From assembly GCA_035540635.1 (NCBI GenBank), contig DATLGH010000009.1:1-32154 (forward strand): DNA of 32,154 bases, read 5' to 3'. This document shows positions 1-32,154 of this stretch, piece by piece. This DNA is from Egibacteraceae bacterium (GTDB taxonomy: Bacteria; Actinomycetota; Nitriliruptoria; Euzebyales; Egibacteraceae). Numbering within the stretch: position 1 is the stretch's first letter; the number at the start of each line of letters is the position of its first letter. Both the position numbers and the translations under genes were made by a program. The notes under the pieces are model-generated. The model saw only the letters and a program-made list of their open reading frames with translations, ran no database searches and was not told the DNA's origin.

Positions 1-46
1 GCGGGCGCGGCGTGACGGTGCGCTTGGGCTTGCCGATGACGGTCAT
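1..46 (-). CDS. 5' end of an unidentified gene (partial)
   Basis: Reading the minus strand from an ATG at 46, the window holds only the first 15 codons, MTVIGKPKRTVTPRP, before the left edge. A GGAGGG Shine-Dalgarno sequence lies five bases upstream of the ATG, and a large palindrome (56-89) sits just upstream of that, which makes this a credible start. The basic, proline-containing N-terminus fits many regulators, but too little is present to name a family. Confidence 0.5.
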   Translation of the reverse strand, partial: MTVIGKPKRTVTPRP

Positions 47-55
47 GCTAACCCT

Positions 56-89
56 CCATGTCTGCATGTTGTACAGCATGCAGACATGG
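56..89. promoter_or_regulatory. 34-bp near-perfect palindrome, probable operator
   Basis: Two 13-base arms (ccatgtctgcatg at 56-68 and its reverse complement at 77-89) flank an eight-base centre that itself contains the palindrome tgtaca. Only one base pair (69/76) breaks full symmetry. The element ends ten bases upstream of the start codon of the minus-strand gene at 46, next to its ribosome binding site, which is where an autorepressor of TetR type or another dimeric regulator would bind. A hairpin in the leader RNA is the alternative. The protein that binds it is unknown. Confidence 0.6.
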
Positions 90-312
90 TGGACCACAGC
101 GGGTTCTGACCGGTGGATGTGGGACTGCTACGACGTGACGAACGGCCCCGCAAGCCGCACGTCCGTCACCCGCCAAGCAACCTCAGAAGTGCGAAAGTCC
201 ACTATGGGCGAGTAGACATCATCAGCGGCCCGCACGAAACCACTGCGAAGCTTCAGGCGTCGGTCACCCTCCCGCCGGCTCGAACAGGCGCCTCCGCGCG
301 CCGCGCAGAGGC

Positions 313-1254
313 TCAGGCGAACAGCGACGGCTGCTCGGCCGGCCGGGAGCCGGTGGGGGGTCGTGGCTCGACCGCGCTGCCGCCAGCGCCCTGCTCGCTC
401 CGGTCGGGGCGGAGGAGGCTGGCTTGACGGTTGCTCGCCGCCCAGCGGCGCACCGTCGCGGCACGGTCAGCGGCCGCGCGGCGCAGGGCCTCGGCGTGGC
501 GCCCGCGTGCCGCCAGGTGCTTGAGCGCCATGAGGCGCACGGCCGTCGCCGGCCAGTCCGCCGCCAACTCGAGGAGCGCGTCGGCTTCCGCGTCGTCGAG
601 CTGCTCGGCCACGTCGACCAGCCCCTGCACCGTCGCGGCGGCGTGCTTGCTGTCCATGCCACGGGTACGTCGCAGGACGCGCGCGACGCCGTCCCGCTCC
701 GCGCGACGTCCGGCCGCCCAGCGCCGCACCTGGGGGCTCACCCGCCGCGTCAGCGTGTAGGTCTTGGCGGGATCGAGTCGTCCGAGGTCCTGCCCGCGCC
801 GTTGGAGGTAGAAGTCCGCCACCCACGGGCCGGGAACCGTGATGCCGACCGCGTCGTCGTCCAGGAAGGTCGCGGCGAGGCGGTCGACGGCGTCGTCGTC
901 GAGCACGCCCTCGCCGGTGAGGCGATCCAGCAGCACCCGCGCGATCGCCGACCAGCGGTGGTTGGTCGTGGCGAGCACCACACTCTCGAGGAGGCCGCTG
1001 GGGTCATGGCCGTGCGCGCGCTGGAATGCCCACAGGGCGTCGTCGGGCAGCGTGTCGCTGCGCTGGCCGGGGATGACGAGCACACGTTGCAGCGCCCCGG
1101 GGGACTCGGCCTCGTACAGGGCGGCGAGCTCCGCGAGGGGGCCGTCCAGCATCCATGCTTCGAGCAGCGGTCCGAACCGGTCACCGGTCCCCTGCGCCCC
1201 GAGCCGGGCGCGTAGGGGCGCCTCGCGCGCGCGGCGACGTGCTCGCTTGCCCAT
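313..1254 (-). CDS. hypothetical helical-repeat-like protein ending in QPSLFA
   Basis: A 313-residue protein starting MGKRARRRAREAP. The reading frame stays open upstream to 1503, but the ATG at 1254 is preferred because the upstream part looks like non-coding translation and overlaps the divergent gene at 1411. I do not recognise a named family. The middle and C-terminal parts are rich in Leu/Ala helices (for example around ADALLELAADWPATAVRL and the segment after it), compatible with HEAT/ARM-like helical repeats. The last residues, EQPSLFA, follow a disordered Pro/Arg tail and resemble the Q..LF sliding-clamp-binding motif, though the match is loose. It stands alone, divergent from the NTase gene at 1411. 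Confidence 0.6.
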   Translation of the reverse strand: MGKRARRRAREAPLRARLGAQGTGDRFGPLLEAWMLDGPLAELAALYEAESPGALQRVLVIPGQRSDTLPDDALWAFQRAHGHDPSGLLESVVLATTNHRWSAIARVLLDRLTGEGVLDDDAVDRLAATFLDDDAVGITVPGPWVADFYLQRRGQDLGRLDPAKTYTLTRRVSPQVRRWAAGRRAERDGVARVLRRTRGMDSKHAAATVQGLVDVAEQLDDAEADALLELAADWPATAVRLMALKHLAARGRHAEALRRAAADRAATVRRWAASNRQASLLRPDRSEQGAGGSAVEPRPPTGSRPAEQPSLFA

Positions 1255-1397
1255 GCGCGCTCGATGATAGACGCCGGTCAGCGGTTGTCCGCGGAGGCGG
1301 GACGCCGCGGTGGGACGGTCCCCGAGGCGGGGCGGCAAGGTGGAGGAATCCGGCCGGCGGGTTCCCTCGGTTGAGGGCTCGGGGAGGCGCGCGAGCC

Positions 1398-1403
1398 TAG
1401 CAT
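1398..1403 (+). promoter_or_regulatory. -10 element (TAGCAT) for a leaderless NTase mRNA
   Basis: TAGCAT matches the TANNNT pattern of actinobacterial -10 boxes and ends seven bases before the GTG at 1411. There is no Shine-Dalgarno sequence there, so transcription probably begins at or next to the start codon. Confidence 0.35.
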
Positions 1404-1410
1404 TCCGCTC

Positions 1411-1878
1411 GTGCGGCTCGATGACGTGTTGGAGATCATCAGCGCCCTGCAACGCGAGGGCGTGCGCTACGCCGTCTTCGGTGCGCTTGCGCTGGCGGCG
1501 CACGGGTTGGACCGGGCGACGAGAGACCTCGACCTCTTCGTCGACCCCGACGAGGACAACGTCATGCGGCTGCGCCGGGCGCTCGCCACGGTGTTCGGTG
1601 ATCCCGCCGTCGACGAGATCACGGCCGACGACCTGGCCGGCGAGTATCCCGCCATCCAGTACGGACCGCCCGACGTGGACTACACCATCGACATCGTGAG
1701 CCGCCTGGGCGAGGCGTTCGCGTTCGACGACCTCGACATCATGGAGGTGGATGTCGGGCAGGTGCGCATGAAGGTCGTGACCCCTGAGACGCTCTACCGC
1801 ATGAAGCGCGGTACCGTACGACTGCGCGACCGGGACGACGCGGAGCGCCTGCGGCAGCTGCTCGACCTGGAGGAATGA
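1411..1878 (+). CDS. nucleotidyltransferase-fold protein (AbiEii/DUF6036-like)
   Basis: A 155-residue protein of the minimal nucleotidyltransferase superfamily. Residues about 20-46 carry the hallmark block: YAVFGALALAAHG followed by TRDLDLFVDPD, supplying the G-[AG] helix and the D-x-D metal-binding pair. A later block (VTPETLYRMKRGTVRLRD) matches the C-terminal region of AbiEii-like and DUF6036 proteins. Such proteins transfer a nucleotide to RNA or protein and several are toxins of type IV-like or related modules. The GTG start has no ribosome binding site and follows a -10-like TAGCAT. The stop overlaps the next ATG (ATGA), so the two genes are translationally coupled. Family call is secure; substrate and toxin role are inference. 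Confidence 0.8.
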   Translation: MRLDDVLEIISALQREGVRYAVFGALALAAHGLDRATRDLDLFVDPDEDNVMRLRRALATVFGDPAVDEITADDLAGEYPAIQYGPPDVDYTIDIVSRLGEAFAFDDLDIMEVDVGQVRMKVVTPETLYRMKRGTVRLRDRDDAERLRQLLDLEE

Positions 1879-2105
1879 GGGTGCCGGTTCACAAATTCCG
1901 CGGTGTCGAGGACCTACCCCCGCCCCGCCCGGCGGGCTCCGCTCTTCGCGGGCTCGCGGCCGCCTGCGAGCTGTCCGAGCTCACCGCTGGGATCGGCCGC
2001 AGCCCGCGCGCGCCTCGTGGCGTGCGCCGCTTCCGGTCGATCGAGGAGGCGGACGCGCACCGGCGCACGTGGGAGCGGGGACTTGCCGAGCCGGGATCCG
2101 GGTAG
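1875..2105 (+). CDS. small partner protein of the NTase
   Basis: A 76-residue protein whose ATG overlaps the NTase stop codon. It begins VHKFRGVEDLP, continues with a helical LAAACELSEL segment, and ends with RFRSIEEADAHRRTWERG. The K-[FY]-R and R-[FY]-R-S-[IL]-E-E-A blocks recur, from memory, in short proteins encoded beside NTase genes in many bacteria. No DNA-binding fold is evident. By position it is a candidate antitoxin or substrate adaptor of the NTase. Function is unproven. Confidence 0.65.
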   Translation: MRVPVHKFRGVEDLPPPRPAGSALRGLAAACELSELTAGIGRSPRAPRGVRRFRSIEEADAHRRTWERGLAEPGSG

Positions 2106-2188
2106 GCGCCGGCGCATCCGGTGTGGACGGGGCCACGCGGCAGGGATCCGGCTGGACCGTGTCCTGGCCGCCGTGCTGTCCCACCGAA

Positions 2189-2370
2189 GACCTGTGCGGC
2201 TCGCAGCTTGCCGACTCCCGCGGCGTGTCGCTCGGCGAGGTGATCCGTGAGGCGCTCGAAGAGAACTGGCGCGCGAGCAGCCGTCCCTGCGGTTCCTCGG
2301 ATCCAGCCCGGAACGGGGGCGGTATATCGGCGACGCGTCGCCGGGACCGCGGTCGTCGCGTGAGCAGCCG
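2189..2370 (+). pseudogene. frameshifted relic of a ribbon-helix-helix antitoxin
   Basis: In one frame (about 2189-2275) the sequence reads QLADSRGVSLGEVIREALEENW, typical of the second half of a ribbon-helix-helix antitoxin. The adjacent frame (from 2272) continues REQPSLRFLGSSPERG and then RYIGDASPG, typical of the tail of the same family. One frameshift separates the halves, and no good start or downstream toxin is present. This is the decayed remains of a vapB-like gene. Confidence 0.5.
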
Positions 2371-2424
2371 GCGGCGCCGTCGCGCCTCCATCGAAAAGGC
2401 GCCCGGCCGTGCTACAAGGACCTC

Positions 2425-3150
2425 ATGGACGAAGCTGAGCTGCGAGACCGGGTCCGGGACCTGCGCGCGCAGGGGTACTCGCCGAAGGCCATCGCCCGGG
2501 CGCTGGGCGTGCGACCTGCCCGCGCGGCGGCGCTCGTGCGGGCGGCCGCGCGCGAGCAGGCGGCCGCGTCGCCGGACGCGTCGGTGGTCGGCTGCTGGGT
2601 GAGCCCGGGATGGAGCGCCGGCCTTGCGGTGCCCGAGCAGCGCGGCTGGCCCGACCGACCGGGCAGTCTAGGCGACGAGCTCGGCGTCGCCAACGTGCTG
2701 GTCGCGCGCGAGCGCCGCAGCGGCGGGGGGATGTCGGTTTGCGGCTACCTCGTCGACACGTTCTGCCTCGGCGTCAAGAACGCGCTCGGTCCGTGGACCA
2801 TGGACCGCGCGGAGCTGCGCCGGTTCGTCGCCTGCTTCTTCGACGCGTTCGACGCGGACCCGGTCGACGCCCCCGTCGAGCTGGCCCGCCACCTCGTGTG
2901 GGGCGCGGTTGAATACGCGCGCGGGCTCGGCTTCGCGCCGCATCCCGACTTCGGGCCGGCGGCGGGCCACCTCGGCGCGCTGGACGCGCCGAGCGCGATC
3001 GGCTTCGGCCGCCACGGTCGGCCGTTCTTCATGCAGGGCCCCTACGACGACGCCGACCGGGTCCTTCGCACCCTGCGCGAGCACGTCGGCGAAGACTTCG
3101 AGTTCGTCGTGGAGCTCGATCCGCGCGACGCGGTCGGCGTGTCTTCCTAG
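2425..3150 (+). CDS. conserved helix-turn-helix protein of unknown function
   Basis: A 241-residue protein. Residues 1-40 (LRDRVRDLRAQGYSPKAIARALGV) form a Hin/Trp-repressor-like helix-turn-helix. The remainder is a conserved domain that I recognise as recurrent in actinobacteria but without a known activity, with blocks VVGCWVSPGWSAGL, VCGYLVDTFCLGVKNALGP, LARHLVWGAVEYARGLGF and FFMQGPYDDADRVLRTL. Two cysteines fall within the VCGYLVDTFCLG block. The ATG is preceded by AAGGA at suitable spacing. It stands alone between two TA relics. A role as a DNA-binding sensor is inference. Confidence 0.75.
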   Translation: MDEAELRDRVRDLRAQGYSPKAIARALGVRPARAAALVRAAAREQAAASPDASVVGCWVSPGWSAGLAVPEQRGWPDRPGSLGDELGVANVLVARERRSGGGMSVCGYLVDTFCLGVKNALGPWTMDRAELRRFVACFFDAFDADPVDAPVELARHLVWGAVEYARGLGFAPHPDFGPAAGHLGALDAPSAIGFGRHGRPFFMQGPYDDADRVLRTLREHVGEDFEFVVELDPRDAVGVSS

Positions 3151-3277
3151 CGATCGCCGCTCAACTGCCCCGCCGGCGGCAGTGTGGTCGATCCTGGCCA
3201 GCACTGCAGCGGTACAGCCGCAGGTAGCCCCCAGCCCTCACCTGAGGATCGTCCCCGTGCGGACCCATGCCGGGCTC

Positions 3278-3382
3278 GTCGACGCCCCCACAGCTCCTCG
3301 GCGGTCAGTCGCCCGCCGAGTTCGCCGACCGGCCCGCGTCAACCGCGCCGGTCTCCTCGACGGCACCCTGCTCGGCGGGCCG
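3278..3382 (-). pseudogene. mazF C-terminal relic
   Basis: About 105 bases match the 3' part of the mazF gene at 22313-22630 at roughly 80-85 percent by eye (the copy lies at 22346-22449). Translation still shows ETGAVDA, equivalent to EQTGAVDASRLGD in the intact gene, before small indels break the frame. It lies directly downstream of an intact but different mazF (3401-3712). Confidence 0.55.
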
Positions 3383-3400
3383 TGGCAACTCCTCGAAGGG

Positions 3401-3712
3401 TCAATCGCAATCCATCGCGCAGCGCGCGGCGACGCACGCCTCGTGCATGCGCGCTGGCGCCAGGTGGGTGATGCGCTCGACGAGGTAGGCCTTGGGCACC
3501 ACGTGGAGGTTGTCGAAGGCTGCCGCGCAGTCGAGCGGCATGCCGTCCTCGCGCCCGAGCGCGAGCTCGGTGGGGATGCCCCGCACCGTCTTGGTTACCG
3601 GCACGGCCAGTACGGTGCGCAACACGGGGATCGCCGCGTCCCTGGTCATCACCAGGAACGGCCGGCGGCCGGTCTCAGCCACCTCGGCCCACCAGATTTC
3701 CCCGCGCCTCAC
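3401..3712 (-). CDS. mazF: MazF/PemK-family endoribonuclease toxin
   Basis: A 103-residue MazF-type protein. It opens with MRRGEIWWAEV, continues with the core RPFLVMTRDAAI and the strand TVLAVPVTKTVRGIPTELAL, and has the C-terminal MPLDCAAAFDNLHVV, all in the usual MazF order and length. MazF proteins cleave mRNA at short sequences. The GTG start overlaps the stop of the antitoxin gene (GTGA), so the pair is coupled. The C-terminal end (ARMHEACVAARCAMDCD) is a little longer and more cysteine-rich than usual. A deleted copy of the same gene lies at 12327-12420. Confidence 0.85.
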   Translation of the reverse strand: MRRGEIWWAEVAETGRRPFLVMTRDAAIPVLRTVLAVPVTKTVRGIPTELALGREDGMPLDCAAAFDNLHVVPKAYLVERITHLAPARMHEACVAARCAMDCD

Positions 3713-3963
3713 CAGGGCTCCTCGGCGATCGACTGCCGCAAAGCGGCCAGCGCGGCGGCCTCCTCCTCGGGCGATGGCGGCACCCGCCGATAGCCCTCGG
3801 TTATGGCGTCGTCCAGCGCGCGCCGGCGCTCGAGGTCCGTGATCGCGGCGACGCCCGCCCGCACGCCCGCTGCACGGCTCGGGTACACCCCTCGCTTGAC
3901 GAGCTCGTCGAGCGCCTCGAGCTGCTCGCGGGGCAACCGCACGGCGATCTGCTCGGAGTCCAT
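3709..3963 (-). CDS. ribbon-helix-helix antitoxin paired with MazF
   Basis: An 84-residue protein starting MDSEQIAVRLPREQLEALDELVKRG, a ribbon-helix-helix DNA-binding domain, followed by an acidic tail ending PPSPEEEAAALAALRQS that would wrap the toxin. An ATG at 3975 is possible (MITVMDSEQ), but the -10 box TATGAT at 3976-3971 overlaps that codon, so the ATG at 3963 fits a leaderless mRNA. It binds and neutralises the neighbouring MazF and probably represses its own promoter. Confidence 0.8.
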   Translation of the reverse strand: MDSEQIAVRLPREQLEALDELVKRGVYPSRAAGVRAGVAAITDLERRRALDDAITEGYRRVPPSPEEEAAALAALRQSIAEEPW

Positions 3964-3970
3964 GACGGTG

Positions 3971-4000
3971 ATCATACCGGCATGAGCCCCGTGCCGGCAT
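3971..4000 (-). promoter_or_regulatory. mazEF promoter with repeated ATGCCGG half-sites
   Basis: On the minus strand, TATGAT (3976-3971) is a near-consensus -10 box placed seven bases before the antitoxin ATG. Two direct ATGCCGG repeats (4000-3994 and 3982-3976), eighteen bases apart, sit over the spacer and -35 area. They are placed as operator sites for the ribbon-helix-helix antitoxin would be. Confidence 0.45.
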
Positions 4001-4307
4001 GGTTTGCACATCCCAGGCCGCATACCGGGGCATTGGCGCCCGACCCAGGATGTCGATGTCGCCGCCGTGGCGCCCAACAGGGGGACGGGGAAACGCGGCC
4101 GCACTACGGCGCGCGCGCCCCTGACTACCAATGCGCCAGGCGGTGGCGTGCGGGAAGCGGTCGAGGAGGTCGGGTCGGCGACCTTCTCGATGAGGGCGGT
4201 ATCGCGCCAAGCCAGCACTCCCATCGTAGTGTGGCTCTTCGAAGACGGTTTCCCGGCGTGCGGGTCGTACGAGTGGAGCGCGCCCCCGTCGGTGAGAGAG
4301 TGGCTCG
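4001..4307. other. intergenic stretch without a recognisable gene
   Basis: Frames are open on the minus strand because of GC content, but none has a start, a ribosome binding site or a family I can name. It separates the divergent MazF pair and the GNAT-like gene. Confidence 0.4.
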
Positions 4308-5045
4308 GTGGCCATACGCGCATTCACCGTTGCGGAGCGGCCAGAGTTGGTCGAACGCGGCATCCCCGCTGAGTCGGTCTGGCCCGAGTACAACCTGCAT
4401 GGTGTGGTCACCTCCCGGCTGTGGCCACGCCTGCACACCGACTTGCCCCGCTTCCAGTTCGGTCTCTGCGACGAGGGCCCTGGCGAGCTGGTGGCTCAGG
4501 GCCGCACTGTTCCCTGCTGGTGGGACGGCACGGACGAGGCTCTGTCGAGCGGGGTCGATGAGACGCTGCAGGAAGCGTTCGCGGCCCTTGACGCCGGCGG
4601 ACCGGTGAACACGCTGTGCGCCATGGCGGCGGAGATCCCACCCCAGTCGCGCGGGAGGGGGTTGGCACGCGCGATCCTGCAGGCCATGGCGGCCATCGCC
4701 GAGAAGGCGGGATTGGAGCACCTCATCGCTCCGGTGCGTCCCTCGATGAAGGACCGCTACCCGATCACCCCCATCGAGCGGTATGCCATGTGGCGTCGTG
4801 CTGATGGTCGGCTGTTCGACCCCTGGATGCGAGTCCACGAGACGCGTGGCGCCCGTGTGGGCCCGACTATCCCGCGCTCGCTGCGGATCGCGGGCACGGT
4901 CAGCGAGTGGGAGGCCTGGACGGGGCTTGCGTTCCCCGACTCCGGCGCCTTCGTCTTTCCTCAAGGGCTGGCGCCTGTGGCCATCGACCGCGACGGGGAC
5001 GTGGGAACGTACTGGGAGCCCAATGTCTGGATGATTCACCGCTGA
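4308..5045 (+). CDS. GNAT-fold acyltransferase-like protein
   Basis: A 245-residue protein starting at a GTG. The acetyl-CoA binding signature is visible at about residues 112-122 as PPQSRGRGLARAIL (Q/R-x-x-G-x-G/A), preceded by the strand NTLCAMAAEI and followed by helix LQAMAAIAEKAGL, the order of a GNAT fold. The tail VGTYWEPNVWMIHR is conserved in a group of long actinobacterial GNAT-like proteins of unknown substrate. It is longer than simple GNATs (about 150-170 residues). The substrate cannot be predicted. Confidence 0.7.
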   Translation: MAIRAFTVAERPELVERGIPAESVWPEYNLHGVVTSRLWPRLHTDLPRFQFGLCDEGPGELVAQGRTVPCWWDGTDEALSSGVDETLQEAFAALDAGGPVNTLCAMAAEIPPQSRGRGLARAILQAMAAIAEKAGLEHLIAPVRPSMKDRYPITPIERYAMWRRADGRLFDPWMRVHETRGARVGPTIPRSLRIAGTVSEWEAWTGLAFPDSGAFVFPQGLAPVAIDRDGDVGTYWEPNVWMIHR

Positions 5046-5156
5046 GGGAGGTCATCGAGCAGAGGGCACGGCCGCCCACCAGCCGGCGGGCCGGCCCCCG
5101 AACGCCCGGGATGTCAAGGGAGTCTGGCGCTCGGGGGCGGTGCGCTGACGCCGCCT

Positions 5157-5473
5157 CTACCTGCTGACGGGCTGGGGCTCGCGCCACATGGCCCAGGCGG
5201 TGGGGCCTTGCGGAAGCGGGATCGCGCCGGTGACGTGGAAACCGTGCCGCACGTACAACGCCTGGTTGCGCTCGCTCGTGGCCTCCAGGTAGGCGGGGAG
5301 CTGGCTCCCGTCGCACTGCTCCAGCACGGGGGCGAGCAGGGCCGACCCGACACCCCGGCCTTGATGCCCGGGTCGTCAAAGAACGCGGCGGCAAGCGTCT
5401 CGGCCACGGCTCTTGCTTCGGCTGGCGCGGACTTGCGCACGACGAGCGGGCGCACTGGCTGCATCAGGGACAT
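5157..5473 (-). pseudogene. GNAT acetyltransferase with large internal deletion
   Basis: The 5' end is intact: GGAGAC ribosome binding site, ATG at 5473, and LVVRKSAPAEARAVAETLAAAFFDDP. The sequence then jumps, one frame over, to GHQGRGVGSALLAPVLEQC, which is the CoA-binding motif and following helix, and continues through YLEATSERNQALYVRHGF to a TAG at 5157. The acceptor half of the fold, perhaps 80-100 residues, is missing at the junction near 5362. The protein cannot be functional. The family and the deletion are seen directly; the original size is inferred. Confidence 0.7.
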
Positions 5474-5574
5474 GGGGGTCTCCTCACGTGACGTGTGCGG
5501 GCGTTTCCGAGCAGAGCTGCGCACTGCGGAGCTGGAGGGGTGAGCCCAATGTGGGTCGCGCTCACCCCTCCTGG

Positions 5575-6066
5575 TCAGACAGCGCGGAACCGGACCTCGA
5601 CGTCGGTGGGCTTGAGCAGCGCCAGGTAGATGGGGCAGCGCTCCCGCCAGACACGGGCGATCTCGGCGACGGCGGCTTCGCCGTCGGGCGACGTCACGCT
5701 GACGTCGAGGGTCATGTTCTGCAGGTCAGGCGCCGCGCCGTCCATGCCCAGCAGCCCGCGTGCGTCGGTCTCGCAGCGCACGGTCGCCTCCACGGTCTCG
5801 ACGCGCAGCCCGAGCTGCGGTGCGAGGGTGTCCTGCACGAAGGCGACCGCGCAGCCGGCCAGCGCGCCGAGCAGCAGCGCCGTGGGGCTCGGCGCCTGGT
5901 TCGTGCCACCAAGGGGCGCGGGCAGGTCGGCGCGCCACGTGAACGGTCCCGCTTGGATGGCGACCTGGCCGTCCTCGGAGCGGGCGGTCAGGGTCGGGGT
6001 GCTGCGCGCCCGCTCAGGCTCCTTGGTCCAAGTGGCGAGTGTCTCTTCGATGATCGATGCGTTCAT
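5575..6066 (-). CDS. OsmC/Ohr-family peroxiredoxin-like protein
   Basis: A 163-residue OsmC-superfamily protein. The two reactive cysteines are present: Cys72 in LLGALAGCAVAF and Cys144 in WRERCPIYLALL. The domain order and length match the family, which reduces organic hydroperoxides in the cytoplasm using thiols. The start has a strong GAGGAGGAG ribosome binding site. It lies 49 bases downstream of the secreted-protein gene at 6116-6391 on the same strand, so the two probably form one transcript. Whether it is an OsmC proper or a YhfA-like subtype cannot be told. Confidence 0.88.
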   Translation of the reverse strand: MNASIIEETLATWTKEPERARSTPTLTARSEDGQVAIQAGPFTWRADLPAPLGGTNQAPSPTALLLGALAGCAVAFVQDTLAPQLGLRVETVEATVRCETDARGLLGMDGAAPDLQNMTLDVSVTSPDGEAAVAEIARVWRERCPIYLALLKPTDVEVRFRAV

Positions 6067-6115
6067 GGTCCTACTCCTCCTCGATGGTTTGGTGCTGATG
6101 GCGGTGACGACCTGC

Positions 6116-6391
6116 TCAGGAGCAGGGGCCGTGCCAGGGGCCGGCCTCGGGGCCTGACTTGTTCGCGCCTTGGTGCAGCCCGCGGTCCTCGGCGCGGAAG
6201 GCGACCGCGTCCACGGTCACGCAGCCACCATTGCCGGTAGCGACGTGATGGGGGTGGCCCCCCTCACCGTGTGGAGGAGCGGCCAGTGCCGCAGACGCGA
6301 CAGCTGTCAGCGCAGCGACGATCAGTGCAAGGCCCGCTCCGCGCACGCCAGCACGACTCCGCGTCGTCCGCCTGTGTGTTCTCCAACGCAT
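6116..6391 (-). CDS. small secreted His/Cys-containing protein
   Basis: A 91-residue protein with a classic Sec signal peptide: basic N-terminus (MRWRTHRRTTRSRAG), hydrophobic core LALIVAALTAVASAALA, and probable cleavage at ALA-A. The mature peptide of about 50 residues contains HGEGGHPHHV, NGGCVTVDAV and a terminal GPWHGPC, so it has two cysteines able to form a disulfide and several histidines. The upstream AAGGAGGT ribosome binding site is near perfect, suggesting high expression. I recognise it only as a recurring uncharacterised exported peptide. Metal binding is inference. Confidence 0.65.
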   Translation of the reverse strand: MRWRTHRRTTRSRAGVRGAGLALIVAALTAVASAALAAPPHGEGGHPHHVATGNGGCVTVDAVAFRAEDRGLHQGANKSGPEAGPWHGPCS

Positions 6392-6429
6392 CGTGACGCA
6401 CCTCCTTTGCGAATCTCCTGCGATGACGG

Positions 6430-6452
6430 TCGCCCGAGGTCGTTCCGGGCGA
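6430..6452. promoter_or_regulatory. 7-bp inverted repeat upstream of the secreted-protein/OsmC operon
   Basis: The arms tcgcccg (6430-6436) and cgggcga (6446-6452) are separated by nine bases and lie 40-60 bases upstream of the ATG at 6391. The location suits an operator for this operon. No regulator can be named. Confidence 0.35.
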
Positions 6453-6526
6453 CGTGCGATGGAGATGACGCTAGGGAGGAACCGAAGCGGCAGGAACGGC
6501 AGGATCGCCGTATTCCGGAGGTGCGG

Positions 6527-9475
6527 TTACCGTGTCGTCGCCAGCGAGACCGCGGCGTCGAGGAGGCCGAGCTCCCCGGCCCGTCGCACGGCCTGTGTCC
6601 GGGTGTGGCAGCCGAGCTTGGCGAGCAGGTTGCGCACATGCATGTCCACCGTGCGTGGGCTGAGGAACAGATCGCCGGCGATCTCGCGGTTGGTGAGCCC
6701 GGCGGCGAGCAGGCGCAAAACCTCTCGTTCCCGCGGGGTCAGCCCGGCGACGTCGGCCTGTCGGGCCGCTCGCCGGCCGAGCCGGCGCTGCACGTCCTCG
6801 CCGAGGACCTCGAGCTCCGCGACCGCGGTGGCGGCCAGCGGGCGGGCGCCGAGGGTGCGCGCGGTGTGGTAGGCGCCGACGAGCCGCTCGACCGCTTTGT
6901 CGCGGTCCCCGGCGGCGGCCAGGGCGACGCCGGCGCGAGCCTGGGTCTCGGCGGTCTCGGGTGGCAGGCTCACCGCCCGCAGCAGCTCGAGGGCGCGCTC
7001 GAACTGGTCAGCGGCGCGGCGTGCGTCGTCCTCCAGCAGGGCGTTCTCGCCCAGGGCATGCGCGAAGGCGGCGGTCGCCTCGGCGGTGCCCATGGCGGTG
7101 GCGGTGCGGGCCAGGGCGTGCGTGCAGGCGCCGAGGTCACCCTGCAGCCCGTGGCGGCCGAAGAACGACGAGGCCCAGCGCAGTGCGGCGACGGAGTAGT
7201 GCAGCTCCTCGCGGTCGAGGCAACGAGCCGTCAGCTCCCGCAGCCGTGCCGTGGCTGCGTCGACGTCACCGTCCAGTTCGGCGACCCGGGCCAGGCCCCA
7301 GGTGGTCTCGACCTCGAGCGGGAACAGCTCGTGAGCTCGTGAGAAGGCCCCCGATCGGGCGAGGTGCCGGCGTGCCTGTGCGACCGCGCCCCGGTTGGCC
7401 TGGACGAGGCCGATCTCGCCGGTGGCCACCATGCGTGCCACCTCGGGGGCGTCGTCGATGGCGAGGACCTCCTCGCCGACCTCGAGCGCGCGGTCCCACC
7501 GGCCGGTGTGGCGCAGCGTCGGGATCAGACACGCCAGGCAGACGTGCGCGTCGGCGTCGAGGCCGCGGCTGCGGCAGAACGTAACCGCGTCGGTCCAGGC
7601 GTCAAGCGCCGCCGGGTAGTCGCTGGCCTGTTCGAGCGCGATCGCATGCAGGTAGTAGACCTCGGCGGCGAGGCTCTCCAGGTCGGAGTCCAGAGCGAGA
7701 TCGAACGCCCTGGTCGTCAGCTCGACGCCGGCGGCTGCCTGGCCGAGGCTGGCACGGATGGTTCCTTCCAGGGCCATGGCGCGGACCCGCGGCCCGGTCG
7801 GTTCGGTCGTGGGGGACGAGGGTGCGTCGGGCGCCGCGGCGTCGATCTCCGCCCGCGCCTGGCGCACCAGCTGCAACGCCCCGGTGAGGTCTGCGGCGTC
7901 CCACAGGTGCGTGGCTGCGGCCAGCCGTTCGGCCGCCGCCTCGGCCAACAGCCCGGTCCGGGCGAACTCCTCGGCGGCGACGAGCCGGGCCGACAGGGCG
8001 CGGGGCCAGTCGTCGGTCAGCTCGTAGACGCCGGCCAGGCGCCGCTGCACGACGGCCAGCGCCTCGTGGTCCCCCGCCGACCGGCGAGCCGTCGCCACCT
8101 CCTCCCACGCAGCAGCGGCTTCGACGGTCTCGCCGCAGCGCTCGGCGCACTCGCCGAGCCGGTCGACCAACCGCAGGCGCGCCTCGGCGTCCTCATCCGC
8201 AGGCCACAGGGCAAGAGCCTGGTCGATCGCCTTCTTCGCGTCGCGGTAGGCGTGCACGTTGCAGGCCGCCTCGGCGGCGGCTACCAGCAGCGGCCGGGCG
8301 CGCGCCGGCTCGTGCGCCGCCTGCCAGTGAGCGGCCACGATGCCAGGAGCCGCGCCGCGCAGCTCGAGGGCGTGGGCCAGCGCAGCGTGATGCCGACGCC
8401 GGCGCGTCCAGGGGGTCGCGGCGTACAGCGCTTCGCCCAGCAGGGCGTGGCGGAAGGCGGCCTCGCCCGAGCCGCCCGCACGACCGGGAGACTCCACCAG
8501 CAGGCCGCGCTCCAGCAGCTCCTCGACGGCCTCGTCGTTGCCCGCGAGCTCGCACAGCACCTCGAGTGCGACCGGCGACCCAGCCGCAGCGGCGATCTCC
8601 GCCAGCCCCCGCGCCGGCGCCGACAACCTGACCACACGCGCCAGGACGGCGTCGCGCACCGACTCGGGAACCACGTCTACTGAGATGATCTCCTCCGCAT
8701 CACCGCCGGACTCCGCGATCGCCGCTGCGAGCTCCTCGAGGTAGAAGGGCAGACCGTGCGCGCGACGGTGCACGGTGGCCAGGACCTCCGGTGCAACGCC
8801 GTCGCCCAGCATCCGTCGCAGCAGAACAGCGCTGTCAGCCGCGTCCAACGGGTCCAGAGTGAGGTGCCGTTGCACGCCGTCGGCGGCGCGGCGCAGCACG
8901 GCCCGCAGGCTCCGCAGGGGGTGCTGACGGGGCAGCTCGTCACTGCGGTACGCCCCGATGACGAGCAAGGGGAGGCCGGGCAGCGGTGCTGCCCAGTCGG
9001 CCAGCACCGCCAGCGTGGCAGCGTCGGCCCACTGCAGGTCGTCGAGGAACACGATCGTGGGCCGCTGCTGCGCCAACCGCTCGAAGGCCCCTCGGATCGC
9101 CGGACGGATCTCCTCTGCCTCTGCCTGCGGAGCAGGCCCGAGCTCTGGCAGCACGAGGCCCAGGCTTGGCTCCAGCAGCGCCCCGTCGTCCACCCCGTCC
9201 CCGGGCGCGCTGCGCAGATGGTCGCGTAGCGCGGCCTTCAGCGGGCCGTAGGGCACCGCCCCGCCGTCGTGTGCGCCGCCCCGCAGCACTCGCACATCCG
9301 TCGATGACAGGACAGCCTCGACCAGCGCTGTCTTGCCAGCCCCCGCTTCGCCCGCGACGAGCACCAGCCCGCCCGCGGCCTCGCTCAACCGTGCGACGGT
9401 CTCCCCAAGGGTGGTCTGCTCGAGCTCCCGACCCACGAGTCGCCGGACCGCCGACATGAGCGGAGTGTAGGCCAC
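6527..9475 (-). CDS. LAL-type LuxR-family transcriptional regulator with AAA ATPase
   Basis: A 982-residue large ATP-binding LuxR regulator (MalT-like architecture). Residues 42-49 are a Walker A motif, GEAGAGKT; IVFLDDLQWAD (about 142-152) is Walker B; the centre is a long series of Ala-rich helical pairs of TPR type; and residues about 912-970 are the LuxR helix-turn-helix (LTPREREVLRLLAAGLTNREIAGDLFLSPRTVDMHVRNLLAKLG). Such proteins sense a ligand or partner through the ATPase/TPR part and activate a target promoter. The start may be Met1 (9475) or Met7 (9457). It lies downstream of a truncated response regulator on the same strand. Target genes are unknown; the OsmC operon, 136 bases downstream, is one possibility. 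Confidence 0.88.
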   Translation of the reverse strand: MAYTPLMSAVRRLVGRELEQTTLGETVARLSEAAGGLVLVAGEAGAGKTALVEAVLSSTDVRVLRGGAHDGGAVPYGPLKAALRDHLRSAPGDGVDDGALLEPSLGLVLPELGPAPQAEAEEIRPAIRGAFERLAQQRPTIVFLDDLQWADAATLAVLADWAAPLPGLPLLVIGAYRSDELPRQHPLRSLRAVLRRAADGVQRHLTLDPLDAADSAVLLRRMLGDGVAPEVLATVHRRAHGLPFYLEELAAAIAESGGDAEEIISVDVVPESVRDAVLARVVRLSAPARGLAEIAAAAGSPVALEVLCELAGNDEAVEELLERGLLVESPGRAGGSGEAAFRHALLGEALYAATPWTRRRRHHAALAHALELRGAAPGIVAAHWQAAHEPARARPLLVAAAEAACNVHAYRDAKKAIDQALALWPADEDAEARLRLVDRLGECAERCGETVEAAAAWEEVATARRSAGDHEALAVVQRRLAGVYELTDDWPRALSARLVAAEEFARTGLLAEAAAERLAAATHLWDAADLTGALQLVRQARAEIDAAAPDAPSSPTTEPTGPRVRAMALEGTIRASLGQAAAGVELTTRAFDLALDSDLESLAAEVYYLHAIALEQASDYPAALDAWTDAVTFCRSRGLDADAHVCLACLIPTLRHTGRWDRALEVGEEVLAIDDAPEVARMVATGEIGLVQANRGAVAQARRHLARSGAFSRAHELFPLEVETTWGLARVAELDGDVDAATARLRELTARCLDREELHYSVAALRWASSFFGRHGLQGDLGACTHALARTATAMGTAEATAAFAHALGENALLEDDARRAADQFERALELLRAVSLPPETAETQARAGVALAAAGDRDKAVERLVGAYHTARTLGARPLAATAVAELEVLGEDVQRRLGRRAARQADVAGLTPREREVLRLLAAGLTNREIAGDLFLSPRTVDMHVRNLLAKLGCHTRTQAVRRAGELGLLDAAVSLATTR

Positions 9476-9524
9476 GCCCTGATGCCGCGGGGCCGTTGAC
9501 TACTGGGTGCGACCAGGGACCATG

Positions 9525-9717
9525 CGTCCGTCCCGGTGGGTGGCATCCAAACGTCGGTCACGACCACGTCCGGCGCCTCGGCACGCACCGCGGTCAGCAA
9601 GGAGGCTTCGTCCTCGCATACCGCGATCAGCTCGAGGGCAGCCTGCGTCCGCAGCAGCAGACTGACACCCCCACGCACCAGCGCGCTGTCATCGGCCAGA
9701 GCAACACGGATCGTCAC
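9525..9717 (-). pseudogene. truncated NarL-type response regulator receiver domain
   Basis: Starting MTIRVALADDSALVRGG, this is the first 64 residues of a NarL/FixJ response regulator: acidic pair Asp9-Asp10, phosphoacceptor Asp55 in VVVTDVWMPP. Homology stops after PPTGTD, before the second half of the receiver and the DNA-binding domain. The frame then runs on as unrelated sequence to 9385, overlapping the start of the LAL gene. A deletion joined the 5' end of the regulator to DNA upstream of the LAL gene. Confidence 0.7.
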
Positions 9718-9741
9718 GAGGCAAGCGTAAAGGCGATGCGG

Positions 9742-10013
9742 TCACGAGGCTGCCCCGCCCGGAAGCGGGTCCTTGATGCGCCCGAGGTTGGACAGGATCG
9801 GCCACACCAGCCGGGCACGCTGGTCGTAGTCAACGCGGGCCCAGTCGGTGGCCGCGGCGGCCAGCGCGGCCAGGGCGGGCAGCCGGGCGCCCTTCTTGCG
9901 GGGACGGCCGCGTTTGCCGGTGCGCGGCGGGGTCAGCTCGTAGACCGCGGCGTCACGGCGGATGCGCGAGGTCACGTGCACGCGCGCCAGCCCGGCGCCG
10001 GCCAGCGACGCAT
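9742..10013 (-). pseudogene. DDE transposase relic (IS4/IS701-like)
   Basis: About 90 codons read YASLAGAGLARVHVTSRIRRDAAVYEL and PPRTGKRGRPRKKGARL. The R-x-D-A-x-[LV]-Y and RTGKRGRPRKKG blocks are typical of the middle of IS4/IS701-type transposases. There is no start, the N-terminus is missing, and the C-terminal part ends in unrelated residues. No terminal inverted repeats were found. Exact IS family is uncertain. Confidence 0.55.
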
Positions 10014-10252
10014 AAGGCGCTGCGGCAGGGTCGTGTACGCCCTGGCCGTCTGCGTGCCCGACGGCGAGCGCGGGTCGGCGAAGTTCGTCTGCCCGACCAC
10101 CTGTCGCGTCAGGCGGTGCTGGTGAGCGAGGGCTTGTCGGGCAGGAGGCCCCAGGTGACCTGTCCAGCACGGTGACGTCCCAGCCCTCGTCGGCGCAGGT
10201 TGCCTGCCACGAGGCCGTTGTGGCCGGCCCCAATCGCCACGGCGTCCCTCAC
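10014..10252 (-). pseudogene. decayed FAD-dependent oxidoreductase (phytoene-dehydrogenase-like)
   Basis: From a GTG at 10252 one frame reads VRDAVAIGAGHNGLVAGN, the GxGxxG dinucleotide-binding motif. The next frame continues ADEGWDVTVLD, the following helix and strand. About 55 bases on, another frame gives VVGQTNFADPRSPSGTQTA and RAYTTLPQ, an internal motif of the same family that normally lies several hundred residues away. So a gene of about 500 codons has shrunk to about 240 bases by deletions and frameshifts, and it abuts the transposase relic at about 10013. Confidence 0.55.
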
Positions 10253-10357
10253 GGACGCCACTGCCCGCCCGCGCCGGAGGGTGACCTGCCCGCGGCCACG
10301 AAACGCTGTACTGCTCCGTGGTCGCGAGCCACGCGAGCCTGGTGGGGCGCTGAGGCG

Positions 10358-10520
10358 TCACTCGCCGGAGGCAAGGACCCGCATGATCGACGCCTCCACC
10401 TGCCCGGGAAGGTCCTCGGCGGTCTCGTTGACCATCACGACCACGACGGTGTCGACTCCTGCGTGGTACAGCACCGGGGTGCCGTACCCGGCCGCGAGCC
10501 CTCCGTCGTCCGGGGGGACG
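10358..10520 (-). pseudogene. C-terminal relic of a beta-lactamase-fold serine hydrolase
   Basis: The last 51 codons before the TGA at 10358 read DDGGLAAGYGTPVLYHAGVD then TVVVVMVNETAED, which resembles the H-x-G-G-L-P-G-[YF]-x-T and V-V-V-L-x-N blocks near the end of class C beta-lactamase-like hydrolases. The catalytic S-x-x-K region is absent and the preceding sequence is not recognisable. Low-complexity resemblance is possible. Confidence 0.4.
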
Positions 10521-10617
10521 CGCGGGCAGACTGCCGTGCGGAAGCGTGGCGCCGGCCTGTGGCACCCTGGGTCACCCCCCGCCGCAGTCGACGGCACAAA
10601 GGGGCCGTGGAGTAGCT

Positions 10618-11322
10618 GTGGACGAGACCGCACAGGATCGGCAGCCGGCGCGCCGTGACGTCGACGCGCCGGCGCAGGCCGAGGCCACCGTCGAGGCTGA
10701 GGTCCGTGCAAAGATCGCCGAGAGCCTGGGCGGTGCGCGGGGATCGCTGGAAACGGCGCTGCCCTTCGCAGCCTTCACCATCGCCTACGTCGTCACCGAC
10801 GAGGTGCGCCCAGCGGTGGTGCTCGGCGTCGCCACGGCGCTGGTGGCGTTCGTGGTGCGGCTGGCGCAGCGGTCCTCGACGCGGTTCGTGGGCAACGGCC
10901 TTGTCGCCATCGCGGTGGCCGCCGTCATCGCGACCTACACCGGACGGGCCGAGACCGCCTTCCTGCCCGGCATCATCCAGAACGCGGCGTGGGCCGTCGT
11001 GATGGGCGCGTCGATCGCGGTGCGCTGGCCGCTGCTGGGCTTCCTGGTCGGCGGGGTCATCGGCGACACGACCGGATGGCGCAACGAGCCCGCGGTCCTG
11101 CGCCTGAGCAACCGCCTGACCCTTGTGCTGATGCTGCCGATGGTCGTGCGGGTAGCCGTCCAGTACCCCCTGTATCTCGCCGGCGAGGTCGGCTGGCTGG
11201 GCGTGACCCGGGTGGCGCTCGGCTGGCCGCTGTACCTTGCCGCCCTGGCCGTGGCGGGTGCGATCCTCGCTCGCGGACAAACGCCCATGCGCCGGGTCCC
11301 GCGGCCCCCGCTCGACACGTGA
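10618..11322 (+). CDS. DUF3159-family membrane protein
   Basis: A 234-residue integral membrane protein of the actinobacterial DUF3159 family. After a charged N-terminal tail of about 45 residues, the conserved block ESLGGARGSLETALPFAAF opens a run of five or six hydrophobic helices, among them VVLGVATALVAFVVRLAQ and GLVAIAVAAVIATYTG, followed by the conserved ETAFLPGIIQNAAW. I place the start at GTG 10618, with GGAG five bases upstream, rather than the earlier ATG at 10546, which lacks a ribosome binding site. Its function is unknown. Confidence 0.8.
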   Translation: MDETAQDRQPARRDVDAPAQAEATVEAEVRAKIAESLGGARGSLETALPFAAFTIAYVVTDEVRPAVVLGVATALVAFVVRLAQRSSTRFVGNGLVAIAVAAVIATYTGRAETAFLPGIIQNAAWAVVMGASIAVRWPLLGFLVGGVIGDTTGWRNEPAVLRLSNRLTLVLMLPMVVRVAVQYPLYLAGEVGWLGVTRVALGWPLYLAALAVAGAILARGQTPMRRVPRPPLDT

Positions 11323-11442
11323 GTCGCCCGCTATCGGCCTGCTGCCCTCGGGGGCCAGTCCTCGAGCGATCCGATCCGTTCGTGCGGCGCGCCGGCGTCG
11401 TCGGTGCCGGACGAGGTCCCGAGCGCCCCGTCCGCCCCGTCC

Positions 11443-11448
11443 TATGGT
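11443..11448 (+). promoter_or_regulatory. -10 element (TATGGT) for a leaderless NTase mRNA
   Basis: TATGGT ends six bases before the ATG at 11455 and no Shine-Dalgarno sequence lies between, so the transcript probably begins at the start codon. Confidence 0.45.
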
Positions 11449-11454
11449 GACGGC

Positions 11455-11955
11455 ATGCGCCCGGTCCTGGACGTGCTCCGCGCCTTGCATGACGCGCGGG
11501 TGCGGGCGGTGGTGGTGGGTGGCGTCGCCGTCGTCCTGCACGGGCATCTGCGCTTGACCGCGGACCTCGACCTGGTCCTGGACCTCTCCAGCGACAACGT
11601 CCTTTCGGCCCTGCGGGTGCTGCAGCAGCAGGGCCTGCGGCCGCGGCTGCCTGTAGCGGCTGAGCAGTTCGCCGACCCGGTGATCCGCGAGCGCTGGCAG
11701 CGCGAGCGCCACCTCGAGGTCTTCTCGCTGCACGACCCCGCCGATGCCCTGCGCGAGGTCGACCTGCTCGTCGAGGCGCCGGTGGCCTTTGCGGAGCTGT
11801 GGGACGCCAGCCGGAACGTGGTCGTCGACGACGTCCCCATCCGGGTGGCCAGCCTCGAGCATCTGATCGCGATGAAGCGGGCGGCCGGCAGACCACAGGA
11901 CATCGCCGACGTCGTGGCGCTGGAGGCCCTGCGCGAGGACACTGGCGAGCGATGA
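11455..11955 (+). CDS. nucleotidyltransferase-fold protein (second copy type)
   Basis: A 166-residue NTase-fold protein. VVVGGVAVVLHGHLRLTADLDLVLDL at about residues 19-44 supplies the GG helix and the D-x-D metal pair. The C-terminal block IRVASLEHLIAMKRAAGRPQDIADVVAL is characteristic of AbiEii/DUF6036-like NTases. The start at ATG 11455 follows a TATGGT -10 box with no leader, so the upstream in-frame codon at 11404 is rejected. The stop overlaps the following ATG (ATGA). It differs in sequence from the NTase at 1411 but has the same module layout. Acts on RNA or a protein partner by family analogy; toxin activity not shown. Confidence 0.82.
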   Translation: MRPVLDVLRALHDARVRAVVVGGVAVVLHGHLRLTADLDLVLDLSSDNVLSALRVLQQQGLRPRLPVAAEQFADPVIRERWQRERHLEVFSLHDPADALREVDLLVEAPVAFAELWDASRNVVVDDVPIRVASLEHLIAMKRAAGRPQDIADVVALEALREDTGER

Positions 11956-12167
11956 GCGCGCCGGACGCCTCCGAGGAGTGGCCTGCGGACTGGGCGGGCG
12001 CCACGCGCGCGCAGCGACGGACGTGGGCGCGGCTGTCGGCTGATGAGCGGCTGCGCTGGCTGGAGGACGCGCTTCGCTTCGCCCAGGCGTGCGGCGCGCT
12101 CGAACGCGACCGCCGGCGCCGAGCCGCGGCAAGCGCGCCCACCGAGCAGCCGCGTTCGGGCCCATGA
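11952..12167 (+). CDS. small partner protein of the second NTase
   Basis: A 71-residue protein, start overlapping the NTase stop. Its core, WAGATRAQRRTWARLSADERLRWLEDALRFAQACGAL, is a helical block; from memory, W-x(3)-T-x(2)-Q-R and R-L-x-W-L-E-[ED]-A-L occur in other small genes next to NTases. It is unrelated in sequence to the small partner at 1875-2105. Candidate antitoxin or adaptor by position. Confidence 0.65.
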   Translation: MSAPDASEEWPADWAGATRAQRRTWARLSADERLRWLEDALRFAQACGALERDRRRRAAASAPTEQPRSGP

Positions 12168-12326
12168 CCGGCGGTTCGGGCCGGGATCGGCGCCGGGGCG
12201 CCGGCCAGTCTGACGAGGTCCACCGACCCGCTGGCGGGGACTCCACCGGCTGTGCAACAGGGGGCCGCGCGCCTACTGGCTCACCGGGGTGAACGCTCGA
12301 ACCCCAGACCGTCACGTCGACACCTC

Positions 12327-12420
12327 CGTGGCAACTCCTCGAAGGGTCTTGCCCCGCACCGTCTTGGTCACCGGCACGGCCAGCACGGTGGGCAACACGG
12401 GAATCGCCGCGTCCCTGGTC
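12327..12420 (-). pseudogene. deleted duplicate of the 3401-3712 mazF region
   Basis: A 22-base stretch at 12327-12348 is identical to 3381-3402, and 12351-12420 matches 3578-3647 with only a few differences (translation TRDAAIPVLPTVLAVPVTK). About 175 bases present between these two blocks in the intact locus are missing here. It is therefore a duplicated and internally deleted copy, including flanking DNA, rather than an independent gene. Confidence 0.7.
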
Positions 12421-12431
12421 GCCGCGCATGC

Positions 12432-12572
12432 GGCACGCCCGCTTTGGATGAGGTGTTGGCTCGCCTCCGCCGCCGCGGCCGCCTCGACGTCGCCGAACCG
12501 CCCGCGGAAGCGGTGCGTGCCGAGCGTGACGCCAGCGGGCGATCGTCCTCGACGCCTCCGCGCTTCTCGGCA
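12432..12572 (+). pseudogene. relic of a vapB 3' end and vapC start
   Basis: About 140 bases match 20941-21081 at roughly 90 percent by eye: the tail of the antitoxin (LARLRRRGRLDVAEPPAEAV) and the first codons of VapC (IVLDASALL). The overlapping GTGA that ends the antitoxin and starts the toxin has become GCGA, so both are dead. It directly abuts the mazF relic. Confidence 0.7.
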
Positions 12573-12604
12573 GGATCCCAGGCCGTGTGACTCAACACTC
12601 ATGT

Positions 12605-12610
12605 TATACT
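12605..12610 (+). promoter_or_regulatory. -10 element (TATACT) of the vapBC pair
   Basis: TATACT ends six bases before the ATG at 12617 with no ribosome binding site between, which points to a leaderless transcript. A clear -35 box was not seen. Confidence 0.5.
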
Positions 12611-12616
12611 CACCCC

Positions 12617-12865
12617 ATGAGCAAGCGCCTGCAGATACTCGTCGATGACCAGGAGCTCGCCGAGATCCGGGAGGCTGCCGCTCAGCACGGCATGACCCTG
12701 TCCGAGTGGGTGCGCCAGACCTTGCGCACTGCGCGGCGCCAGCATGCCGAGGGCGACACGTCACGCAAACTCGCCGTCGTGCGTGCTGCGGCCAGCCACC
12801 GCTTCCCCACCGCCGACATCGACCAGATGCTCGACGAGATCGAACGCGGCTACCGCGCCCCGTGA
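12617..12865 (+). CDS. vapB: ribbon-helix-helix antitoxin (VapB-type)
   Basis: An 82-residue protein: strand-helix-helix [21 protein letters not shown] with helix [17 protein letters not shown], a standard ribbon-helix-helix, followed by an acidic tail ([20 protein letters not shown]) for toxin binding. An upstream in-frame ATG at 12587 is rejected since the TATACT -10 box lies downstream of it. The stop overlaps the toxin start. Confidence 0.85.
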
Positions 12866-13257
12866 TCCTGGTGGACTCCAACATCCCCATGTACCTCGTG
12901 GGCGCGGAGCATCCGCACAAGCACGACGCGCAACGCGCGCTCGACACGGCGATCTCGCGACGTGACCGGCTCGTCACCGACGTGGAGGTGCTGCAGGAGA
13001 TCCTCCACCGCTACACCGCCATCGGCCGACCACGCGCCATCCAACCGGCGTTCGATGCGATCCTCGGCATCGTCGACGAGGTCTTCCCCGTGGACCTGTC
13101 CGGGGTCGAGCGCGCCAAGCGGATCGTGCTCGGCGACTACGGCCTGTCGGCCCGCGACGCGCTGCACCTGGCGGTCATGGAAGGTGAGGGCGTCACCCGG
13201 ATCCTGAGCTTCGACACCGGCTTTGACCGCTACCCGGGCATCGAGCGGCTCAGTTGA
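12862..13257 (+). CDS. vapC: PIN-domain ribonuclease toxin (VapC)
   Basis: A 131-residue PIN-domain protein with the expected acidic residues: Asp5 in ILVDSN, Glu46 in VEVLQEIL, Asp99 in SARDALHLA and Asp118/Asp122 near LSFDTGFD. VapC toxins cut tRNA or rRNA. The GTG start overlaps the antitoxin stop (GTGA). All catalytic positions look intact. Convergent with the vapC at 13319, 61 bases away. Confidence 0.88.
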
Positions 13258-13318
13258 GCAAAGGCTTCTCCGGCTCCGTCGGCGCGCAACTCCGTCGGCA
13301 GCCGCGAGGCGCGAGCCA

Positions 13319-13699
13319 TCAGTACGGTGCCGCCAAGCCCGGAAACATCGGGAAATGCTTGAGGTTGCGGGTCCACAGGCGCGCGTCCATCCGCTCGACG
13401 GTGGCGGCGATGATGTGGTCGACGGGGTCCACCCCGGGATGTGACCGCAAGAAGCGATTGGCGAGCCACCCCGCACGCTCCGCGATCTCGTCGTCCACCG
13501 GGATCCACTCCACCACGGCGAACAGGCGGCGGGTGGCGTCCTCCTCCGAGGCCCGCATGCCCGCGAGGACCTCCACCTTGGTCACCAGCGAGGAGGCTGG
13601 ACGCTCCCCGGAGTCCGACGCCGCTCGCAGCGCCTGCCGGGCCGCGTCGCTGCCCCGCAGGTGATCGATGAGCACAGCGGTGTCGATGACGATGGTCAC
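13319..13699 (-). CDS. vapC: PIN-domain ribonuclease toxin (VapC)
   Basis: A 126-residue PIN protein. Asp6 lies in IVIDTAVLIDHL, Glu43 in TKVEVLAGMRA, and the third acidic site in VDHIIAATVE; the fourth region is LWTRNLKHFPMFPGL. It is clearly paralogous to the vapC at 24461-24844, sharing GMRA, EWIPVD, SHPG, IAATVER and KHFPMF blocks. The GTG start overlaps the stop of the upstream antitoxin reading frame, but that antitoxin lacks a normal N-terminus. Confidence 0.87.
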   Translation of the reverse strand: MTIVIDTAVLIDHLRGSDAARQALRAASDSGERPASSLVTKVEVLAGMRASEEDATRRLFAVVEWIPVDDEIAERAGWLANRFLRSHPGVDPVDHIIAATVERMDARLWTRNLKHFPMFPGLAAPY

Positions 13700-13893
13700 C
13701 GGTTGCTCAGCCGCTGCGCCATCCCAGGGCGCAAGCCGTCGACGAACCCAGCACCGTCTTGCTCGCGGTCGGCCCAGGCGCCGAAGCTCTCGTCGAGTGC
13801 CCGGATGCGGTCAGGATGCCGCTTCGTGCCATAGGTGCGATCCAGTGCCCGGCGCACGAGTTCCGCAAGCCCCACCCCGGTACCGGGCCACAC
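13696..13893 (-). pseudogene. N-terminally truncated antitoxin of the vapC at 13319
   Basis: The frame reads TGVGLAELVRRALDRTYG and then ALDESFGAW, the second helix and toxin-binding tail of a ribbon-helix-helix antitoxin, similar to the tail of the one at 24204 (ALDDSFGAW). The first strand and helix are replaced by unrelated sequence, and a nucleotidyltransferase relic lies on the other strand just beyond the break. A GTG at 13893 could yield a 65-residue protein that might still bind the toxin but should not bind DNA normally. Confidence 0.5.
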
Positions 13894-13949
13894 GGCGCCT
13901 GCGGTCGTGCGAGGATGCGCGGCTGGCGGCCCCGGCGCCGAGGGCGGCC

Positions 13950-14136
13950 TCGCCGTCCCGCTCGACGAGTTCACCTTCAACTCCCCCGTCATGGCCTTCG
14001 TCACCTGTGGCGGGCTGGTCGACGTCAACGTCGAGCCCGCCGGCATCGGCGGCTACGAACACATCGCCTCGCGCGCGGTCGCGTACGAGGTGTCCGGCAT
14101 CCGGCTGCGGGTGGCCGCTCTCCAGGATGCCGCCGA
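13950..14136 (+). pseudogene. C-terminal fragment of an NTase-fold gene
   Basis: The frame contains GGLVDVNVEPAGIGGYEHI, SRAVAYEVSGIRLRVAALQDA, which corresponds to the strand after the catalytic core and the [IV]-R-V-A-[SA]-L-x-D block seen in the NTases of this window. The catalytic GG/DxD part is absent and the usual K-R-A-A-G-R helix is cut off, replaced by a vapC scrap at 14137. Confidence 0.5.
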
Positions 14137-14162
14137 GCCTTCGAGCTGCGTCACAACGCCAC
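14137..14162 (+). pseudogene. 26-base vapC scrap
   Basis: The bases encode AFELRHNAT and match 21301-21326, within the vapC at 21049-21447, at 24 of 26 positions. Too short to be a gene; it marks a recombination junction between an NTase relic and vapC DNA. Confidence 0.45.
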
Positions 14163-14242
14163 GTCCCGCAGTCACGGGCGTGGAGGAGTATCGCATCGGA
14201 GCGCACGCGAACTACACGGGCGAGGGCGAGGGAGGTTGGATG

Positions 14243-14662
14243 ATGCCGGCAGCGAAGTCCTTCCGTCTTCCTGAGGAGCTCACAGGTCGGCTCGCGCGCA
14301 GGGCCGCGGACGAGGCGGTGTCCCAGACCGAGCTGGTCGTGGCGCTGCTGGACGAGGGGCTCAAGACCCGCGCGTTCCCGGGGATCGTGTACCGCGAGGG
14401 TCCCACCGGTCGGCGTGCGGCGCTGGCGGTCGGTCCCGACGTGTGGGAGGTCATTGGCACGGTCAAGCACGTGTCGGGGTCGGGCGAGCGCAAGGTCGGC
14501 AACGCGGCCCGGATGCTGTCGCTGGACAAGCACTGGGTGCGGCTGGCGATCGAGTTCTACAGCGCGTTCCCCGACGAGGTCGATGCGCGCATCGCCGCCA
14601 ACGACGAGGCAGCCGCGCTGCTGCGGGAGCGCGCCGCGCGCCGTGAGCGCCTCCTGGCGTGA
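14243..14662 (+). CDS. ribbon-helix-helix antitoxin-like partner of a DUF5615 toxin
   Basis: A 139-residue protein. Residues about 1-45 (AAKSFRLPEELTGRLARRAADEAVSQTELVVALLDEGL) look like a ribbon-helix-helix. The rest holds FPGIVYREGPTGRRAALAVGPDVWEVI and a helical tail DEVDARIAANDEAAALL, the layout found in the longer antitoxins paired with PIN-like DUF5615 proteins. GGAGG at 14231-14235 supports ATG 14243, with ATG 14240 as an alternative. Its stop overlaps the GTG of the toxin gene. Confidence 0.75.
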   Translation: MPAAKSFRLPEELTGRLARRAADEAVSQTELVVALLDEGLKTRAFPGIVYREGPTGRRAALAVGPDVWEVIGTVKHVSGSGERKVGNAARMLSLDKHWVRLAIEFYSAFPDEVDARIAANDEAAALLRERAARRERLLA

Positions 14663-14985
14663 GGTGGTTGATCGACGAGATGTTCCCGGCCGCGGTCGCG
14701 GCAGAACTCGAAGACCGAGGGCACGACACGCACGCGGCTGTGCACGACCTGCGGGGGCTGACCGACGCGCAGCTGCTGGACGTCGCGGTGGCCGAGGGGC
14801 GCGTGCTCGTCACGGAGAACGTGGTCGACTTCGCCCGGTTGCTGCAGGACCGCCAGGGCGAGGACGGCGTCGCGGCAGTCGTTTTCGCGCTGAAGTCGGG
14901 GCTACCACGGGATCCCGCGCGTCTCGCCCGGGCGCCAGGCCAGCCTCCTGCAAGGCCCGCACAGCATCGTCGGCAAGTTGGCTGA
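14659..14985 (+). CDS. PIN-like DUF5615 toxin, C-terminus probably altered
   Basis: A 108-residue protein of the PIN-like DUF5615 family. It starts MRWLIDEMFPAAVAAELEDRGHD, with Asp6-Glu7, and has the second conserved block AVAEGRVLVTENVVDFARLL with Thr-Glu-Asn-x(2)-Asp. These match the nuclease active-site layout of the family. After VVFALKSGLPRDPARLARAP the sequence becomes Pro/Arg-rich and unlike the usual helical ending, and it overlaps a minus-strand relic, so the last 20-30 residues were probably replaced by a rearrangement. The core acidic residues remain. Confidence 0.72.
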   Translation: MRWLIDEMFPAAVAAELEDRGHDTHAAVHDLRGLTDAQLLDVAVAEGRVLVTENVVDFARLLQDRQGEDGVAAVVFALKSGLPRDPARLARAPGQPPARPAQHRRQVG

Positions 14986-15500
14986 CCGCGTCCTCGCCCG
15001 CTTCGCTCAGCCATTCCCACGCCGCCTCCCCCGGCTGCACGTACCCTCTGCCCGGTTGGTAGCCGACGCGGCCAACGAGGTCCTCCCACCGAGGCAGCTC
15101 GCGTGCGGTTCGCCTTACCGGCATCCACTCAACTCCACTGGTCACGGTCGCCCGGCAGTCGCACCCCGAGCTGGTCAACTCGTCGCAGGCGGGGTAGCGG
15201 GCCACTCGACACCCAGCCGGGCGCCCCAGCTGGGCACCGCCGCGGCCGGATCGCTGAGCGCCCGTCGGCGCGCCTCGCCGACGCCCGCCACCAGCTGTCC
15301 GCCGTGCACAACAGCATGGCCGTGAACCCCGCGCCTGCGGCGCCGTTCGCATGATGACGGACGAACAGCTCCAAGGGCTCGTGGTGGTCGGCGGAGTTGC
15401 CGCCGCGGTCGACGATGAGTGTGCGGTGCAGGTCCTCGAGCTCGTCGCCGAGCTCGACCGCGCGCTCGTCGACGAGCCCGCCGGTGGGCCGGGCGGTCAT
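14930..15500 (-). pseudogene. interrupted gene following the 613-residue protein gene
   Basis: An ATG at 15500 overlaps the stop of the upstream gene (ATGA) and opens TARPTGGLVDERAVELGDELEDLHRTLIV, a helical acidic segment. That frame becomes non-protein-like after about 80 residues. A second frame nearer the end reads ARELPRWEDLVGRVGYQPGRG and EAAWEWLSEAGEDAVSQLADDAVRALQEAG, which does look coding. The two may be halves of one frameshifted gene or two fragments. No family recognised. Confidence 0.35.
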
Positions 15501-17338
15501 GTCGCCTGCCGGCATGGCGCCGCGGTGCGGTGCTTGAACCGTGCCTTGGCGGCGGCCTTGGCCACCGGCTTGGGCCCGTGCGCCGCCAGCGCGTCGAGGA
15601 TCAGCGGGACGGTCGCGTCGTCGTGCCGCCACAGCTCGGCCACGAGCGCGTGTTGGCCGTCGGCGGGCATCGCAGCAACGAACGCCTCGGCCATGGCCTG
15701 CGGGCCGCTGCTGGCCAGCAGCAGGCCGAGCTTGTTCACCAGGAACGCCACGTAGTCGTGGGCGTCCAGCGGCCGGGGCTCCTCGAACCCGCGCTCGATC
15801 AGCCACATGGCCGCATAGGCCCGGCAGGCGGGGTGGTCACGCAGGCGGCGCACGGCCGGCTCCGCGGCGGGCCCCACGCACTCCAGGGCGGCGAACGCCA
15901 TCAGGCGCGTCTCGGCGTCGTCGGTGCCGCCGGCGACCGCCGCCAGCGCCTCGGCGGCCGCCACCGGTTCGCGGCTGGCGACCCAACCCTCCAGTGCGCT
16001 GTCCACCACCGCAGCGTCCCAGTGCCTGCACGCGGTGAAGAGCCCGGCGGCGTCGATCTCGGTGAGGTCGGGCACCTCGAGACCTCCCCGCCGCAGCAGG
16101 TCCCGAACGAACCACCGGCCCAGCGCCGCCAGCTCGACCTGGTCGCCGGTGACCTGGACCGCACCGGCCTGCGCGAGCCGGTCCACGAGCAGGCGCACAG
16201 AGCCCGGCAGCGCTTTGGCCATCGTGGTGTGCTGCAGCGCGGTCACGTCGGACAGGTCGAAGGATCCCTCGATCTCGGCGAGGGCCTCGTCGGCGAGATC
16301 GTCGGGTGACGCCGGCCCGTGGGTGTGCAGACCCGCGAGCAGCACGCCAGCGATCTTGTCGAGCAGCTCGGCCCAGAACGGAACCCAGCCGGTCATCCCG
16401 GCACTGGTCACCCCCATGGCCAGCAAGGCGATGATCGCTTGGCGCCAGGCGTCAAACGGCGCGGTGGTCAGCAGGTCCGCCGCGTTGCCGGGCACCACCG
16501 TGGGGCCGTCGACCTCCAGGAAACCCGCCGCGAGCGCCCAGCGGAAGGCCAACTCCACGGGGATCAGATGTGCGGAGCTGCGCAGGCTGGCGAGCACCTC
16601 GGCGGGGACGTCCGGGTCGAGCAGGCCGGCGAGCTCCCTGGCGTCGCGCAGGCCCAGGTTGCCCGCCCCGGTCAGCCGACGACCGTCGCCGACCCAGGCG
16701 ACCAGGGTTGCCAGGCGCACCATCGCCGGCGCCGCAGCCGCGAGCCGGGCCAGCGTCTCCTCGTCGGGGACGGCCACGGGCGGCAGCGTGCAGCACGGTC
16801 GGGACTGCGCTGCGGCGACATGGTTGAACCCCGCGATCCACTCCTGCACCGCGCCGTCGTCGTCGAGATCGACGCCGTCGGCGAGCATGGCCGCGGTCAT
16901 CGACTTGCCCATGCCGAACCGGGACTCGTCGGCCATCGCCGCCGCCAGCCCCGGCTCGATCCGGTCGAGGGTGGCGAGCAGCGCCGGCAGCGAGTCCCCG
17001 TCACCGGCGAGCAGCCCGGCCCGGTCCAGCCAGGTGAAGAACGCTCGCAGCGTCGGGCAGACCAACGCGACGTCTGCTTCGTCGGCCCAGATCTTGCGGG
17101 GAAACCACTCGGTGAGGATCTCGTCGAGGTCGCCCGCGCGCCACCTGCCCACCCGCCCGTCCAGGGAGTCGGCCTTGAAGCGCAGCGCCTCGGCCACGGC
17201 CCACTCGACGCCGGGCCGCTGCCCGGCCTCCATCCACTCGCCGAAGCGGTCGAGCAGGGTTTCCCGGACCGCCTCGAAGGCCTCCGGGTCCTCGGGGTCC
17301 AGGTCGAGGGCAGCGTCGAGATCAAGCTGCGAGGTCAC
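15497..17338 (-). CDS. conserved hypothetical protein, 613 residues
   Basis: The GTG at 17338 has AGGAGG seven bases upstream and is preferred over the frame's earlier ATG at 17479. The protein starts VTSQLDLDAALDLDPEDPEAFEAVRETLLDRFGEW and is acidic and helical, without signal peptide or membrane segments. One internal block, LTEWFPRKIWADEADVALVCPTLRAFFTWLDRAGLL, appears in other actinobacterial proteins of unknown role. Near the C-terminus EPAVRRLRDHPACRAYAAMWLIERG resembles a HEAT-like repeat. It is divergent from the frameshifted Cys-motif gene at 17412; the 70-base gap probably holds both promoters. Confidence 0.7.
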   Translation of the reverse strand: MTSQLDLDAALDLDPEDPEAFEAVRETLLDRFGEWMEAGQRPGVEWAVAEALRFKADSLDGRVGRWRAGDLDEILTEWFPRKIWADEADVALVCPTLRAFFTWLDRAGLLAGDGDSLPALLATLDRIEPGLAAAMADESRFGMGKSMTAAMLADGVDLDDDGAVQEWIAGFNHVAAAQSRPCCTLPPVAVPDEETLARLAAAAPAMVRLATLVAWVGDGRRLTGAGNLGLRDARELAGLLDPDVPAEVLASLRSSAHLIPVELAFRWALAAGFLEVDGPTVVPGNAADLLTTAPFDAWRQAIIALLAMGVTSAGMTGWVPFWAELLDKIAGVLLAGLHTHGPASPDDLADEALAEIEGSFDLSDVTALQHTTMAKALPGSVRLLVDRLAQAGAVQVTGDQVELAALGRWFVRDLLRRGGLEVPDLTEIDAAGLFTACRHWDAAVVDSALEGWVASREPVAAAEALAAVAGGTDDAETRLMAFAALECVGPAAEPAVRRLRDHPACRAYAAMWLIERGFEEPRPLDAHDYVAFLVNKLGLLLASSGPQAMAEAFVAAMPADGQHALVAELWRHDDATVPLILDALAAHGPKPVAKAAAKARFKHRTAAPCRQAT

Positions 17339-17411
17339 CGCACCGCCTCCTGTGGCAGGTACCGAGGTGGGGAAGACCACGTGCACCGTAACCCGTGCTG
17401 GCCATGGGTGG

Positions 17412-17945
17412 TTGGAGGCGGTGCGGGCGGCATCGTGCGTGTACGTGTCGCTGGCCAACGCCTTGGACCTGGCGGCCATGGACGAGGGCCGGGTCGTGGA
17501 TGTGCTGGCGGCGCCGGGCGAGTCCGCGGTGCGGGTCGGTGCGCGTTACGAGGCCTTGTTCGCCGCTGGCGCCTACCCGCAGGCGGCCGCCACCGGTGAC
17601 GTGCCAGGCCTGTTGAGCGACCGGTGGCCGAACTGCCCGACGCCCCGGACCTGCAGCGCTTCGCGCCGCCGGCGGTCTCGCTCGTCTCCCCGGTGTGGGA
17701 ACCGGTCGGTCTCGGCGCGATCACCGACGCCGCTCAGGACGCGTTCGGCCCGGTGGACGTGGACCGCTCCCGCATGCAGCTGAGCGCTCAGCGTCACCAG
17801 GCCAGCTGCCCGCGTGCGCCGGACAGACCTTTCGGCTTCCCCGTCGACCTCGGCGACGCGCAGGCGACGATGTGTCCGGCGCATGGCCGGCGTCTCCTCT
17901 GCGTCGTCGAACAGGGCCTCGGCGGGCTGAGTGCCGCCCGCGTGA
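17412..17945 (+). pseudogene. frameshifted gene with a CPxC...CPxH motif
   Basis: One frame reads LEAVRAASCVYVSLANALDLAAMDEGRVVDVLAAPGES, and on to AYPQAAATGDVPGLLSDR at about 17625. The frame two bases on continues VAELPDAPDLQRFAPPAVSLVSP, then DVDRSRMQLSAQRHQASCP. The expected zinc-type CPACAG is itself split by two compensating single-base indels, then FGFPVDLGDAQATMCPAHG follows. After this the coding signal fades and the region meets the DUF2397 stump on the other strand. Similar full-length proteins occur in actinobacteria with no known role. Confidence 0.55.
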
Positions 17946-18047
17946 GGCCCCTCGGCACCGGACCCGTCGGGCGGCTCGGCGCCGACCCGTCGCCAGCGCG
18001 CCGGCGCGCGTCGCCGACGGGCCGCAAGGTGGTCGCCGACGCGGTTC

Positions 18048-18569
18048 CGCCTCGGCAAGGCGCACGTGCAGGGCCGCGTCCGAGCTGGCGGGGTCGGCGG
18101 CGAGCTCGGCGACCTGGGACAGCGCCGCCGCGATCGCGTCGAGCGCGGCCGGCTGGAGGCTCGCGACGGCGGCGAGGCGGTCCGCGGCGGCGTTCAGGCC
18201 GGCGACGGCCGCCTGCCCGTCGGGCGTGAGCGCCCACTGCAGCGTCCGGCGACGGAACTCGCCGGGGTCGCTGTATGTCGCCGAGTCGTCGCGCGAGGGT
18301 TCGAGCAGGCCCCAGTCGGACGTGAGCTGGCCGAGCACCGACAGCAGGAGCTCCTCGTCGCCGGCGAGCTCGGGGGCGGTGGGCCGCAGGGTGGCGGTGA
18401 GCTGCTCGAGGTTGAGGGCCGGGTCGAACAGGGCGTCGTCGAAGCAGGCGAGCACGGCCAGGTGCGCCTCGCGGCGATCGCCCGCGTTGAAGGCGAACAG
18501 GGTGCGGCTGAGCGCCAGCCACCGCTGGTCTCGGTGGTCTGCTGTCCGCGCCTCCGCCGCCTCGTCCAT
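18048..18569 (-). pseudogene. 5' stump of a DUF2397 (TIGR02677, Wadjet JetA-like) gene
   Basis: Starting at ATG 18569, about 174 residues remain: LSRTLFAFNAGDRREAHLAVLACFDDALFD, LLLSVLGQLTSDWGLLEPSRDDSATYSDPGEFRRRTLQWALTPDGQAA, and ASLQPAALDAIAAAL. The order L-x(2)-L-x(2)-W-G-L, E-F-R-R-R-x(3)-[YW]-x-L-T-P-x-G and S-L-Q is that of DUF2397. Full members are close to 500 residues. Homology ends near 18048, where the opposite-strand pseudogene begins. DUF2397 is the first gene of the TIGR02677-02680 cluster, equivalent to type III Wadjet, which cleaves plasmids. No other Wadjet gene is present. Confidence 0.6.
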
Positions 18570-18731
18570 CACCGCTCCGGGGGCAGTGCCGTCACCTGTC
18601 GCCCCTGACCGTAGCGGAGGCCTGCGACACCGCCGCGGATCCGCGCGTCGGGGTGTGCACGACCTGCGGTTATCCACAGTCGGGCCGCATTCGTGCCCCG
18701 CGGGGCCGGCGGGGGGTGCACGCTCGCCGGC

Positions 18732-19313
18732 ATGGACGACATGGACGACGACCTGGACCTGATCCGCCACTGGGACGAGCTCGACGCGTTCGCCCGCGGC
18801 CTGGTGCGCTGCTCGCAGGGCAGGCTCTGGCCGACGCTGGCCATCTCCTTCGTCGGCACGCGCCCCGACCTCCTCGTCCAGGCGCCGGTGTTCGTGGTCG
18901 AGGAGGCCGACGACATCGTCTCGACCCTCGTCGACTTCTTCGGCGCGCTGCGCCCCGACCGCCTCGCGGTGCTGTGGCCGAGTCGCTACGAGCTCGATGA
19001 CGGCACCGTGTACTGGGCGCTGCGCGTCAACAGCGCCGAGCGGGCCGGGCCCGACCGCTGGACGTGGCGCACCCGCCTGCACGCCTACACGGTCGACGAT
19101 GCGACCCGCGAGGTCGAGCTGTACGACGCGGTCGACCTCGCCGACCCGCCGGATCCGCAGACGCGGCGTCTGCGCACCCTCTACTCGGCCATGACCCGCC
19201 GCCGCATCGAGCGGCGCGGCTGGTTCGCCGTCCCCGACAAGGACGGATGGGACCTCATGGCGCATCCGGCGAGCACCACGCTGCGCGCGTTCGACCGCGT
19301 CGACTCCATCTGA
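18732..19313 (+). CDS. hypothetical protein, 193 residues
   Basis: Starts MDDMDDDLDLIRHWDELDAFARGLVRC. It has alternating strands and helices, including PDLLVQAPVFVVEEADDIV, LAVLWPSRYELDDGTVYWALRVN and HAYTVDDATREVELYDAVDL, and ends DLMAHPASTTLRAFDRVDSI. No signal peptide, membrane helix or known motif. No clear ribosome binding site precedes the ATG. The codon usage is like that of its neighbours. The next TA relic continues in the same frame after its stop. Confidence 0.6.
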   Translation: MDDMDDDLDLIRHWDELDAFARGLVRCSQGRLWPTLAISFVGTRPDLLVQAPVFVVEEADDIVSTLVDFFGALRPDRLAVLWPSRYELDDGTVYWALRVNSAERAGPDRWTWRTRLHAYTVDDATREVELYDAVDLADPPDPQTRRLRTLYSAMTRRRIERRGWFAVPDKDGWDLMAHPASTTLRAFDRVDSI

Positions 19314-19484
19314 CCAGTCGCCGCGCACCTCGCCAAGCTCCGGCACCTCGACGCGGTCGACTCGTGGCTGGCCGAGCTCGCAGAGGCGCACGGGCCGGTG
19401 CCGCCGGAGTCGATGCAGTGGGCGGCCCACGTGATCGACGAGTGGGCTGCGTCCGCTGCTTCGGCCTCGCCGCGGGCGGACTGA
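19314..19484 (+). pseudogene. headless vapB upstream of vapC
   Basis: Immediately after the stop of the preceding gene, and in the same frame, the sequence reads LRHLDAVDSWLAELAEAHG, PVPPESMQWAAHVIDEW and ends at a TGA overlapping the vapC start (TGATG). This is the toxin-binding half of a VapB-type antitoxin. The N-terminal DNA-binding part and any proper start codon are missing. Confidence 0.6.
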
Positions 19485-19885
19485 TGCTCCTGCTCGACAG
19501 CGAGGCGCTCTCGGCCGTCGCGCACGGCCCCGCCGGGCGGCGTGATCGCGTCCGAGGGCTCGTGGCCCAGATGAGGGCGCGGGAGTTGCCGGTTGCCACG
19601 GTGGCCGCGGTGCTCGCCGAGGTCGTCCGCGGCCATCCGCGACATGCGGCGGTGTTCGCCGGGTTGCGGCGCGAGAAGGTTCAGGTGCATCCCGTCGACG
19701 CCCGGACGGGAGTGCGGGGTCAGCTGCTGGGCGCCGTCGATGCCAGCTCGGAGCTTGCGGTGCACGCATTCGTGATCGCGGCCGCAGATCTCCTCGGTGG
19801 GGCGGTCGTCGCCACGGTAGACCCCGACGACCTGCGACGCCTCGCCGGTGGCGCGCCACACATCACCGTCGCCGACATCTCCTGA
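19484..19885 (+). CDS. vapC: PIN-domain protein (VapC) with substituted third acidic site
   Basis: A 133-residue PIN protein, MLLLDSEALSAVAHG, with Asp5, Glu46 in VLAEVVRG and Asp113/Asp116 in VATVDPDDLRRL. In the third conserved site the family normally reads V-D-A-F-V-[IV]-A, but here it is VHAFVIAA with His94, a change explained by one base (GAC to CAC). Together with the headless antitoxin, this suggests the toxin has lost activity. Copied fragments of its 3' end occur at 22187-22249. Confidence 0.82.
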   Translation: MLLLDSEALSAVAHGPAGRRDRVRGLVAQMRARELPVATVAAVLAEVVRGHPRHAAVFAGLRREKVQVHPVDARTGVRGQLLGAVDASSELAVHAFVIAAADLLGGAVVATVDPDDLRRLAGGAPHITVADIS

Positions 19886-19916
19886 TCGGCCCTGGCCCCC
19901 TCCACCGGCGCGACAG

Positions 19917-19941
19917 TCTGGTCTGGTCTGGTCTGGTCCGG
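19917..19941 (+). repeat. tandem pentanucleotide repeat (tctgg)4 + tccgg
   Basis: Four perfect tctgg units at 19917-19936 and one variant unit lie between the preceding vapC and the phd-type antitoxin. They end one base before a TAGGAT -10-like box (19942-19947), so copy number would alter the promoter region. Confidence 0.6.
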
Positions 19942-20001
19942 TAGGATGGGTAGTCAGCGAAACCACGCCGGTAGTGACCAACCTCAATATCGGAGGGTGC
20001 A

Positions 20002-20247
20002 GTGTCCCGGGTCGTCAACATCACCGAGGCCAAGGCCCAACTGTCCCGCCTGGTCGAGGAGGCCGCCGCCGGCAAGCGCGTGCTGATCGGCAAGGCCGGC
20101 AAGCCTTTGGCGGTCCTCCAGGCCTACGAAGCCGACCCCGGACCGCGCTTGCTCGGCGCGTGGAAAGGCCGTGTGTGGCTGGCCGAGGACTTCGACGCGC
20201 CCCTGCCAGACGACCTCCAGCGGGCCTTCGAGGGCCACGACGCGTGA
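20002..20247 (+). CDS. Phd/YefM-type antitoxin
   Basis: An 81-residue protein with the Phd signature MSRVVNITEAKAQLSRLVEEAAAGKRVLIGKAGKPLAVL, followed by a toxin-binding tail LLGAWKGRVWLAEDFDAPLPDDL. GTG 20002 has GGAGGG five bases upstream. It overlaps the following VapC by four bases. Represses its own operon and neutralises the toxin by family rule. Confidence 0.9.
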   Translation: MSRVVNITEAKAQLSRLVEEAAAGKRVLIGKAGKPLAVLQAYEADPGPRLLGAWKGRVWLAEDFDAPLPDDLQRAFEGHDA

Positions 20248-20621
20248 ACCTCCTGCTGGACACCCACACGCTGCTGTGGGCGCTCGCAGACGCCCCGAGC
20301 CTCGCGACCGGGGCGCGCGAGGCGATCACCGACGGGCGCAACCGGGTGTTGGTCAGCGCGGTGTCCGTGTGGGAGATCGTCATCAAGAAGGCCATCGGCA
20401 AGCTGCGCGCCCCCGACGACCTGCCCCACCAGCTCACCAATGCGCGTATGGAGCCTCTCGAGATCACGATCGCGCACGCGATGGCCGTCGCAGACCTGCG
20501 CGACCTCCACGCCGACCCCTTCGACCGCATGCTGGTCGCTCAGGCCAGAACCGACGGGCTCACGATCGTCACCCGCGACGCCCGCATCGCGTCCTACGAG
20601 GTCGCCGTCCTCCCCGCCTGA
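20244..20621 (+). CDS. vapC: PIN-domain toxin (VapC) of the Phd-VapC type
   Basis: A 125-residue protein typical of the PIN subfamily paired with Phd antitoxins: MNLLLDTHTLLWALAD (Asp6), SVWEIVIKKAIGKL with the conserved Glu, HADPFDRMLVAQA with the third acidic residues, and IVTRDARIASY with the last Asp. All sites look intact. GTG overlaps the antitoxin stop. Confidence 0.92.
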   Translation: MNLLLDTHTLLWALADAPSLATGAREAITDGRNRVLVSAVSVWEIVIKKAIGKLRAPDDLPHQLTNARMEPLEITIAHAMAVADLRDLHADPFDRMLVAQARTDGLTIVTRDARIASYEVAVLPA

Positions 20622-20724
20622 CCCGGAACGGATGAGGAGGCAGCGCGCCCGGCTGGGGGCGGCACGTAGCCGACGCATGGGTTCACCGGGCCATTGGCCC
20701 GACACTGCACAGGCCGCCCCCGAG

Positions 20725-20742
20725 GTGTGGGGCCCGCCACAC
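20725..20742. other. small inverted repeat in a TA intergenic gap
   Basis: gtgtgg and ccacac flank a six-base loop. The 197-base gap (20622-20818) holds no gene. The element could be a weak terminator for the upstream pair or an operator; no U-tract follows. Confidence 0.25.
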
Positions 20743-20795
20743 GGTGTCTCGCGGTCAGCGGTAGGAGCGAACGGCGCTCCCGCAGCACATGCGCG

Positions 20796-20821
20796 GAACA
20801 TGTGTTAATGTGCTGAACATG
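20796..20821. promoter_or_regulatory. direct gaacatg repeats at the vapBC promoter
   Basis: gaacatg occurs at 20796-20802 and at 20815-20821, the second copy including the ATG of vapB. Between them gttaat (20804-20809) may be the -10 box. Together with cacatg at 20787-20792 the region could be an operator for the antitoxin. Confidence 0.35.
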
Positions 20822-21052
20822 AGCGCCATGATTCAGATCCGCAACGTCCCCGACGAGGTCCACCGGGAACTGAAGGTGCGGGCGGCGCGTGAGGGCCGAT
20901 CGTTGAGCGACTACCTGCTGCGGGAGTTGGAGCGGCTGGCGGCACGCCCGCCCGTGGATGACGTCTTGGCTCGCATCCGCCGCCGCGGCCGCCTCGACGT
21001 CGCCGAACCGCCCGCAGAAGCCGTGCGTGCCGAGCGTGACGCCCGCGGGTGA
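20819..21052 (+). CDS. vapB: FitA/VapB-type ribbon-helix-helix antitoxin
   Basis: A 77-residue protein: MSAMIQIRNVPDEVHRELKVRAAREGRSLSDYLLRELERLA is a FitA-like ribbon-helix-helix, followed by DDVLARIRRRGRLDVAEPPAEAV, which contacts the toxin. The ATG at 20819 is chosen over an in-frame one at 20789, since the promoter-like gttaat lies between them. Its 3' end is duplicated as a relic at 12432. Confidence 0.9.
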   Translation: MSAMIQIRNVPDEVHRELKVRAAREGRSLSDYLLRELERLAARPPVDDVLARIRRRGRLDVAEPPAEAVRAERDARG

Positions 21053-21447
21053 TCGTCCTCGACGCCTCCGCGCTGCTCGCGGTCCTGCTCGACCGGCCAG
21101 CCGGCGCGCGCGTGGCTGCGGTCTTCTCCAGCCGCGAACGTGAAGTTGCCGCCCCGCATCTGGTGGATGCGGAGGTGGCGCAGGTGGTGCGCCGATACGC
21201 CGCTCGCGGTGAGCTGAGCGAGCACGTCGCCGTGGCCCTCGTCGATGACTTCCTCGAGCTGCCGATCGTGCGCTACGCACATGGCCCGCTGCTACGTCGC
21301 GCCTTCGAGCTCCGCCACAACGCCACCATCTACGACGCCCTGTACCTCGCATTGGCCGAGGGGCTTGACTGCCCGCTGCTCACGGCCGATCGAGCGCTGG
21401 CTTCCGTCCCCGAGTGCCGAGCCGCCGTGGAGGTGATCCCGGACTGA
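21049..21447 (+). CDS. vapC: PIN-domain toxin (VapC)
   Basis: A 132-residue PIN protein: [15 protein letters not shown] (Asp5), HLVDAEVAQVVRRYA with the conserved Glu, ATIYDALYLALAEGL with the third acidic site and LLTADRALA with the fourth. GTG overlaps the antitoxin stop. Scraps of this gene occur at 12545-12572 (start) and 14137-14162 (middle). Confidence 0.92.
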   Translation: MIVLDASALLAVLLDRPAGARVAAVFSSREREVAAPHLVDAEVAQVVRRYAARGELSEHVAVALVDDFLELPIVRYAHGPLLRRAFELRHNATIYDALYLALAEGLDCPLLTADRALASVPECRAAVEVIPD

Positions 21448-21519
21448 AGGCGAGAACAGCGGTGACGGGCCGTTCTGGATGACCTCCCAAGCCGTGGTCG
21501 CCTACGTGCGACCGCCGGG

Positions 21520-22023
21520 TCAAGGCCTGGAATCCCTGCTCGAGGCTGAATGAGCCGAAGACCTACCGCACCCTTCGCCTGCACGTTGATGAAGGCGTCG
21601 CCCGGATGCGGTGGCGGCGAGGAAGGTACGCAGCTGCTCGGCGTCCCACGTGACGATGCGCGCGCCGGCGTCACCACCGGTGGGGTGGTCGATCTTCGAC
21701 AGGAGCACGCCGTGGCTGGGGTTGGCGGGCAGCAGCCCGTCGCGCACGGCGTCCGCCAGCGCCTTGTGCAGGATCGTGTGGGTGTAGACGACGGAGCGCT
21801 TCGACAGCGGCCGCCCCTGCTCGCCGCCCCCGGTGAACAACCGCGCCAGGACCCGCTCGATCTCGCGGCTGGCCAGCGACTGCAAGGCCACGTCACCGAG
21901 GGTCGGCAGCAGGTAGCGGCGCACCATGCCCCGGTAGGAATCCCACGTCCTCGGCTGCAGCTGGGTCTGCTGGCGCGCCATCCACCCGTGGAGGTAGGTG
22001 CCGAGAGTCTCCTCGCCGTCCAT
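21520..22023 (-). pseudogene. tyrosine integrase truncated after the core-binding domain
   Basis: Starting MDGEETLGTYLHGWMARQQTQL, about 140 residues match the N-terminal arm and SAM-like core-binding domain of phage-type integrases: LQPRTWDSYRGMVRRYLLPTLGDVALQSLASREIE, SVVYTHTILHKALADAVRDGLLPANP and TWDAEQLRTFLAATAS. After 21604 the sequence is unrelated, so the catalytic domain with the R...HxxR...Y residues is gone. It marks a past mobile element. No attachment site or partner gene was found. Confidence 0.75.
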
Positions 22024-22186
22024 GCCACCGACCCTGCCGCAACCACCGGTCGCAGGCGAGGGCTCGGCGGTGCCCCTGTGGATGACCCGCCGGAGTGGCG
22101 CGAGCCCAGGACGCGCGCCTCGACGCCGACCAGCTGGACGCGGGTGCGCACGTTGGTTGGCGCGCGCAGCCTCTTCAGCGACCGTC

Positions 22187-22249
22187 GGTGGCGCGCCACA
22201 CCGCGCCGCCCCGACATCTCCTGATCGGCCGTGGTCTCCCACCGGCGTG
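22187..22249 (+). pseudogene. copy of the 3' end of the vapC at 19484
   Basis: About 60 bases match 19847-19912, including the last codons (DIS, stop) and 30 bases of downstream flank, with small indels. It lies in the gap between the integrase relic and the MazF pair. Confidence 0.55.
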
Positions 22250-22312
22250 ATGCCCTCGTTCACGAGATGCCACAGTGACCCGCAAGGGACCTTGGACCGG
22301 CCGATGGCTCGG

Positions 22313-22630
22313 TCAGCGCAGGTCGAAGACCGTGGCGAGGGCGAGGTCGACGCCCCACAGCTCCTCGGCGGTCACTCGCCCGACCAGGTCGCCGAGCCGA
22401 CTCGCGTCGACCGCGCCGGTCTGCTCGACCAGCACCTTGCTCGGTGAGCCGTCCACGTCGATCTCCGGTCGGAACGAGGCCCCGCGGGCCGACCTCGACG
22501 TCGGCGCGACGAGGATGGTGGACAGGGCCGCCAGCGCATCGGACTGCACGACCACGCCGTAGCGCACACCGTGCTGCTCGTGTCCGGCACCGCGACGCAG
22601 CCGCAGCCGGAACACGTCACCACGGCGCAC
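22313..22630 (-). CDS. mazF: MazF-family endoribonuclease toxin
   Basis: A 105-residue MazF: MRRGDVFRLRLRRGAGHEQHG, then RYGVVVQSDALAALSTILVAPTS, then FRPEIDVDGSPSKVLVEQTGAVDASRLGDLVGRVTAEEL, the full order of the fold. The GTG at 22630 lies inside the end of the antitoxin gene (14-base overlap); an internal GTG at 22621 is possible. It probably cleaves mRNA. A relic of its 3' part lies at 3278-3382. Confidence 0.88.
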   Translation of the reverse strand: MRRGDVFRLRLRRGAGHEQHGVRYGVVVQSDALAALSTILVAPTSRSARGASFRPEIDVDGSPSKVLVEQTGAVDASRLGDLVGRVTAEELWGVDLALATVFDLR

Positions 22631-22856
22631 GCAGGTCCTCCATCAGGTCGGCCACAGCGCTGGCCTCGGCCCGGTCACCCTCGTCAGCCGACAGCGCCGC
22701 AGCCTCGGCAGCGAGCCGCTGGCGATCACGAAGCCGAGCTGCTGCCGCACGCAGGCCAAGGCGGACCGCCTGCGAGCGCGACAGGCCGGTCGCCTCCAGC
22801 TCGGCCAGGGCACGTGCCGCCTCGGCGTCCAGCCGCACGGAGATCATCTCAGCCAC
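22617..22856 (-). CDS. ribbon-helix-helix antitoxin paired with MazF
   Basis: A 79-residue protein: VAEMISVRLDAEAARALAELEATGLSRSQAVRLGLRAAAARL is a ribbon-helix-helix, followed by an acidic helix AAALSADEGDRAEASAVADLMEDL. The GTG at 22856 follows TACACT (22868-22863) by six bases, suggesting a leaderless mRNA; ATG 22847 is an alternative. It neutralises the adjacent MazF. Confidence 0.82.
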   Translation of the reverse strand: MAEMISVRLDAEAARALAELEATGLSRSQAVRLGLRAAAARLRDRQRLAAEAAALSADEGDRAEASAVADLMEDLRAPW

Positions 22857-22862
22857 CCAGCC

Positions 22863-22868
22863 AGTGTA
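22863..22868 (-). promoter_or_regulatory. -10 element (TACACT) of the MazF pair
   Basis: TACACT on the minus strand ends six bases before the GTG at 22856, with no Shine-Dalgarno sequence, consistent with a leaderless transcript. Confidence 0.4.
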
Positions 22869-22878
22869 ACGCACTTCG

Positions 22879-23196
22879 TCATACATTCTCGGGGCCGGCC
22901 GCCGGCTGCAGCCGCAACATCCGCCCGTGGTACTCGAACTGGACCGGCACGTCAGCCTCGAGCGCGAAGTCGAAGACCGCACGCACCGCACGGCCGAGCT
23001 CATGGGATCGAAACCCGTTGACCTACACCGTCACGTCGCAGCCGCGCTGGCGGATGGCTTGGACCGTGTGCAGGTAGTCGCGGCGATCGCCGACCACCTC
23101 GACGGTCCAGCCCGCACCGACCTTGATGTTGGGTATCCCCTGCAAGATGGATGCCACCTCGTTCTTCGCTCCGCCGGTCGTTGGCTCTGTCGACAT
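22879..23196 (-). pseudogene. small gene interrupted by one in-frame TAG
   Basis: ATG 23196 has a strong GAGGAGG ribosome binding site. The first 57 codons read MSTEPTTGGAKNEVASIL, GIPNIKVGAGWTVEVVGDRRDYLHTVQAI and end CDVTV at a TAG (23025-23023). The same frame continues with clearly protein-like VNGFRSHELGRAVRAVFDF, ALEADVPVQFEYHGRMLRLQ to a TGA at 22879. Either a full 105-residue protein has been interrupted, or a 57-residue protein is made. I do not recognise the family. It ends just upstream of the MazF pair promoter. Confidence 0.45.
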
Positions 23197-23277
23197 GACG
23201 CGCCTCCTCTGGTCGTGACTGGACCGCCAGGCTGGCAGGGGGGTGGGACAGCGCGGCCCCGGCGGCGGGGACTTGCC

Positions 23278-23367
23278 CACAGTGATCGGGGCCGCTTGGG
23301 CGGCCATGTGCGGCGCGGAAGACGCCGTGCGTCGTCGGCCGACTACGGAGCGGTGGCATCCTTTCCC
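23278..23367. repeat. 90-bp direct repeat, copy A
   Basis: Matches copy B at 23851-23941 at roughly 90 percent or better by eye, both in the same orientation and 570 bases apart. It contains the inner palindrome gtcggccgac at 23333-23342. The copies flank the gene at 23453-23796. Confidence 0.75.
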
Positions 23368-23452
23368 CAGGCTCGGCACCGCGGTCGGGCGGGGCGGGGA
23401 GGGCCGTGGGATGATCCGTCCCGGTTGCCGGCTGATGGCCGGGGGGTGGACA

Positions 23453-23796
23453 ATGGCGCTCGACGAGCGTGCCCGTCACGAATTGTTTTCCCGTGTGGAG
23501 GAGGTTCTGGGGCCGTGCCGGCGGAGACGCTGTTCGGCTACCTGCCGCCGGTGGGGTGGGCCGACGTGGCCACCAAGCATGACCTGCTCCAGCTCGAGGA
23601 GCGCCTGAACGCCCGCATCGACGCGGTGGAGGAGCGTCAGGACGCGCGGATGGAGGCGCTGGAGCACCGCCTGATCGCGCGCATGGACGAGCGTTTCGCG
23701 GGACAGGCGCGGGCGATGGCGCAGCAGACGTGGGCGATCCTGGTGGCGGTGCTCGTGGCGCTGGTCGGGGCGGTGGTGACCACCGCGCTCCTGTGA
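23453..23796 (+). pseudogene. small coiled-coil protein with C-terminal membrane helix, frameshifted at a G run
   Basis: From ATG 23453 one frame reads MALDERARHELFSRVEEVLG. The adjacent frame then continues PAETLFGYLPPVGWADVATKHDLLQLEERLNARIDAVEERQDARMEALEHRL and ends in a membrane helix, TWAILVAVLVALVGAVVTTALL. The two join if a single G is added to the gggg run at 23510-23513. The complete protein would be about 114 residues, of a coiled-coil plus tail-anchor type common in actinobacteria, with a conserved L-P-P-x-G-W-A-D-V-A-T-K-x-D-L block. The break may be a sequence error, a true mutation or slippage. Confidence 0.6.
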
Positions 23797-23850
23797 GCCG
23801 CGGTTTGCAACGGGCCAGGCTTCGCCGCAGCGGCGCCGTGCTCGCCCGTC

Positions 23851-23941
23851 CACAGTGATCGGGGCCGCTTGCGCGACCATGTGCGGCGCGGCAGACGCCG
23901 TGCGTCGTCGGCCGACTACGGGAGCGGTGGCAATCTTCCCC
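23851..23941. repeat. 90-bp direct repeat, copy B
   Basis: Second copy of the element at 23278, starting cacagtgatcggggccgctt and differing by a few substitutions and single-base indels. It lies 54 bases after the stop of the intervening gene. Confidence 0.75.
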
Positions 23942-24002
23942 CGACGTGGAGGTCCTCTCGCGGTCAGCGGTGCAGGAGGCCCTCCACGGCTTCTTGCCGA
24001 CA

Positions 24003-24062
24003 GCCCGTTGCGCCTGTACCACTACCGCAAGGACGACGCGGAGGTCGATCTAGCCCCTCTCT
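24003..24062 (+). pseudogene. possible C-terminal scrap of a DUF4143 ATPase gene
   Basis: The frame reads PLRLYHYRKDDAEVDLAPL before a TAG. L-x-H-Y-R-x-[RK]-D-x-x-E-V-D-[LF] is the conserved nuclease-like block near the end of DUF4143 ATP-binding proteins. Only about 20 codons are present, so this is tentative. Confidence 0.3.
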
Positions 24063-24136
24063 AGCCGTCCGCCCCGCCCCCAAGGGCCGAGCACAGCTGG
24101 ACGTCTTGCGCGACGGCTTCGTCGGTGACCCGCGCT

Positions 24137-24158
24137 ATGATGTATGACCTTACATCAT
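24137..24158. promoter_or_regulatory. perfect 8-bp inverted repeat over a -10 box (operator)
   Basis: atgatgta and tacatcat flank six bases. The consensus-like TATGAT (24136-24141) overlaps the left arm, so a bound antitoxin would block transcription of the vapBC pair. Two ggttgacc repeats at 24163-24170 and 24176-24183 follow in the leader and may be further sites. Confidence 0.6.
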
Positions 24159-24203
24159 GGTCGGTTGACCCTTGAGGTTGACCGTGAACCGAGAGGAGTG
24201 GCC

Positions 24204-24470
24204 GTGAAGATGCGTCGGACACAAGTCCTCTTCGCGGACGAGCAGTACCGACGCCTCAAGGAGGCGAGCGAGCAGACCGGACGCTCGATCGGTGCGATCG
24301 TACGGGCGGCGGTCGACGAGCACCTCGCGGACCGTTCGCTCGACTCCTTCCTGGCCGCACTCGATGACAGCTTCGGCGCCTGGGACGAGCAGGACTTCGA
24401 CGGGCGTGCCTGGGTCGACCGCGCTCGCGGGGGCCTGGACCAGCCGATCGGTGCGATGGCGTGGGAGTGA
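24204..24470 (+). CDS. vapB: ribbon-helix-helix antitoxin (VapB-type)
   Basis: An 88-residue protein: MKMRRTQVLFADEQYRRLKEASEQTGRSIGAIVRAAVDEHLAD is a ribbon-helix-helix, and the tail SFLAALDDSFGAWDEQDFDGRAWVDRAR binds the toxin. GTG 24204 is preferred because AGGAG lies five bases upstream; ATG 24210 is the alternative. Its tail resembles that of the truncated antitoxin at 13696. Confidence 0.87.
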   Translation: MKMRRTQVLFADEQYRRLKEASEQTGRSIGAIVRAAVDEHLADRSLDSFLAALDDSFGAWDEQDFDGRAWVDRARGGLDQPIGAMAWE

Positions 24471-24844
24471 TCGTTGCCGACTCGTCGGTGCTCGTCGACC
24501 ACCTTCGCGGCAAGGAGGCCAGCCGACAGGCCCTCCGCTCAGCGCGGACCGGAGGGGAGCGGGTGCAGGCCTCGGTCCTCAGCCGCACCGAACTGCTGGT
24601 CGGGATGCGGGCACACCAGAAGCGGCTCACGCAGCGCCTCGTTGACCAGATCGAGTGGATCCCCGTGGACGAATGGATCGCTGACCGTGCCGGTGAGCTG
24701 GGCCGCCGCTACCGCGCCTCCCATCCCGGCATCGGCGTAATCGACCTCGTCATCGCCGCCACCGTCGAGCGCGTGCGAGGCCAGCTGTGGACCAGCAACG
24801 TGAAGCACTTTCCGATGTTCGACGACCTCGCACCACCCTACTGA
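24461..24844 (+). CDS. vapC: PIN-domain toxin (VapC)
   Basis: A 127-residue PIN protein: VIVADSSVLVDHL (Asp7), LSRTELLVGMRA with the conserved Glu, GVIDLVIAATVERV with the third acidic site and LWTSNVKHFPMFDDL. It overlaps the antitoxin by ten bases; GTG 24467 may be the true start. Paralogous to the vapC at 13319-13699, roughly 60 percent identical by eye. Confidence 0.9.
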   Translation: MGVIVADSSVLVDHLRGKEASRQALRSARTGGERVQASVLSRTELLVGMRAHQKRLTQRLVDQIEWIPVDEWIADRAGELGRRYRASHPGIGVIDLVIAATVERVRGQLWTSNVKHFPMFDDLAPPY

Positions 24845-25180
24845 AGCAGCCTCGGATCTGCTGCCGTACCCGTCGGGAGACTACCCAGCATGCCGTGAAG
24901 GACCGTGGGCAGACCCTCGTGCTGTCGGCTGGGGGCCCAACCAGCCGGTGCGCTCACGCGACGAGGGGCACAATCTCCCGACAAGGGCGCATGAGGCAAC
25001 GGCCATGGCGAGGACGCCCCCAAACCCATGGCGGCAGTGCCACGGACGGTAGTAAGAGAATTGTGCTACCGCGGGGCAGACGGCAATGCCCATGCCGAAG
25101 CCTTGGGTGCCTCGATCGGCGACTACGCCCTTGACAGCTGCATCATCGCCGGCACTGTTGTTGTGGCCGGCTTGCGGTTG
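24845..25180. other. gap with no recognisable gene
   Basis: About 336 bases of lower GC than the surroundings between the VapBC pair and the converging helicase gene. Short open frames exist on both strands, one with a hydrophobic stretch at 25130-25200, but none has a ribosome binding site or family resemblance. No strong terminator hairpin was seen. Confidence 0.4.
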
Positions 25181-28100
25181 CTATTTCCAGTGGTTGTGGA
25201 TGTAGCGATGAGCTGCATCGACTGGTAATGGCTGGGTTGCATTACCCATTCGTGCGTAGAACGTGGCGCCTTGTTTGTCGGCCACGTACACCGGCTCTGG
25301 TGACCTCTTGACGTCGATCTGGCAGACGTCGCGGCCCTCGAGGGACGTGATGGCGACCCGTATGAACGCCAACGGCGGCAGACCCAGCGCGCTACTGAGC
25401 ACTTGCGTGAGGTGCAGCTCGAAGCCGTCCCGAGTCCCCTTCTTGCCCAGTGTCCGATAGTCCGGCTCCAGCCCGACAAGGGATCCGTCGTCGGCCACGC
25501 CGATCAGAAGCGTTCCTCCCTCGGCGTTCAAGAAGCCCGCCACCGTCTTGGCCACGACCTTCTCCAGCTCCTTCATGACCGAGCCGTCGGTCATGTTGGC
25601 TCTCAGGCTCGACTTGAACTCAAGGTGGGCGCTCTCCCCCCGATCGATGAGAGCGCGCAGATCATCGGCGGCATCGGCGTGAACCGCACCGACCCGCGCG
25701 GTGCCGGAGAGCTGCAGCGTGCCGTCGACTGCCCGGAGCAGGTCCCCTTGCCTGCAGAGAGTGGCGCTGACCTCCTCGATCGCCTGGCGGATCTTGGCGC
25801 CGGTCCGCTTGAAACCGAACAGCCGCGCGATGCTGTTCACCAGCTCCTCTTCGCTCATCGCGCGGGCGTCCCGCACAAGTGCGCGAACGGCCAGCGCGAG
25901 TTCCTCTGGCGTGATGTGGTTGATGTCGCGGAAGGAGTCGCCGTCAGCGGCGGAGGGCACACGCACGACCGCGGGACGGTCTCCGAGCAGCGTGTCGCCG
26001 GAGCGCGTGAGCTCGCCGCGACGCTCCAGGGTGGCCACGGCCCTCTCGACCGCTTGGCGCACCCGCTTCGTTGCGTTGACCCCGTACTGCCACGCAATCC
26101 GCTTGATCACCAGCTCTATGCTCACGGGAGACTCGCCTGCAACCATCTGAGAGACGGCGTCCATTACACCAGACATCGCCTCCAGTCCGGCCGGGTGCAC
26201 CGAGTTGTCCACCATCGGCCACGTCGGCTCGTACGGAACGGCCCAGGCCGGTGGGGCGTCCAGATCCACCTCGACCTCGTGCAGTTCCACACGCTCAGCC
26301 CGTACGCCCGCCGGCCGCGTCGCCCGTGCTTCGCCTCGCGTGGCGGACTGGAGTGCCTGCCTCAACCGCTGTTCGCTGCCCGCCCTCTCGAGGTACCAGG
26401 CCGGTCCCCACACGCGGTGAAGCCGCCACCCCAGTCGCCCAAGCACCTCTTGGCGGAGACGATCCCGGTCGCGAGCCACCGGCGAAGAGGCGTAGGAGGC
26501 CCCGTCTAGCTCGATGCCCAAAAGATAGGCCCCCGGTTGCTTGGGGTCACGGACGGCGAGGTCGAGCCGGTAGGACGACATGCCAACCCCAAGGTCCACC
26601 TCGTGGCCCCACTTGCGCAGCACCTCGGCTACAACTCCGGCAAGCGCCTCGTCGGGCGCAAGGACGCCATGCGTCCTCGTCTCCGCCGCACCGACCTCGC
26701 GGGCATAGCGCATGTATTCCAACAAGCGCACCAACCCCACGGCCTTCGCCTTGCCGGCGAGGGCCTCCGGCTGGAAGGAGGAGAACACCTCCACCTTCCG
26801 GCGCGCCCGTGTCACCGCAACGTTCAGCCTACGTTCGCCCCCCTTTCGGTTCAGGGGCCCGAAGTTCGCCGAGAAGCTGCCGTCGGCCTGTGGGCCATAG
26901 CCCACGCTGAACAGGATCACGTCCCGTTCGTCGCCTTGGACGTTCTCCAGGGCTTTGACGAAGAACGCGTCCTTGATATCCAGGGCGAAGAAGCGGTCCA
27001 GGTCCGGACGGTCCAGCCGCAGCCGCTCCACCTCGTTCTCTACCGCCTCCGCCTGTGCCTGGCTGAAGGTCACCACGCCGAGCGACCGATCCGGCGTCAC
27101 AGAGGCGCAGTCGATGACGCGCCGCGCGACCGCCTGCGCCTCCCGGCGATTCGTCCTGGAGGTCCCGCCTTCGTACACGCCGTCGACGATCTGCAGCGAC
27201 ACCCCGAGGTGCGGCCCCGCCGGGTCGGCTCCGGGGAACGTGACGAGCTGGCCGTCGTAGAACGCTCCGTTGCTGAAATTGATCAGCGTTTCGTGCTGAC
27301 TTCGGTAGTGCCACTGCAACGGGACGGAGTGCAACGCGGCCGTCCCCTTGCACAGGCCGAGTACCGATTCGAAGTCATCGGGCTGCTCCTCGTCGTAGCT
27401 GTCGCTCTCGTCGATCGCAGTCCGGTCGAAGAAGTTCGTGGGCGGGAGCTGCTTGTCATCGCCCGCGACGATCAGCTGTCCGCCGCGATAGACACAGTTG
27501 ATCGCGTCCGCGGGGGTCACCTGGGACGCCTCGTCGAAGATGACGACATCGAACGCGAAGCTCGGCGGCAGGAACTCGCTCACCGACAGCGGACTCATGA
27601 GGAAACAGGGTTTCAACGCACGAGTGACCTCGGCTGTCTTCTCCAGCAGCAGCCGTACCGGCATGTGGCGTGACCGCTTCTGGGCCTCGCGTTCGATGAT
27701 CTTCGCCTGGCCGACGCTGGTCACCGGGCGGCGTCCCGCACATGCGGCCGCGACTCGCTGAGCAGCATCGGTGAGGAGCTCGTGATCCAATCGCCGGAAC
27801 TCCTCGAGGTCCGCAGTGAGATCATCGGCTCGGACCGACGCAAGTGCGGGCTCCGACGAGGAAACGGCGTTGTACCAGGCTGTCCATAACGCCCGTTCGA
27901 GCACATCTGGCAGCTGCTCTGCACGGGTTCGGTCCCCGGTGACGTAGTCGAGGCTGGGCTTCCACCCCTCCGTCCTAAGCTCGGCCATGAGCTCCGTGTG
28001 CGCCCGCCACACGTCGATCTGGTGGATGCGGTCCGCCAGGTTTCCGAGTGTGCCGCACGCATCGCCGAGGTCGCCCTCCAGCTCCTCACGCAGCTCCTCG

Positions 28101-31100
28101 GCACGGCTGGGGTCGAATCGGTCGAGAAGATTGGTCTGCAGCTTGCGCGCCTGCGCGCAGGCATGGGCCAGCGGCTCCGGGTCTGCCGGAGGATGCCGGT
28201 CGTGGAGCTGGTCGGCGGCTGCCCTAGTCAGCGGACCGCCGTGAACCTCCTGCAGCTCACCCGCCCAGCGAAGACCTCGCCCGACCAGCTCGATGTCGGT
28301 GTCGTGACCGGCATAGAAGTAGCCGAAGCGCCGACGGTCGCGAGACTCCTCCTCCCGTAGCCGGCGGGCTCGGTCGTCGACGTCGGCGCGGCGGCGGAGC
28401 TCATTGCCCAGGACGGACAGGTCGGCGGGCTGCAGGCGTCGGGTCTCGACTTCCGTAGCCAGCTCGAGGAGTGCCGCGGCTGTCTTGGCGGCCTCCTCAG
28501 CCTGATGGATAAGCGCTGTGAGAGGCATGGCAGGATCGACCTGTTCGCCGAACAGCACGCGGCCCGGCCCGGATCGCCAGTCCTCGATCCGCTGAACGGT
28601 ACGCTGCGCGCGGTCGGCCAGACTCGGATCCTGCGGGGCCTCACCGCACAGCTGGGCTGCCACACCAGAAGCGTCGTAGTCCTGACGAAGCCGCTCTGCG
28701 GCCTCACGAAGGACGCTCAAAGCTCGTCCAGCGGCACCGACGTCTGTTTCTCGCTCCTGCGCAAAACTGCCGAGCACTTCCTTGGACCGAGCGTAAGCAG
28801 CGTCGAGCGTCCTGCCCGCCTCCTGCAGCTCCAATGCCTCCCGCAGGTGGCTGCGGACATCCTTTGTGGCCTTGCCGATCCGGGCCACCGATGCCACGGC
28901 GCGTTTGTCCTCCCGATACGACGTCGACAGCTTGCGCAACCCTTTGTGCCGTTGCTCGAACCTGACGACAAGGCTCGCGAGGTCGAGCTCCTCGATCTCG
29001 GGCGTGAAAACCTCCTCAAGGGCGGAGCGGCGCTTCTGATAGTGATCCACGAGTGGTCCGAGGACGGTCAACGCCGCCTCGACGCGGCTGATGATCGACG
29101 GTGAGCTCCACTGCGTCTCGGGTCGCACGTGAGCGTCCGCATGGGAGGCCACCAGCGCCAAGTCGAGACATTCAGTGATGGTGCGGTCCCGGTCGGGTGC
29201 TCGCAGAGCGGCCGCCAGGTCCCGGGCCTCGGCCTGCAGCTGGGTGGCGAACTCCACCGTCTCGCGTGCCGCCACGACCTGACGCGCCAGTTCCGGGACG
29301 GTCGGGCCGACTGGCTCGAGCAACAGGCCGCCGAGGGCCTCGGACAGCTCGTCCCAGCGCTTCGCCAATCGGGAATCGAGCGCATTCCAGTCCTGCCCGT
29401 ACGCCGCCTCCAGTGCGTCGACGTCGCGCCGTTGGTCCTGCGCCTCCGCGTCGAGCACCGCCAGACGCGCCAGCGACTCAGCGAGGTTGCCTGACGTCCA
29501 CCACGACTTGTCGGTGGGGGGCTGCCGCAAGACCTCCTGCAGGACAGCTACCAGCCACTCGGCCTGTAGGAGATCCTGTGCGACCCGCAGCGCGGTTTCG
29601 TCGGCGAGCTGGTCGCTGAGGTCGGCGACCTGCTGGAGCGTCCTGTTGAGCTGGTCGACGACCTGCTCCAAGTCGGGTCGTGTGCGTGGGCTCGTATGCT
29701 CGGCCCGCAATCCCAACCAGACGAAGTCAGGGCGGTCGGCGACGGGTGCCCAGACCCTGGACAGTCGTTGGAACCGGCCTATCAGCTCCGCCACCTCTCC
29801 GGCGCTCAAGCCGGCTCCGATCGCTGTGGGCGTCGGGGCAGCAGGCACGTCAGCGAGCTGCGCGAGGCGGCCCACGACCTCCTCGATGCTTTGCCCCAGG
29901 GGGTCACGCCGGCGGTTGAGGGCATCGGCATAGCTGCTCAGCCGGGCACGAAGCTTCTCCGCACGGGCCAGGTCGGCTTCAGTCAGACGTGGCCGCCCCA
30001 CGGGCTTGCGCCTGAGTGCCTCGCCGAGGCGGCCGGCCACCTCTCGGCGGCCGACTTTCTGGCCGTGCAGTTCCAACAGGAACGGGCTCAGGCCTCGATC
30101 ACCCAGCCGGGCTGCGACCACCTGCAAGGCAGCGAGCTTCTCGGACACGAACAGCACGGACTTCCCGTCGGCGATGAGCTCGGCGATGATGTTCGCGATG
30201 GTCTGGCTTTTGCCCGTGCCGGGCGGGCCGTCCATGACGAAGTTCACTCCGCCCCTTGCCGCTGCGATCGCACGCCGTTGACTTCCGTCCGCATCGAGGA
30301 TCAGCCGGGCGCGCTCGGGCGGGGCGACGGCATCCAGCTCCTCCTCGGCCGGAGGGGACACGTCCGCCGGAACGACATCGTCCGGGTCGGCGAGGAAGCG
30401 CACCAGCGGATGGCCGCACACCACCCGGAGGTTGTCTGTGAGGTCCTTGAACATCGCCTCCTTGTGGAAGGTCGCTCGCTTCAGCACCACGTTCGGCTCC
30501 ACGCGCCAGCCCCGGTGACGGACCGCCTCGGCGACGCCATCCCATAACGCGCCGAGGTCGACGTCCTGGGTCTGGGCAAGGTCGAACTCGGGAAGGGTCA
30601 GGTCGAACTCCTGCTCCAGGAGCACACGGAGCGAGAGGTTCAGCACCGGGTCGTTCTCGAGCCGAGCGAGCCTGAATGGATCCCGTGGCGAGCTGCGGAC
30701 CAGGTTGACGGGGATGAATAGCAGCGGCGAACGGTTGTCTTCGGTTTCGTCCTCCCGTCGCCAGTGCAGCATCCCGAAGCACAGGTAGAGGCTTTCGAGC
30801 CCTCGGTCGACGAGGTCCAGGTTCGCCAGCCGGGCGAGGTTCTTGAGCGCTGCCTCGACCTCGGACCGGGTGGTGCGCTCTGTGACGAGCTCCCCTGCGC
30901 CGGCGTGCGCGACGCTGTCCTGGATCGTCCACGGGGGGGCTCCGGGGGTCGCCGGAGGCGGGCTGAAGAACCCCCACTCCTGGTTGCGTTGGAGTCGCTC
31001 GAGCGCTGCGACAGGCGCCGGCGCCAGGATCTGCAGGGTGCCGCGCTTGATGGGCTTGTAGAACAACGACGTGTTGCGCCGGGAGAGGTCGACGAGTTCG

Positions 31101-31147
31101 TTTGCCCAGGTCTTGACCCGTACCGCTATCCGATCGCTCGATGCCAT
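25181..31147 (-). CDS. COG1112-type SF1 helicase with DUF4011, Vsr/MTES_1575-like nuclease, DUF3320-like and AlbA_2 domains
   Basis: A 1988-residue protein. N-terminus VKTWANELVDLSRRNTSLFYKP is the DUF4011 signature. Walker A is GPPGTGKS near residue 307; motif II is IFDEASQ near 1205; motif III GDDKQLPPT; motif IV region WHYRSQHETLINFSN; motif V ENVQGDERDVILFS; motif VI NVAVTRARRK near 1441, together an SF1 (UPF1-like) helicase. A long coiled-coil/helical insertion lies between motifs I and II. Residues about 1510-1590 hold GIELDGASYASSPVARDRDRLRQEVL and GWRLHRVWGPAWY, a Vsr/MTES_1575 restriction-nuclease-like domain. A DUF3320-like segment and winged-helix-like repeats follow. Near 1838, HLEFKSSLRAN and GGTLLIGVADDG mark an AlbA_2 (Schlafen-type) domain. 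ATG 31147 is preceded by GGAGGGGG. Helicase-nuclease proteins of this type are known in phage defence. The AlbA_2 tail is unusual. Probably cotranscribed with the DUF262-HNH gene upstream. Confidence 0.9.
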   Translation of the reverse strand: MASSDRIAVRVKTWANELVDLSRRNTSLFYKPIKRGTLQILAPAPVAALERLQRNQEWGFFSPPPATPGAPPWTIQDSVAHAGAGELVTERTTRSEVEAALKNLARLANLDLVDRGLESLYLCFGMLHWRREDETEDNRSPLLFIPVNLVRSSPRDPFRLARLENDPVLNLSLRVLLEQEFDLTLPEFDLAQTQDVDLGALWDGVAEAVRHRGWRVEPNVVLKRATFHKEAMFKDLTDNLRVVCGHPLVRFLADPDDVVPADVSPPAEEELDAVAPPERARLILDADGSQRRAIAAARGGVNFVMDGPPGTGKSQTIANIIAELIADGKSVLFVSEKLAALQVVAARLGDRGLSPFLLELHGQKVGRREVAGRLGEALRRKPVGRPRLTEADLARAEKLRARLSSYADALNRRRDPLGQSIEEVVGRLAQLADVPAAPTPTAIGAGLSAGEVAELIGRFQRLSRVWAPVADRPDFVWLGLRAEHTSPRTRPDLEQVVDQLNRTLQQVADLSDQLADETALRVAQDLLQAEWLVAVLQEVLRQPPTDKSWWTSGNLAESLARLAVLDAEAQDQRRDVDALEAAYGQDWNALDSRLAKRWDELSEALGGLLLEPVGPTVPELARQVVAARETVEFATQLQAEARDLAAALRAPDRDRTITECLDLALVASHADAHVRPETQWSSPSIISRVEAALTVLGPLVDHYQKRRSALEEVFTPEIEELDLASLVVRFEQRHKGLRKLSTSYREDKRAVASVARIGKATKDVRSHLREALELQEAGRTLDAAYARSKEVLGSFAQERETDVGAAGRALSVLREAAERLRQDYDASGVAAQLCGEAPQDPSLADRAQRTVQRIEDWRSGPGRVLFGEQVDPAMPLTALIHQAEEAAKTAAALLELATEVETRRLQPADLSVLGNELRRRADVDDRARRLREEESRDRRRFGYFYAGHDTDIELVGRGLRWAGELQEVHGGPLTRAAADQLHDRHPPADPEPLAHACAQARKLQTNLLDRFDPSRAEELREELEGDLGDACGTLGNLADRIHQIDVWRAHTELMAELRTEGWKPSLDYVTGDRTRAEQLPDVLERALWTAWYNAVSSSEPALASVRADDLTADLEEFRRLDHELLTDAAQRVAAACAGRRPVTSVGQAKIIEREAQKRSRHMPVRLLLEKTAEVTRALKPCFLMSPLSVSEFLPPSFAFDVVIFDEASQVTPADAINCVYRGGQLIVAGDDKQLPPTNFFDRTAIDESDSYDEEQPDDFESVLGLCKGTAALHSVPLQWHYRSQHETLINFSNGAFYDGQLVTFPGADPAGPHLGVSLQIVDGVYEGGTSRTNRREAQAVARRVIDCASVTPDRSLGVVTFSQAQAEAVENEVERLRLDRPDLDRFFALDIKDAFFVKALENVQGDERDVILFSVGYGPQADGSFSANFGPLNRKGGERRLNVAVTRARRKVEVFSSFQPEALAGKAKAVGLVRLLEYMRYAREVGAAETRTHGVLAPDEALAGVVAEVLRKWGHEVDLGVGMSSYRLDLAVRDPKQPGAYLLGIELDGASYASSPVARDRDRLRQEVLGRLGWRLHRVWGPAWYLERAGSEQRLRQALQSATRGEARATRPAGVRAERVELHEVEVDLDAPPAWAVPYEPTWPMVDNSVHPAGLEAMSGVMDAVSQMVAGESPVSIELVIKRIAWQYGVNATKRVRQAVERAVATLERRGELTRSGDTLLGDRPAVVRVPSAADGDSFRDINHITPEELALAVRALVRDARAMSEEELVNSIARLFGFKRTGAKIRQAIEEVSATLCRQGDLLRAVDGTLQLSGTARVGAVHADAADDLRALIDRGESAHLEFKSSLRANMTDGSVMKELEKVVAKTVAGFLNAEGGTLLIGVADDGSLVGLEPDYRTLGKKGTRDGFELHLTQVLSSALGLPPLAFIRVAITSLEGRDVCQIDVKRSPEPVYVADKQGATFYARMGNATQPLPVDAAHRYIHNHWK

Positions 31148-31208
31148 CCCGTCATCCCCCTCCAGATGCGGACGCCCCGCCTAGGGTTTCCCGTCTAAGT
31201 CGGAGCAA

Positions 31209-32154
31209 TTACTTCGCACCCCACTTCTTGTTACAGGACGCGTGGGCAAGCGCCGCATTGGCGATCACCGTCTTGCCTCCCCTGACATGCGGTTCGACGT
31301 GGTCGATGTGGAGATCCTCCCATCGCTTGATCCTTGGGCTCAGGCAGTCGGCGAAGTGGCAGGTCGGATCCTTTTCGGCGTGCCACAGGATGCGCCGCTG
31401 CGTGGCGTTGAATGCGCGCTGCGGGTCCTTGTGGTCGAAGACGCTCTCGATGACTTCCCGCAGGATCTTCTCTCGCTTCTGTCGCTGCTTCTGGCTATCG
31501 GTGCCTTCTCTCACTGTCGCGAGGTACTGTACCAAGGGCTTCTCCGCCCTGGTCGCTGCCTTCATCGTCTTCTGTTTCTCGCTCACTCGGTCCACAGCTG
31601 CGCCGAACTCGGTCAGTAGCGCGCCGGCGACCTTATTGCGTTCGCTACCGTGAGCGGTCACTGTTCGACCTTCATCCCACAGCCGGTGCAGGAGCAAGAC
31701 TAGCGTGTAGAAGTCCGCGCGCCTGTGAAAGCGTGTCGTCTTGAGCCCGGGCAGTACCTTCTTAAGGACGTTCAGGGCGCGGTTGACGGCAACGCTCGCT
31801 TGGTCCAGCGAGTCCTTCTCCAGGCCCTGCCCAGCGAGGACCTTGTCCAAAGGCCCCTTCTTATTGAGCGGCCTGCCCTCATGGACCGAGTAGAAGCGAT
31901 TCCTCCAGTCACTCGACAAGTCCCACCAGGTCCACCAGTCCGCAGGTCTCCATCGGCAAGGGCTGTTCGGAGGTTTAGCACCCCTTGGTCTGTCAGAGGC
32001 CCTTCGCCCAGCCACCACAGGATCGTCTCGATTCGCTGCTTGCCGTCGATGACAGACCACTGCTCGTGCTGAACGGCAAGGCTCACTCTGGGTCCTAACC
32101 TCGATGTTTCGCGCGGCAGGCTGATGGGCGCGTGAATGTCGTCGGTCCGGCGTG
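31209..32154 (-). CDS. DUF262 (GmrSD-like) plus HNH nuclease protein, 5' end off the window, one frameshift
   Basis: From the right edge, one frame reads APISLPRETSRLGPRVSLAV, then QWSVIDGKQRIETILWWLGEG, with the D-G-x-Q-R motif of DUF262 (ParB-like nucleotide-binding). Near 31945 the coding frame shifts: LADGDL continues in another frame as ADWWTWWDLSSDWRNRFYSVHEG. The second half is helical and ends with a HNH nuclease: CHFADC, LHIDHVEPHVRGG (His-Asp-His), ANAALAHASCNKKW with the Asn/His and terminal Cys. DUF262-HNH proteins include type IV restriction enzymes that cut modified phage DNA. The stop is 61 bases before the helicase start, same strand. If the shift is genuine, the enzyme is inactive; it may be a sequence error. 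Confidence 0.72.
   Translation of the reverse strand, partial: TPDRRHSRAHQPAARNIEVRTQSEPCRSARAVVCHRRQAANRDDPVVAGRRASDRPRGAKPPNSPCRWRPADWWTWWDLSSDWRNRFYSVHEGRPLNKKGPLDKVLAGQGLEKDSLDQASVAVNRALNVLKKVLPGLKTTRFHRRADFYTLVLLLHRLWDEGRTVTAHGSERNKVAGALLTEFGAAVDRVSEKQKTMKAATRAEKPLVQYLATVREGTDSQKQRQKREKILREVIESVFDHKDPQRAFNATQRRILWHAEKDPTCHFADCLSPRIKRWEDLHIDHVEPHVRGGKTVIANAALAHASCNKKWGAK

Follow-up and report, generated by a model that had tools for sequence, protein, structure and literature searches.

Two adjoining minus-strand genes lie at one end of the window, the whole 32,154-nucleotide stretch of DNA analysed here, and they raise the question of whether a DUF262-HNH gene and a very large DUF4011 helicase-nuclease gene make up one restriction system, as the original prediction had it, or whether the larger protein acts alone, and what the AlbA_2 domain at its C-terminus might do. 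On balance, we favour the answer that the 1988-residue protein works alone against phages (or plasmids), as a helicase-nuclease of the ProA/Hhe/PDC-S37 kind to which a Schlafen-type RNase tail has been added as a second effector. The features concerned are these:

25181-31147, minus strand: DUF4011 helicase-nuclease with AlbA_2 tail, 1988 aa (open reading frame; Pfam; PADLOC PDC-S37; NCBIfam ProA and Hhe)
30620-31096, minus strand: DUF4011 domain, aa 18-176 (Pfam PF13195, 5.6e-26)
30101-30286, minus strand: N-terminal half of the helicase with Walker A GPPGTGKS, aa 288-349 (Pfam AAA_19/AAA_30)
26783-27556, minus strand: C-terminal half of the helicase with motifs II-VI, aa 1198-1455 (Pfam AAA_11/AAA_12, SF1 helicase)
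26351-26632, minus strand: MTES_1575 restriction-nuclease domain, aa 1506-1599 (Pfam PF18741, 3.4e-28)
25784-25855, minus strand: DUF3320, aa 1765-1788 (Pfam PF11784, 1.1e-6)
25184-25687, minus strand: AlbA_2/Schlafen-type tail, a predicted RNase, aa 1821-1988 (Pfam PF04326; AlphaFold2; Foldseek)
25613-25636, minus strand: ExxxxExK motif, E1838-E1843-K1845 (conserved among 18 tails; the SLFN14 equivalents are catalytic)
31209-32152, minus strand: what is left of a DUF262-HNH gene that is truncated at the contig end and changes frame near 31,940 (DGKQR; HNH; codon-phase GC shift)

The 1988-residue protein and its relatives

The large open reading frame begins with an ATG, and Pfam confirmed what had been read from the bare sequence, namely a minus-strand protein of 1988 residues with SF1 motifs, an MTES_1575-like nuclease and an AlbA_2 end; over the C-terminal region, for which a profile search had been proposed, it returned the MTES_1575 domain listed above and an SLFN_AlbA_2 match at residues 1838-1974 (PF04326, 5.9e-16). 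A long insert parts the two helicase halves, and the C-terminal half matched the SMUBP-2 and SEN1 helicases. The motifs GPPGTGKS, FDEASQ, GDDKQLPPT, QGDERD and VAVTRAR are intact, as are the acidic residues of the nuclease (D1529, E1546 and D1548), and in an alignment with five relatives, 31-41% identical to the protein, Walker A, Walker B, GDDKQLPPT, QGDERD, TRA and the three acidic residues were invariant or nearly so.

The domain order found by Pfam (DUF4011, SF1 helicase, nuclease, DUF3320) was ProA-like. Against the ProA model (NF058533) the protein scored 1156.8 bits, the best stretch covering aa 909-1781 and reaching the model end, with a curated cut-off of 1500, and against Hhe (NF042953, PADLOC) it scored 721.3 bits, with a cut-off of 2000. 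PDC-S37 of PADLOC, a phage-defence candidate only and a model with no given curated cut-off, yielded 1240 bits with the best stretch extending to profile position 1540 of 1550, and the tail-less relatives scored alike (1222-1330 bits). Leaving the tail aside, these profile matches indicate that the protein belongs with the DUF4011 helicase-nucleases of the ProA/Hhe/PDC-S37 kind, although it lies below both curated cut-offs, and together with the domain matches they lend support to the defence relevance that had been suggested for it. No description of ProA or PDC-S37 was found in a search of a limited open-access literature set.

Distribution of the family was patchy, with matches at E<=1e-100 in 7 of 296 genomes of the phylum, and the protein was not found in a genome of the same genus; some relatives are plasmid-borne, and the fusion of DUF4011 to AlbA_2 was seen in one draft assembly only. 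Short-peptide patterns drawn from the full protein had no match in genome and viral contigs, but an alignment query did find relatives. A phage origin was rejected, there being just two matches among 50,697 phage records.

The window holds other genes of note. An RHH-type antitoxin and a PemK/MazF-like toxin form a pair at 22313-23003 on the minus strand, while at 24144-24844 on the plus strand an RHH antitoxin overlaps a PIN-domain toxin (VapBC type) and adjoins the 3' end of the large gene; toxin-antitoxin genes in such a position would be usual for variable, defence-rich regions. Further away are a nucleotidyltransferase related to AbiEii toxins (1411-1878, plus strand) and, at 6527-9475, a 982-residue AAA_16 ATPase with a LuxR-type HTH, a large transcription regulator.

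A Schlafen-type tail and its hosts

The tail carries the sequence E-S-A-H-L-E-F-K, and in an alignment of 18 tails both glutamates were invariant and the lysine nearly so. Residues E1838, E1843 and K1845 supply the ExxxxExK motif of Schlafen-type RNase domains as defined in PMC12215978, where the corresponding E206, E211 and K213 of SLFN14 were required for RNA cleavage, with a contribution from D248/D249; D1886-D1887 of the tail align at the place of the latter pair. A profile of the tails matched PDB chains of SLFN14, 12, 11, Schlafen 8/13 and 5 (best 8.5e-9, the rest weaker), and also a chain named CbCash. The AlphaFold2 model of the tail had a pLDDT of 96.1, and its Foldseek matches comprised 3lmm, SLFN13, SLFN14 and SAMD9, including the 'tRNase domain' 9o0d, with a probability of 1.00 to SLFN13, SLFN14 and SAMD9 and TM scores, taken by query length, of about 0.4-0.64. 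Among solved bacterial folds 3lmm was the closest, and its title assigns no RNase function. Model and alignment support a Schlafen fold and catalytic motif in the tail, bearing out an early hint that AlbA_2 here might be Schlafen-like, and on fold and motif we predict that the tail is a Schlafen-type RNase. Mammalian SLFN RNases use two lobes; the tail has one and might need dimerisation, a point against the RNase prediction, although a PDB title suggests that one domain of SAMD9 suffices.

Among the DUF4011 relatives the tail is an exception: 88 were scored, and none of the 73 that could be read to the DUF3320 end had one, most tail-less relatives ending within some 30 residues after DUF3320. 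On a Bacteroidaceae contig (L034) a separate frame near base 600, upstream of the DUF4011 gene, gave a weak AlbA_2 match (2.3e-8). A search with the tail and DUF3320 region covered 246 genomes of the phylum and gave 22 matches, of which one (G074) was due solely to the DUF3320 region, and a tail search of 48 genomes from other loci, mostly of other phyla, gave a single match, in Methanosarcina.

Hosts of the tail, assigned by Pfam for a sample and by reading the sequence for others, were of several unrelated kinds. Homologous tails, 33-48% identical to that of the window, occupied the C-terminus of type I HsdR (loci L155, L157-L161, L163-L165, L117 and L126), of BREX BrxL (L150, L152, L153, L113 and L124) and of GmrSD-type DUF262 proteins (L154, L166 and L109), and occurred as well on a kinase-like protein and on two proteins that have membrane segments. 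Plasmids carried tails on DUF262 proteins of Sinorhizobium and two haloarchaea, on an N6-methylase adjoining type I genes and, away from defence genes, on small membrane proteins. Because tails are found on such unrelated hosts while 73 DUF4011 relatives reach the DUF3320 end tail-less, the tail appears to be a domain added to complete enzymes.

Individual loci illustrate the arrangements. HsdR proteins ending in an ExxxxExK AlbA_2 tail lie beside HsdM/HsdS-like genes at L155:4529-8038, L158:6522-10382 and others, and at L164:2-3700 the tailed HsdR is followed directly by a same-strand DUF262 gene with DGxQR. BrxL with a C-terminal AlbA_2 tail is seen at L150:5817-8273 and L152:6939-8969, and GmrSD-type DUF262 proteins with C-terminal AlbA_2 are on haloarchaeal and Sinorhizobium plasmids at L174:1848-3974, L172:1854-3959 and L170:1842-3977.

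In a tree of 32 tails, that of the window formed its own lineage with no supported neighbour. Host labels changed two times for HsdR, four for GmrSD and four for BrxL, the GmrSD and BrxL tails being scattered, and the well-supported branches, taken by themselves, are compatible with one origin each for the three groups. AlbA_2 tails on HsdR, BrxL or GmrSD were not found described in the limited open-access set searched, and may be described elsewhere. We read the tail as a portable module of Schlafen type, presumably an RNase, that was added to DNA-targeting enzymes with a presumed role in defence.

The DUF262-HNH neighbour and competing readings

The upstream gene proved to be less than had been supposed. 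The expected DGxQR and C-terminal HNH are present on the minus strand, with 61 bases between the stop of this gene and the large open reading frame, but DGKQR (32033-32047) and HNH (31218-31349) lie in different reading frames, and as the window is the whole contig, which ends at 32154, the 5' end of the gene is missing. The HNH half occupies one frame from 31212 to about 31940, and third-position GC switches phase within about 31,855-31,975, the pattern that a single frameshifted gene would give, whether the shift is real or an assembly error at the contig edge. Pfam recognised the HNH (PF01844, 1.9e-9, 37.9 bits; HNH_5 also matched), with no match to GmrSD_C (DUF1524), and the GmrSD_N/DUF262 match of this truncated and frameshifted fragment reached 16.7 bits against a gathering cut-off of 33.2. 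No relatives of the HNH protein were found in plasmids, viral contigs and 65 other genomes of the class, and 296 genomes of the phylum gave weak matches with no close homologue among them.

That the two genes form one two-gene restriction system is, in our estimation, the least probable of the readings considered here. They share a strand and lie close together, and in other genomes the same AlbA_2 tail is found on GmrSD-type proteins. Against this, 90 loci of DUF4011 relatives were scanned, 10 of them from the phylum and 80, with flanks of up to 10 kb, drawn widely from bacteria and archaea; in 83 loci the sequence upstream exceeded 1.2 kb. None had a DUF262 gene directly upstream, and three (L040, L041 and L079) had a DUF262-like gene at some point in the flanks fetched. 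The original prediction had itself named rare adjacency as the outcome that would speak against a system, and no recurrent DUF262-DUF4011 adjacency was found. With the local gene cut at the contig end and changing frame, no intact partner is present in the window, and no close homologue of the HNH protein turned up in 66 genomes of the class or 296 of the phylum. Since adjacency and an intact partner both fail, the two-gene system is unsupported and the adjoining DUF262-HNH gene is not part of any conserved system with the DUF4011 gene; the relatives, having no fixed partner gene, fit a single-gene system instead.

A single-gene protein might still serve cellular DNA or RNA metabolism in place of defence, and the resemblance of its helicase core to SMUBP-2 and SEN1, as well as the DUF4011 gene that is a core gene flanking a defence hotspot of P. 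aeruginosa (PMC10250203), would suit such a role. We consider it improbable, as the distribution is patchy, the best family matches are to defence models, relatives are plasmid-borne and toxin-antitoxin genes lie nearby. The tail poses a closer contest. It could be a nucleic-acid-binding or dimerisation module with no RNase activity that helps to hold the DNA target, leaving the protein to act like ProA or Hhe. AlbA_2 has been described as DNA-binding in prokaryotic Argonaute architectures (PMC6299218), the title of 3lmm is silent on RNase function and the hosts are mostly DNA enzymes; in addition, the presence of the module on membrane-anchored and kinase-like proteins with no evident defence role counts against the reading that we favour. 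Yet nearly all of the 18 tails, divergent as they are, retain the two glutamates and the lysine that SLFN14 needs for RNA cleavage, which argues against binding alone, since mere binding would not need both glutamates, and we regard the binding reading as possible but rather unlikely.

Proposed mechanism and comparison with known systems

In the reading that we favour, a stand-alone helicase-nuclease with an RNase tail, the split SF1 motor would engage and track on foreign or aberrant DNA, and the MTES_1575 nuclease, to judge from its family, would cut the DNA so engaged. The AlbA_2 module would be a metal-dependent RNase of Schlafen type, switched on by engagement or blockage of the motor or by failure of the DNA attack, and once activated it would cleave tRNA or rRNA and bring translation to a stop as a back-up abortive response. 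We infer the RNase activity of the tail, its trigger and the role of the protein in defence. A precedent for this second-effector logic is available in BREX loci, where Schlafen RNases were proposed as back-up suicidal effectors (PMC12839542); at the BrxL C-terminus the passages concerned mention an HKD DNase and no Schlafen domain.

Should the tail be an active RNase, a single protein would couple DNA attack to translation shut-off, and the recurrence of the tail on HsdR, BrxL and GmrSD would imply hidden RNA-cutting back-ups in several classical DNA-restriction systems. Bacterial restriction enzymes would then be tied to the animal Schlafen/SAMD9 antiviral tRNases via a common, swappable domain. 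More tentatively, a single transferable Schlafen-type tRNase module on the C-termini of the unrelated HsdR, BrxL, GmrSD, N6-methylase and DUF4011 enzymes may serve all of them as a second effector for abortive infection, set off when foreign DNA is engaged by the host enzyme or escapes its attack; in bacteria this would correspond to translation shut-off by Schlafen and SAMD9.

Set beside known systems, the window protein shares with ProA its order of four domains, but the ProA model stops before the tail and the score remains below 1500. PDC-S37 likewise stops at the DUF3320 part and lacks the AlbA_2 domain that the window protein adds, and Hhe has the DUF4011, helicase and nuclease parts in common with it, although the score is far below 2000 and AlbA_2 goes unmatched. 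With GmrSD, the upstream gene shares DGKQR and an HNH, but it is incomplete and its HNH is PF01844 instead of GmrSD_C; it is intact GmrSD-type proteins elsewhere that bear an AlbA_2 tail like that of the large protein, a domain absent from the other extra domains listed in a 2015 GmrSD survey. Finally, SLFN13, SLFN14 and the tRNase domain of SAMD9 have fold and ExxxxExK in common with the tail, whereas identity over the fold is 14-21%, and the domain of the window is single-lobed and fused to a bacterial helicase-nuclease.
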